Source: Microcaldota archaeon | GTDB taxonomy: Archaea; Micrarchaeota; Micrarchaeia; Anstonellales; Bilamarchaeaceae | Length of the DNA: 42,335 bases | NCBI GenBank assembly: GCA_016212505.1 | Contig: JACRGB010000037.1 | Span: 1 to 42,335, forward strand | Direction of reading: 5' to 3' | Shown here: piece after piece, positions 1-42,335 of the stretch | How positions within the stretch are numbered: the first letter of the stretch is position 1 | Layout of the letters: each line of letters starts with the position of its first letter | Translations under genes and position numbers: made by a program | Notes under the pieces: model-generated | Told to the model about the DNA's origin: nothing | The model's database searches: none | The model's input: only the letters and a program-made list of their open reading frames with translations

Positions 1-93
1 AAGTTCTTCAGGACGGTTAGTGATGTTGATCTGAAGACTGTAAGAAAATATGTGCAAAATCAATCAGTACAAAAAACTCTTGTGAGTTTTTGA
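1..93 (+). CDS. tnpA: IS200/IS605-type TnpA (Y1 transposase), C-terminal fragment
   Basis: The window opens inside an open frame of 30 codons ending at TGA 91-93. The peptide includes FRTVSDVDLKTVRKYVQNQ, which resembles the C-terminal helix of single-stranded-DNA HUH transposases of the IS200 group (typical form: a V-x-x-V-x-x-x-T-V-x-x-Y-I-x-N-Q pattern). The catalytic HUH and Tyr residues lie left of the window, so activity cannot be judged. The terminal hairpin of the element starts at the stop codon, which fits an IS200 layout with little DNA between tnpA and the element end. The identification rests on about 20 residues. Confidence 0.65.
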   Translation, partial: KFFRTVSDVDLKTVRKYVQNQSVQKTLVSF

Positions 94-140
94 CATCCCA
101 AAAAAGGAAACCCCACCCTTTAGGGTGGGGAGGATGTCAT
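1..140 (+). mobile_element. Right part of an IS200/IS605-family element with terminal hairpin
   Basis: After the tnpA tail, a two-level inverted repeat is visible. Outer arms TGACATCC (91-98) and GGATGTCA (132-139) pair perfectly over 8 bp. Inside is CCCCACCC (111-118), loop TTTA, GGGTGGGG (123-130). Subterminal imperfect palindromes of this look are recognised by TnpA at IS200/IS605 ends. The exact cleavage site is not determined, so the end at 140 is approximate. The minus-strand small gene at 64-273 reads through the hairpin, so its last 20 or so codons are element DNA. Confidence 0.6.
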
Positions 141-273
141 CATCTCTTCCTTCGGGTGTTCTGAACAGTTTCCCTTCGCTTCCAAGTAAACCTGACCTAA
201 AAACACCTGTTGATCCTTGGTGCATTCCAATTCTTGATTCAGCATAACGATCGCTAAAACGAGTTCTTACCAT
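64..273 (-). CDS. Small protein of unknown function, 3' end formed by IS DNA
   Basis: This 69-codon frame starts at ATG 273, which has a GGAGGC ribosome-binding site at 281-286 and a TATA box ATTTATAAAT at 321-330. Both are well placed, so the start is better than the upstream ATG at 315. The first 45 or so residues (including RFSDRYAESRIGMHQGSTG) match nothing I recognise. The C-terminal part is encoded by the IS terminal hairpin, so the original gene was probably cut by the insertion, or the transcript is a non-coding RNA ending at the hairpin (TnpB-type guide RNAs end at such hairpins). Which of these holds cannot be decided here. Confidence 0.4.
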   Translation of the reverse strand: MVRTRFSDRYAESRIGMHQGSTGVFRSGLLGSEGKLFRTPEGRDDDILPTLKGGVSFFGMSKTHKSFLY

Positions 274-341
274 ATTTTTTGCCTCCATTTGATAATAGCA
301 AATGTACTGTGACAAAAAATATTTATAAATGGCTCGATAAT

Positions 342-2180
342 TCAGAAATAAGGTTTTAGTTTTGCTCCTGCTTTTGGATAAAGATGTGATACGCTTTCAA
401 AACCCATTTCCTTAAGTAGAGCCAAGGCTTCTCTGTCAGCTACCAAATTGCCACTTACTTTTGCTTTAATTAAATCCAGCCCGGCAAGCTGCAATGCTTC
501 ATTTGGAGAGATTTCACCATTAAAGACTCTACATTCAAGAGAATAATTTTCCCCAGTGGCCTTGGGAATTCCAAAAACCGTTACAAATGCAGCGGTACCA
601 ATGAAATAACTTTTCATATCCCCGTGTTCATCAAATTCCAGCCCCATATTCTTCAGGTGGGCTATTGTTTTGGCAACTTCGTCCTCTTCTGCTGTTGTAT
701 TTATTTTCATCCCGCCAACGCTTGCAGCTTTTTTACTTTTTATCAGTTCTCTTAGGTGCGTGTTATAAAACATTTCAAATGGGACAGAATGAGTTAGTTT
801 GTAATACAAATCAAATACTCTTAGTAATGTGCCGCTTGGGCATCCATAAAGCTGATCCATGGTTCCATCAGTTAATTTTGAAATTAGTATTTGTTCTGCT
901 TTTGTAACCTGCTGGGCCAAAGGCGTATCTGAATAGTCTGCTCTTTCTGCTACTTCTCCTGCAAACTTATCAAGCAAAGTTGCGCCTGCCAAAGCTAATT
1001 TTTCTCTAAACCTGCCATAATTTCTCCTGAATCTATCAGAGTAGCCAAATGCGTCCCCTGTTTCACTGATTAATGTTATGTGTGGCGGTTGTTGAACCCA
1101 GCCTAACCATTCGACCGGAATTCTTTCACGTATTAAAAATTCATATGTGACCCTTCTGACAATTGGCATTATTACCGAATTCTCATACATTATGCTGGTT
1201 AAGGGTTTAATCTTTACTTTCTCATCGCTTATTTCACCAGTAACGACTCCTTTGAAAAATCGGTTTCCTTGTTCCTTTTCTGCTTTTTGCTGCCCATTCA
1301 GCTTTCTTATTTCTATTACCCTTCCAACTGCATATTTTTCACTAATGTCACTTGCAAAATGTTCTGCAACCAGGGCAATTTCTGGTTTTACAGATAGTCC
1401 TTCGCCTTGTTCTTTTCCCTCTCCTTCTGTTGCGTGTGCTTTTTCAACAGGTTTTCCTGATAAAATAAGTGCAATTGCTTCCATAACTTTTTGTCTTATT
1501 GTTATGTAAAGCCGATAGGCATCGCTAAATTGCTGGTCTGCGAGTTCACTTAATTTTGGTGCTATTCCTTTTAATGCATCAAAAACCGCCAATCTGTTTC
1601 TTGGAGCTATGACCTTTCCTCCAAGCCATCCGTACTTCATATGGTCTTCAGTAACTGGCTGGACGTGCGCTGCAACTAAGCTTTCATGTATGAAGTGTGT
1701 AGCTGCTCTTCCTTCTTCTTCCCCGAGTTCTACGTCTTTCTCTCCAGCTATCAAAGACCTGATCTTTCCATTACCCGAAAGACTTTTCGGCCAACCGCTT
1801 TGAGGCTGAATTATTCCTTCTAAAAGTGCATACCTAAATGCCGTTGTAAGCTTTCCATCTTTTAATCTCCTAAATAAAATAGGCTGCGCAGCTGCATAGC
1901 GGCTACTTTTTGCCAAAGCTACTCCTATATTATCCAAAGTTGCTTCAGGTATTCCCTCTTTGGCAAATAGAATTTCCTCCCCTTTTGCTACATCTTCAAT
2001 TAGCTTTACTAGGTACTCACTACCAACTTTTACATAAACTTTTGATCTGGCATTAACTAATGAGACGCCATAAATAGTGTGGACCAGATAGGTACTTGAT
2101 TGAAACGGTTCTCTTGGAAAATTTGCGCGAGCTGAAGGTCCAGCATTAGTGCCAGCTCCGCTTCTAACCATTCTTTTCAT
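342..2180 (-). CDS. Uncharacterised 612-aa protein downstream of atpD
   Basis: I do not recognise this protein. It is soluble-looking, with no signal peptide or clear membrane segment. A charged Gly/Glu-rich stretch (about residues 245-262, with EGEGKEQGEG) may be a linker between two domains. The C-terminal part contains alpha-helical Ala/Leu/Lys-rich stretches. A TATA-like box at 2203-2213 on the minus strand lies about 27 nt before ATG 2180, so the gene appears to have its own promoter and a leaderless start, although it lies only 58 nt after atpD on the same strand. Nothing shows a link to the ATP synthase. Confidence 0.8.
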   Translation of the reverse strand: MKRMVRSGAGTNAGPSARANFPREPFQSSTYLVHTIYGVSLVNARSKVYVKVGSEYLVKLIEDVAKGEEILFAKEGIPEATLDNIGVALAKSSRYAAAQPILFRRLKDGKLTTAFRYALLEGIIQPQSGWPKSLSGNGKIRSLIAGEKDVELGEEEGRAATHFIHESLVAAHVQPVTEDHMKYGWLGGKVIAPRNRLAVFDALKGIAPKLSELADQQFSDAYRLYITIRQKVMEAIALILSGKPVEKAHATEGEGKEQGEGLSVKPEIALVAEHFASDISEKYAVGRVIEIRKLNGQQKAEKEQGNRFFKGVVTGEISDEKVKIKPLTSIMYENSVIMPIVRRVTYEFLIRERIPVEWLGWVQQPPHITLISETGDAFGYSDRFRRNYGRFREKLALAGATLLDKFAGEVAERADYSDTPLAQQVTKAEQILISKLTDGTMDQLYGCPSGTLLRVFDLYYKLTHSVPFEMFYNTHLRELIKSKKAASVGGMKINTTAEEDEVAKTIAHLKNMGLEFDEHGDMKSYFIGTAAFVTVFGIPKATGENYSLECRVFNGEISPNEALQLAGLDLIKAKVSGNLVADREALALLKEMGFESVSHLYPKAGAKLKPYF

Positions 2181-2202
2181 ATTTATTTAGATATGTCGCC
2201 CA

Positions 2203-2213
2203 ATTTATATTTT
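2203..2213 (-). promoter_or_regulatory. TATA box for the 612-aa protein gene
   Basis: The minus strand has an AT-rich TATA-like box centred near 2208, about 27 nt upstream of ATG 2180. That spacing predicts a leaderless transcript. Confidence 0.5.
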
Positions 2214-2238
2214 TATGTTTCGCACTTTTTATCTAACT

Positions 2239-2889
2239 TTAAGCAGAGCTTTTCTTTTCCTTTTCCAGTTTTCTCTTAATGCTCTTCAAACTGACAAAAC
2301 TGTCCCTTTCCATTTCATCTAACCTAAATGAAATCAGCTTCTTAGTATCTTCTAATTTTGGCATTACAACAAACTCAAGGGCATTAACCCTTCGCTTTGT
2401 TTTTTCGATTTCAATAATAAGTCTTTTGATTGCAGTTTCTGTTTCTGCTAATTTTACTGTCATATCCACTATTTCGTTAAAATCAGTAACTGCTGCATCG
2501 ATTTTAGCACTTGTTCCGGCTACTGAATAATTTGGAGAATTTAGAAAATCCTTTTTCTCCATTTTAGCATCAATTACCGGAATCTTCACGCCCATGACGT
2601 TTCGTACTTCAATATCAATTTCAACTTCTCGCCTAAGATCGAGCGCAACTTTTTCAAGCTCCTGAATGCTATGGTATGATTCTGCAATCCCGAGCGAGCG
2701 ATGACCCACCGCAACTTTCTTTGCAAGTTCCGAACGGAGATCTTGTGCCTTCTTTAGCATCTTAAAGAATTCAAGGATGAGTGCGTCCCGCTTCTGCTTA
2801 AGGAGCTTGTGGCCTTTTTTGGCAAGAGCTATTCTATCTTTTGTCTTGATTAGCTCCATTCTTGTTGGATTTACATCTGTTGCTGCCAT
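2239..2889 (-). CDS. atpD: A-type ATP synthase subunit D (central stalk)
   Basis: Subunit D is the coiled-coil rotor shaft that turns inside the A3B3 head and contacts F and C. The 216-residue product starts MAATDVNPTRMELIKTKDRI and continues with a GHKLLKQKRDALILEF helix, the standard N-terminal signature of V/A-type subunit D. The C-terminal half (NALEFVVMPKLEDTKKLISF) is the second long helix. Length is normal for the family. A GGAG site lies inside the last codons of the upstream gene and 7 nt separate the two genes, so they are probably translationally coupled. Unlike most archaeal operons, D is separated from B by two extra genes. Confidence 0.96.
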   Translation of the reverse strand: MAATDVNPTRMELIKTKDRIALAKKGHKLLKQKRDALILEFFKMLKKAQDLRSELAKKVAVGHRSLGIAESYHSIQELEKVALDLRREVEIDIEVRNVMGVKIPVIDAKMEKKDFLNSPNYSVAGTSAKIDAAVTDFNEIVDMTVKLAETETAIKRLIIEIEKTKRRVNALEFVVMPKLEDTKKLISFRLDEMERDSFVSLKSIKRKLEKEKKSSA

Positions 2890-2896
2890 ATGTGAT

Positions 2897-3628
2897 CTAC
2901 TCCAAAAGTTCTATTGCTCTTGTTACAAATCTTCCTAGTTCCTGATTATATGTGTGTTCTACAACTGCATTGGGAAGTGTAACTTGTTTAGTTCCATTTG
3001 GCTTAATCCCAATTCCCAAGAGTGAAAATGGAAGTCCAAGTTCTGCTGATAGGAGGACTTCCGCACTAATCTCCCCGTGGGTAATGTCTCCGGTCCATGT
3101 TGGTGAAGTTGGCTGATGATTGCCCTCTCCTTCCGAAGCGACTGCACAAAGAACAGCATCCGATTTAACCCCAATGCCCAATTCAGTACCAACTGCATGT
3201 AAGAGGGTATTCAGTCTTACACTAAACGGGCCCAAATTTTCAGTACGTCTTCTTGCACTTCCAGAACCAACTGCAAAGCCATCAAAAGATTCCAACTCTA
3301 AACCTAATCTCAGAAGATCTCTGCATACTATGAAGTCTCCTTCCTGGTAGCGACCATTGCTCAAAGTAACTGTTCCACTTGCCAAAATTGCAGCGGCATC
3401 TATTTGCCTTGCTAAAAATACCCTTGCATGCGCAGGAGAAAGTTTTGGAGTACTGACTTCTCCATCTCGTCTTATGGAGTACACTTCTCTTCCACCTATC
3501 CTGGTGCACATTGCTTCAAGTGAACCATATCTAGTGAGGACCTGCCGCCTTTCGGTTCTTTCACCCTGTAGGGTAGCAGCAAAGCCGTTGCCATCGATAA
3601 TTACTATCGGTTTTTTGAATCCAGCCAT
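2897..3628 (-). CDS. Divergent nucleoside phosphorylase (PNP/MTAP-like) in the ATP synthase operon
   Basis: The 243-residue product begins KPIVIIDGNGF, like the N-terminal strand and Gly loop of the PNP/MTA phosphorylase fold. YSIRRDGEVSTPKLSPAHAR parallels the family block 'RHG..H..pPh.inyrAN', and ASGTVTLSNGRYQEGDFIV parallels 'avGSl....~pGd.vi.D'. GDITHGEISAEVLLSAELGL parallels 'vGMs.~pEvvlArelgl'. Several usual catalytic positions differ (RDG for RHG), so the substrate and even activity are uncertain. It sits between a small membrane protein and atpD. Its start is preceded by GGTGA that overlaps the previous stop codon, so the gene belongs to the operon. Assignment is by motif recognition only. 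Confidence 0.6.
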   Translation of the reverse strand: MAGFKKPIVIIDGNGFAATLQGERTERRQVLTRYGSLEAMCTRIGGREVYSIRRDGEVSTPKLSPAHARVFLARQIDAAAILASGTVTLSNGRYQEGDFIVCRDLLRLGLELESFDGFAVGSGSARRRTENLGPFSVRLNTLLHAVGTELGIGVKSDAVLCAVASEGEGNHQPTSPTWTGDITHGEISAEVLLSAELGLPFSLLGIGIKPNGTKQVTLPNAVVEHTYNQELGRFVTRAIELLE

Positions 3629-3634
3629 GTCAGT

Positions 3635-4132
3635 TCACCGTCTCCAGTTTTGAGTTTTCATTTTCAAGCTTCTTTCTATTTCAATTAAAATATTTAACAA
3701 ATATAAAAATCCAGTTATTGCAAAAAATATTGCGCTTATAAGAATCCAATTATGGGAATCGGATAGATCTAAGAATTTAACTTTTACGGTTAAGGTCGTA
3801 ATAAATATTGTTAATGCAAATGCTAGGGCGTATGGTTTTTTTTGAAACATTTCCTCTTTTATAAATTTTATTGCCTGTTCCATTGCATCCCAATTTTCTT
3901 TCGTATTCCTAAGTACTGATGTCATTGGATAAAAATCAAATTTAATCACCCTTTTCATTCTTTCTGCAGAAGCTGCGGTGAGGATCATTTTTACCAATAA
4001 GTAAAATAGTATGGCCAAGAAACAAACAATGATGGCAACTGCAACGATACTGTATGCTGAAGTTTGCATTAGTAATAATAGACTTATGGCTGCCACTATT
4101 GAAACCACACACTTCAATATCTTATCGTTCAT
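3635..4132 (-). CDS. Small membrane protein with four predicted TM helices, in the ATP synthase operon
   Basis: I do not recognise the family. The product is about 165 residues from ATG 4132; a GTG three codons upstream is less likely. Two hydrophobic helices lie near the N-terminus (CVVSIVAAISLLLLMQ and VAIIVCFLAILFYLLVKMIL). They are followed by a polar helix-rich middle (SVLRNTKENWDAMEQAIKF) and two more helices (LAFALTIFITTLTV and WILISAIFFAITGFLYLLNI). It lies between atpB and the phosphorylase-like gene on the same strand, 65 nt after atpB with a hairpin array between. An accessory role near the membrane ATP synthase is possible but unsupported by sequence. Confidence 0.75.
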   Translation of the reverse strand: MNDKILKCVVSIVAAISLLLLMQTSAYSIVAVAIIVCFLAILFYLLVKMILTAASAERMKRVIKFDFYPMTSVLRNTKENWDAMEQAIKFIKEEMFQKKPYALAFALTIFITTLTVKVKFLDLSDSHNWILISAIFFAITGFLYLLNILIEIERSLKMKTQNWRR

Positions 4133-4181
4133 AGTTCCCACTTAAATCTTTTTTTGGTTTTTACCGTTTCTTTTTCATGTC

Positions 4182-4226
4182 CTTGAACGTTTTACGTTCA
4201 AGAGAGTCAAGAACGTTTCGTTCTTG
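4182..4226. repeat. Tandem hairpins overlapping the 3' end of atpB
   Basis: Two perfect hairpins lie side by side: CTTGAACGT-TTT-ACGTTCAAG (4182-4202) and CAAGAACG-TTT-CGTTCTTG (4208-4226). The second contains the last codons and the TGA stop of atpB, so the C-terminal residues RTKRS are encoded by it. The flanks AGTCAAGAA and TTCTTGCCATG recur, in reverse orientation, in the hairpin at 18259-18282. It may act in mRNA processing or termination between atpB and the next gene, or be an inserted palindromic element. Confidence 0.7.
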
Positions 4227-5586
4227 CCATGTATTTCTCAATGTGCTCCTTCTTTACTCTCTTTAATTCTGCTTCAGGAAGTATCGACATCAAATCCCAT
4301 GAAATTTCCAAAGACCGCTCAATCGTCCGGTCCTCATATTGGCCCTGCATAACGAATTTCTTTTCAAATTCATCAGCAAACTTAAGGTATTTCCGGTCAA
4401 CTTCAGAAAGTGCTTCTTCACCAACAACCGAACTCAAGCTTCGCAGATCGCGGCCGTTTGCATATGCTGCATATAATTGGTCTGAAGCACCTTTGTGATC
4501 TTCCCTAGTCTTGGTTCCACCAATACCTAAATTCATAAGTCGCGAAAGTGATGGCAATGGATCAACCGGTGGATAGATGTTCTTTCTGTGAAGGTCTCTG
4601 CTCAGGAGGATCTGGCCTTCAGTAATGTATCCGGTAAGATCTGCAATTGGATGTGTTTTATCATCACCAGGCATAGTAAGTACTGGAATTTGTGTAACTG
4701 AACCTTTGCTTCCCCGCACCCTTCCGGCTCGTTCGTATATGGTTGAAAGGTCCGTGTACATGTAACCTGGATAACCACGTCGACCTGGAACTTCCTGTCT
4801 TGCAGAAGAAATTTCACGAAGTGCCTCGCAATAATTGGTCATGTCCGTAATAAGTACAAGTACGTGCATTCCTTGTTCATAAGCAAGATATTCAGCAGTA
4901 GTTAATGCAAGCCGTGGCGTAATTATACGTTCAACTGATGGATCATCAGCCAGGTTAAGGAAAAGAACTGCGTTTTCGAGCGCGCCAGTCTTTTCAAAGT
5001 CCCTAATGAAGAAAGAAGATTCTTCATGAGTAATACCGACTGCTGCAAATACAACTGCAAATTTTTCTCCAGATCCTCTAACTTTTGCCTGCCTTGCAAT
5101 CTGCACAGCCAGTTGGTTGTGCGGAAGTCCTGCTCCGGAAAAGATCGGTAATTTCTGACCACGAACAAGAGTGTTCATACCATCAATAGTTGAAATTCCG
5201 GTTTGGATAAATTCGTTTGGCAATTCACGTGAATATGGATTAATTGGCAATCCGTTAATGTCGACTTTTTCCTTTGGGATGATCCGCGGGCCTTTATCGC
5301 GTGGTTCACCAAGGCCAGTAAATGCTCTACCTAGCATATCACTGCTAAGGCCAAGGCGCATGGTTTCACCAAGGAACCTTACTGTGGTCTGTCCGCTTGA
5401 AATTCCGGCTGTCGGACCAAACACCTGTACCACTGCAATTTTTTCACTAACATCAAGTACCTGGCCTTTTCTTCGCTCGCCATCTGGCAGCATAACTTCA
5501 ACGATTTCGTTGTAGCTTACGCCGCTGACATCCGAAACAAAAACTAGCGGACCCGAAATTTCCGTGATTGTCTTATATTCTTTCAT
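4207..5586 (-). CDS. atpB: A-type ATP synthase subunit B (regulatory, non-catalytic)
   Basis: Subunit B alternates with catalytic A in the A3B3 head and binds nucleotide without hydrolysing it. The product has the family blocks [40 protein letters not shown] (where a Walker A loop would be) and [23 protein letters not shown] 5586 is chosen because GGTGA lies 7 nt upstream; an ATG two codons earlier is too close. Length, about 459 residues, is normal. The last few residues come from a hairpin that contains the stop codon. The gene lies directly after atpA in the operon. Confidence 0.97.
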
Positions 5587-5657
5587 AATCATTTCACCTA
5601 AAGTATCATTTTTTTATCAATTTTCTTCATAATTTCTCATAATCATCTGCACTATGC

Positions 5658-7415
5658 TTATTGTTTTAACATCTCAAAGTTTCCATCCATCTCCTTTTGG
5701 AGTTTATCGAATTCTTCCATCTTTGCGATTTCCTTCATTCTTCCAATTGCTTTAACTGAAGGAATATCTGCAATCTTTTTGAGCTGAACTCCGCGCTCAA
5801 GATTGCTTGATGTCAAGTCCCAGAATTTCATGATGGATTTCAACATCATGTACTGTTTTTTGAAGCTGCACCTAGCATCAAGGTCAGAATATGCGTTTTG
5901 CTGCAAGTAATCTTCCCTTAGCATTTTTGTGACCAATAAAATGGCCTGCTCCTTTTCAGGCAAAGCATCTGGGCCAACCAGTTGCACGACTTCCTGTAAT
6001 TCTGCTTCTTTCTGGAGCATGATCATTGCGTCCTTTACCATTTTTGTAAAGTCAGTTGAAATATTTGTGCCCATCCATTCCTCAAGGCTTTCAGCATAAA
6101 GTGTGTAACTCTTTAGCCAGTTGATTGCCGGGAAGTGCCTTCTGTATGCCAATGATGCATCAAGTGCCAGGAAAACTTTTGTAACCCTGAGCGTGTTTTG
6201 CGAAACCGGTTCAGAAATATCACCCCCTGGGGGCGAAACTGCGCCAATAATTGTAACTGAACCATATCGCTCTTCTTTTTCACTGCACAAGCATCTGACC
6301 CTACCGGCTCTTTCGTAAAATTCAGCAAGCCTTCGTGCCAGATAAGCTGGATAACCTTCTTCACCAGGCATTTCTTCTAATCTGCCACCAATTTCACGCA
6401 TAGCTTCAGCCCATCTGGAAGTTGAATCAGCCATAAGTGCAACATCATAACCCATGTCTCTGAAATATTCTGCAATAGTAACTCCAGTGTAAACGCTTGC
6501 TTCACGCGCAGCCACTGGCATGTTTGAAGTATTGGCGATAAGTACTGTCCGCTGCATAAGCGGTTTTCCGGTATTGGGATCCTTAAGTTCAGGAAATTCC
6601 TTAAGAACTTCAGTCATTTCGTTTCCACGCTCGCCGCAACCAATGTAAACGACAATTTGCGTGTCGGAATATTTTGCAAGGCTCTGCTGGGTTACGGTTT
6701 TTCCTGACCCGAATGGACCTGGAATGCATGCAGTTCCTCCTTTAGCTATTGGAAAAAATGTATCTATTACTCTTTGTCCTGTAACTAATGGGATATTTGG
6801 AGGGAATTTTTCAATTACTGGTCTAGATTTTCTAACAAACCATCTTTGATACATTTTTACTCCGTATTTCTTTCCTTCATGGCTTATTCGCGCGACTTCC
6901 TCTTCCACAGTAAAATTACCTGATTTGATTGCTTCAACTTTTCCTTCATAAGGAGAAAGAATCCGATGTTCAATAAGATCGGTTTCCTGAACAGTACCAA
7001 TAATATCCCCTTTCTTTATTTTATCCCCTTTCTTTACTGTAGCCTTAAAATCCCATTTCTTCTTTCGGTCTAATGGTGGCGCTTCAATTCCTCTTTTAAT
7101 GAACACTCCGCCTGATTCCTTTTCTATTGTTTCGAGCGGCCTTTGGATACCATCGTAAATGTTCTGCAAAATACCTGGACCAAGTTCGACTGAAAGTGGT
7201 TCGCCAGTTGAAAATACTGGTTCTCCTGGTTTAAGGCCAGAAGTATCTTCATAAACCTGGATAATTGAAGTGGTTCCCACGATTCTTATAACTTCGCCGA
7301 GGATTTTCAAATCCCCAACCCGTGCAACATCATACAACCTTGCAGTTGGTAAATATGCTTCAACAACCGGACCGCTGATTCTTTTTATGTAACCTTCATC
7401 TTTTTTGTTTGCCAT
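5658..7415 (-). CDS. atpA: A-type ATP synthase catalytic subunit A
   Basis: This is the catalytic subunit making or hydrolysing ATP in the A1 head. The Walker A loop [11 protein letters not shown] lies near residue 235, the catalytic block [12 protein letters not shown] follows near 265, and [20 protein letters not shown] near 330. The non-homologous insertion typical of A/V-type A subunits (residues about 110-190, with [13 protein letters not shown]) is present. No intein interrupts the Walker region, a common intein site. ATG 7415 is chosen over GTG 7430 because GTGGAG lies just upstream of the ATG. Length is about 585 residues, normal for the family. Confidence 0.97.
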
Positions 7416-7446
7416 ATATTTCAACTCCACAAGTGTTTAGTTTTTT

Positions 7447-7770
7447 TTACTTTTTCGCTGCCAGATCAAACCCAAGCGCTCTTTTGATGAGTTTTTTTAT
7501 CTCATCGCCCTCGGTGCTCGTTCCGCCTGAATCTGGCATCGGAACAATCACTGGATAAGCGATTGAATCAAGTTTTTTCTTTAATCTCCATTCGATATTC
7601 GCTAACATTTTTTCATTTACAATGATGATTCCAAATTCTGGTTTTGCAAGCGCTGATTCAAGCTCTTTTGCAAAGTTTTGCTCATTAACTGAAACTGAGT
7701 CGCTGAGCCCGGCTAGATTAAAGCCAGTAACAAGGGCCTCATCGCCTATTACCAATATTTTGGATTTCAT
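7447..7770 (-). CDS. atpF: A-type ATP synthase subunit F
   Basis: This is a small central-stalk subunit that binds D and modulates ATPase activity. The 107-residue product starts MKSKILVIGDEALVTGFNLAG, matching the Rossmann-like subunit F pattern 'iaviGd.e.v.GF.laG'. It has the later block EFGIIIVNEKMLANIEW (family: 'igiilit..ia..i...i'). The C-terminus IKKLIKRALGFDL resembles the family ending 'i..likraiG.d'. It sits between C and A, the usual order. Confidence 0.93.
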   Translation of the reverse strand: MKSKILVIGDEALVTGFNLAGLSDSVSVNEQNFAKELESALAKPEFGIIIVNEKMLANIEWRLKKKLDSIAYPVIVPMPDSGGTSTEGDEIKKLIKRALGFDLAAKK

Positions 7771-7851
7771 ACTGTTGTGACACCACTACCCGTTCATTAT
7801 CCGCTCATTATCTGCCGTACCATTATTTCCGTCATTACTTCTCTCATCACG
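7771..7851. other. atpC-atpF intergenic spacer with repeated CATTAT words
   Basis: The spacer is longer than others in the operon. It has imperfect tandem words on the plus strand (CGTTCATTATC, CGCTCATTATC, CGTACCATTATTTC) but no hairpin, promoter or reading frame that I can support. Confidence 0.35.
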
Positions 7852-8949
7852 CTATATTACTACTAACATTTCCTTGACATCATTTTCTGAAAGTGCAAAT
7901 TCTTTTCCTTTGCCGATTTTTCTGAGGTTGTTTACTTCCTCTTCCTTTAGCATCATGAACCCCACAATCACACCTACCGAAAGAATCGCCCGGTTGAATG
8001 CGCTTAATTTTTCGTGCGCTATTGCCTTTTCAAGTGCAATTTCCAATTCAGTTAGGTTCGCTCCTTCTTTAAGGGTAAAATTGCGGAATCTGGATTTTAT
8101 TATTGGGACAACTGCAGTCAGATCTTTGGTTTCTGCGAGTTTTGCAAGTATACTTTCTTTTATTGTTCCACCGACTATTAAACTGGACATTATTTTCTTG
8201 CGATCAGCATTTCTTTTCTTTAATCTTTCAATTATCATGATATTTTTGGAATCTATTTCTTTTTTCAAAATATTCCGTATGTGGTTAAGTTCCTTTCCGC
8301 CAGCCCTCTCAAGCTGTCGGTCCATCATATCATAGACTGATGAATCGATTACATTTTCCATACCGATAAACCCATCGGTGCTTGAGAGCGCTTTTTTGAA
8401 TTTTTCGCCTGCGCCTGCATTTCCACCACTCTGCTCCATGAGCTGCTTGCCGATTTCGGTCCTTTTCAGCTCCTTTCCAATACTGCCTTCATCTGCGCGC
8501 ATCAATTTTTTGAATTCATCCTCAGTTAGCGCGCCTACTTCAAATAGGTTCGGTTCGACTTCATCAAATGGCAATCCTAATTTCCTTGCATGCATTATGG
8601 TTTTTAAGTTTGATAAATCCCATCGCAATAGAAGTGCTTGCAACGCTTTTCTGTCTCCAGTTGGGGTTATTTTTAATATTTTTTTAGCTACCTTTACAAA
8701 GTTTCTGGATGCTGCAACATCAATAAGGCGAGAGCCGCTATTGTTTAGTGCAGCCGCGCTAAGTTCATTTTTGTAGCCTGTTTTCTGAAGCAGTTCTGCC
8801 ATTCCTTCAATTGATCCTACTCGGATGAGGTCGTTAAGACTGCTGCTGCTAAGCAAAAGGCCTTTCATTGCCTTTATTCTGGCATTAGCATAGCCGTAAA
8901 CAAGCGCTTTGCTATAAATCCGCGGAAACGGAAGTTTTGGCAGTCCCAT
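7852..8949 (-). CDS. atpC: A-type ATP synthase subunit C
   Basis: Subunit C (yeast Vma6/d homologue) couples the central stalk to the membrane rotor ring. The 365-residue product contains YGYANARIKAMKGLLLSSSS near the N-terminus, the common 'Y..aRvram...Ll' start of the family. WDLSNLKTIMHARKLG matches the conserved 'yDl.Nlk.ilrak..g' block. The C-terminus has the family block FNRAILSVGVIVGFMMLKEEEVNNLRKIGKGK. The gene overlaps atpE by one base (TAATG), so translation is coupled. Confidence 0.95.
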   Translation of the reverse strand: MGLPKLPFPRIYSKALVYGYANARIKAMKGLLLSSSSLNDLIRVGSIEGMAELLQKTGYKNELSAAALNNSGSRLIDVAASRNFVKVAKKILKITPTGDRKALQALLLRWDLSNLKTIMHARKLGLPFDEVEPNLFEVGALTEDEFKKLMRADEGSIGKELKRTEIGKQLMEQSGGNAGAGEKFKKALSSTDGFIGMENVIDSSVYDMMDRQLERAGGKELNHIRNILKKEIDSKNIMIIERLKKRNADRKKIMSSLIVGGTIKESILAKLAETKDLTAVVPIIKSRFRNFTLKEGANLTELEIALEKAIAHEKLSAFNRAILSVGVIVGFMMLKEEEVNNLRKIGKGKEFALSENDVKEMLVVI

Positions 8950-9518
8950 TATTTGCCTCCAAACATCTTATCGTAAATCCTGCGCCGAATATCGTCCCGT
9001 TTGGCTTCGAAAAGGGTTTCAATAGTCAGGTTCAGCCTTCGTTTGCCATCGCTACTCTCGGCAAGTATTCCCCCAAGTCCCTCAAGGTCTTCCTTGATTT
9101 CAGCGTTCTTGACTTTCGGCAAAAGGCCTTTTTCGCCCTTTACGACATGGAGAACCAAGTTGCCTTCAAGCTCACTTCCTATCCGCTCGGCTGCGTTTTT
9201 CATGAATTTTTTGTATTCATTGCCTTTGCGCATTTTTTCTAAAGCAGAGAAAAATTCCTCGATTGCATTTGCAACCGCATCTTCCTTTGCTTCAGCAGTT
9301 ATACGCTTTGCTTCTAGGCGTGCCCATGCGACTTTCTCGTTTCTTCGCTCCTGGAGGGTTTTTTCTATTTCCTTTTCAAGTTCCACAACTGCTGCAGCAT
9401 GCTTTTGCTCTTCTTCTTTCTGCATTTCATTTGCATGCCGCTCTGCTTCATGGATTATTGCTTCCGCTTCCTGCTTTCCCTCTGCGAGAAGCGAGAATTT
9501 TAGCTTCTCAATACCCAT
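8949..9518 (-). CDS. atpE: A-type ATP synthase subunit E (peripheral stalk)
   Basis: With H, subunit E forms the peripheral stalk holding the A3B3 head. The product is 189 residues. The N-terminal half is a right-handed coiled coil rich in Glu, Lys and Ala (EAERHANEMQKEEEQKHAAA). The C-terminal globular domain includes LGGILAESSDGKRRLNLTIE, matching the family block 'GG..v.~~dG.i.~~nt.~~rl'. The order K-E-C is canonical and E overlaps C by one base. Confidence 0.94.
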   Translation of the reverse strand: MGIEKLKFSLLAEGKQEAEAIIHEAERHANEMQKEEEQKHAAAVVELEKEIEKTLQERRNEKVAWARLEAKRITAEAKEDAVANAIEEFFSALEKMRKGNEYKKFMKNAAERIGSELEGNLVLHVVKGEKGLLPKVKNAEIKEDLEGLGGILAESSDGKRRLNLTIETLFEAKRDDIRRRIYDKMFGGK

Positions 9519-9529
9519 TTATAGCACCT

Positions 9530-9784
9530 TTAACCAGCTATTTTGAGCCAGAGAAGAACTGCCACCAGGAAACCGAATACTGCAAGGACTTCTGGAAGTA
9601 CCAGGTAAATCAACATGCTTTTTTCAAGTTCTGGTCTTTCAGCTACTGCGCCCATTGCGGCTGCGCCGACTGTTCCCTGAGACCATGCTGCTGCAAGTGC
9701 GCTGAGGCCCATTGCAATTCCAGCTCCAATTGCTATTGCTCCTTCCGAAGTCAAAAAATTTCCTGCTGCTGTTACATCTGCCAT
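9530..9784 (-). CDS. atpK: A-type ATP synthase subunit K (membrane rotor proteolipid)
   Basis: This 84-residue proteolipid has two transmembrane helices and forms the rotor ring. Helix 1 is IAIGAGIAMGLSALAAAWSQ. Helix 2, MLIYLVLPEVLAVFGFLVAV, holds the ion-carrying Glu in the LPE motif. The residue after Glu is Val where Na+-binding rings often have Thr or Ser. This leans weakly to H+ coupling, but the ligand set cannot be settled by eye. It is a simple two-helix form, not a duplicated one. A three-hairpin array separates it from atpI. Confidence 0.94.
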   Translation of the reverse strand: MADVTAAGNFLTSEGAIAIGAGIAMGLSALAAAWSQGTVGAAAMGAVAERPELEKSMLIYLVLPEVLAVFGFLVAVLLWLKIAG

Positions 9785-9851
9785 ATATTTTCACCTTGTT
9801 TTCTTCATTTTTTATATTTTTCAACTTTTTATTTATACAATTTATTTTAGT

Positions 9852-9928
9852 TCTCGAATCATTTCTTTTCGAGATTTCTCATCCGATTGGAATCTTTCTA
9901 TTCCAATACTGACAAGTTCTTCGAACTT
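9852..9928. repeat. Three-hairpin array across the atpI 3' end
   Basis: Three hairpins follow one another: TCTCGAA/TTCGAGA (9852-9874), ATTGGAAT/ATTCCAAT (886-893 with 900-907 of this block) and AAGTTC-TTC-GAACTT (9914-9928). The atpI stop codon TAG (9898-9900) lies at the second hairpin and the last coding residues lie in the third. Their position before atpK, whose product is needed in many copies, is consistent with mRNA processing or stabilisation. That role is inferred. Confidence 0.6.
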
Positions 9929-11820
9929 ATCATCGCGAACGGGCTAAACAAACTGTTCCCACCGTGCATAAATTTTGACCTAAATTCCACGATGTTAAGA
10001 CGTCCCCCCTGTATCAGCGATTCGAACATTGCAATGAAACAATTCAGTATATGCAAACCAATAAATAACGGAATTAAAAGAATTGCCATAAACCCCTGCT
10101 CTGGCAGCGGCACTAAAAACTCATTTAGCAGTTCCGCAATGACGACCCCGACTATCCCTATTGCTGCAATTCTTGCATAAGATAGGACATTTCCCACAAG
10201 GCCCGGGATCTCAATTATGCCGATAATTCCTTCGGTTGCCCCAATTACTATGATCGAGCCTACAATAAATACCAGCCCTGGTATGAGGAACGAAGTATGC
10301 GCTATTGCTGCCGAAAGGGCAAGGATTGCACCTATTTCAAGGCCTATCCAGGCCAATTTCCCGATCGAATGCTTGCGGTTATGATTCCACTCGTTAATTG
10401 CACCGAACAAAAACCCGAGCGCAAGGTGAATTAGGCCCACAACTACGGTTATTTCAACTAATGTAATTACGTTTTCTATTCTGTGCAAGCCAGAATATAA
10501 TGGCGCATGAAGTAACTCAATTCCAGTCCATTTTGTTATCAGTTCCGCAAGATGAAGGTGTGAGAGCCCGCCCCACTCATCAAAAATTATCCCGAAAAGT
10601 ATGGTCGGAAATGCGGAATAAAACCAGATCAGGGAAACGTTCCGCATGATCTCGCTTTTTTCGAACTTTTTCAAAAACCACTGTGCAATGAAAATCGAAA
10701 GTATCCCATACAGGACATCCCCAACAATCATACCATATATTATTGGAAGGGCGATAAAATATGCCATTGTCGGGTCGATTTCAAAGTAGTTTGGAAGGGA
10801 ATAATTTTTTGTTAAAAATTGGAAAGGAGAGGAAATTTTCGGGTTGTTAAATACAATTGGCGGATGGTCTTCATGGTTCATTTTCATGCTCTCTAGGGTT
10901 GCGCTAGTGTGGTATTGCTCAACAACCTTGGCCAGTTTATCATAATTTTCATCAACAATCCAGCCCTGTATTATGTATAGGGATTTTGAATTTGCAAACT
11001 TGCTTGATATTTCTGCCCGCGCTGTCCCCACTTCAAGGGAACTGATCAGTAATTTTACCTGCGCAGCATATTGCTTTGAAATGGTTTTCAGCTCGCTATT
11101 AGCATTTGCTATCCTTGATTTTGCCTCAACTATTTGGGAATTTATTTTTGCGTGTGTTTCTGCCGGCGAAGTTATTGAAGAATCTAGATCTATTGCACTA
11201 AATCCACTTTCTGCCAGCATTGAATCAATTGCAGCGTGGTTTTTCGCCCTAAAGACAATGAGTGTGTTTTCTGTGCCTGCTTTTGAAAGAACTGTAGTAT
11301 CATCTACTTTGGCTGCTTTTTGTTTTAGCAAAAGAAGGCTTTGGAGGTTTTGGCATTTACCCAGTCTATAATCCAATGTCCGAGATTTCAATTTACTAAA
11401 ATCAATTTCCTCAAATGCAAGGAGCTTTTTTACAAAGTCTGCTTTTGCCCCTAAGTCTTTTAGCAAAGAAGAATCATCTTCGATTTGCTTCGTAAGCGAT
11501 TTTATCCGGTTCTCAATAGCTGTGTTAAGGGTTTTTACCTGTGCTATTGCTTCATAAGGCTCCAAAAGTTTTGTTTCTTCGGTATTCTGCATGGCCGCTT
11601 TTCCGAGTTCCTGCTCCATTATTGCAAAAATGGCCCGCAATTTACCCAAATAAGCTGATAATTCATCAAAAGCAGGAAGTGGCCTTCCTTCATCAAGCCC
11701 CTCGTATCTGATCTTACTTATCTGTACCAGCCCGATTTCATGAAGGTCTTTGATGAGTTTCTCTACTTCTGCCTTTAGTACTATTATTCTGACCTTTCTC
11801 ATTTTCTTCGGTACGAACAT
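9898..11820 (-). CDS. atpI: A-type ATP synthase subunit I (membrane stator, a-subunit homologue)
   Basis: This stator subunit forms the ion half-channels against the K ring. The N-terminal cytoplasmic half begins MRKVRIIVLKAEVEKLIKDLHEIG, the family start, and has long coiled coils. From about residue 345 come the membrane helices, beginning FEIDPTMAYFIALPIIYGMIVGD, which matches the conserved 'fe.iDPT.~~~~~fp~~fGmm~gD' block. The late helices include VLSYARIAAIGIVGVVIAELLN, with the conserved Arg needed for ion translocation, and FRSKFMHGGNSLFSPF at the end. Length, 640 residues, is normal. The last codons lie in a hairpin array. The gap to atpH is about 100 nt and contains a possible internal TATA box (minus strand, GTTTATAACT near 11906). 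Confidence 0.96.
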   Translation of the reverse strand: MFVPKKMRKVRIIVLKAEVEKLIKDLHEIGLVQISKIRYEGLDEGRPLPAFDELSAYLGKLRAIFAIMEQELGKAAMQNTEETKLLEPYEAIAQVKTLNTAIENRIKSLTKQIEDDSSLLKDLGAKADFVKKLLAFEEIDFSKLKSRTLDYRLGKCQNLQSLLLLKQKAAKVDDTTVLSKAGTENTLIVFRAKNHAAIDSMLAESGFSAIDLDSSITSPAETHAKINSQIVEAKSRIANANSELKTISKQYAAQVKLLISSLEVGTARAEISSKFANSKSLYIIQGWIVDENYDKLAKVVEQYHTSATLESMKMNHEDHPPIVFNNPKISSPFQFLTKNYSLPNYFEIDPTMAYFIALPIIYGMIVGDVLYGILSIFIAQWFLKKFEKSEIMRNVSLIWFYSAFPTILFGIIFDEWGGLSHLHLAELITKWTGIELLHAPLYSGLHRIENVITLVEITVVVGLIHLALGFLFGAINEWNHNRKHSIGKLAWIGLEIGAILALSAAIAHTSFLIPGLVFIVGSIIVIGATEGIIGIIEIPGLVGNVLSYARIAAIGIVGVVIAELLNEFLVPLPEQGFMAILLIPLFIGLHILNCFIAMFESLIQGGRLNIVEFRSKFMHGGNSLFSPFAMISSKNLSVLE

Positions 11821-11922
11821 GGAAAATACCTTCTGACTTCTTCCGATTTTGGCTTTTGAGTTAGATCCAGCTAAGGATTTAGCCCACTACCTGTTAACTA
11901 CCAGTTATAAACTATCTAAACG

Positions 11923-12261
11923 TTATAAGCTACTTAAAAATTCCTTTGCAATTTTTGCTATTTCATCTGATGAAAGTTCTTTTTTTGAAACCTTTTCCCC
12001 ATCTTCCTTTGCCTTCTGGATCGTTTTCTGGACAGATTTTTCTATCTCCTTCATTCCCGCACTTAGCCTGGAATTTTTTAGCAGGACCATTTCTTCTGAC
12101 GATTTTTTCTTGCCATCAGCAATCTGCTCCGAGTTTTTACTGGCTATTGCCGCTGCCTTCTCCTTGGCCTGCACAATTATTTTATCATAATCTTCTTCAG
12201 CAGTCTTTATTTCAGTGACTGTTTTTGCAAAATCGTCTGGTTGTTCTCCGTGTCCACTCAT
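11923..12261 (-). CDS. atpH: A-type ATP synthase subunit H (peripheral stalk coiled coil)
   Basis: The first gene of the operon encodes a 112-residue, Lys/Glu/Ala-rich coiled coil (TEIKTAEEDYDKIIVQAKEK onwards), as expected for the H partner of E. The family is poorly conserved in sequence, so assignment relies on length, composition and position before atpI. ATG 12261 (MSGHGEQPDD) is preceded by GGTG; the GTG three codons upstream is less likely. A perfect hairpin (12273-12296) sits in the 5' leader directly before the ribosome-binding site. Confidence 0.85.
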   Translation of the reverse strand: MSGHGEQPDDFAKTVTEIKTAEEDYDKIIVQAKEKAAAIASKNSEQIADGKKKSSEEMVLLKNSRLSAGMKEIEKSVQKTIQKAKEDGEKVSKKELSSDEIAKIAKEFLSSL

Positions 12262-12272
12262 ACTAAGCACCA

Positions 12273-12344
12273 GAAACTTTTTTCAAAAAAAGTTTCATCA
12301 AAAAGTAAATCCTTAACTATACATAAAAACGAATCTTTAAAAAC
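12273..12344 (-). promoter_or_regulatory. ATP synthase operon promoter and leader hairpin
   Basis: On the minus strand, a TATA-like TTTTTAAAG lies at 12335-12343, giving a predicted start near 12313 and a leader of about 50 nt. The leader carries a hairpin with 11-bp arms, GAAACTTTTTT (12273-12283) and AAAAAAGTTTC (12286-12296), ending a few bases before the GGTG site of atpH. Its position could influence initiation on the first gene. This is inference. Confidence 0.45.
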
Positions 12345-12416
12345 ATAAGCAAATGAACTAATATTACATCTTAGCTAATGGTTTTGATGACTAATAAAAC
12401 AACTGTTATTAGCAGG

Positions 12417-12431
12417 TTTTATAATATAAAA
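12417..12431 (+). promoter_or_regulatory. TATA box of the L15e-Rpp30 operon
   Basis: TTTTATAATATAAAA is centred at about 12424, so transcription should begin near 12450. This excludes the ATG at 12446 and leaves ATG 12455 with a very short leader. Confidence 0.6.
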
Positions 12432-12454
12432 GTTTCTTCTAGAGGATGAGATTT

Positions 12455-13078
12455 ATGGGTGCTTACAAGTATATAGAACAAACGATGCAGGCGCAATACA
12501 AGGCGCGGGATGGTACTTTTAGGAATAAGATTTTAGCCTGGAGAAACGGGCCAGTTATGGCCCTTGTGGAGCATCCATCTAACCTTATCCGTGCAAGAAG
12601 GCTCGGGTATAAGGCAAAACAGGGTTATTCTGTTGTTCGGGTCAGGATCGATAAGGGACGAAGAACCAGACGAAAGCCAATGGGCGGAAGAAAGCACAAG
12701 AACTTTTACCGATTTGTCCAGCCAGGAATGTCCCATCAGGCAATGGCTGAGCAGAGAGTCAACCGAATATACCGGAACATGGAAGTCCTCAATTCTTACT
12801 GGATTGGTGAAGATGGAAACTACAAGTTTTTCGAGGTAATTTTAGCCGATCCTTACAAACCAACGGTCAATATCAGTTCAGTGATGCGCTCTGGCAAATC
12901 CTTTAGGGGTTTAACTTCTGCAGGAAACTCCGGAAGGCCAAATAAGAAGAAGAGCATGAATAAGAGGTTGAGGCGCAAAAAGGCTGCAAGAACTCCATAT
13001 CATTTTGAACCATATGTAAAAAAGGAGAAGAAACCCGAGGAAAAAAGCTCTACGGCTAAGTCCCCTGCCAAGAATTAG
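12455..13078 (+). CDS. rpl15e: Large-subunit ribosomal protein L15e
   Basis: A ribosomal protein shared only by archaea and eukaryotes. The start MGAYKYIEQTM, the block ARRLGYKAKQGYSVVRVRI, and VLNSYWIGEDGNYKFFEVIL are diagnostic for L15e. GLTSAGNSGRPNK matches the C-terminal 'GLT.aGkk.RG' region. ATG 12455 is preferred over ATG 12446 because MGAYKY is the conserved N-terminus. The C-terminal 30 or so residues (with YVKKEKKPEEKSS) form a basic low-complexity tail longer than usual. The stop is TAG. The gene is followed after 13 nt by rpp30. Confidence 0.97.
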   Translation: MGAYKYIEQTMQAQYKARDGTFRNKILAWRNGPVMALVEHPSNLIRARRLGYKAKQGYSVVRVRIDKGRRTRRKPMGGRKHKNFYRFVQPGMSHQAMAEQRVNRIYRNMEVLNSYWIGEDGNYKFFEVILADPYKPTVNISSVMRSGKSFRGLTSAGNSGRPNKKKSMNKRLRRKKAARTPYHFEPYVKKEKKPEEKSSTAKSPAKN

Positions 13079-13091
13079 GCGAGTATTTTTT

Positions 13092-13604
13092 ATGTTCGAC
13101 CTATTGAATTTAACTCCTGTACCTGCTGACCCGAAGGCTGAACTTGGTTTTAATCCAAAAGACATTAACTCAAAAGACTTTGGCTTTGAGAAATTCTATT
13201 TTTTAGATTCCATAAAGGATAAAAGTAAACTGGTCAAATCAGTTAATGTAATTGATGCCGGGGCAAAATTCAAAAACAAGAAAGTTTTGATCGTGCTAGA
13301 TGATTATGCGTTTGATGAAGGTGCTATAAAACTAATCGCTGAGAAAAAACAAGCTTGTTTTTTGATTGATATTGGTCGGATTGTCAACTCGAGCGGGGTT
13401 AGCCGGGCGATTTTGTTCTCAAAACTCAGAACTTTCCTGAAAATGTGCAACCGTTACGGTGCTTTTTATGCTTTTGCAACATTTAGCAATAATAAGGCCA
13501 AAATCCGCACAAGCGACGAGTTAATCCACATTGCGATGCTGTTTGGTATGAACAAAGGCCAGGCCAGATTCGCCCTCAGGATGATGAAAAACTACCTATT
13601 GTAA
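13092..13604 (+). CDS. rnp3: Ribonuclease P protein component 3 (Rpp30/RNP3)
   Basis: RNP3 is a TIM-barrel protein of archaeal and eukaryotic RNase P, which matures tRNA 5' ends. The second half is the best match: FLIDIGRIVNSSGVSRAIL corresponds to 'ieinl..ll...g..ra.~l', and FATFSNNKAKIRTSDELIHIAMLFGMNKGQA to 'vtSgA...~~lR.p.dl.al~~~lGl.~~~a'. At 170 residues it is shorter than the usual 200-240, mainly at the N-terminus. It is co-transcribed with L15e, a common archaeal pairing. Confidence 0.88.
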   Translation: MFDLLNLTPVPADPKAELGFNPKDINSKDFGFEKFYFLDSIKDKSKLVKSVNVIDAGAKFKNKKVLIVLDDYAFDEGAIKLIAEKKQACFLIDIGRIVNSSGVSRAILFSKLRTFLKMCNRYGAFYAFATFSNNKAKIRTSDELIHIAMLFGMNKGQARFALRMMKNYLL

Positions 13605-13609
13605 GATAA

Positions 13610-13620
13610 CATTTATAAAC
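13610..13620 (+). promoter_or_regulatory. TATA box directly after rnp3
   Basis: CATTTATAAAC is centred at 13615, exactly 27 nt before ATG 13642, predicting a leaderless transcript. It decides the start of the next gene against the upstream TTG. Confidence 0.65.
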
Positions 13621-13641
13621 ACTTTGGTACACATATATCCC

Positions 13642-14637
13642 ATGGCAAGTACTTATCAAACTGTTAAGAAGCTTGTAGCAGCTGCAGGCGTTATTTACAT
13701 CGGCTGGAGTAGCGTTGGCAAGCAATTCGATCCAGACCGCGTATATGACCGTTTGGGTGCACCTATCGAGTCTGCTACCCATGTTAGAAATGCCAAACAC
13801 GAAAAATTATATCATGTCCAATTGGCTGAGTATAAGGTTCTAGAAGCACAAAGAAAAGCCATGCCCGCAAAAAGAGCTGCTTCTTTACCTTCGCTCCAAG
13901 CCCCACCTAGACTTGTTAAAGAAACTCCAGATGCTGCCTTAGCGCAACTTAATGACCGGATCGAGCGATTAGGAGATAAAAGCCCCCAAGCGCTTTGTAA
14001 ATTTGAAAGAACCGAGCGCACTAACATGGGTATTCCTAATAAGCGTTATCGTACTGAAGATGAGGCATGTGACGCTTCAAACCGTTTAGTCCGTTCGTTA
14101 ACCGGATTTGTAACCACTGACAGTTCGCCAAATACCAGCTTTTATAGCGACCTGATTTTCTGGAAAGGAATAATTTTCGGCGCATTGTATGTGCTGGCCG
14201 GTGTAATCGAAGCCTGGTGGACTGGCAGAAAGAAACCTGGCAATCCTGGTGGAAGTGGTGATGGCCAAATATCAGGCCGAAGAACTGGTCAGGCTGAGGC
14301 GCTTGTAGAAAGACTAAGAAGGGCTAATGAGGGTGATCCTTCAGGCCCAAATGCACAAGGACCCATACCAATTACCCGTGGCCAGCGAGCTGAAACTGCT
14401 GAAGCAAGAGAAGCCCGAATTCTCCAAGAGCTTTCAGACCAGCATGGTACGACCGTCCAGGCAGTCACGGATATATTTAATCTCGCTCGAGCAGGTATAT
14501 CAGTGCACGAAATAGCTGATCGATTCAGAGCGAATTCGTTTGACATAGTTCGAATATTAGATGCCATGGTCGCAGAAGGCATACTCCGGGAAAGCCAGAT
14601 CGTAGGAAGACCGCCTCCGTCTCCAAGAGCATCATAA
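13642..14637 (+). CDS. Unknown membrane-associated protein with C-terminal HTH-like domain
   Basis: I do not recognise the family. From ATG 13642 (MASTYQTVKKL) there is a weak N-terminal hydrophobic segment (LVAAAGVIYIGWSS). A polar domain of about 150 residues with several Arg/Lys-rich helices follows, then one clear transmembrane helix (DLIFWKGIIFGALYVLAGVI) and a Gly/Arg-rich linker. The C-terminal domain (AEAREARILQELSDQHGTTV, then ISVHEIADRFRANSFDIVRI) resembles a helix-turn-helix or winged-helix fold. A single-pass membrane protein with a C-terminal DNA-binding domain would suggest a membrane-tethered regulator, but this is inference. Its 3' end overlaps the convergent purC by 6 nt. Confidence 0.75.
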   Translation: MASTYQTVKKLVAAAGVIYIGWSSVGKQFDPDRVYDRLGAPIESATHVRNAKHEKLYHVQLAEYKVLEAQRKAMPAKRAASLPSLQAPPRLVKETPDAALAQLNDRIERLGDKSPQALCKFERTERTNMGIPNKRYRTEDEACDASNRLVRSLTGFVTTDSSPNTSFYSDLIFWKGIIFGALYVLAGVIEAWWTGRKKPGNPGGSGDGQISGRRTGQAEALVERLRRANEGDPSGPNAQGPIPITRGQRAETAEAREARILQELSDQHGTTVQAVTDIFNLARAGISVHEIADRFRANSFDIVRILDAMVAEGILRESQIVGRPPPSPRAS

Positions 14638-15519
14638 GTCCAGATTTTCTCCAGTAATCATCTCATAAGCATCAAGGTATCTCTTGCTAGTTTTTTCTAT
14701 TATCTCCTTTGGCAATGGTGGAGGGGGAGGGGACTTATTCCAGCCTAGTTTTTCCAGATAATCCCTTACAAACTGCTTGTCCATGCTCTCTAGCACGCCC
14801 AAATCGTATTTCTCTTTTAGCCAATACCTGCTAGAATCGGGTGTAAGCGCTTCATCTATCAATATGATCTGTTCCTTTCCATTTTGGCTTAACTTGCCGA
14901 ATTCGAATTTTGTATCAGCCAAAATAAGCCCATGTTTCTCGACATAATCCCTTGCAAACTCATACAACTCGAGCGATTTTTGTTTTATTGTTTTGTATGT
15001 TTCCTTCCCAACAATTTCGATCGCTTTATTTTCGCTAATATTTTCATCATGAAGCCCTTTTTCGGCCTTAGTCGATGGCGTAAATATTGGTTTTGGGAGC
15101 TTGCTACCGTTCTTAAGCCCTTTTGGGAGCACAATGCCGCAGACCGTGCCTTTCTGCTGGTATTCCTTCCATCCGCTTCCTGTAATATAACCGCGGACAA
15201 CGCACTCAAGCATGAGCGGTTCAGTTCTTTTTACGATCATACTTCGGCCATTCAAATAACCAGGCAACTTGTGCGCTGGCGGCATCTGGTCAGTCAAAAA
15301 ATGATTCTCAATTATATTTTTTGTTTTGCTAAACCAAAATATCGAGATCTTATTCAAAACTTCGCCCTTATGTGGTATTCCCTCGTTGAAAACAACATCA
15401 AACGCGCTAAGGCGGTCGGTTGCTATCATTAGCAAATCCCGGCCAAGCTCGTAGCTATCCCGAACTTTTCCTTTTCTGAATTTTGGAAGTTGAAGATCGC
15501 TTGTAAGCAGGGCATCCAT
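14632..15519 (-). CDS. purC: Phosphoribosylaminoimidazole-succinocarboxamide (SAICAR) synthase
   Basis: Purine biosynthesis enzyme joining CAIR and aspartate with ATP. FRKGKVRDSYELGRDLLMIATDRLSAFD is the classic N-terminal signature. MPPAHKLPGYLNGRSMIVKR, CVVRGYITGSGWKEYQ and FTPSTKAEKGLHDENIS are core active-site blocks, and LIDEALTPDSSRYW carries catalytic Asp/Glu residues. At 295 residues it belongs to the longer form found in yeast and some bacteria rather than the ~240-residue archaeal form. This hints at transfer or an alternative archaeal lineage. A TATA box at 15544-15552, 27 nt before the ATG, predicts a leaderless mRNA. Confidence 0.97.
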   Translation of the reverse strand: MDALLTSDLQLPKFRKGKVRDSYELGRDLLMIATDRLSAFDVVFNEGIPHKGEVLNKISIFWFSKTKNIIENHFLTDQMPPAHKLPGYLNGRSMIVKRTEPLMLECVVRGYITGSGWKEYQQKGTVCGIVLPKGLKNGSKLPKPIFTPSTKAEKGLHDENISENKAIEIVGKETYKTIKQKSLELYEFARDYVEKHGLILADTKFEFGKLSQNGKEQIILIDEALTPDSSRYWLKEKYDLGVLESMDKQFVRDYLEKLGWNKSPPPPPLPKEIIEKTSKRYLDAYEMITGENLDL

Positions 15520-15543
15520 ATTTTTAACTTAACCAAAACAACA

Positions 15544-15552
15544 TTTTAAAAA
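15544..15552. promoter_or_regulatory. Shared, near-symmetrical TATA box for purC and the PPR/TPR-like gene
   Basis: TTTTAAAAA is centred at 15548. On the minus strand it predicts a start at purC ATG 15519. On the plus strand it predicts a start near 15575, leaving a 17-nt leader with GGTGA before ATG 15592. Confidence 0.55.
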
Positions 15553-15591
15553 CGTTTGATGTGTTAATTGTTTGATATTGGTGAACTTTTA

Positions 15592-16863
15592 ATGAGGCAT
15601 TCAACGGGTACTGGGTCCAAATCATCCAGAGTTTCGCCTTCCTGCGCAATTCAACATCCCGGACCTGCAATAATCCCTGCTCTTGCTGATAAACTTTTGG
15701 GTTCTGCAATGACGCTCATGCACGAGCGCGACTATATGGGCGCAGTAAATGTCTTGGAACTGCTGCTAACTGAGCGGCCCTATCATCCTCCAGCGCTCTG
15801 TCTTTTAATAAAAGCAGCTCAAAGAGCAGACTGTTTTGAAGTTGCAGAGTGTCGCGTTCAGGCTTTTGAGGACCGTTATTCTGAGCCAAATCAGCAAATA
15901 TGTGCTCATTTAATTGATGCCTATGCTCGCATGGGGAGTAGTGAAAAAGCTGAAGAAGTATTTCAATTTGCCGGAGGATCAGCTAAAGCTTCAGTTCATT
16001 GTGTTGCTGCAAGAATCCGCTCTTTTGGAGAACTTGATGAAATTGGCAGGGCATTTGGACTTTTCCGATCAGCAAATAAACGGAACTTAAGACCAGATGT
16101 GATCTACCCCGCATTAATTTTTGCATTAGAATATGCTTCCAAATCCGATCCCTCTTGTCAGAGGCACTTGCAAGAAGCACACCGGACATTCGGGAAAGCA
16201 GTTCTCCTTGGAATTGAACATCCTGCGATGTATGAATCCCTTATGCGTATGTATTGCACAAAAGAAATGTTTGGAGAAGCAAGAGATATACTTGATGACG
16301 CAGTTGTTGCTGATGTTGCAAGAGATAAGACTTGCACTACTCTTATTTCTGCTCTTTATAACGCTGGTAGATATTCGGAAATGATCGAAGTTATTGATTC
16401 TCTTCCGAATCTGCTTAGAAATTTAAATGAAATACAGTTCCAAAATGCAGAAGCTCTTAGAAAAACCCGAGCATATGCAGAAGCTCGTGGAGTTTTAAGA
16501 GAAATCGAGCGAAAGGGCGTTACTGAAGAAGAATCTTACAGACTCAAGGTGATGGACATTTGCGTAATTGACAGTTCCGGAGATCATATGCGTGCATTCA
16601 ATCGCTTTCAACGGTTATTGGAAACAATGCCCAAAAATTCAAGACATCTTCCAAGGGCGGTCTGCGGTTATGTGTTCTGCTGGCAAAGGAATGACTGCGT
16701 TTTAGAGTTAATTAATAGAGACGAAGCAAATTCGCTCTTTCGGAAATTGCAAATTTGGAATGAACAATACTCAAATAATTTGAAAAGAGATATCGATCAT
16801 GCAATTGGTATTTTGAGAAGAGCGTATCCTCATCTTGAAGGCGGATTAGAACTGATCGCCTAA
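15592..16863 (+). CDS. Helical-repeat protein, PPR/TPR-like
   Basis: The 423-residue product is almost wholly helix-turn-helix repeats of about 34-36 residues. The clearest units are ICAHLIDAYARMGSSEKAEEV, IGRAFGLFRSANKRNLRPDV, YESLMRMYCTKEMFGEARDI and CTTLISALYNAGRYSEMIEV. The pattern 'li.ay...G...eA..vf' followed by 'rp.v' is typical of pentatricopeptide repeats, with some TPR character. PPR proteins bind RNA in organelles and are rare in archaea, while TPRs bind proteins. The choice cannot be settled by eye. No signal peptide is seen after ATG 15592, which has GGTGA 7 nt upstream. Convergent overlap of 18 nt with the next gene. Confidence 0.7.
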   Translation: MRHSTGTGSKSSRVSPSCAIQHPGPAIIPALADKLLGSAMTLMHERDYMGAVNVLELLLTERPYHPPALCLLIKAAQRADCFEVAECRVQAFEDRYSEPNQQICAHLIDAYARMGSSEKAEEVFQFAGGSAKASVHCVAARIRSFGELDEIGRAFGLFRSANKRNLRPDVIYPALIFALEYASKSDPSCQRHLQEAHRTFGKAVLLGIEHPAMYESLMRMYCTKEMFGEARDILDDAVVADVARDKTCTTLISALYNAGRYSEMIEVIDSLPNLLRNLNEIQFQNAEALRKTRAYAEARGVLREIERKGVTEEESYRLKVMDICVIDSSGDHMRAFNRFQRLLETMPKNSRHLPRAVCGYVFCWQRNDCVLELINRDEANSLFRKLQIWNEQYSNNLKRDIDHAIGILRRAYPHLEGGLELIA

Positions 16864-17169
16864 TTTTCTAAGCTGCAATTTTCTAAATTGCTCTATTATG
16901 GCCGAAGCTGCTAATATCCCAACTGCTGTTGTAATGTATGAAGGTGATAAAGTAAAAAGGGCAAATAAGCCTTCTCCGCTAAGAGGCGGCCTTATTAGAT
17001 GGTCTGGATCGTCCTTTAAAATAGCAATTGCCCTTTCTTTCATTTCTCTCCACTCAGCTAAAGATCTTCGAAATGATTCTCTTCTTACTACTGGAGCTTC
17101 GTGTCTTCTTAATATGGCTTGCGAAGTACGATCTGCCAGATCCTTTGCCCTTGCAAAATATTTTCCCAT
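16846..17169 (-). CDS. Small protein with C-terminal membrane helix, downstream of dph2
   Basis: The 107-residue product starts with a basic helix (MGKYFARAKDLADRTSQAIL), has an Arg-rich amphipathic middle (RRESFRRSLAEWREMKERAI) and a membrane helix near the end (SYITTAVGILAASAIIEQFR), ending in basic residues. The family is unknown. GAGG lies just upstream of the ATG and the gene begins 12 nt after the dph2 TAG stop, so the two form an operon. Its end overlaps the convergent PPR/TPR-like gene by 18 nt. Confidence 0.65.
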   Translation of the reverse strand: MGKYFARAKDLADRTSQAILRRHEAPVVRRESFRRSLAEWREMKERAIAILKDDPDHLIRPPLSGEGLFALFTLSPSYITTAVGILAASAIIEQFRKLQLRKLGDQF

Positions 17170-17181
17170 TCAACCAATCCT

Positions 17182-18126
17182 CTAAACGACCGGAGCAGGA
17201 TTTTTATTAGCATCCATTATTTCAAAAACTTCCCTTAACATATCTATGTTCAGCAATGGCTTGCTAAATTCATCCAGATCATCAACGATCCTTGGACAAG
17301 CAGTATTGACATAGCAGTCAAAAACCATGAAATTATTCACTGTTAATGGATCAAGTTCATTTGCAGTAAGTATTCCTGCGGTAAAGCCGCGCTTTTCCAG
17401 TTCTTTTTTTGCCCAAATTGCCTGCGCAAGGTTAAATTGGCCAACTTTTGTAGAGACAAGAATTCCAAAAGTTTTGCAAGAGAGTGCTGCTGCAATTGAT
17501 CCCTTTCTCCGTTTCTTAAGGTGTTCAATATCTTCGCTAACGTTTCTTACTTTGCCATCATAGGTATTATACACAAGAACCGGCTTCGTTTTGCCGGTCT
17601 CATCTTTACTAACATCTATAGCGAGTGGATGAAACATTCCATTTCCAATAAAAACTATGGCGTCAACTTTTCCTTCAACTTTTTTTATTCCAAAAGAATC
17701 ACAGCCTAAGACCTGTCCTGGCTTTGTTGCCCAATATCCGCCTTCAGCAAAAACCTTTTTTCCGTTTCGTTCGAAGAACGCCTTCATCTGGTCGAATTGA
17801 TGTATATGTTGTACCGTAGTCGCAACAGCGATATTTTTGTATTTTTCAATATACGGAAGTACTGCTACAAGGCCATTAGTATCAACATCAATATTGTATT
17901 CAACATATTCAACAGGAATTGGCAAATCATTTTTCACAAATTTATTGTGCCCAATATGGACTATCTTATCTACTTTGAGCCATCTTGCTTCATCTAGCGC
18001 TATATCGCACGCGCCATAGCAGGGCGAAGCTGAAAGGAAAACCTCGTGGCCTTCACTTTCATACTTCTTGGACAGTTCAAGGCCTTTTTGTTTGAGCCCT
18101 TCTGGAAATTGCAGTAGGATTTTCAT
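17182..18126 (-). CDS. dph2: Diphthamide biosynthesis protein Dph2 (2-(3-amino-3-carboxypropyl)histidine synthase)
   Basis: Archaeal Dph2 is a homodimeric [4Fe-4S] enzyme using SAM to add a 3-amino-3-carboxypropyl group to a His of elongation factor 2, the first step of diphthamide. Three cluster-binding cysteines from three domains are visible: C40 in SPCYGACDIA, C142 in VLGCDSFG and C277 in NTACPRI. Other family blocks are KILLQFPEGL, PVEYVEYN and FNLAQAIWAKKELEKRGF. Length, 314 residues, is normal. The first eight codons are duplicated in frame 84 nt upstream. Confidence 0.93.
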   Translation of the reverse strand: MKILLQFPEGLKQKGLELSKKYESEGHEVFLSASPCYGACDIALDEARWLKVDKIVHIGHNKFVKNDLPIPVEYVEYNIDVDTNGLVAVLPYIEKYKNIAVATTVQHIHQFDQMKAFFERNGKKVFAEGGYWATKPGQVLGCDSFGIKKVEGKVDAIVFIGNGMFHPLAIDVSKDETGKTKPVLVYNTYDGKVRNVSEDIEHLKKRRKGSIAAALSCKTFGILVSTKVGQFNLAQAIWAKKELEKRGFTAGILTANELDPLTVNNFMVFDCYVNTACPRIVDDLDEFSKPLLNIDMLREVFEIMDANKNPAPVV

Positions 18127-18144
18127 CTTTTACCTCATTTTCTC

Positions 18145-18210
18145 TCAGGCAATTTCTAGAGACTTGAATCGCAGTTCAAATTGATCTGGAAATTGCAGTA
18201 ATATTTTCAT
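18145..18210 (-). other. Upstream short ORF duplicating the dph2 N-terminus
   Basis: An ATG at 18210 opens a 21-codon frame, MKILLQFPDQFELRFKSLEI plus Ala, ending at TGA 18145-18147. Its first eight residues MKILLQFP are identical to those of Dph2, and the DNA is nearly the same (CTGCAATTTCCAGA in both). It is exactly 84 nt upstream, in the same frame. It may be a local duplication leaving a decoy start, a relic of an older start, or a regulatory upstream ORF. Confidence 0.5.
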
Positions 18211-18238
18211 AATTTCACTTAATTTTTTTCATTATATT

Positions 18239-18390
18239 GGAATTTGCAAATTCCATGGCAAGAAACGCATTTGCGTTTCTTGACTGTCGTGGAGCGTTGC
18301 TCCATGGCAGGAAAGCCTTGCTTTCCTCACTGTCGCAAACGGATTGCCGTTTGCTCCACGCCAATGCTGAAAAATTTTGCAAATTTTTCA
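18239..18390. repeat. Array of six perfect hairpins between dph2 and the metalloprotease gene
   Basis: Six palindromes occur in 152 bp: GGAATTTGCAAATTCC (18239-18254); CAAGAAACGCA-TT-TGCGTTTCTTG (18259-18282); TGGAGC-GTT-GCTCCA (18290-18304); AGGAAAGC-CTT-GCTTTCCT (18309-18327); GCAAACGG-ATTG-CCGTTTGC (18335-18354); TGAAAAATTT-TGC-AAATTTTTCA (18368-18390). The separators repeat as well: CCATGGCA at 18253 and 18302, ACTGTCG at 18283 and 18329, so a unit of about 47 bp is duplicated. No reading frame or promoter explains it. Confidence 0.8.
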
Positions 18391-18448
18391 AAAACTTATT
18401 TCAAGCTTAATGATAGATTTAGTTAGTTGTAATAAAATAATTTATGTG

Positions 18449-18499
18449 TTTATAAGTACATTTTTATGTGTAGTTCTTATGTCTAAGAACCTTTTAAAT
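18449..18499 (+). promoter_or_regulatory. Two TATA boxes before the metalloprotease gene
   Basis: TTTATAAG (near 18449-18456) predicts a start at ATG 18479. TTTTAAAT (18492-18499) predicts a start at ATG 18521. Both ATGs are in frame; only the second gives a clean signal peptide. Confidence 0.45.
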
Positions 18500-18520
18500 A
18501 GTATAGTGTTTTGGTTACCC

Positions 18521-20992
18521 ATGCAGTTAACTAATCCTCCTCTAACTCTAAGATCATTGATTTTGCTTCTGTTTTTATCCTCGATCATTTATGCCAATGG
18601 TCTGAACATCTCCATCGATGATTTACCTAATTATACAATCGCAGATAATCCAAGTGAAATAATTTTTGTTCGGGATTTTTCTAATCCTTACAATGTACAA
18701 ACTGGAACCGGAATTCTTTCCGAGCACGCAACTTTCAAATTATCCGGCCGTTTAAGGGAAATCGATCCGATGTCAAATTCTCTTACCCGCTATTCTGACC
18801 GCGCTTTTGAATTTGAAAACGGTACTGTAGACTGGGCTCTTGACCAACTATCAAATGATGGAGGCACAAAATGCATAAGAGTAAATTCCGTAAAAGGCTC
18901 TGGAAAAGATCTGATTTCAAATTTAGATGTTCCATATAATGTCAATGAAGGAAAAGATAGTAATGGCAACTTGGTTCATCTAAGCAATTATGATATAAAA
19001 TTAATTTACAATAAAAACGGGCTTAGCGGAAAGATGGAACTTTCTATTGTAGGTAAAGTGATTGTGCCAGTAACTTATGGCTATCATTTAACTGTCGGCA
19101 AAAATATGGTCTGTGATGGCTCAAAAACTGATGTTGCTTTTTCAAGAAAAGAAGTTGCAATTTTGCAGTCTCCTTTTACTCTTTTAGATGTTGATCCAAA
19201 AGTTGATCCTTTAACCGGTTCTTTTCTTGCCAGGGAGCCGGTTGGCAACGAAATAGACGGAACTATAATTTCAGGAAACAAATCTGTAAAATTTAATAAT
19301 CTTGTAAAAATCACAAAAATAACTGTTTTGGGTTCTGATGGCCCATGGACAGTTTCATGGAATATCGATACTCCAAATAAGGAAGATATCCTAAAAAGAG
19401 ATAGTGATAATGATACTTTAATTGATTTAGGTGAACTTCAGTTTGGGACTGACCCAAATAATCCTGATAGTGATGGCGATGGGTTATTGGACGGCTGGGA
19501 AGCGCTTGGAGTTTTGAAAAACGGCCAGAGTGTTCTCGACCTTCCATCTATGGGTGCAGACCCATTAAAAAAAGACTTATTTCTTGAAATTGACTGGATG
19601 GAAAACACAACCCACTCCCATAAACCTGAAGATGAGGCACTTCAGGTAGTTGTGAATTCATTTGCAAACAAAAATATTTCCCTGCATATCGATAATGGCC
19701 AATGGGGCGGGGGAAATGCGATTACAGAGCAGTTAAATTCAAGTTGGCACAAATACGATCTTGATAACGATTCCGAACGAAGGCAATATGAAGAGAGCAA
19801 CCGCTACTTATTTGACATAAAAAAAGATAATTTTGATCCCAATCGCATTGGTGTATTTAGGTATGCTATATTTGTCCATGAAAAAGAAGGCAGTTCCGGG
19901 CAAGGGGAATTAGGCGGAAATTTCTATGTTGCCCTTCCAAGTAATTTTAGCAAAAGCCGCAAGGCCGGTACGCTCATGCATGAATTTGGCCATACTTTAG
20001 GTCTTGGACATGGAGGAAGGCTTCCAAATGAACTTCTCTATGATAATATTCATTTCAAACCAAATTATAGGAGCATTATGAATTATCATTTCCAGCTTGA
20101 TGGTTTGCCAAAGCAAACTCCGCGCGGAATAATACGGGAATATGACTATTCCGAAGAAACTCTCATTGATCTTGACGAGAATGCAGGACTAAATGAGGCT
20201 GCAGGACTTTTATCAAATCTTGATCAGAATTATATTTCTTATTACACCTGCAAGGATAGGGGCCATGGTACAAACGGAACTGATTGGAGATGGAATGTTT
20301 CTGATAATCTTGAACTGACATTTAAGCTAGATGGAACTCCAATTGACTGGAATTGCGATGGGATAATTAGCGGGAGCCCAAAAATAAATGTAAATGGCAA
20401 TGGTAATGACGAATTCAACACCACTGGCGGCAGGCTTACTAAATTAAATGCAACTAGCGACTGGGATAAAATCACTTTGCCAATTGGCTGCGCAAATTAT
20501 GGCATGGTTAATGATTTTGGAGAAGATGATCTTCTCTCCCTTTCAGCAGAATATGGAAATTGTTCTGAACATAATCAGATAAGGGCAAATCTTCAGGGAA
20601 CTGAAGACCGATTCCCACCAATACTTCCTCGGTTGGGAGAAGCATGCGATGGAGAGGATGATGATAATGATCAGGAAATCGATGAAGGATGCCCTGATAA
20701 TGATTCGGATGGCATTGTTGATGCAATTGATAACTGCCCAAATATTAGCAATCCAGATCAAAAAGATTCTAATTCTGATTTTGTTGGTGATGCTTGTGAC
20801 CCTAAAATAAAATCAAATGTTAAAAGCACCAATACACCGATAAAAACTGATTCTGAAGAAAACAATTCCAAAAATGATGGCCAAACTAATGAAGATGAAA
20901 AATCCAAAGATCCTGTTCCATCGGGAGGGTGTTTGCCAATCTTTATCTTAATTGGAACCTTGGGAGCAGCTCTTTATAAAAATAGGCCATAG
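18521..20992 (+). CDS. Secreted zinc metalloprotease with calcium-binding TSP3-like repeats
   Basis: From ATG 18521 there is a signal peptide (PLTLRSLILLLFLSSIIYAN). A beta-rich N-terminal region runs to about residue 280. A calcium-binding stretch of DxDxDG type follows (DSDNDTLIDLGELQ and DSDGDGLLDGWEAL). The metzincin site HEFGHTLGLGH begins at residue 487, with a possible Met-turn in RSIMNYHF. Near the C-terminus a Cys/Asp-rich block (CDGEDDDNDQEIDEGC, then DNDSDGIVDAIDNCP and GDACD) resembles MopE-like metal-binding and thrombospondin type 3 repeats. It ends PSGGCLPIFILIGTLGAALY plus KNRP, a membrane anchor with basic tail like archaeosortase-type or GlyGly-type sorting signals. It is probably a cell-surface or released protease. 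Confidence 0.85.
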   Translation: MQLTNPPLTLRSLILLLFLSSIIYANGLNISIDDLPNYTIADNPSEIIFVRDFSNPYNVQTGTGILSEHATFKLSGRLREIDPMSNSLTRYSDRAFEFENGTVDWALDQLSNDGGTKCIRVNSVKGSGKDLISNLDVPYNVNEGKDSNGNLVHLSNYDIKLIYNKNGLSGKMELSIVGKVIVPVTYGYHLTVGKNMVCDGSKTDVAFSRKEVAILQSPFTLLDVDPKVDPLTGSFLAREPVGNEIDGTIISGNKSVKFNNLVKITKITVLGSDGPWTVSWNIDTPNKEDILKRDSDNDTLIDLGELQFGTDPNNPDSDGDGLLDGWEALGVLKNGQSVLDLPSMGADPLKKDLFLEIDWMENTTHSHKPEDEALQVVVNSFANKNISLHIDNGQWGGGNAITEQLNSSWHKYDLDNDSERRQYEESNRYLFDIKKDNFDPNRIGVFRYAIFVHEKEGSSGQGELGGNFYVALPSNFSKSRKAGTLMHEFGHTLGLGHGGRLPNELLYDNIHFKPNYRSIMNYHFQLDGLPKQTPRGIIREYDYSEETLIDLDENAGLNEAAGLLSNLDQNYISYYTCKDRGHGTNGTDWRWNVSDNLELTFKLDGTPIDWNCDGIISGSPKINVNGNGNDEFNTTGGRLTKLNATSDWDKITLPIGCANYGMVNDFGEDDLLSLSAEYGNCSEHNQIRANLQGTEDRFPPILPRLGEACDGEDDDNDQEIDEGCPDNDSDGIVDAIDNCPNISNPDQKDSNSDFVGDACDPKIKSNVKSTNTPIKTDSEENNSKNDGQTNEDEKSKDPVPSGGCLPIFILIGTLGAALYKNRP

Positions 20993-20998
20993 TTGAAT

Positions 20999-21328
20999 TC
21001 ATTTGTTTTCCTGAAACATCATACAGGCAAATGATATGCTCTTCTTTCCCGAAAGTATCATATTCAATTCTTTTTCGAGCCCTTTCTTTCCATGCTCTTT
21101 TCGCAGCCTTTTGCACAAATGCTCAAGGTTCTTTTTCTGTATCCCTAAAATTCTGCTCGAAAGCTCGGTGTCAACAAAACCCTTAACGTCCTTTTTATTG
21201 CCTTCAAGCGCACGGTTTATGCATGCCAATTCGAGTTGGTTAATATCGAAAAATGAGCTGATCTGCTCGTTTGCCCAGCTTTCTTCCAAGGCGTTTTCCG
21301 AGGCGGATCCCCTGTGTTTTGCCCCCAT
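20999..21328 (-). CDS. Unknown 109-aa protein
   Basis: A small soluble protein with Lys/Glu-rich helices (SSRILGIQKKNLEHLCKRLR) and no signal peptide or motif I recognise. It is the last gene of a minus-strand run after the 243-aa membrane protein and ends 6 nt from the convergent metalloprotease. The open frame and codon use support a real gene, but no function can be given. Confidence 0.5.
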   Translation of the reverse strand: MGAKHRGSASENALEESWANEQISSFFDINQLELACINRALEGNKKDVKGFVDTELSSRILGIQKKNLEHLCKRLRKEHGKKGLEKELNMILSGKKSISFACMMFQENK

Positions 21329-21391
21329 GTAAATTTATTGCAACGAGGTTTTTATTAACCTTTCACTCCCCTTCCTTTTTTGTCTGCATTT

Positions 21392-22120
21392 CTACTGTTC
21401 CTCTTTCGGTCCAACAATTCGGAACGGGCTTTGGGTGGCTAAAGCAGCCAAACCGATCTTTGCAGTTGCATCATCTGAAAGGCCGAGTCTGTTGCCAATT
21501 ATCATCTCCTCCAGAATGTCCATGGTGTAATCTCCATTTCTTCTTTCAATTTGTTTTTCTACTAATGGAAGGATCTTTCCAAAAAGTTTTTTCGCAATTA
21601 TCGCTCCAACTCCGAGTTCAATACAGAGGGTGAGAAAAGGATTTGATATTCCAAAAATTGCGCTAATTGCAAGTGCCATTACTCCTCCAATCAGCCATGC
21701 TGCTGGTGCTGCGGCAATAACTGATAGCCCCACCACCCCTACCTTGGCTGCTTTTCGATAATGTTCCCTAAAATTTTGCACCCGCTGATAAATGGCTTCA
21801 GGAAGTATTTCGTTTTTTATCATTTCGGTTATTTCGGGTGCTTGATGAGCTGGAGCGGCCCTATAACCTACAGCAGGCATAAGTTCGGTTACTCCATTTA
21901 AATCCGTAATCAGGACTGTTTTAGTCAATGTTACAAGGTCTGCATGATCTGCCATTCTTTGCGCGATCTTATCGACCGTCTGATCCTGGTCAATTGCAAG
22001 TGCCCTTACACATTCGGCAAGAACTTCTTTATGTGTAAAAGCAGGAAGATTGGGCACTTGGCCTATTCTTTTAACAAGTGCGAGCGCTTTTTGTTTTAGT
22101 TCTTCTCTAGCCATAACCAT
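21392..22120 (-). CDS. Unknown protein with two central membrane helices
   Basis: About 243 residues from ATG 22120, chosen because a TATA-like TTTTTAAA (22148-22155, minus strand) lies 27-30 nt upstream, which excludes the longer frame. A helical N-terminal region (REELKQKALALVKRIGQVPN, then CVRALAIDQDQTVDKIAQRM) is followed by two hydrophobic helices (VVGLSVIAAAPAAWLIGGVM and AISAIFGISNPFLTLCIELG). The C-terminus is a short polar domain. The family is not recognised. It lies between ppsA and the 109-aa gene on the same strand. Confidence 0.65.
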   Translation of the reverse strand: MVMAREELKQKALALVKRIGQVPNLPAFTHKEVLAECVRALAIDQDQTVDKIAQRMADHADLVTLTKTVLITDLNGVTELMPAVGYRAAPAHQAPEITEMIKNEILPEAIYQRVQNFREHYRKAAKVGVVGLSVIAAAPAAWLIGGVMALAISAIFGISNPFLTLCIELGVGAIIAKKLFGKILPLVEKQIERRNGDYTMDILEEMIIGNRLGLSDDATAKIGLAALATQSPFRIVGPKEEQ

Positions 22121-22181
22121 CTCTAGTAAAGAAGATATCCGAATCAATTTTTAAATGTTTTATAAAATAAAAAAATATGGA

Positions 22182-24632
22182 TTAAGCGTCCTCAAAGAGC
22201 TCTTTTTTAGCATCTTCTTTTTGGCCCGCTCTTGCTAGATCCGCAAGCCGATGAAGCATGATTTTCTGCTCAGCACTTGCAACAATTTTTCTGGTTCGTT
22301 CTACTGCATCAGGATTAACCGACATGCTGGTGATTCCAAATTCTACCAGTTTTTCAGCAAATTCAGGGTAAACCGACGGAGCCTGGCCACATAGCGAAGT
22401 GGTAACGCCAAACCTTCCGCAAGTGGTTATAACGCGTTTTAATGACCTCAGGACCGCTTCATTTCGCTCGTCAAAGCCTTTAGCCATTGAACCATTATCG
22501 CGGTCAATACCGAGTGTTAATTGTGTTAAATCGTTAGTCCCGATCGAGATACCATCAATGCCTTCTTCGCAGAACTGGTCAATCAGTATTACTGTACTAG
22601 GAACTTCGACCATGATCCATAGTTTGAAGTCTCTTGTACGGTAAATTTCCACTTCCTCCATAATGTCCTTAATGGCACGAAGCTCACCGATTCTCCTTAT
22701 GAATGGGATCATTAACCAAAGGTTACTTAGGTGGAATTCATCCCGTACCTTTTTGATCGCGAGTAGCTCCATCTTGAACAATTCCGGCTCCTGGATGTAC
22801 CTGGCAGCGCCACGGTAGCCCATCATTGGGTTGTCTTCGTGTGGTTCGTATTTTTCCCCGCCTTCAAGGTTTCGGTACTCGTTGGTCTTAAAGTCACTCG
22901 CCCGATAGACAACAGGCCTTGGATAAAACGCAGCGGCAAACTTCCTCACATCTGCTGCAAGCATGTCAATGTATTCCTGCTTTCTTCCTTCTTCAAGCAT
23001 TTGCCTTGGGTGCTTGCCGATTCCGGCCATCATAAATTCAGCACGCAGCAAGCCAATCCCATCTGCTGGCAGCTTCGATACTTTCTCTGCCTGATCAACA
23101 TCAGCCAAATTGACATATATTTTTGTCCCGGTTATTGGAGTTGCTGCAGTTATTACTGCATGTGTCATGGCCGCACTTTCTCCTTTGCCACCTACATCCT
23201 GCGAAGAGATCAGGCCTTCGTAAATCAGCCCGTGGCTTCCATCGACACTTACATCCATGCCTTCCTTGAGGACAGTGGTTGCATTTCCTGTACCAACAAC
23301 ACATGGAACACCCAGTTCACGGCTTACGATCGCAGCATGAGAAGTCATTCCCCCAGTATCCGTAATAATTGCAGCTGCTTTTTTCATTGCAGGAACGTAA
23401 TCCGGACTGGTCATTGGAGTAACTAAAATTTCCCCTTTTTGCATGTTTTTAATTTCTTTTGAACTGCGGATTATTCTTACCGGACCCATACCGATCCCGG
23501 GAGAGGAACCTAATCCCTTAATGAGCACCTTGCCCTGGCCCGAACCCGATCCCCCAGCACCAGATCCGCTTGAACCAGATCCACTGCTTTGTGTTTTTTG
23601 TCCTTCGTTTTTAGCATTTCCAGTATTTGTTTCCACCAATTCCCCTCCAGTGCCTTTTTCCAATCCTTTTTTATCAGTTAAAGTTGTTATCGGCCTTGAC
23701 TGAACAATGTAGATATTTCCTTTTTCAAATGCGTATTCGATATCCTGCGGATAACTATAGTGTGCCTCAATTTTCCTGCAGATTTTTGCAAGATCTTTTA
23801 TCTCTGAATCAGAAATTTTCTGTTTTCCCTGTGCCTCATCTTTTATTTCAACGCGCTTGTTTTTCCCATCAACTTTTATGAGCATCCAGCTTTGTTTTTG
23901 GATGGTCTTATCGATAATGTCCATTTTTTCCTTATCCACCCTATAAGTATCCGGTGTAACCTGGCCGCTCACAACTACTTCGCCAAGACCATAAGCGGTT
24001 TCGATCGACATGACATTCGGGTCCTGATAAAGCGGGTCCACTGTAAAGACAACCCCAGCCCTCTCGCTTTGTACCATCATCTGGACAACTGCGGCTAAGC
24101 CCACCTTCATGTGCTCGAATTTGTTCTCTACCCTATAGAAAATTGCCCTTGGCTCAAAAAGAGATGCCCAGCAGTCCTTAACTGCTTTTACTACTTCCTC
24201 AGGGCCATAAATATTAAGATAAGTGGATTGCTGGCCTGCAAAAGATGCTGTCGGCAAATCTTCAGCAGTTGCACTCGACCGCACTGCAACATAAACATTT
24301 CTCCCAGCCATCTCACATAATTTTTTATATGAACTTATTATTCCATTTTCAATTTCTGAGGGCATTTTCCCATTTACGATCATCTCTTTTATCTTTTCCG
24401 ATGCGCCCTCGAGTTTGTCATTATCATTAACATCCAAAGCAGCAAGCATGCCCGTTATCGTTTCCCGCAAATTATTTGCATCCAAATGTCTGAAGTAAGA
24501 TTCGCTTGTGACTACAAAACCGTTCGGTATTGGAAAACCATTCTGGTTCATTTCTCCCAAATTTGCCCCTTTTCCTCCAGCTTCAGCAAGATTTTTTTTG
24601 CTAAGTTCGTTAAACCACATTATCTCTTTCAT
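22182..24632 (-). CDS. ppsA: Phosphoenolpyruvate synthase
   Basis: PEP synthase converts pyruvate and ATP to PEP, AMP and phosphate for gluconeogenesis. Domains in order: ATP-grasp domain (GGKGANLGEMNQNGFPIPNG near the N-terminus, then SATAEDLPTASFAGQQSTYL); phosphohistidine swivel domain (DTGGMTSHAAIVSRELGVPC with the catalytic His); C-terminal PEP/pyruvate barrel (ISIGTNDLTQLTLGIDRDNG, then TSLCGQAPSVYPEF with the catalytic Cys). Between the first two domains is an unusual Gly/Ser-rich linker (SSGSGSSGSGAGGSGSGQGK). ATG 24632 is chosen because GGCGGTG (24639-24645) precedes it; a GTG three codons upstream overlaps that site. Length about 816. Confidence 0.96.
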   Translation of the reverse strand: MKEIMWFNELSKKNLAEAGGKGANLGEMNQNGFPIPNGFVVTSESYFRHLDANNLRETITGMLAALDVNDNDKLEGASEKIKEMIVNGKMPSEIENGIISSYKKLCEMAGRNVYVAVRSSATAEDLPTASFAGQQSTYLNIYGPEEVVKAVKDCWASLFEPRAIFYRVENKFEHMKVGLAAVVQMMVQSERAGVVFTVDPLYQDPNVMSIETAYGLGEVVVSGQVTPDTYRVDKEKMDIIDKTIQKQSWMLIKVDGKNKRVEIKDEAQGKQKISDSEIKDLAKICRKIEAHYSYPQDIEYAFEKGNIYIVQSRPITTLTDKKGLEKGTGGELVETNTGNAKNEGQKTQSSGSGSSGSGAGGSGSGQGKVLIKGLGSSPGIGMGPVRIIRSSKEIKNMQKGEILVTPMTSPDYVPAMKKAAAIITDTGGMTSHAAIVSRELGVPCVVGTGNATTVLKEGMDVSVDGSHGLIYEGLISSQDVGGKGESAAMTHAVITAATPITGTKIYVNLADVDQAEKVSKLPADGIGLLRAEFMMAGIGKHPRQMLEEGRKQEYIDMLAADVRKFAAAFYPRPVVYRASDFKTNEYRNLEGGEKYEPHEDNPMMGYRGAARYIQEPELFKMELLAIKKVRDEFHLSNLWLMIPFIRRIGELRAIKDIMEEVEIYRTRDFKLWIMVEVPSTVILIDQFCEEGIDGISIGTNDLTQLTLGIDRDNGSMAKGFDERNEAVLRSLKRVITTCGRFGVTTSLCGQAPSVYPEFAEKLVEFGITSMSVNPDAVERTRKIVASAEQKIMLHRLADLARAGQKEDAKKELFEDA

Positions 24633-24683
24633 AAGAAACACCGCCTTACCGATAAATTAGTTTGCAATACATAGCCAGATATT

Positions 24684-24694
24684 GTTTATAAAAC
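24684..24694. promoter_or_regulatory. Shared TATA box for ppsA and tyrS
   Basis: GTTTATAAAAC is centred at 24689. To the right it predicts an almost leaderless tyrS mRNA (ATG 24722). To the left it predicts a leader of about 30 nt carrying the ppsA ribosome-binding site. Confidence 0.55.
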
Positions 24695-24721
24695 TTCGGA
24701 CTTACAATAACATCGATTTAC

Positions 24722-25801
24722 ATGGATGTAGAAACAAAAATTAGCTTAATCAAAGATTTTGCAGAGGAAATTGTAACCGAAGATGACCTTCGTAATATAT
24801 TTGAAACCGTAAAGCAACCGATAGCTTACGATGGATTCGAACCAAGTGGAATCGCTCCAATTCATTTTGGTCTTCTTAGGGCAACCAACTTAAAGAAAAT
24901 GAATCAGGCCGGAATAAAATTCAAACTATATCTTGCTGATTATTTTGGTTTTGTAAATAATAAGGTTGGCGGCGATCTTGAGAATATACGAACTGTTGGA
25001 AAATACTTTATTGAAGTGTGGAAAGCAAGCGGAGTAGATACTAGCAAGGTAGAGTTTATCTGGGCAAAAGATCTGATGGATGGTCTTGAATATTGGGACC
25101 AGGCATTGAAAGTTGCAAAAGCCCTTACGCTCGAGCGAACCCTTCGTGCTACTACAATTATGGGCAGATCTCAGGAAGATAAATTAAGTATGGGTCAATT
25201 ATTTTATCCAATAATGCAGGTAACTGATATTTTTCAGATGGATGTTGATATTTGCCAATTGGGAATGGATCAGCGAAGGGCAAACATCCTCGCCCGCGAG
25301 GTTGCTGACAAATACAAATGGAAAAAACCAGCTGCAGTTCATCATCATATTCTGATGGGTTTGCAGGGAATAAAGAAAAGTGCTACAGATGATGATGAAA
25401 AAACCATGATGGCTTCGAAGATGTCAAAATCAGATCCAAAAAGTGCAATTTACATGCACGACTCATTAGATCAAATTAATGAAAAATTAAAAGGTGCATA
25501 TTGCCCTGCTAAAATTGCTGAAGGAAATCCGATTCTTGAGTACGCTAAATATTTAGTTTTCAAAAACACCGACACCCTCACTATCGAGCGACCAGAAAAA
25601 TATGGAGGTAATTTGGAATTCCAAAGTTACGCTGAACTAGAAAAGTTTTATTTAGAAAAAGGAATTCATCCACAGGATCTGAAGAATGCTGTTGCGATTA
25701 AACTAGACGAACTAATAGAACCAGTCCGTTCGCATTTTGAAAAGAACCCAAGTGCTAAGAAACTATATGAAGAAGTAAAAGGGTTTGGGATAACCCGATA
25801 A
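24722..25801 (+). CDS. tyrS: Tyrosyl-tRNA synthetase (archaeal type)
   Basis: Class I synthetase charging tRNA-Tyr. The HIGH-like motif appears as PIHFG in GFEPSGIAPIHFGLLRA and the KMSKS loop as MASKMSKSDPKSA. The tyrosine-site blocks YPIMQVTDIF and QLGMDQRRANILAR are present. At 359 residues, with no C-terminal S4 domain, it is the compact archaeal/eukaryotic form. It is divergent from ppsA, with a shared TATA region. Confidence 0.96.
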   Translation: MDVETKISLIKDFAEEIVTEDDLRNIFETVKQPIAYDGFEPSGIAPIHFGLLRATNLKKMNQAGIKFKLYLADYFGFVNNKVGGDLENIRTVGKYFIEVWKASGVDTSKVEFIWAKDLMDGLEYWDQALKVAKALTLERTLRATTIMGRSQEDKLSMGQLFYPIMQVTDIFQMDVDICQLGMDQRRANILAREVADKYKWKKPAAVHHHILMGLQGIKKSATDDDEKTMMASKMSKSDPKSAIYMHDSLDQINEKLKGAYCPAKIAEGNPILEYAKYLVFKNTDTLTIERPEKYGGNLEFQSYAELEKFYLEKGIHPQDLKNAVAIKLDELIEPVRSHFEKNPSAKKLYEEVKGFGITR

Positions 25802-25802
25802 A

Positions 25803-26639
25803 TTACCTGCAACTCCAAACAGTTATGTTCGCTCTTTTTGCGCCAAATGTGTAGCCCGCTGTAACATCTCGCACTTCAACTATCATCGTATCGAGTGTGG
25901 TTGCTGGGTTTGGCATTGCTGTAAATGTTTCATCTTTGAAAGGTCTTTGTACAAGTATGTTACCTTTTGAATCTATGAAAGATAAAGCAACAGAAGCTAC
26001 TCCCTCTTTTCCTGGCGCTATTAGATCATCAAGCGTAATTTTCAATGCACCCTCAACACCAAAAACTGTTACTGGTAGAGAATCGCCTTGGTTCAGAACC
26101 CCGCCTGTTTTTTCATGTAATAGCCCACAACCTAGGGATACTCCTTTTACTCTTTCAATGGAAACATCTACTGCCCAATCCAAATTTCTATGTGTATCAT
26201 CTTGGGATGGTGGTGCTGCAGCAAAAATTGTCATTACATAGCCTATATCATATACCTGAGCCAAATACCTGACTAAGTATTGTCTTGGGGTTCCAGTGTT
26301 TCCACTCATATCTTGAACGAGCTGAACTTTAGAAATAGGATCACATGGAGAAAGCTGGCTATCAAATATATCAAAATTGAAACTTAGAACACCATTTTTG
26401 GTTTCAGAACCCCTATATGTGAATCTAATTCCTTCAACTTCTTTAGATGTGCCTTTATTGAGTATGCATCTGCTTCCACTTACTAGTTCATCACATTTAG
26501 CTGAAATAGTTGGTGGGCACTGAGGTGGAATGTCTAATGGACCTTTTCCACATCCCGCAATTCCTGCTGCAAGTAATGCAACTGATGCAAATCTAACTAC
26601 TCCTAATGCTCCAGGACTAATTCTAACTGACTGTTTCAT
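25803..26639 (-). CDS. Secreted lipoprotein with GYTFG-motif C-terminal domain
   Basis: The N-terminus is a signal peptide ending in a lipobox (VALLAAGIAGCGKG; Cys near residue 30), followed by a Pro/Cys-rich stretch and a beta-rich extracellular region. The C-terminus, MIVEVRDVTAGYTFGAKRAN, shares the V-x-x-GYTFG-x-x-x-A pattern with the lipoprotein at 31942-32907, so the two look like distant paralogues. Several Cys residues may form disulphides. No enzymatic motif is seen. A TATA-like TTTTAAA (26664-26670), 27 nt upstream of the ATG, predicts a leaderless mRNA. Confidence 0.75.
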   Translation of the reverse strand: MKQSVRISPGALGVVRFASVALLAAGIAGCGKGPLDIPPQCPPTISAKCDELVSGSRCILNKGTSKEVEGIRFTYRGSETKNGVLSFNFDIFDSQLSPCDPISKVQLVQDMSGNTGTPRQYLVRYLAQVYDIGYVMTIFAAAPPSQDDTHRNLDWAVDVSIERVKGVSLGCGLLHEKTGGVLNQGDSLPVTVFGVEGALKITLDDLIAPGKEGVASVALSFIDSKGNILVQRPFKDETFTAMPNPATTLDTMIVEVRDVTAGYTFGAKRANITVWSCR

Positions 26640-26699
26640 GTGTATTTCTATGTTTACTTATGCTTTTAAATGTTATCTTTCTACCCTGGATCTTACTAG

Positions 26700-27419
26700 C
26701 TAGTAGCCCCTTTTTTCAAAAATATACGTTTCCTGATCCTCAGTGCGGCACATCAAATGATCGTAATACAAATGATACTCAAGTAAGGCTCGCGCTCGGT
26801 ACATTATTTCAAGAGATGGGTGATATCCGCCTAAATCCCGAAGTGCTTGGTTGTTTTTATCCTTATCCTCTCCAGCACATACTAAACAATGCAATGCCTG
26901 CCATCCTATCATACGGTTATTACTCCTTAACGTGATTGATTTGAGTGCAGGAATTACATCTTCTTTTGAACCCCTATAATGTCCTAAAGTTTTTACTGCC
27001 TCAAATGCAACTTCGGATTCACTATCCTCATTGATCAACTTAACCAAGGCACCAATCGCTAAATTTAGTCCATCTTTTCTTCTTGAATTAATATCTCTTA
27101 AGATTCTTCTGACCACTTTAGCAGCTTTTATTCTAATTACTGGATTGAAATCCTGCTCAAAAACTCCTGATAGTCCTTTATCCATTTGAGGCATCTGTTT
27201 CAGGTCAATACTTTCATAGCTCCAGTCCAGTATCTCATCAAGTGCTGCTGCTCTTAATTTTGGATTTCCCAGACTCTTTATTGCCCATGCTATTCGTTGT
27301 GATTCGGCTTTAATTGCAAGATCTCCATGCGGCCTTGATAAAAGAGGAGTACATCCGGAAAGAAAAAGAGAGAGCGCAAGAGTACTTCGAATTCCAAAGG
27401 CATGTAGTTTATTTCTCAT
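26700..27419 (-). CDS. Lipoprotein with HEAT-like repeats
   Basis: The signal peptide ends in the lipobox LFLSGC (Cys about residue 23). The mature part consists of paired helices of HEAT/ARM type, for example IRIKAAKVVRRILRDINSRR, LAIGALVKLINEDSESEVAF and EAVKTLGHYRGSKEDVIPAL. These patterns usually make protein-binding solenoids. It lies between two other minus-strand genes for exported or unknown proteins. A TATA-like box overlaps the end of the preceding gene (near 27450-27460), and AAGGT lies 11 nt before the start. Confidence 0.75.
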   Translation of the reverse strand: MRNKLHAFGIRSTLALSLFLSGCTPLLSRPHGDLAIKAESQRIAWAIKSLGNPKLRAAALDEILDWSYESIDLKQMPQMDKGLSGVFEQDFNPVIRIKAAKVVRRILRDINSRRKDGLNLAIGALVKLINEDSESEVAFEAVKTLGHYRGSKEDVIPALKSITLRSNNRMIGWQALHCLVCAGEDKDKNNQALRDLGGYHPSLEIMYRARALLEYHLYYDHLMCRTEDQETYIFEKRGY

Positions 27420-27454
27420 GATAATTTACCTTGGGATTAGTTTTTAACATTTAT

Positions 27455-28093
27455 TTATATAAATCTCAAAGGACTTTGAGATTCCATTAATTGTGAAAAT
27501 GTCGGATTTCTTCCTAAGAAATCATGCATGGCTGCAAATCTTCCTTCAGCCCTTTTGCTAACTATCCAATTAAAACTGATTATGAAAGGGCTCATTAATC
27601 CTGCTTCAGGCCCGTCTAGTTTTACTAGCCCTAAGACAAGCGGATCAGTTGGAGGCGCTATTTCAACATATGCTGAGTTTTTTCTTCCGTGCCTGGAAAG
27701 TTCAAAACGTAATCCGGAACCTGCAGTTAATTCCGTCAACAGAATGGGATTTAGTTGACAAACTGAATAGCCCTGTGCTAGTGCAGCTCCTTCAAGTTCA
27801 GCCACTCTTCCTCTGGCAAAGCCTTCGATATTTGCTAAAAATTGGAATGCTGCAGAGTTTCTAAGCGGACCGTTATCCGTTTTTCTTGCATCTTCTGCCA
27901 TCAGTCCAAAAAATCTAAAATGATCTTTAACCGTAGCAATATCTAACCCAGTTACTTTTCTTCCTTCTGCTGGTGCTAAAAATAATGGAATTAGTACTCT
28001 ATCCTCTGTTTGAATCTCCCATCTTACAACTTCTTTATGGAGCGAAGAGCGTCTTGTTATCTCCATTAACCTATTACAGGCTCTGTGTTGCAT
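27455..28093 (-). CDS. Unknown 212-aa soluble protein
   Basis: I do not recognise this protein. It has no signal peptide. Segments such as VLIPLFLAPAEGRKVTGLDI and RFELSRHGRKNSAYVEIAPP look like an alpha/beta globular fold. A TATA-like TTTTTAAA (28118-28125) centred 28 nt upstream of ATG 28093 supports a leaderless start. A hairpin with perfect 10-bp arms (27462-27483) covers its last coding codons, again placing a hairpin at a gene 3' end. Confidence 0.65.
   Translation of the reverse strand: MQHRACNRLMEITRRSSLHKEVVRWEIQTEDRVLIPLFLAPAEGRKVTGLDIATVKDHFRFFGLMAEDARKTDNGPLRNSAAFQFLANIEGFARGRVAELEGAALAQGYSVCQLNPILLTELTAGSGLRFELSRHGRKNSAYVEIAPPTDPLVLGLVKLDGPEAGLMSPFIISFNWIVSKRAEGRFAAMHDFLGRNPTFSQLMESQSPLRFI
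27462..27483. repeat. Hairpin at a gene 3' end
   Basis: AATCTCAAAG-GA-CTTTGAGATT covers the final codons of the 212-aa gene and abuts the TATA region of the HEAT lipoprotein gene. It could serve as a processing or termination signal between them. Confidence 0.5.
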
Positions 28094-28166
28094 AAAGTAT
28101 TCTTATGTCTGTTAGGCTTTTTAAAGATATATTTAGCTCAATGCGCGCGGAATATTATTGTTCAAT

Positions 28167-28544
28167 TTAGAATGCTCCATCCTTATTAGGTGAGTCCGCT
28201 GGAATAACCTGACCGCAGTCCCACATTTCTACAATCTTATCATTTTGGAAGCGAAATATATGTACAACTGACATTTCTTTTTCGCCCAAACGCAAATGGG
28301 AATGAACTGCAACCAGTTCTCCCTCCCCAATAGCGTTTTTTATCATGAATTTTTTGTCTGGAACTTCATTATTGTTATCTTTCATCGCCTTTTGCAAAGC
28401 AGCAAAACCTGCTGCAAAGTAAACATTGTGATGTTTTCCTCCAAAATCCACATGCTTTTGATAGGCTTCATCGATTCGGCCTGATACAACAAGCTGCAGA
28501 AAATTTACTGCGGCATCCTTATTGTTATTTATCATATTTTCCAC
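28167..28544 (-). CDS. SnoaL/NTF2-like small protein
   Basis: The 125-residue product starts with the NTF2-like pattern NKDAAVNFLQLVVSGRIDEA (helix with 'v..fl..~~~g~~~ea') and ends with MSVVHIFRFQNDKIVEMWDC, the typical 'v.hifrf.dgkI.e.wd' strand of SnoaL-like proteins. The fold forms a cone-shaped pocket; the ligand is unknown. It is the last of five small genes (30577 to 28167) on the minus strand that resemble a bacterial set of stress- or metabolism-related proteins. Confidence 0.82.
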   Translation of the reverse strand: MENMINNNKDAAVNFLQLVVSGRIDEAYQKHVDFGGKHHNVYFAAGFAALQKAMKDNNNEVPDKKFMIKNAIGEGELVAVHSHLRLGEKEMSVVHIFRFQNDKIVEMWDCGQVIPADSPNKDGAF

Positions 28545-28554
28545 CCCTTTAACT

Positions 28555-28776
28555 TTATTTTTTTATCAAGGTTTTTTTGTAAATTTCTCCTTTTTTATCA
28601 TAAGTTATCCATTCGCCAGTTTGTTTGCCTTTTTCGAAGTGTCCGGAGCGCATCTTAGTGCCATCTTTCCTGAACCATTCCCAGTACCCCTCACACTTAC
28701 CATTCAACATATCTCCTTTTGCCCAGATAGATCCGTCTTTGTGATTTACTGTATGTTTTTTCGAAGATTCAGTCAT
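28555..28776 (-). CDS. MORN/YwqK-like repeat protein, small
   Basis: The 73-residue product has repeats of the MORN/YwqK 'G.~~.G~w~.~y.~G.~~~.g.y~~Gk~~G~w~~y' pattern: KCEGYWEWFRKDGTKMRSGH and FEKGKQTGEWITYDKKGEIY. Such repeats are often protein- or lipid-binding. It lies 6 nt downstream of the DUF1801 gene, so they are co-transcribed. Confidence 0.75.
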   Translation of the reverse strand: MTESSKKHTVNHKDGSIWAKGDMLNGKCEGYWEWFRKDGTKMRSGHFEKGKQTGEWITYDKKGEIYKKTLIKK

Positions 28777-28781
28777 ATGGA

Positions 28782-29210
28782 TTAATCCCTCCCAGCAATT
28801 ACTAACCCCGGAGATTTTTCAGCAAGTTTTATCACTTTCTTTAGTGCATCAAGATTCAGATCTTCAATCTTCTTGAAACGTATGCAGCTTTTGCCAACAC
28901 TGACTTTGCCTAATTCTTTTTTGTGTTTTTCAGCAATATATTCTCCGTCTTTAATTGCACAGAGGTACAAGCTGATATAATTTTTCTGGCTTGCAAGCCC
29001 AATAGTTGGCCAGTCAAGTACTTCCTTTTTATTATTCTTATATTTGAAACTTCCATATCCTGGCATGTTGTATAAAAAATTTGGCTTAAGAGATGGTGCA
29101 GTTTCCTGAATGAATTTATGCAAAAATTCCATTTGTTTCTTTCTATCTTCTGGAAGCATTGCTAGATATTCTTCCACTGATTTTGCGTTTACTGGTTTGA
29201 ACATGTTCAT
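28782..29210 (-). CDS. DUF1801-family protein (YdhG-like)
   Basis: About 142 residues from ATG 29210. SVEEYLAMLPEDRKKQMEFL, FLYNMPGYGSFKYKN and IGLASQKNYISLYLCAIKDG are the family blocks ('y...~p.~~~~~~~~lr~~i~', '~~ysmP.y', '~~~~~~~k~~~slyl'). Related bacterial proteins have been linked to iron handling, but the function is not firmly known. GAGGG 8 nt upstream favours ATG 29210 over the frame-opening ATG at 29225, which overlaps the end of the VOC gene. Confidence 0.85.
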   Translation of the reverse strand: MNMFKPVNAKSVEEYLAMLPEDRKKQMEFLHKFIQETAPSLKPNFLYNMPGYGSFKYKNNKKEVLDWPTIGLASQKNYISLYLCAIKDGEYIAEKHKKELGKVSVGKSCIRFKKIEDLNLDALKKVIKLAEKSPGLVIAGRD

Positions 29211-29214
29211 GTTT

Positions 29215-30101
29215 TTATCCCTCATAAGCTTTTTTCAATTTAGCAATGTCAAACTTTTTCATTGGTAAAAATGCCTGAGTTACTCTATCAATTTGTTCCT
29301 TAGTTCCATTTTTCATTATTTCTTCCATTATATTTGGAACAATTTGCCATGATACCCCGTATTTGTCTTTTAGCCAGCCACATTGTTCTGATTCAGGCAC
29401 TGCAGAAAGTTTTCCCCAATAATAATCGATTTCTTCCTGTGTTTTGCAACTTACTATAAATGAAATCGCTTCACTGAAACTAAATTTGTGTTGATGAGCA
29501 CTATCCATGGCTGCAAACTCTTGCCCTTCAAGCGTGAAACCCCCATATGCTATTGTGCCTTCTTTATCCGGTTCCTGTCCTTTACTATATCGCATTGCAT
29601 CTCCAATTTTTGAATTCTTGAATATCGATGCATAAAATTTCATTGCCTCTTCTGCTTTTCCAGCTAATGCGCCTACAAACATTATCACTGGAGTGATCTT
29701 CTGTTTTATTGGTATATCTCCAAAGAACATTATCTGCCAGGAAAGCCCGTATTTATCAGCTGTCCACCCATATTTTTCACTAAATGGGTATTTATCAAGT
29801 GGCATTAACGCTTTTCCGCCAACAGATAATTTTTTCCATAATACATCTACTTCTTCTTTGCTCTTGCATGCTACAAGAAATGAAATAGATGGATTGAATT
29901 TGAAAATTGGTCCTGCACTAATAGCCATAAAACTCTGCCCAGAAAGCTCAAATGAAACAATATCACAATCCCCTGAAGGAGTATTATGTATTGTTGTTAC
30001 ATTAGTAACCTTTGAACCCCCCCTCCAAATACAGATGTGTAAAATTCTGCTGCTTCCTTTGCTTCTTTATCATACCATAAATGCGTGGTTATTTTTTGCA
30101 T
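29215..30101 (-). CDS. PhnB-like VOC-superfamily protein (3-demethylubiquinone-9 methyltransferase domain), frameshifted
   Basis: Two VOC repeats are present. The intact downstream frame (29215-29928) holds the second domain complete ([20 protein letters not shown], then [12 protein letters not shown]) and part of the first. The missing N-terminus ([20 protein letters not shown], then YTSVFGG) is encoded from ATG 30101 in another frame. The two frames join at a run of seven C (30017-30023, G on the coding strand): one extra G would give FGGGGSKVTN and restore a full protein of about 295 residues. So this is a homopolymer frameshift, from sequencing error, recent mutation or slippage. The annotation of only the downstream frame would misplace the start. 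Family members are small dimeric VOC proteins of unclear activity. Confidence 0.85.
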
Positions 30102-30103
30102 AT

Positions 30104-30577
30104 TTATTCACCCTTCAAACTTTCAACCATTTTATCGAATGACTCATTCCATCCAGCGTTAGCCATCTTGCTCATTTCTCCAGCCGGCATACCTGCGTGT
30201 TTCAATGTCATTTTCGTTTTTCCGTTGACTTCTTCAAAGGTGACTGTCACTGTCAATTCTTCTGGAAATTCACCTTCTATGCCGTAACTTGAAGCAGGAA
30301 CTCTATTCCCCTTTGCATCTGCAAATGAATCAGTATAAACAATTTTTTTCATTGAGACTATTTCTTTGTAAATTCCAGTGCTCCAGTAATCTTTGCCATC
30401 AGGTGCCCTCATGCACCAAAGATACTTACCACCAACATGGAACTCTGTTTTGCAAAAAGGCGAAGTAAATGCTTTTGGTCCCCACCATTTTCTCAATTCT
30501 ACCGGGTCTGCCCATGCGTTCCAAACTTTTTCAACTGGCGCGTTAAAAGTCCGATTAATTACTAAATCATTAGTCAT
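30104..30577 (-). CDS. SRPBCC (AHSA1/START-like) protein
   Basis: The 157-residue product begins [20 protein letters not shown], then [13 protein letters not shown]: the standard 'i.R.f.ap.e~vw~a~tdpe.l.~Wwgp' start of Activator-of-Hsp90-like SRPBCC proteins. It ends [15 protein letters not shown], as usual ('Gw...l~~L~~~l'). These form a hydrophobic binding cavity; the ligand is unknown. GGGAGG precedes the ATG. It is the first gene of the five-gene run with VOC, DUF1801, MORN and SnoaL proteins, a combination familiar from bacteria. Confidence 0.9.
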
Positions 30578-30680
30578 TTTCTCGCCTCCCTCTTATTCGC
30601 TCTATCTTTCTTTTTAATTTTTTCCTTTTCCTCTTTCAAATAAAATTATCCAATGAAGCAAAAAGTTCACCCCAAAGAGC

Positions 30681-31619
30681 TTATTTTCTCTTAAATACTG
30701 CTCCAATAGCAAGAGGATTTTCTTTCGCATAAAAAGTACTGCTTAAAACAGTATCAAACTGATTAGAGAATAAAACTGTTAGATCTTCTGGCCTTCTAAA
30801 AGTATTTTCAGCAAGCTTTTGTGTTAGATCGTATTCATCTTTTAACATTCGGTACATTAAGCGAATAGCATCTTGCACAAATTCCATCCTATCTTTACCT
30901 TCAATAGCCAAACGAACTCTAACTAAAAGTCTAGAGTACCTGGCTGTTCTTCCTTCTCTCATTGATAGATTATCATCAAATCTATTTATGTTGTATAAAT
31001 TTCTCTCGCTCATTACTGAAAAACTATGGAAAGGAGATAAGATTAATTTTTGATTTAGTAAAGTTTCTACTTCACTGCCCATCGATCTCCAAACTGAAGG
31101 ATCAATAGTTGTAAGCAGAGCTAATAATGGCTCTATTGCTTCAAGCAAATTTGGTACGTAACGAAAATCCTCAAGAATGGGAGACTCTGCATGATGAGCA
31201 ATTGCAATAAATCTTTCATGTGTAACAAGTACTCTAGCAGCATTTTGTACTACAAGAGGAATATTTACATAATCTAAGGAAAAAAGAGCAGCTAAATACA
31301 ATCTTCGTTTTCCATCCAAACCTATTTCCTCTCTGTTAAATGGTTTTTCCATATCAAGAACCATAGGTGGAACTGCAGTATCAGGAATGCAAACCAAATC
31401 TGTTGTCAAATAGGATCTCCCCTTTCCTTTTAGCAATGTTGCAACATGTCCTTTATTGCCTCCTAAAAGAGCAACTCTTGTATGGCTAGGTATATTTCTA
31501 TCAATAAATTCTACAATAGCAGGATACTGTCGAAAAGGAAATATTGAATTTTCATCGCGTCTAAGTGTAGCCTATGCTCTCTTAGTTTGCGATGATTGAA
31601 TTGTTTGCATACTCGGCAT
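30681..31619 (-). CDS. SAM-methyltransferase-like protein with in-frame TAG at codon 16
   Basis: The open frame after the TAG encodes TRVALLGGNKGHVATLLKGK (Gly-rich SAM loop), then LTTDLV, VLDMEKPF and VQNAARVLVTHERFIAIAHH, which follow the order of motifs I to VI of class I methyltransferases in diverged form. The frame continues upstream without any start codon to TAG 31572-31574, and beyond it to ATG 31619. A TATA box (31641-31650) lies 27 nt before that ATG. So the natural start is 31619 and the amber codon interrupts it. TAG is a normal stop in several nearby genes (atpI, L15e, dph2). Probably a recent nonsense mutation, or translation restarts at TTG 31436. Confidence 0.6.
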
Positions 31620-31640
31620 ACATTACTTATACACAATTAA

Positions 31641-31650
31641 CCTTTAAAAA
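31641..31650 (-). promoter_or_regulatory. TATA box of the methyltransferase-like gene
   Basis: Minus-strand TTTTTAAAGG, centred 27 nt upstream of ATG 31619. It supports that ATG as the original leaderless start and so the amber codon as internal. Confidence 0.55.
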
Positions 31651-31781
31651 CCATTATATCGAGTTATTAAAACGAATAATGAAATAGTCAAAACGTATGT
31701 TGATATTAATTCAGTTTGTTGTTAATCCTGAAAATGATTCTTGGAAGAAACTTGTTCACTATTCATTAGTACGAGCGTGGA

Positions 31782-31922
31782 ATGACGAAGACTTTGTATG
31801 GGATAAAAGTCGACAAAATAATGCAGGTAGAAAAAACTCTAATTGGAAAATCATTTGCAAAACTTAACGATGAAACATTTGCTCAAGTTGTTAAGGAATT
31901 GGTTAAGCTGATATCGAAATAA
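31782..31922 (+). pseudogene. MazF/PemK-like toxin, C-terminal remnant
   Basis: A 46-codon plus-strand frame encodes IKVDKIMQVEKTLIGKSFAK followed by NDETFAQVVKELVKLISK. This resembles the C-terminus of PemK/MazF endoribonucleases (strand with 'v..dki.t~~~~~i.~~~g~l', then a final helix). No N-terminal toxin part is present upstream in any frame, so it is probably a decayed copy. The rest of the 31620-31941 spacer shows only a short uncertain frame (about 31697-31864) with no recognisable similarity. Confidence 0.4.
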
Positions 31923-31941
31923 AAAAATAATTTTGCCAGCG

Positions 31942-32907
31942 CTATTCGTAACTGCAATAGTCCAGCATTCCACCTTTCGGAATAGTTACATCAAACGAAA
32001 GCAGGTTTCCTGCATTATCTGACTTAACCGTTGCCTTAAACCCTTTTTGAGGTTGACCATTTATCGATATGTCCTGCCCTGAAACTAATTTAGCATCTTC
32101 AGTTAATATCGCAATCTGTGCCCACTTTGCTTTACCAAAGGTGTAGCCCGGAGCAACTTTACTTACTCTTATTGGAAGTGTAATGCCATTAATGAAAGAA
32201 TAATATGTAACTCCTTCGGCAATTTTTATTGGATTACCTACTGGCACTCCTGTTTTAGTTACAATGCTGAATATACCAGAATTTATTCCATTATTGTATT
32301 CAACATCTATTAATTTTACGTCATAGCAAGAAGGGCCCACTAAAGCTTCATTGACATTTACTATTCCTGAAACTGCCTCTTTGCTTACTGTTACCTCGCC
32401 CTTAACCATCTCCGTTATGATATGAGCCTTTCCAAGGAAATATATTTGGAACTTGTGAGTTAAGACGCTAGTAGGTATTCCACTACCCATTCCATCAGAA
32501 AATTCAGCATGATAAGTGGTTGATCCATCCATGTTATTTGTAACAGTTACTTTCTGCGTGTATGTTTTACCGCTATCAAAATCCATGAGCATATATGCTG
32601 CAGATTGGCCCGGATTAACATTTTGAGCACCACAAACTTTTTTAGGAGTACAAGTTGGTGCTAAGTCTGGAGGCTGTGTCATATCTGGTGGCTTAGCTAA
32701 ATCTGGTTCAGGCATTTTCAGATCTGGAAATCGGCTTAGATCCGGCAACTTGCTTAGATCCGGTCTGCCTGATGCATCTGCCATAGGTTCGCCAAAACAT
32801 TTTCCTTGAGTTTCTGGTGTATCACAAACTCTTGTTCTGCATCCAGCACCAGTTAAAACTATCCCCGAAATCAATACTCTTCCAACTGTTTTTTGTAATC
32901 TTTTCAT
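31942..32907 (-). CDS. Lipoprotein with PDL-repeat linker and GYTFG-motif domain
   Basis: The signal peptide ends in the lipobox LTGAGC (Cys about residue 23). A Pro/Asp/Leu linker follows with about seven PDL/PDM repeats (LSKLPDLSRFPDLKMPEPDL and LAKPPDMTQPPDLAP). The style is well known in lipoproteins of myxobacteria and relatives. The rest is beta-rich (YTQKVTVTNNMDGSTTYHAE), ending in a region with VSKVAPGYTFGKAKWAQIAI, which matches the end of the lipoprotein at 25803-26639. Function unknown; probably a cell-surface protein. A TATA-like box (about 32958-32966) and AAAGGG precede the ATG. Confidence 0.78.
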   Translation of the reverse strand: MKRLQKTVGRVLISGIVLTGAGCRTRVCDTPETQGKCFGEPMADASGRPDLSKLPDLSRFPDLKMPEPDLAKPPDMTQPPDLAPTCTPKKVCGAQNVNPGQSAAYMLMDFDSGKTYTQKVTVTNNMDGSTTYHAEFSDGMGSGIPTSVLTHKFQIYFLGKAHIITEMVKGEVTVSKEAVSGIVNVNEALVGPSCYDVKLIDVEYNNGINSGIFSIVTKTGVPVGNPIKIAEGVTYYSFINGITLPIRVSKVAPGYTFGKAKWAQIAILTEDAKLVSGQDISINGQPQKGFKATVKSDNAGNLLSFDVTIPKGGMLDYCSYE

Positions 32908-32997
32908 AATAATGCCCTTTAAAATAGTGTTTTCTTATGTTTTAATATGTTTAGTAACCTTTTTAAAGATAACTGAGACAATGCTCACGCTAATCGT

Positions 32998-33016
32998 TTT
33001 TAAAAAAAAATAAAAT
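32998..33016 (-). terminator. T-rich terminator after the 23S rRNA gene
   Basis: On the minus strand a T-tract (TTTTATTTTTTTTT, 33001-33016) lies about 120 nt beyond the mature 23S end, after the trailer arm of the processing stem. Archaeal termination usually occurs at such T-tracts. Confidence 0.5.
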
Positions 33017-33081
33017 TTGCATCATTTATCCTATGTTTTCATGTGACCAGAATTGCTTAGGTTCTGATCAATGGGTAAAAT

Positions 33082-33103
33082 GATAGCAGGAAGAATTCTA
33101 GAG
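33082..33103 (-). other. Pre-23S processing stem, trailer arm
   Basis: GATAGCAGGAA (33082-33092, plus strand) is complementary in the transcript to leader 36607-36617 over 11 bp. AATTCTAGAG (33094-33103) pairs with leader 36570-36579 with one G-U. Together they make the long stem enclosing 23S rRNA. Confidence 0.75.
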
Positions 33104-33486
33104 TGATCAATTCCTTACGAAATTGTGTGATATACCATATGTTGGATTAGACCGTTAGTAACTTCTGGCTGAAACGCTCGGTTTCCCTTGCGCCTTACAC
33201 CAAAGTCCTATCAAACGGATCTGCTATCCGTGGTATATGCTTCCTCGTTTTAAGAGTCGCTTCGACCTTAGATGCTTTCAGGTCTTATCGACGTGGCGCG
33301 TGGCTGCCCGGCAATGCATATTAACAACCGGTAGACTAGAGGCGCCGAATCTCCGTTCCTCTCGTACTCAGAGATCCTTTCTCTCAAGAAGCTACACTCC
33401 CAGGAGATACTACCGTACTGTCTCGCGACGTACTGAACCCAGCTCATGTGGGACTTTAATGGATGAACAACCCAACCCTTGGCCGC

Positions 33487-33563
33487 TTATAGACTTTTGA
33501 CTGATGAATACCTAATGCCTTTTGATGAAACTTTTGGCATTAATTTGTAGTCAATCAAAAGTT
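33487..33563 (-). other. BHB-type 23S rRNA intron in helix 91 loop (77 nt)
   Basis: In the transcript, exon GGUCGUGUAG is followed by bulge GAA, then intron helix ACUUUUGAUU paired with AGUCAAAAGU. The central 4-bp helix is GUAG/CUAU (one G-U), and bulge AAG follows it before CGGCC. Cutting after the second base of each bulge joins ...GUGUAGGA to GCGGCC..., giving a helix 91 hairpin GGUCG-UGUAGGAG-CGGCC with the same 8-nt loop length as in other archaea. A second internal hairpin (UAAUGCC/GGCAUUA) lies inside the intron. No homing endonuclease is encoded. Confidence 0.8.
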
Positions 33564-33620
33564 TCCTACACGACCAGGATGTCCCAAGCCGACAGCGATG
33601 TACCAAACCGCGGGGTCGAT

Positions 33621-33675
33621 AAGTACGCGAGTAGTTCTATTTGAATCTATTCAGAAACGACAGAACTACGCCGCT
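33621..33675 (-). other. BHB-type 23S rRNA intron in helix 89 region (55 nt)
   Basis: The central helix is exon GUAC with intron GUAC. Bulges are ACA and UUA. The intron side starts with GCG/CGC and a GUAGUUCU/AGAACUAC helix of 8 bp. Cutting after the second base of each bulge joins GAGAGUACAC to AUCGACCCCGCGGUUUGG, matching the universal pattern (E. coli GAGUUCAU-AUCGACGG, about positions 2477/2478). Near-canonical BHB geometry. Confidence 0.85.
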
Positions 33676-34202
33676 GTGTACTCTCACCCGCGACGAGCCT
33701 GTTACCTCCAGGGTAGCTTGTCTGACAGTTTGAATTCCCATCGAAAGAATTTCAAAGTTCGTTATACCCGACTTTCGTCTCTGCGTTCTACGCTTTTAAG
33801 AACACAGTCAGCCCAGCATTTGTTATTAACCCTCTACTCCCGATTTCTGACCGGGATGAGCTGAGCATTGGGCGCCCTTGTTTCTTTATCGAGGGCGTAC
33901 CGCCCCAGCCAAACTATCCACCTGACGCTGTTCTCTTTCGAGTAAGCGATACAAAATCTGCTAAGTGGTGTAACACTTTCGCCTATTTGCAACCCGGGAG
34001 CTGCAACATAACGGCTCCCACTTACGCTTGGTAGCAAACTTCGTACCACAACATCAGGCTATAGTAAAGCTCCATGGAGTCTTCGTTTCCCTCTGGGAGA
34101 TGCCGGCATCTTCACCGGCGAGTGATTTCACCAGGTCCTAGGTAGGGACAGTGGGAGTGTCGTTACGTCATTCATGCAAGCCGCCAATTAAGCGGCGAGG
34201 TA

Positions 34203-34343
34203 TTGCGTCAAGGCCATATTCAATTAATTTTAATCGAACAATGGCGAGGACTCTACGCGCTGTTTTGCGACTTGCTTTACAGAATAACTCTGTACGCGAC
34301 TCTCAAGGCATCCTCCATACAAAAGTATGAAACATGGCCTTGT
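34203..34343 (-). other. BHB-type 23S rRNA intron next to helix 71 (141 nt)
   Basis: In the transcript, exon GCGU pairs with intron ACGC as the 4-bp central helix. Bulges are AAA and AAU, the intron helix is CAAGGCCAU/AUGGCCUUG (9 bp) and the outer helix AGGU/ACCU. Cutting after the second bulge base joins AGGUAGCGUAA to UACCUCGCCGC, which matches the archaeal consensus GGUAGCGUA-R-UACCUUGCCGC (about E. coli 1938/1939). The intron interior has three hairpins and no protein-coding frame. Confidence 0.9.
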
Positions 34344-34354
34344 TTACGCTACCT

Positions 34355-34390
34355 GTCTCCTTTATTAAGAGCGTTCTGCTCCTCTTTTAT
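34355..34390 (-). other. BHB-like 23S rRNA intron between H69 and H71 (36 nt)
   Basis: Exon CUCU pairs with intron GGAG (4 bp, one G-U). Bulges are UAA and ACA, and the outer helix is ACC/GGU. Cutting after the second bulge base joins GACCCUCUUA to AGGUAGCG, restoring the universal CUUAAGGUAGCG (about E. coli 1927/1928). The intron holds a near-duplicate CUCUUAAUAAARGAG twice. The intron-side helix is less adjacent than in the others, so the BHB is relaxed. Confidence 0.75.
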
Positions 34391-34405
34391 TAAGAGGGTC
34401 AGAGT

Positions 34406-34453
34406 TAGGAGTTATAATTTTCAAACCCAAGACTGGGAACTGAAAACAATAAT
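34406..34453 (-). other. BHB-type 23S rRNA intron in the helix 69 loop (48 nt)
   Basis: Exon GGGG pairs with intron CUCC (one G-U) as the 4-bp central helix. Both bulges read UAA. The intron helix UUAU/AUAA follows directly, then UUUUC/GAAAA. Cutting after UA in each bulge joins GGGGGUA to ACUCUGACCCUC, giving helix 69 as GGGGG-UAACUCUGA-CCCUC. The stem shows a compensatory G-C for the A-U in Haloarcula. The insertion splits the loop that forms inter-subunit bridge B2a, about E. coli 1912/1913. Confidence 0.85.
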
Positions 34454-34766
34454 TACCCCCGCTCTTTACCAGCCCTTCTTCCGATTGAAATCGGCGTTCA
34501 GGTACTAGCAGTGAGCAGACGTCAGCCACCATACGCACCCTTTCGGGTCTGCGGTGACCTGTGTTTTTGGTAAACAGTCGCACTCCCCTTGTTACTAAGA
34601 CCTCCGCATTACTCATGCGAAGGCACCCCTTATCCCTAAGTTACAGGGCTAACTTGCCGAGTTCCCTTACCTAAGTTTCCCTGCCACATCTTAGCCTTTT
34701 CAGCTAGAGCACCTGTACTGGTTCTTGGTACGATTATGAAAGGTCGTTCCATTCTCCTGTACGATT

Positions 34767-34834
34767 GAGTTTCCAGTTTTCTGTTTCCGGTTTCCAGTTA
34801 CGTTACTGGGAACTCGAAACTCGAGACTGTAAAC
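34767..34834 (-). other. 23S rRNA expansion segment in the helix 58 region
   Basis: A low-complexity stretch on the minus strand repeats ACUGGAAAC, CGGAAAC and ACUGGAAAC and folds as GAGUUUC/GAAACUC with inner CCAGU/ACUGG. The region is variable in length in archaea. No BHB could be drawn that restores a recognisable consensus, so I regard it as an expansion, not an intron. Confidence 0.5.
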
Positions 34835-36472
34835 CCAATTTTCATGGGCCCCTGGATTCAATTTTGTTACCCCTACAAGTTTTGTCCGCTTCTCCTCACA
34901 ATGAGACTCCACGGAGTTACTCTTTTCAGACGGCTTGATGCCGCAAAACATATCCAAAGGCGTCAGAGAAATGGCCGCATTACTGCAAACCTACTTCCAT
35001 AGGACCGGAATATTAACCGGTTTCCCTAATTTCGACTAGTCGGAGTTACCTCAAGTCTTAGGATCGCCTAACCCTCAGCTGAAGAACGTGGCTGAGGAAT
35101 CCTTGCTCTATAAGATGTATGGAATTCTCGTCCATATTTGCTGCTACTAACATCAGGATATTCGTAACAGGCCGCTCCACACGTCGTTACCGACGTGCTT
35201 CGAGGCGACCCGTTCGCCCCCTTAACCAATGTTTTTTACATTGATGAGGTATCGGAAGCTGGTTTGAGCCCCGTGAATTTTCAGAGTCTGCACTCTCGAT
35301 CGGTCCGCTATTACGCGTTGTTTAAAGGGTGGCTGCTTCTAAGCCTACCTCCCGATTGTTTTAGAATGGAGACTCGTTCCAGATTAACACTTAACCAGCA
35401 TTTAGGGCCCTTAGCCTCATGTACGGTCGTTCCCGTAAGGGACCACAGACTTACTCCGTAATCCCGACTGCCTCCTTCTACGTAGATATAGCATTCGGAG
35501 TTTGAGAAGATGGCGACCCCTTTCGGAGCCAATCCGCCTAATCGGTGCTCTACCGCTATATCTTACTCCAGAGACGCTGTCCTGAGAGACATTTCAGAGG
35601 GAACCCGCTATCGCCGTGTTCGACAGGACTATCACCCCTACACCCAAGTCACCTAAGAGGAATATACCATCAATAGTTGCGGACCTCCATCATTCGTCAG
35701 AATGACTTCATCCTGCTCGGGCGTAGTTCACTACGGCTTCGGGTCTACTCAGAGTGACTGATCGCGAATTACCACGACATCCCTGGCCCTTGCGGGTTGC
35801 GGAATATTGCTTTCGCTTCGACTTTCGTCTCGCCACGCCAAATAACTCCCTGACTCTTGCTTCGAGAAGAAAGATTTGACACTGGTTAATCCGTGTCGGA
35901 ATTCCCGTTGCCAGAAACACCTACCACAGACCTGCCCTTTGATGCCAAACCATTCTGTAACCACTTAATTTCAGGTTCTTTTCACACTCATTCCTGAGTG
36001 CTTTTCAGCATTCGCTCGCGCTACTGATTCGCTATCGGTCTTATGCCTCATATTTAGATTTAGGGCTCGATAGCCCCATGTTCATGCCCCCTATCCAGAG
36101 GACACTACTCTTCTTGGATCGTTCCCTCGTGCTTCACTTACGAGACTGTTACTCGCTATGGTGTCGTATTCCAGCGGACTTCAGTTCACACAAAGGATAC
36201 TCCCCGCCACATCTACCACCTGGTTACCCAAATGGAATTCAGCTAGATCTAACCGGCTTTCACTCGCTGTTACTAACCGGATCACAATTGTTTTCTTTTC
36301 CACCCCCTACTAAGATGCTTCATTTCGGGGGGTTGCTACACATTACTGTGTTCAGACAGACCCCTGGATCAAAGACTGCGTGCGTCTACCCAGGGCGTTT
36401 CGCCGCTTGCCGCGTGTCCGTGCGGGCATAAGCCAAGCCATCCACTAAGTGGCGTGTATTACAGCATATGGT

Positions 36473-36720
36473 TTATTATTTTTATCACAGACGAATTTCT
36501 TCAAATTCGTCATTGTGTGAAATTCTTGCGAATTTCACACTTGTCAAGATCCTTAACAGATCTCAACATCTCCAGAATTATTAGACTCTAATTTTCTGAA
36601 TCTACTTTCCTGCTATCACTTCACACGCATGAATTTCTCTCCAAATGGAGAGAGACATAGGATACTCTAAGTAGATACATCATTGCACCCATCGAGAGAT
36701 GAGTACTCGTAGACTAAATA
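36473..36720 (-). other. Pre-23S leader with hairpins
   Basis: This 250-nt leader runs from the predicted start near 36720 to the mature 5' end. It has two perfect hairpins at 36490-36511 (GACGAATTT/AAATTCGTC) and 36515-36540 (GTGTGAAATTC/GAATTTCACAC). The processing-stem arm TTCCTGCTATC lies at 36607-36617 and the inner arm CTCCAGAATT at 36570-36579. Between the arms is a 27-nt extra hairpin (AGATTC/GAGTCT). No gene is seen here on either strand. Confidence 0.65.
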
Positions 36721-36742
36721 GGTTCTATTATGTACTATGAAC

Positions 36743-36762
36743 TTATTTATAAAGGTTTCGGC
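36743..36762 (-). promoter_or_regulatory. 23S rRNA promoter (BRE and TATA)
   Basis: The minus strand reads CCGAAAC (BRE-like, 36756-36762) then CTTTATAAATAA (36743-36754). Transcription should start near 36720, so the 23S gene is a single-gene unit. Confidence 0.65.
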
Positions 36763-36825
36763 GAAAACTGCGGTTTTTTGTTAGTCGCAGCAATCGAAGA
36801 CGCTGCCTGATATACAAACCGATAG

Positions 36826-36844
36826 GATTAAAAATCTTTTAATC
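36826..36844 (+). promoter_or_regulatory. Palindrome over the promoter of the AbiE-like operon
   Basis: GATTAAAA-ATC-TTTTAATC overlaps the AT-rich sequence about 26 nt upstream of ATG 36857, where TATA is expected. Such a palindrome over the promoter fits autoregulation, as is common in toxin-antitoxin operons. This is inference. Confidence 0.45.
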
Positions 36845-36856
36845 TTATAGGTCTGT

Positions 36857-37525
36857 ATGAATATATTTGAAAAATGGTCCTGGATAAAAAGAAACTGGCC
36901 ATACATTATTGAAGAAGCAGACAAACTCGGCTTGGTATTTGTAGGCGGAACAGCGCTCAGTCTTATCCTTTTTGAAGAATACCGGGCATCTGAGGATATT
37001 GATCTTTACAATCCGAATTCCAAAGGAATAGATAATCCTAACGGCAAGAGTGAAGAAGAATTGATCATTCAACTATCTGATAAATTAAGCAAAAAAGGGT
37101 TTGATATTAAGAAAATAGATGGGAATTCTGCTTATGTTGGGCCTAATATCAAAATTGAAATTTTTTATGATGGCACTCCTTTTCAAAAAATTGAGAGAGT
37201 AAAAATGAGCGATATCAAAGTTCCAGTGTTTGATATCGGAACTTATGCCAAAATGAAAATGGCTGCTCTTCTATGCAGAACGATTTACGATCCAAGGGAT
37301 TTGGTTGACGTTTTTATCATTCAAAAAAACACGAAATTGCCTTTTCCAGACAGGGATTGTAGCATCATAGAAAACTCTTTAGAAGAGCGCATAAAAGAGA
37401 TAAGTAAAACTAGAAAAGAAGATCTTGCCCTTTTTCAAAGCAAAGAGCAGATCGATTCCCTTCCATATCCAGATTTCGAAAAATTCAAGAGGTGGTTAGT
37501 TGAGTGGCTATCCGGATTTTGTTAA
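36857..37525 (+). CDS. AbiEii-like nucleotidyltransferase toxin
   Basis: The N-terminal block FVGGTALSLILFEEYRASED followed by IDLY gives the AbiEii nucleotidyltransferase signature (GGTAL...R.SeDiDl; the two Asp bind metal). Later blocks include IKIEIFYDGTPF and FDIGTYAKMKMAALLCRTIY (family '~~~~~~~~~l~a~K~~Al~~R...rDl~D'). Members of this family act as toxins in type IV toxin-antitoxin systems, some by adding nucleotides to tRNA 3' ends. The gene is divergent from the 23S gene and overlaps the next gene by 26 nt, so they are co-transcribed. Confidence 0.88.
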   Translation: MNIFEKWSWIKRNWPYIIEEADKLGLVFVGGTALSLILFEEYRASEDIDLYNPNSKGIDNPNGKSEEELIIQLSDKLSKKGFDIKKIDGNSAYVGPNIKIEIFYDGTPFQKIERVKMSDIKVPVFDIGTYAKMKMAALLCRTIYDPRDLVDVFIIQKNTKLPFPDRDCSIIENSLEERIKEISKTRKEDLALFQSKEQIDSLPYPDFEKFKRWLVEWLSGFC

Positions 37526-38087
37526 AAAATTCAAGCAAGGAAGTTTTGTAAGTTCCTCGGAATTATCAAGGAAAATCAGCCTGCCTAAGGCCCTCTCTTC
37601 GCTTTATATAATTCCGACCTTTTTCAGAGGCACTTACTATATTCCATCATTACGAGAGAGAAAAGGTCAATTTATCGATCGGCCAATGGAATTTTTTTCC
37701 AATCTTTTTAATTTTGTATATGGCAGGAAAAACTGGTACTGGGCACTCAGCACTGCTGCAAGATATTATGGGAGTGAATGGAGTGCAACAAAAATCCTGG
37801 AATTAGTTTGCGTAAAAGAATCAAAAACAATTGATGTTTTAGGCAGAGTAGTTTCACTTGAGAAAAAAACCTCCTACCGCTCAAAAATATTGTCAAAAAT
37901 GCTTTCTTCTTTGAGCATAAACCTCATAGTAGTTCACAAAGGAAAAAAGAATTTTCTAAATGAAATAAAAATTGACGATGAGCTTGGCCCTGTAGCTACC
38001 AAAGATCGACTAAGAAAAGATGTGGAGTTTTTTATCTCTAAAACTAAAATTTTATCCTTGAGAAGGCTTTATAGAAAATATCGTTAG
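37500..38087 (+). CDS. AbiEi-like antitoxin/partner of the nucleotidyltransferase
   Basis: The 195-residue product opens at TTG 37500, with GAGGTGG just upstream inside the toxin gene. GSFVSSSELSRKISLPKALS looks like a winged helix-turn-helix, and RKNWYWALSTAARYYGSEWS resembles the AbiEi_4 antitoxin core ('~~Yyis~~sAl~~hG'). The basic C-terminal region (KTKILSLRRLYRKYR) may bind nucleic acid. Gene order toxin then partner is the reverse of the classic abiEi-abiEii. The pairing rests on overlap and these features. Confidence 0.65.
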   Translation: MSGYPDFVKKFKQGSFVSSSELSRKISLPKALSSLYIIPTFFRGTYYIPSLRERKGQFIDRPMEFFSNLFNFVYGRKNWYWALSTAARYYGSEWSATKILELVCVKESKTIDVLGRVVSLEKKTSYRSKILSKMLSSLSINLIVVHKGKKNFLNEIKIDDELGPVATKDRLRKDVEFFISKTKILSLRRLYRKYR

Positions 38088-38182
38088 AAATGTAACCAAA
38101 AACGAAAAACATTTTGATAAAATCTCCGAATTGAAAGTTATAACTTATTAATCATTTTAATGACTAAAACAGAGTTTAAAAA

Positions 38183-38644
38183 TTATTCATTTTTTCTTGA
38201 ATCTCTAAAAGATTTAAATGAAAAAAAAGCAGCAAGTGCAGCAAAAAATTCAAAGGTTGCCGCTGCAGGAGTTTCTGTATCCTGCTCTCTCGCAAAATAA
38301 TTCGCCCGATCGCGTAGGTTCTTGACTTTAATTTGGTCTATTTCTTCTGCTCCGCCTTCACATGGTTTATCGCTTACTTTTACCAGAATCGTCGGCACTT
38401 TGATTATTCTTCTTGAATCAAAAAGTGCTTTTGGTTTGCTATTTGGCAACATGTTCGTTCCAGAAACTTCTTCTATTTTTCTGCAGCCCCGACGATTAAT
38501 ATCTTCAACAGCAAGCGCATATCCAGCTGCTTGTGTTTTTCTGAAATGGCGCTCAAGCATGGTGTGGCCTGCTGAAAAAGCCCCTGCCGCAGAAACAGCT
38601 GCAAGAATCACTCCAAAAGCAGCATTTACCCTTCGATTATTCAT
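38183..38644 (-). CDS. Small protein with N-terminal signal/TM and C-terminal hydrophobic segment
   Basis: About 153 residues from ATG 38644; a TATA box (38675-38683) predicts a start near 38653, which excludes the upstream ATG 38662. The N-terminal hydrophobic segment AAFGVILAAVSAAGAFSAGH is a signal peptide or anchor. A polar domain with two Cys (RRGCRKIEEV and SDKPCEGG) follows. The C-terminal ATFEFFAALAAFFSFKSFRD may be a second anchor. Family unknown. Confidence 0.65.
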   Translation of the reverse strand: MNNRRVNAAFGVILAAVSAAGAFSAGHTMLERHFRKTQAAGYALAVEDINRRGCRKIEEVSGTNMLPNSKPKALFDSRRIIKVPTILVKVSDKPCEGGAEEIDQIKVKNLRDRANYFAREQDTETPAAATFEFFAALAAFFSFKSFRDSRKNE

Positions 38645-38844
38645 TTTGTTCACAATTAGCATATAAAAACAACCTTTTATAAAGTTTAAATTTCTCTGCG
38701 GCCTAATTTACTCAAATTGGATATTTAACCAATTTTTAGCTATTTTTATGTTATTTTCACTAATTTTAGCAATTCAAATATCTAAAATAATGCATTTGCC
38801 TTTCTTTTTCTGTTATTACGTTATATTTACTGTAAAAGCATGGG

Positions 38845-38855
38845 TTTAAATATAA
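38845..38855 (+). promoter_or_regulatory. TATA box of the kinase gene
   Basis: TTTAAATATAA is centred 26 nt before ATG 38876, predicting a leaderless mRNA. Confidence 0.55.
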
Positions 38856-38875
38856 CCTCAGCGTAAATAAGTAAT

Positions 38876-39856
38876 ATGCAATCCCCCAGCAGACTTCATA
38901 CGAGCCTAGCTAAAACAATAGCATCAGGCGATTCAGTATCTCCCAGGCCATCCGGTCCACCACCTAGATTCATATTTAAGCCTACTATGGACGCTCCGTT
39001 AATTGTTGATATTAGGCATCCAATAGGTGCAGGTGGATTGTCAGTTGTATACCCTGCTAGGGTTTTATGTAGCAACAGAAAACTGGCAGTTAAACATCTT
39101 AAACCCGAATTAAGGGGAAATCAGTTCGCTGTCCAAGGTTTTGTAAGGGAAGCTAAGATCTTAGATCATCTTAATCGAGAATTAGCACGGTTATATCCTG
39201 GTACTGATTCAAATCCACGCCCCATCCCACAATCATATGGCCTTATCGAACTAAATGGCCACTTGTTTTCGGTACTTGAACTTCTTGATGGTTCAGACCT
39301 TACGTATCATTTGCCACATCTTTCTACGCGGGAAACTGTGGCATTGGGAATAGAAACACTAGATGCTCTTGAGCTTATCCATGCGCTGGGAGTTTTACAC
39401 CATGACCTAAAACCTTCAAACGTATTCCTTCATGGACCCGGAGGGCATCCAAAGATTTTAGATTTTGGGGTTTCGAGATTTGCACAGGATAGGGAAGTTC
39501 CAGCTACTATAGAAGGTACGCCTGCTTATCTTGCACCTGAACGTGCTAATTGTGAGCCAGGAAGCAGACTTTCAGATTTGTATTCTTTTGGAGTTATGTT
39601 ATACGAGCAAATAACCGGAAGATTGCCATTTATACCGACTGCTTCTGAAGAAAATGCTGCAAACCTCCAACTTGTATCCATGCACCTTCACGAACCTCCT
39701 GCGTTTGCCTCTGTGTACAATCCTTTACTTCCGGACGCTTTAGTTAAGTTAGTTTCAGGATTGCTTGCAAAAAACCCTAACGACCGGCCAGCAACTGCCG
39801 CTGCAGTTAAAAGAGAACTTGAAGGCATACTTCCCGAGATTTCTCAACCAGATTAA
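38876..39856 (+). CDS. Hanks-type (PknB-like) serine/threonine protein kinase
   Basis: A complete eukaryote-like kinase domain of about 280 residues. The glycine loop is IGAGGLSVVY (50-59). The invariant Lys is K73 in LAVKHL and the helix C Glu is E92. The catalytic loop LHHDLKPSNVF (HHD for HRD; D177, N182) is followed by DFG (196-198), APE (220-222), the SDLYSFGVMLYE Asp, and the late Arg in NPNDRPATA. A disordered Ser/Pro-rich N-terminus of about 35 residues precedes it. There is no transmembrane helix or PASTA domain, so it is soluble. Sequence style is bacterial, and transfer is plausible. Confidence 0.93.
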   Translation: MQSPSRLHTSLAKTIASGDSVSPRPSGPPPRFIFKPTMDAPLIVDIRHPIGAGGLSVVYPARVLCSNRKLAVKHLKPELRGNQFAVQGFVREAKILDHLNRELARLYPGTDSNPRPIPQSYGLIELNGHLFSVLELLDGSDLTYHLPHLSTRETVALGIETLDALELIHALGVLHHDLKPSNVFLHGPGGHPKILDFGVSRFAQDREVPATIEGTPAYLAPERANCEPGSRLSDLYSFGVMLYEQITGRLPFIPTASEENAANLQLVSMHLHEPPAFASVYNPLLPDALVKLVSGLLAKNPNDRPATAAAVKRELEGILPEISQPD

Positions 39857-39918
39857 CCTGCAAATTGACTGTTACTAAAAAAAGCTTAGATGCGTGTTTT
39901 GACTTTTCACTTTTTCTT

Positions 39919-40884
39919 TTATCTCAATTTTATCTCCATTATTTCCTCTACTGTCTTTACCCTTGCAATGCTGTTCCTTATTGATGCTGCACTGGGAGAT
40001 CCGGAAACAAAATTTATTGCCTTTAATTTTACATCCTTTAACTCCGGCTCGCCGGCATAATTTCTGTGAAGCTCAAGATATTCAAGAAGCAATTCCATTT
40101 TCTCTTCAATTGTTTTTGGTTTTAAGTTAGAAAACATCTTCGGGTTACTCATTGCAGAGCGTGCAACCATAAAAGAATCACAAAACCCTTCTTTAACTAA
40201 CTTTTCACCTTCGCTCGCAGTGGTTATGTCTCCATTGCCAACAATTGGCACGTTACTTTCGGATTTTATAGCCTTTATCAGTTCCCAATCAGCAGATCCG
40301 GAATATCCTGCTCCTGCAGTTCGTCCGTGAATAATAATAAACGAAACTCCTGCTTGCTCGAGCTGCTTGCAAATTGCGAGAGTATCTGTAAAATTGTTTT
40401 TAATCCGGATTTTTACGCTAATTGGAATTTCATTATCGCTTATTTTCTCGATGGATTTTTTTATTGTATCGTAAATTCTATCGAATTTCCGCTGCTGAAA
40501 AATTTTTGCAAAATTTTTCATTTCCTTAATTGAATTAACGATCTTATCCGGGTGGTGGAGCAGTGCGCTTCCTCCACCACTGTTCATAGTCCTTGCTGAT
40601 GGGCAGCCGCAATTGAGGTTTAGCCACGAAATAAATGGAAATGCATCCACAATCCGCTTGGCAGCAAGTCCCATGTCTTTTGGGTCCTGACCAACTAACT
40701 GGACACCTATATTCTTCTCATCAGGATGCGCGTCAACTATTTTCGTTTTTTCCTCTTTATTTGCGATTGCGGTTGAATTAACTAAGGGAACGCAGGTTGC
40801 AACTGCGCCATATTTTTGGCAGAGTAAGCGAAATGGAAGATTAGAATAATTGTCGATTGGTGAAAGGAAATTCGAATAGACCAT
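39919..40884 (-). CDS. dus: tRNA-dihydrouridine synthase (Dus) with a hairpin-encoded insertion
   Basis: Flavoenzyme reducing uridines of tRNA to dihydrouridine. SPIDNYSNLPFRLLCQKYGA at the N-terminus, NLNCGCPS (catalytic Cys 94), ISVKIRIK, FIIIHGRTAGAGYSGSADWE and VPIVGNGDI are family motifs. Residues about 122-139 (KNFAKIFQQRKFDRIYDT) are extra. They lie between the helix after the catalytic loop and ISVKIR and are encoded by two hairpins (40473-40488 and 40496-40520). One of these has the same core as a hairpin near 18368. Length of 321 residues is therefore about 25 longer in this region than usual. The insertion keeps the frame. Confidence 0.94.
   Translation of the reverse strand: MVYSNFLSPIDNYSNLPFRLLCQKYGAVATCVPLVNSTAIANKEEKTKIVDAHPDEKNIGVQLVGQDPKDMGLAAKRIVDAFPFISWLNLNCGCPSARTMNSGGGSALLHHPDKIVNSIKEMKNFAKIFQQRKFDRIYDTIKKSIEKISDNEIPISVKIRIKNNFTDTLAICKQLEQAGVSFIIIHGRTAGAGYSGSADWELIKAIKSESNVPIVGNGDITTASEGEKLVKEGFCDSFMVARSAMSNPKMFSNLKPKTIEEKMELLLEYLELHRNYAGEPELKDVKLKAINFVSGSPSAASIRNSIARVKTVEEIMEIKLR
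40473..40520. repeat. Two hairpins inserted in the dus coding sequence
   Basis: AAATTC-TATC-GAATTT (40473-40488) and TGAAAAATTTT-TGC-AAAATTTTTCA (40496-40520). The second is GCTGAAAAATTT...AAATTTTTCA, the same core as at 18366-18390. Together they code for the extra segment of Dus. Confidence 0.7.
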
Positions 40885-40957
40885 TTAGCCACATCGTTTA
40901 ATAGCAATAAAAACAAGAACGATAAAACTTTTAGCGCGATGTTTAACGTAATGCACT

Positions 40958-41512
40958 TTATCTTGCATGTACCGGAGCTCGGGATTGTGGTTTTGCACTT
41001 GGAGGCGGAAGAGTAATCTCCCTAGGAGCTGCAAAAGTTGTGGCCACTAATCTGGTCGCATCGATTCTTGAATAAGCACTTAACTGAGCCAAAACTTCCC
41101 TTTGCTGATCAGTTAATTGTGCTGATGGAGGAATCATGAAAATAACTGGGTCAAATTTCTCTCTAGAAACTGCCTTATACGGCGCCCTGCCAGATGCATC
41201 GACTTGGTCCTTAACTATAAGAAACTCCGAAGTTGTCTGTGCTTGTCCTTCTGTTTCAGCTGTACTTTTTGTAACTCTGACTAAAAATTCCGCAGGGGCA
41301 GGAACAATCTCCGATGATACGCTGATTTTAGTTCCTTTTACTGATTCAACAGGGATTTTCAATACAAAAGTTAGAATCTGGTCTACAGCAAAATTAATTG
41401 TTTGTGCAGCGTATAAAACTTCTACTTGGTATCTTTGTCCGCCTTCTGCAGTTGCTTCTGCATTTACTTTCAGAAATGTTTGTTCTGCGAATTGGGTAAA
41501 GCTAAGGCTCAT
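40958..41512 (-). CDS. Unknown 184-aa protein
   Basis: I do not recognise the family. The product has no signal peptide or membrane segment. Beta-strand-like alternation (RYQVEVLYAAQTINFAVDQI and LTFVLKIPVESVKGTKISVS) dominates the first 80 residues; the last 25 are Pro/Arg-rich (REITLPPPSAKPQSRAPVHA). ATTTATAAAC (41549-41558, minus strand) lies about 40 nt upstream of the ATG as a promoter. Confidence 0.6.
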   Translation of the reverse strand: MSLSFTQFAEQTFLKVNAEATAEGGQRYQVEVLYAAQTINFAVDQILTFVLKIPVESVKGTKISVSSEIVPAPAEFLVRVTKSTAETEGQAQTTSEFLIVKDQVDASGRAPYKAVSREKFDPVIFMIPPSAQLTDQQREVLAQLSAYSRIDATRLVATTFAAPREITLPPPSAKPQSRAPVHAR

Positions 41513-41604
41513 AAAAAATCACATCTAATATTTTTATTACAAATAACCATTTATAAACATATTCAATTTTTAAACTCAGAAAATCCGATCTAACTTTGGG
41601 ATAT

Positions 41605-41613
41605 CTTTATAAA
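41605..41613 (+). promoter_or_regulatory. TATA box of the collagen-like gene
   Basis: CTTTATAAA (41605-41613) predicts a start near 41634 and a leader of about 47 nt carrying GGGAGGT 7 nt before the ATG. This is one of the few leadered genes in the window. Confidence 0.5.
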
Positions 41614-41680
41614 TTCTAAATGATACCCCCTCAGTATCAGATTTTACTAATAAGAATAAAAATAAACGGGAGGTAAAAAT

Positions 41681-42193
41681 ATGAAAAAACTAATACTTGG
41701 ATTGGGAATTTTCTTCTTGGTTTCTATGATTGGAGTGGCTTTTGCTACCCCTGGAGCAGGTAAAGGGAGTCCATGGGATAGTGTCTGGGCAGCAATTGAA
41801 AATTTGCGTGAACAGATTGCCTATATTGAACTAATACCTGGTCCTCCAGGTCCTACTGGTCCTCAAGGTCCGCAGGGTGAGACTGGTCCACAAGGGCCAC
41901 CAGGCGTTTCCTGGTCTCCTGGAAATTTTTACTACAATCGCACATCGTTTGACGTGCCGGCTGGCGGGTTTAGCCGCGTAAGAGTAAGTTGTAATGCAAG
42001 CGATATTGCCTTGGGCGGCGGTTTCAGTGCAGGTATGAATGTGCGTGTCATAAAAAGTTTCCCTCCAATAACTGCAATTGCCCCTGGTACGCCGAGCTTT
42101 CCGAACCCTTCACTATGGGAAGTTGAAGCTCAAAATGAGAACGCTTTTGTATCAACAGTTACGGCATATGTTCGATGCCTACATACTCCGTAA
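41681..42193 (+). CDS. Secreted collagen-like protein
   Basis: The signal peptide is KLILGLGIFFLVSMIGVAFA. After a short helix (WDSVWAAIENLREQIAYIEL, possibly a trimerising coiled coil) come seven Gly-X-Y triplets (GPPGPTGPQGPQGETGPQGP then PG). A C-terminal beta-rich domain of about 95 residues with two Cys follows (RVRVSCNASDIALGGG and VTAYVRC). The organisation, short coiled coil plus collagen plus globular head, resembles bacterial and viral collagen-like proteins that form trimers. Strong GGGAGGT ribosome-binding site. A T-tract (42193-42200) just after the stop may be its terminator. Confidence 0.85.
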   Translation: MKKLILGLGIFFLVSMIGVAFATPGAGKGSPWDSVWAAIENLREQIAYIELIPGPPGPTGPQGPQGETGPQGPPGVSWSPGNFYYNRTSFDVPAGGFSRVRVSCNASDIALGGGFSAGMNVRVIKSFPPITAIAPGTPSFPNPSLWEVEAQNENAFVSTVTAYVRCLHTP

Positions 42194-42226
42194 TTTTTTT
42201 TATTGAAAAAAGGCCGAGAATACTGC

Positions 42227-42335
42227 CGGCTTAAGCCGAGCAGTTGAATCGGCATAAATTCTTTTTCTTTAGCTTCAAAAACTAAGCCAATAGCGGCAGC
42301 GCCGCAAAGCGGCGCCGGGTCTTCCAAGAGAAGAC
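42227..42335. repeat. Cluster of palindromes at the right edge
   Basis: CGGCTTAAGCCG (42227-42238), GCGCCGC-AAA-GCGGCGC (42299-42315) and GTCTTC-CAAGA-GAAGAC (42319-42335, touching the window end). They resemble the tandem-hairpin arrays elsewhere in the window. No gene is seen in 42194-42335. Confidence 0.5.

Follow-up and report, generated by a model that had tools for sequence, protein, structure and literature searches.

Organization of the locus

The window, the whole 42,335-nt stretch of DNA analysed here, is contig 25 of a draft Micrarchaeota genome (G000; 46 contigs, 90% complete). Its phylum is identified through G279, a genome of the same phylum set whose compared stretch is identical with that of L028, a named Micrarchaeota record, and through the ARMAN-2 type of its splicing endonuclease. 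The window contains the sole 23S rRNA gene of the 1.48-Mb assembly, and the 16S gene lies on a separate contig. The 23S gene aligns with the full-length archaeal model, and three insertions interrupt it in the loop of helix 69, which contacts the decoding centre, and in the adjoining single strand, leaving two micro-exons between them. The E. coli numbering used below is our own mapping and agrees with the LSU/1923 group I site in PMC6125680.

33136–36470, minus strand: 23S rRNA gene (Rfam RF02540, 2201 bits, model positions 1–2987)
34406–34453, minus strand: predicted intron 1 (48 nt), after E. coli A1912 in the helix 69 loop; site empty in 12 relatives and interrupted in the L028/L116 species
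34391–34405, minus strand: micro-exon 2 (15 nt, ACUCUGACCCUCUUA)
34355–34390, minus strand: predicted intron 2 (36 nt), after A1927
34344–34354, minus strand: micro-exon 3 (11 nt, AGGUAGCGUAA)
34203–34343, minus strand: predicted intron 3 (141 nt), after A1938; same-site family in G002, G020 and G028
34334–34349, minus strand: 5′ arm of the intron 3 BHB, GCGU (exon), AAA bulge, CAAGGCCAU
34205–34217, minus strand: 3′ arm of the intron 3 BHB, AUGGCCUUG-ACGC, then AAU bulge

Two further inserts relative to sister 23S genes (81 nt at 34837–34757 and 77 nt at 33564–33488) resemble lengthened variable hairpins.

Junctions and BHB motifs

Joining the exons at 34454/34405, 34391/34354 and 34344/34202 gives GGGGGUAACUCUGACCCUCUUAAGGUAGCGUAAUACCUCGCC. 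Over this 42-nt string the predicted spliced product is letter for letter the uninterrupted gene of 12 relatives (eight of the same genus and four other family genomes), and splicing would thus leave the product unchanged with respect to them. Sequence alone lets junctions 1, 2 and 3 slide within 4, 2 and 3 positions, respectively, and the BHB register selects a single position for each. All three introns have a 4-bp central helix whose register fits cuts after the second bulge base, a rule that yields GGGGGUA-ACUCUGACCCUCUUA-AGGUAGCGUAA-UACCUCGCC.

The motifs differ in their flanking helices. Intron 1 has the central helix GGGG/CUCC, UAA in both bulges, an inner helix of 4 bp and, by a strict count, one outer pair. 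The central helix of intron 2, CUCU (34396–34393)/GGAG (34360–34357), is flanked by UAA and ACA bulges and a 3-bp outer helix (ACC/GGU), with essentially no inner helix (one inner pair); this motif is relaxed, of the hBH type. Intron 3 combines the central helix GCGU/ACGC with an inner stem of 13 bp in register, in which one pair is changed on both sides and two on one side across four homologues, too few sequences for significance. The RNAfold minimum-energy fold of the G002 precursor, which carries one of these homologues, includes both the BHB and helix 69. Dinucleotide shuffles, with every register compatible with the empty site admitted, equal the observed number of in-register pairs in 2.0% of cases for intron 1, 1.4% for intron 2 and 0 of 20,000 for intron 3. 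These statistics are strong for the three introns jointly and modest for introns 1 and 2 taken alone, for which we found no homologues.

EndA cleavage followed by RtcB ligation is the established route for archaeal introns, and we take it to apply here because the genome encodes both an epsilon2 EndA and RtcB. The EndA is of the ARMAN-2 type (match to 4FZ2 at E 1e-132), and its residues aligned to Y236, H251 and K282 and to the loop residues Y160 and K161 of ARMAN-2 are identical. Enzymes of the epsilon2 class cleave relaxed motifs (PMC6379350, PMC12397907). A second EndA-like protein of 189 aa (PF01974; contig C31, L107 1219–1788) lacks the catalytic Tyr and His at the aligned positions and is possibly a non-catalytic partner of the epsilon2 enzyme.

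A sequence-only reading of this DNA had proposed three BHB introns at these junctions, with a relaxed motif in the 36-nt intron. On sequence grounds the first proposal is supported by the exact empty sites, the homologous introns and the encoded EndA and RtcB, and the second is borne out by a motif reduced to outer and central helices.

The inserts could alternatively remain unspliced, either as retained expansion segments or as breaks between 23S fragments held together without ligation, and both retained inserts and fragmented rRNAs occur in other organisms. We consider this improbable, since the inserts split a loop and an adjoining strand that relatives keep letter for letter, all three show BHB pairing in register with the empty site, and the enzymes for their removal are encoded.

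Antisense elements in the intron 3 family

Introns homologous to intron 3 occupy the same site, L1938, in G002, G020 and G028, three family genomes without introns 1 and 2. The loop of intron 3 contains two elements complementary to the helix-69 exon, enclosed by a short helix, P2; the sequence-only reading had not noted them.

34310–34315, minus strand: 5′ arm of P2, GAGGAU, pairing with GUCCUC at 34251–34246 and enclosing elements A and B
34300–34310, minus strand: antisense element A (UGCCUUGAGAG), complementary to exon CUCUUA/AGGUA across the intron 2 junction (6+5 nt)
34281–34292, minus strand: antisense element B (CAGAGUUAUUCU), complementary to exon GGGGUA/ACUCUG across the intron 1 junction (6+6 nt); the last four pairs include G–U
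34246–34251, minus strand: 3′ arm of P2, GUCCUC

The P2 arms are complementary in all four introns (GAGGAC/GUCCUC, GAGGAUU/AAUCCUC; consensus GAGGAY/RUCCUC). Element A reads GCCUUGAGAG or GCCUUAAGA, and element B, with the core GAGUU, follows 5–7 nt further on. Across the family, A is complementary to CUCUUAAGGU(A) and B to (GG)UAACUC(UG).

When the spliced 3110-nt 23S rRNA is scanned for paired, ordered antisense present in all four introns, the helix-69 window ranks first (minimum score 41.5, next 29.0), in a test whose windows were picked after the motif had been noticed. The best score among 12 shuffled targets is 30.5, and none of 2000 column permutations of the four-intron alignment reaches the observed value (highest 32.5). 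The ranking depends on the combined requirement: when any one complementary helix is allowed, the whole 23S offers stronger matches than helix 69, and only the paired, ordered, four-genome criterion picks it out. RNAalifold, given the alignment as its sole input, proposes the same exon–intron pairs. Antisense pairing holds in 96% of cells against 33–45% in slid controls, while a shuffle control is uninformative and true covariation is not visible because the exons are invariant across the homologues. The potential of A and B to pair with the helix-69 exon is thus well supported at the level of sequence.

Enforcing both pairings costs only 0.7–3.6 kcal/mol across the four precursors, even with loss of the native helix 69. 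Element A overlaps the GGUA required by the outer helix of intron 3, and pairing of A and B with the exon would either create a pseudoknot with the BHB stem or take its place. From their complementarity, we propose that A and B form an exon-binding element, perhaps a ligation splint. Splinting cannot have been the original reason for keeping them, because G002, G020 and G028 have no introns 1 and 2 to splint across.

A and B might instead constitute a guide RNA for modification of helix 69, of the box C/D or H/ACA type, like the archaeal tRNA-Trp intron. Two antisense elements do face a heavily modified helix, and some introns are known to encode C/D guides (Singh et al. 2004, as cited in PMC4090602). 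The introns themselves do not fit either class: a CTGA box D is present in none of the four and no C box lies within one mismatch near the elements, while for H/ACA the spacing of ~5–7 nt leaves no room for an upper stem and 3–6 target bases separate the duplexes where two are expected. We give a guide function little credence and favour the exon-binding reading of the two elements.

Distribution among relatives and probable mobility

Among family genomes in which the region is present, 12 are uninterrupted and four (G000, G002, G020 and G028) carry the L1938 intron; in several other MAGs contig ends fall exactly here. G012, G027 and G030 (L090, L095 and L092) have inserts of ~700 nt at L1923 (CCCTC / CTTAAGG); these contain a LAGLIDADG frame, and their 3′ domain is group-I-like but scores under the Rfam group I threshold. 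Elsewhere in the 23S gene, G003 (L006) carries a 347-nt insert at GTACGTCGCG / AGACAGTACGG, which is probably L2593.

Downstream of the L1938 site, G028 contig C97 shares 96.8% identity with G000 yet is binned with another genus, and may therefore be misbinned. G002 belongs to the same genus as G000, but the 58 nt of exon upstream of its intron match genus g2 (G020, G022) at 94.8% identity and its own genus at no more than 82.8%, whereas downstream of the site its identity is 91–92% with most of its close congeners and 77% with G020. The G002 intron shares 79% identity with the G020 intron and 54% with the G000 intron. From these identities, the G002 intron and its flanking exon look like a transfer from a g2-like donor; a chimeric contig is possible, as the upstream stretch is short and ends at the contig border. 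Downstream of the L1938 intron, G002 (L093) carries another insert, this one in helix 71 (GGCGG / CTTGCATGAATG), whose frame is a weak match to LAGLIDADG_3.

Two of the three sites are also used in a distant Micrarchaeota species (L028, identical with L116), recorded independently in two collections. It has a 37-nt intron with a perfect BHB at L1912 and another BHB intron, of 62 nt, at L1938, both unrelated to those of G000, and no intron at L1927; G279 is identical over the compared stretch. Intron 1 gains further support because a different, canonical BHB intron sits at its site in this species. The L1938 intron of L028 has no colinear antisense. In the same species, the 16S gene spans 2655 nt (L028 4944–7598), with a eukaryotic SSU model as its best match and a group I intron match at its end, and a long-intron tRNA lies between the 16S and 23S genes (L028 4770–4996; the species of G279).

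Wider pattern scans add no further cases. Among 301 genomes of the phylum, the exact L1927 intron pattern matches G000 only. The L1912 intron pattern GGTAAANNGCGGGRGTAAD has 50 matches across 84,980 species, with L028 the sole interrupted archaeal rRNA among them, in a scan that divergent exons would escape. Matches of the phylum scan in G103 and G148 are due to chance, as are three matches of the L1938 intron start in viral contigs, all within protein genes.

An assembly error, chimera or dead gene copy is very improbable: the source is a 46-contig draft and the intron 2 sequence has no homologue elsewhere, but this is the sole 23S gene of a 90% complete genome, its alignment covers the archaeal model in full, other assemblies also contain intron 3 homologues, and L1912 and L1938 are also used in the independently recorded L028/L116 species.

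Equally remote is the view that intron 3 is a self-splicing group I intron or a descendant of one. The LAGLIDADG-bearing inserts at L1923 lie close by, Micrarchaeota are known to carry group I introns at both L1923 and L1931, and BHB introns have been proposed as group I intron descendants (PMC6125680). A search of intron 3 against Rfam returns neither a group I intron nor any other known RNA, even at E 10, and the whole window gives no group I match at the gathering threshold; intron 3 is 141 nt long, lies at a different site, and has a BHB stem with one pair changed on both sides. The introns (36–141 nt) contain no homing endonuclease frame, and the sole frame of the region (101 aa, 34203–34508, plus strand) runs antisense through the rRNA exons.

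Proposed splicing of the precursor

The best explanation of the locus as a whole, which we consider highly probable, is that the pre-23S rRNA contains three BHB introns spliced by EndA and RtcB, the third of them an L1938-family intron with exon-pairing elements that are a possible splint. At each bulge the epsilon2 EndA would cleave after the second of the three bases, and RtcB would join four pieces, the two rRNA halves and the 15-nt and 11-nt micro-exons, to restore helix 69 and the strand that runs on to helix 71.

Intron 3 would belong to a horizontally moving family at L1938, and its loop would offer A and B to the helix-69 exon, much as self-splicing introns do with their exon-binding or internal guide sequences. 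Most probably the elements work in cis within the precursor, where they would hold the 5′ exon and keep helix 69 open until splicing. In G000 this pairing would bridge the junctions of introns 1 and 2, holding exons 1, 2 and 3 in register during cutting and ligation, and intron 3 would be excised last. The splint would be a later use of A and B, which, more speculatively, perhaps made the region tolerant of extra introns. The full proposal, in which intron 3 is an exon-binding BHB intron that unfolds and holds the helix-69 exon, splints the micro-exons and imposes the order 1 and 2 before 3, is tentative, and we judge it more apt to fail than to hold.

The order of splicing bears on this proposal. 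The sequence-only reading had regarded ordered splicing as required and had suggested that the 36-nt intron may need prior removal of a neighbour. In our calculations, forming the intron 2 motif costs 6.5 kcal/mol in the full precursor, 6.2 with both neighbours removed, 5.8 without intron 1 and 9.7 without intron 3, in energy models that treat BHBs and pseudoknots poorly. These modelled energies indicate no compulsory order, neither requiring nor excluding one, and the similar costs in the full precursor and with both neighbours gone do not favour a need for prior removal. The outer helices of introns 2 and 3 compete for the same GGU of exon 3; their full motifs are therefore mutually exclusive, although relaxed forms can coexist.

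Relation to known introns

Group I and group II introns carry exon-binding or internal guide sequences, which base-pair with the adjacent 5′ exon close to the splice site and serve RNA catalysis. Intron 3, in contrast, is predicted to be protein-spliced, and its pairing lies across other junctions. L1927 is a known crenarchaeal intron site, and we know of no report of L1912 or L1938 as intron sites from a check that was not exhaustive.

The nearest class is that of the archaeal BHB rRNA introns of Thermoproteales and Desulfurococcales (PMC4496867, PMC2738675), which likewise interrupt conserved rRNA sites, are short or carry an ORF, and have a BHB, in some cases relaxed, where exon and intron meet. 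The G000 introns differ in their host phylum, in the epsilon2 enzyme, in the crowding of three within 26 nt of mature RNA without ORFs, and in the conserved antisense of one intron to its own exon. Contig KP308720 carries two group I introns 8 nt apart, IB4.7 at LSU/1923 and IB4.15 at LSU/1931 (PMC6125680 Table 1), so that there, too, a micro-exon separates introns within this core of archaeal 23S; those introns are self-splicing and two in number, whereas G000 has three of the BHB type. Some archaeal pre-tRNAs contain two or three introns (Sugahara et al. 2007/2008; reviewed in PMC6379350, PMC4090602) and likewise combine several BHB introns in a short RNA with relaxed motifs and a broad-specificity EndA. 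They are tRNAs rather than rRNAs, and no junction-bridging antisense element is known to have been reported in them.

BHB rRNA introns, relaxed motifs, multi-intron tRNAs and the 8-nt exon between group I introns in this region (PMC6125680) are therefore already known. To our knowledge, from a survey that covers the classical literature thinly, three BHB introns within 26 nt of 23S rRNA, the sites L1912 and L1938, and antisense in a BHB rRNA intron are new.

If the introns are spliced as proposed, the transcript of the sole 23S gene of this genome must be cut and religated three times within a stretch that amounts to 26 nt of mature RNA. Such a locus is an extreme case for asking how EndA and RtcB hold exons in register when the RNA is long, and whether the core folds only after splicing. 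The antisense elements point to an answer that can be tested directly, and they suggest that introns removed by proteins have a functional counterpart to the exon-binding sequences of self-splicing ones; if true, the exon-binding or splint reading would give protein-spliced introns a guide-sequence function. The mosaic gene of G002, in turn, points to inter-genus transfer of a short, ORF-less BHB intron, a type for which a mobility mechanism is not known.

The window also holds, just upstream of the 23S gene (36857–38087), an AbiEii-like nucleotidyltransferase (PF08843) and a following frame without assignment, possibly a type IV toxin-antitoxin pair, and, at 38876–39856, a protein kinase domain protein (PF00069) in a DPANN host.

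Follow-up and report, generated by a model that had tools for sequence, protein, structure and literature searches.

An in-frame two-hairpin palindromic element in an archaeal dihydrouridine synthase gene, with copies in other genes and genomes of its order

The dus gene and its insert

The window analysed here is a whole contig of 42,335 nucleotides from a Microcaldota archaeon (JACRGB010000037.1, assembly GCA_016212505.1), whose genome, called G000 below, comprises 1.48 Mb in 46 contigs and is about 90% complete. On its minus strand, at 39919-40884, lies dus, which encodes a tRNA-dihydrouridine synthase of 321 amino acids (Pfam PF01207, E=8.6e-55; PDB relatives DusB and DusC). The gene hosts an in-frame palindromic element at 40462-40520, also on the minus strand, matched at 75.8 bits by the covariance model described below. 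Read along the coding strand, hairpin A (TGAAAAATTTTGCAAAAATTTTTCA; 40496-40520) is followed by GC, hairpin B (AGCGGAAATTCGATAGAATTTACGAT; 40468-40493) and ACAA, so that two hairpins stand in tandem, as the original prediction had it; hairpin B has exact copies on contigs C25 and C27 of the host genome. The fold of the insert, computed for a 71-nt stretch, has a z score of -3.2, with none of 200 shuffled sequences folding as well, and the window has two occurrences of the hairpin core pattern, where shuffles lead one to expect 0.00.

The element encodes approximately residues 122-141, MKNFAKIFQQRKFDRIYDTI. About 18 extra residues had been predicted; the excess over most congeners is about 25, of which about 20 are encoded by the element, and the remainder may belong to the native loop. 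Conservation of the segment in many Dus homologues would have refuted the original prediction, but it is not conserved: the homologues from the genus and the family that span the insertion point lack it, three partial matches having been left out of this judgement. No Dus relatives were found in viral contigs, and named genomes yielded a single, distant Dus match. The view that these residues belong natively to Dus or are typical of its lineage, and that their coding sequence is palindromic by chance, draws some support from the loop length at this point, which varies somewhat among homologues (one of them, L021, has three extra residues), but the absence of the segment in congeners and the recurrence of its nucleotides in unrelated genes and spacers speak against it, and an identical copy in a LysE gene refutes it, leaving it practically no probability.

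Alignment to solved Dus structures locates the insert precisely at the junction of a helix and the strand that follows it. An AlphaFold model agrees on this placement, at a low confidence (pLDDT of 54, and below 50 in the insert) that is due to only two sequences being alignable. In barrels of the Dus type, loops at such junctions are found opposite the active site, and the position of the insert fits a loop on that opposite face, in keeping with its being tolerated. The earlier suggestion that a surface loop makes the insert tolerable is thus backed as far as the helix-strand junction is concerned, exposure itself being what we infer from it. As part of the mobile-repeat explanation set out below, Dus very probably keeps its fold and has gained an unconserved loop between helix and strand, and the enzyme would still work.

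A dispersed element with conserved pairing

The genome search for the hairpin core that had been proposed as a check found the core of hairpin A at nine places in G000, against none for the reversed control, and these are normally followed by the GC linker, hairpin B and ATACAA. In full, the element spans about 57-62 nt: the linker joins hairpin A to hairpin B, and behind them an ATACAA tail enters A-rich DNA; the consensus begins with TGAA, GGAC or GCAC and ends with ATACAA. A covariance model, R1, built from 12 copies aligned over 62 columns, gave 56 matches in G000 at E<=0.01 (about 45 at E<=1e-4) and 21 in the congener G002; a few of these matches are one place counted on both strands.

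The stems differ between copies and their pairing does not. Hairpin A falls into subfamilies with the stems TGAAAAATTT, GGACAAATTT and GCACAAATTT, and hairpin B into subfamilies starting with ATTGG, ATGGT or AGCGG, pairing being preserved throughout. Across 61 distinct copies, 97.7% of the cells are paired and 17 of the 20 pairs have changed on both sides, with 168 cells showing such double-sided changes as opposed to 40 in shuffles; slid controls collapse. This alignment was fitted to the model, and an unfitted alignment of 12 sequences gives the same picture. Pairing may be kept while stems change because folded single strands are recognised or because one arm corrects the other.

The window holds further hairpins of this kind. 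A second copy of hairpin A had been noted at 18368-18390 and is real, although its 23 nt fall two bases short of the 25 nt in dus; the shared run of about 24 nt that had been claimed for the two does not hold, the longest stretch that they have exactly in common measuring 14 nt when both are read on the same strand, or 16 nt when they are read on opposite strands. It belongs to a composite intergenic copy on the minus strand (18230-18390), of which hairpin A with GCATTGG forms one end and hairpin B (TGGAATTTGCAAATTCCAATATAAT) the other, an array of other hairpins lying in between; the model matches it weakly at 18337-18390 (28.1 bits) and 18230-18282 (26.0 bits). Similar layouts occur at C27:24855-25012 and C2:32913-33031. 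A weak match of 34 bits at 9880-9932, minus strand, adjoining the 3' end of the gene for V-ATPase subunit I and overlapping it in part, is a possible degenerate copy.

The hairpins between A and B in the composite arrays are of a second family and stand at the same point, between ATTGG and TGGAAT, as if nested. This second family (CAAGAA..TTCTTG-ACTCT-CTTGAA..TTCAAG) also occurs in the window at 4183-4226 on the minus strand, where it overlaps the 3' end of the gene for V-ATPase subunit B and encodes the protein's last residues, ARTKRS, and the stop; similar pairs lie at six further places in a sampled 395 kb of G000. In the same sample, perfect hairpins with a stem of at least 8 number 187, where a single first-order Markov simulation gave 69; G000 is rich in short palindromes generally. 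The window also includes an archaeal LSU rRNA, matched at 33136-36470 on the minus strand over 3335 nt as against 2987 in the model, so that the gene may contain about 350 nt of additional sequence. Just past the 5' end of this gene, at 36490-36540, are the adjacent hairpins GACGAATTTCTTCAAATTCGTC and GTGTGAAATTCTTGCGAATTTCACAC.

Across the order, 37 of the 84 genomes surveyed contain copies, concentrated in the host's own family (f1) and in f5. This survey counted 43 copies in G000, and outside G000 the maximum is 23 copies per genome; most other families have none, and in f9 one genome has a single weak match. Such a patchy distribution is as expected for a mobile repeat. Although the coding fraction is about 0.89, roughly one copy in two falls between genes. 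Among copies past gene 3' ends, 9 are in sense and 11 in antisense orientation, which amounts to no preference, and tandem, divergent and convergent spacers carry copies in approximately the proportions of the background.

These data bear on whether the double hairpin has a function as a structured RNA or as a regulatory signal, such as a terminator, an mRNA stabiliser or a protein-binding site, with its pairing under selection and its copies in genes accidental. Strong covariation and the preference for spacers would both follow from such a role, but the copies favour neither an orientation nor a position relative to gene ends, they occur in coding sequences in both orientations, and their symmetry could equally stem from palindrome correction or the needs of mobility. 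Many genomes, moreover, do without them, and Rfam covariance models run against three loci with copies gave no match up to E=0.1. A terminator role in particular was rejected for the lack of orientation bias, and we consider an RNA or regulatory function improbable overall.

Copies inside other genes

The insert in dus has an exact counterpart in a gene for a LysE-type transporter, where an identical copy of 57 nt is read in frame as the same peptide of 19 residues, MKNFAKIFQQRKFDRIYDT, which is absent from a LysE homologue with 53% identity. Homologues of LysE and of the nucleotidyltransferase discussed below were not found within the host genus, and for this reason LysE was compared across the class. 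In PmbA/TldD, the in-frame copy amounts to exactly 20 amino acids, which are missing from all 14 congeners. An HGSNAT-like membrane acyltransferase has an in-frame copy before its last membrane segment, a HepT-like gene has one that is read antisense, and copies are located at the C-termini of RtcA, ribosomal protein L32e and a class II fumarase, the last of which terminates within the element. A nucleotidyltransferase-like gene, by contrast with these in-frame cases, is broken by its copy: hairpin A is two bases shorter and the flanking gene halves lie in different frames.

A second species, G002, has in-frame insertions of its own: in a DUF234 ATPase, in an MGMT-type gene, where the copy splits the Pfam domain, and in an intein of the release factor aRF1 (L126, G002:C10), where it lies within the homing-endonuclease part and is thus a selfish element nested in another. 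In a third species, G008 (L166, G008:C75), the HGSNAT loop in which G000 has the main element is occupied instead by an array of several other hairpins, in frame and about 200 nt in length, with a fold z score of -5.2. Copies in genes were recognised by the frame running through them, which overstates the in-frame fraction, and the evidence for empty sites comes from proteins only, in species about 45-69% identical.

With about 45 copies in the host genome, several of them in frame in unrelated genes, the proposal that palindromes have invaded archaeal genes much as they have in Rickettsia is supported. Two further explanations can be weighed against these copies. Archaea have bulge-helix-bulge introns, and the hairpins at the insertion would suit an intron or a similar sequence removed at the RNA level; the copies in Dus, LysE, PmbA and the HGSNAT-like and HepT-like genes, however, are in frame and free of stops, which excision would not need, and copies lie largely outside genes, making this very unlikely. 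That a repeat was misjoined into dus during assembly gains some ground from the fragmented, draft state of the genomes and from the repetitive nature of the copies. Yet in Dus, LysE, PmbA and the HGSNAT-like protein the halves flanking the copy belong to one protein, which excludes a misjoin at a shared repeat, and independent genomes give the same pattern, so that we assign an artefact a negligible probability.

Mode of spread and relation to known palindromic elements

Taken together, we favour, with a probability of roughly 85%, the interpretation that a short, palindromic repeat of two hairpins, mobile but non-autonomous, has multiplied in this archaeal order and that the insert in dus is one of its copies. 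Copies would land in genes and spacers in either orientation and would be retained chiefly in spacers, a minority persisting inside genes. There, survival would require a length that is a multiple of three and a frame free of stops, and the resulting peptides of about 20 residues would be tolerated in a permissive loop or at a terminus, with purifying selection clearing most other insertions into genes. The mobilising activity would be supplied in trans and act on hairpin-forming single strands.

Two negative results weigh against this interpretation. No target-site duplication was detected among 60 copies, whose flanks are as similar as mismatched flanks (means of 5.39 and 5.19), and the repeat around the copy in MGMT and the AARGACAAATT repeat around that in PmbA, considered as candidate duplications, are not general across copies. 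Hairpin A is most often preceded by the base A, and A-rich DNA follows ATACAA. A search of the 90% complete G000 for Y1 transposases of the IS200/IS605 type (PF01797) at E<=0.001 found none. From these observations we infer a hairpin element that is mobile but non-autonomous and is copied in trans. Viral contigs, considered as a source, contain no exact match to the strict element pattern.

The closest parallels are bacterial. Rickettsia palindromic elements (RPEs) are dispersed repeats, many of them in frame in unrelated protein genes with a compatible peptide (PMC10969869, PMC3733652), and comprise several families of about 150 bp (PMC10969869). The archaeal element is likewise dispersed in many copies per genome and in frame in several unrelated genes, whereas its length of about 57-62 nt, its two hairpins and its archaeal host set it apart from the RPE families as these are described. 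The Wolbachia elements (WPEs) are in-frame palindromic insertions that mostly introduce no premature stop, although one arose in one gene (PMC4224334), a case resembling the broken nucleotidyltransferase gene of G000; they are bacterial, and the regions listed measure about 170-840 nt (PMC4224334). Being shorter, two-hairpin and archaeal, the element is not classed with RPEs or WPEs, despite working alike.

REP and BIME sequences are also small hairpins in many copies and modular arrays (PMC2817692). REPs, however, lie outside genes and depend on an association with a Y1-type transposase (RAYT), of which G000 yielded none, and neither a GTAG nor a CGTC tag, found in REPs at one end of the palindrome, is in the archaeal consensus. 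In organelles, double-hairpin elements consist of two adjacent hairpins with changing stems and are dispersed and thought to be selfish; they are mitochondrial and mostly intergenic. By this general description, the archaeal element is alike in its two adjacent hairpins with changing stems. Archaeal MITEs are short, non-autonomous repeats of archaeal genomes (PMC10969869), from which the element differs in that its copies are not flanked by a target duplication and its ends do not form a terminal inverted repeat over the whole length, each hairpin being a palindrome of its own. A limited literature search found no description of such insertions in archaea, which does not imply their absence from the literature.

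More tentatively, at rather under even odds, these may be order-wide coding palindromes of archaea that originated independently of the bacterial ones and spread as folded single strands, with neither a known transposase nor target duplication, repeatedly giving unrelated proteins new loops. Protein-coding palindromes were called a unique but recurrent feature of Rickettsia in the title of Ogata et al. 2002, as cited in PMC10969869, and were later reported in Wolbachia. Their occurrence in an archaeal order shows that in a second domain of life, too, small palindromes can lengthen proteins by peptide segments time and again. Since the same genes carry copies in some of the many species and not in others, comparison can test the tolerance, the decay and the possible recruitment of these inserts.
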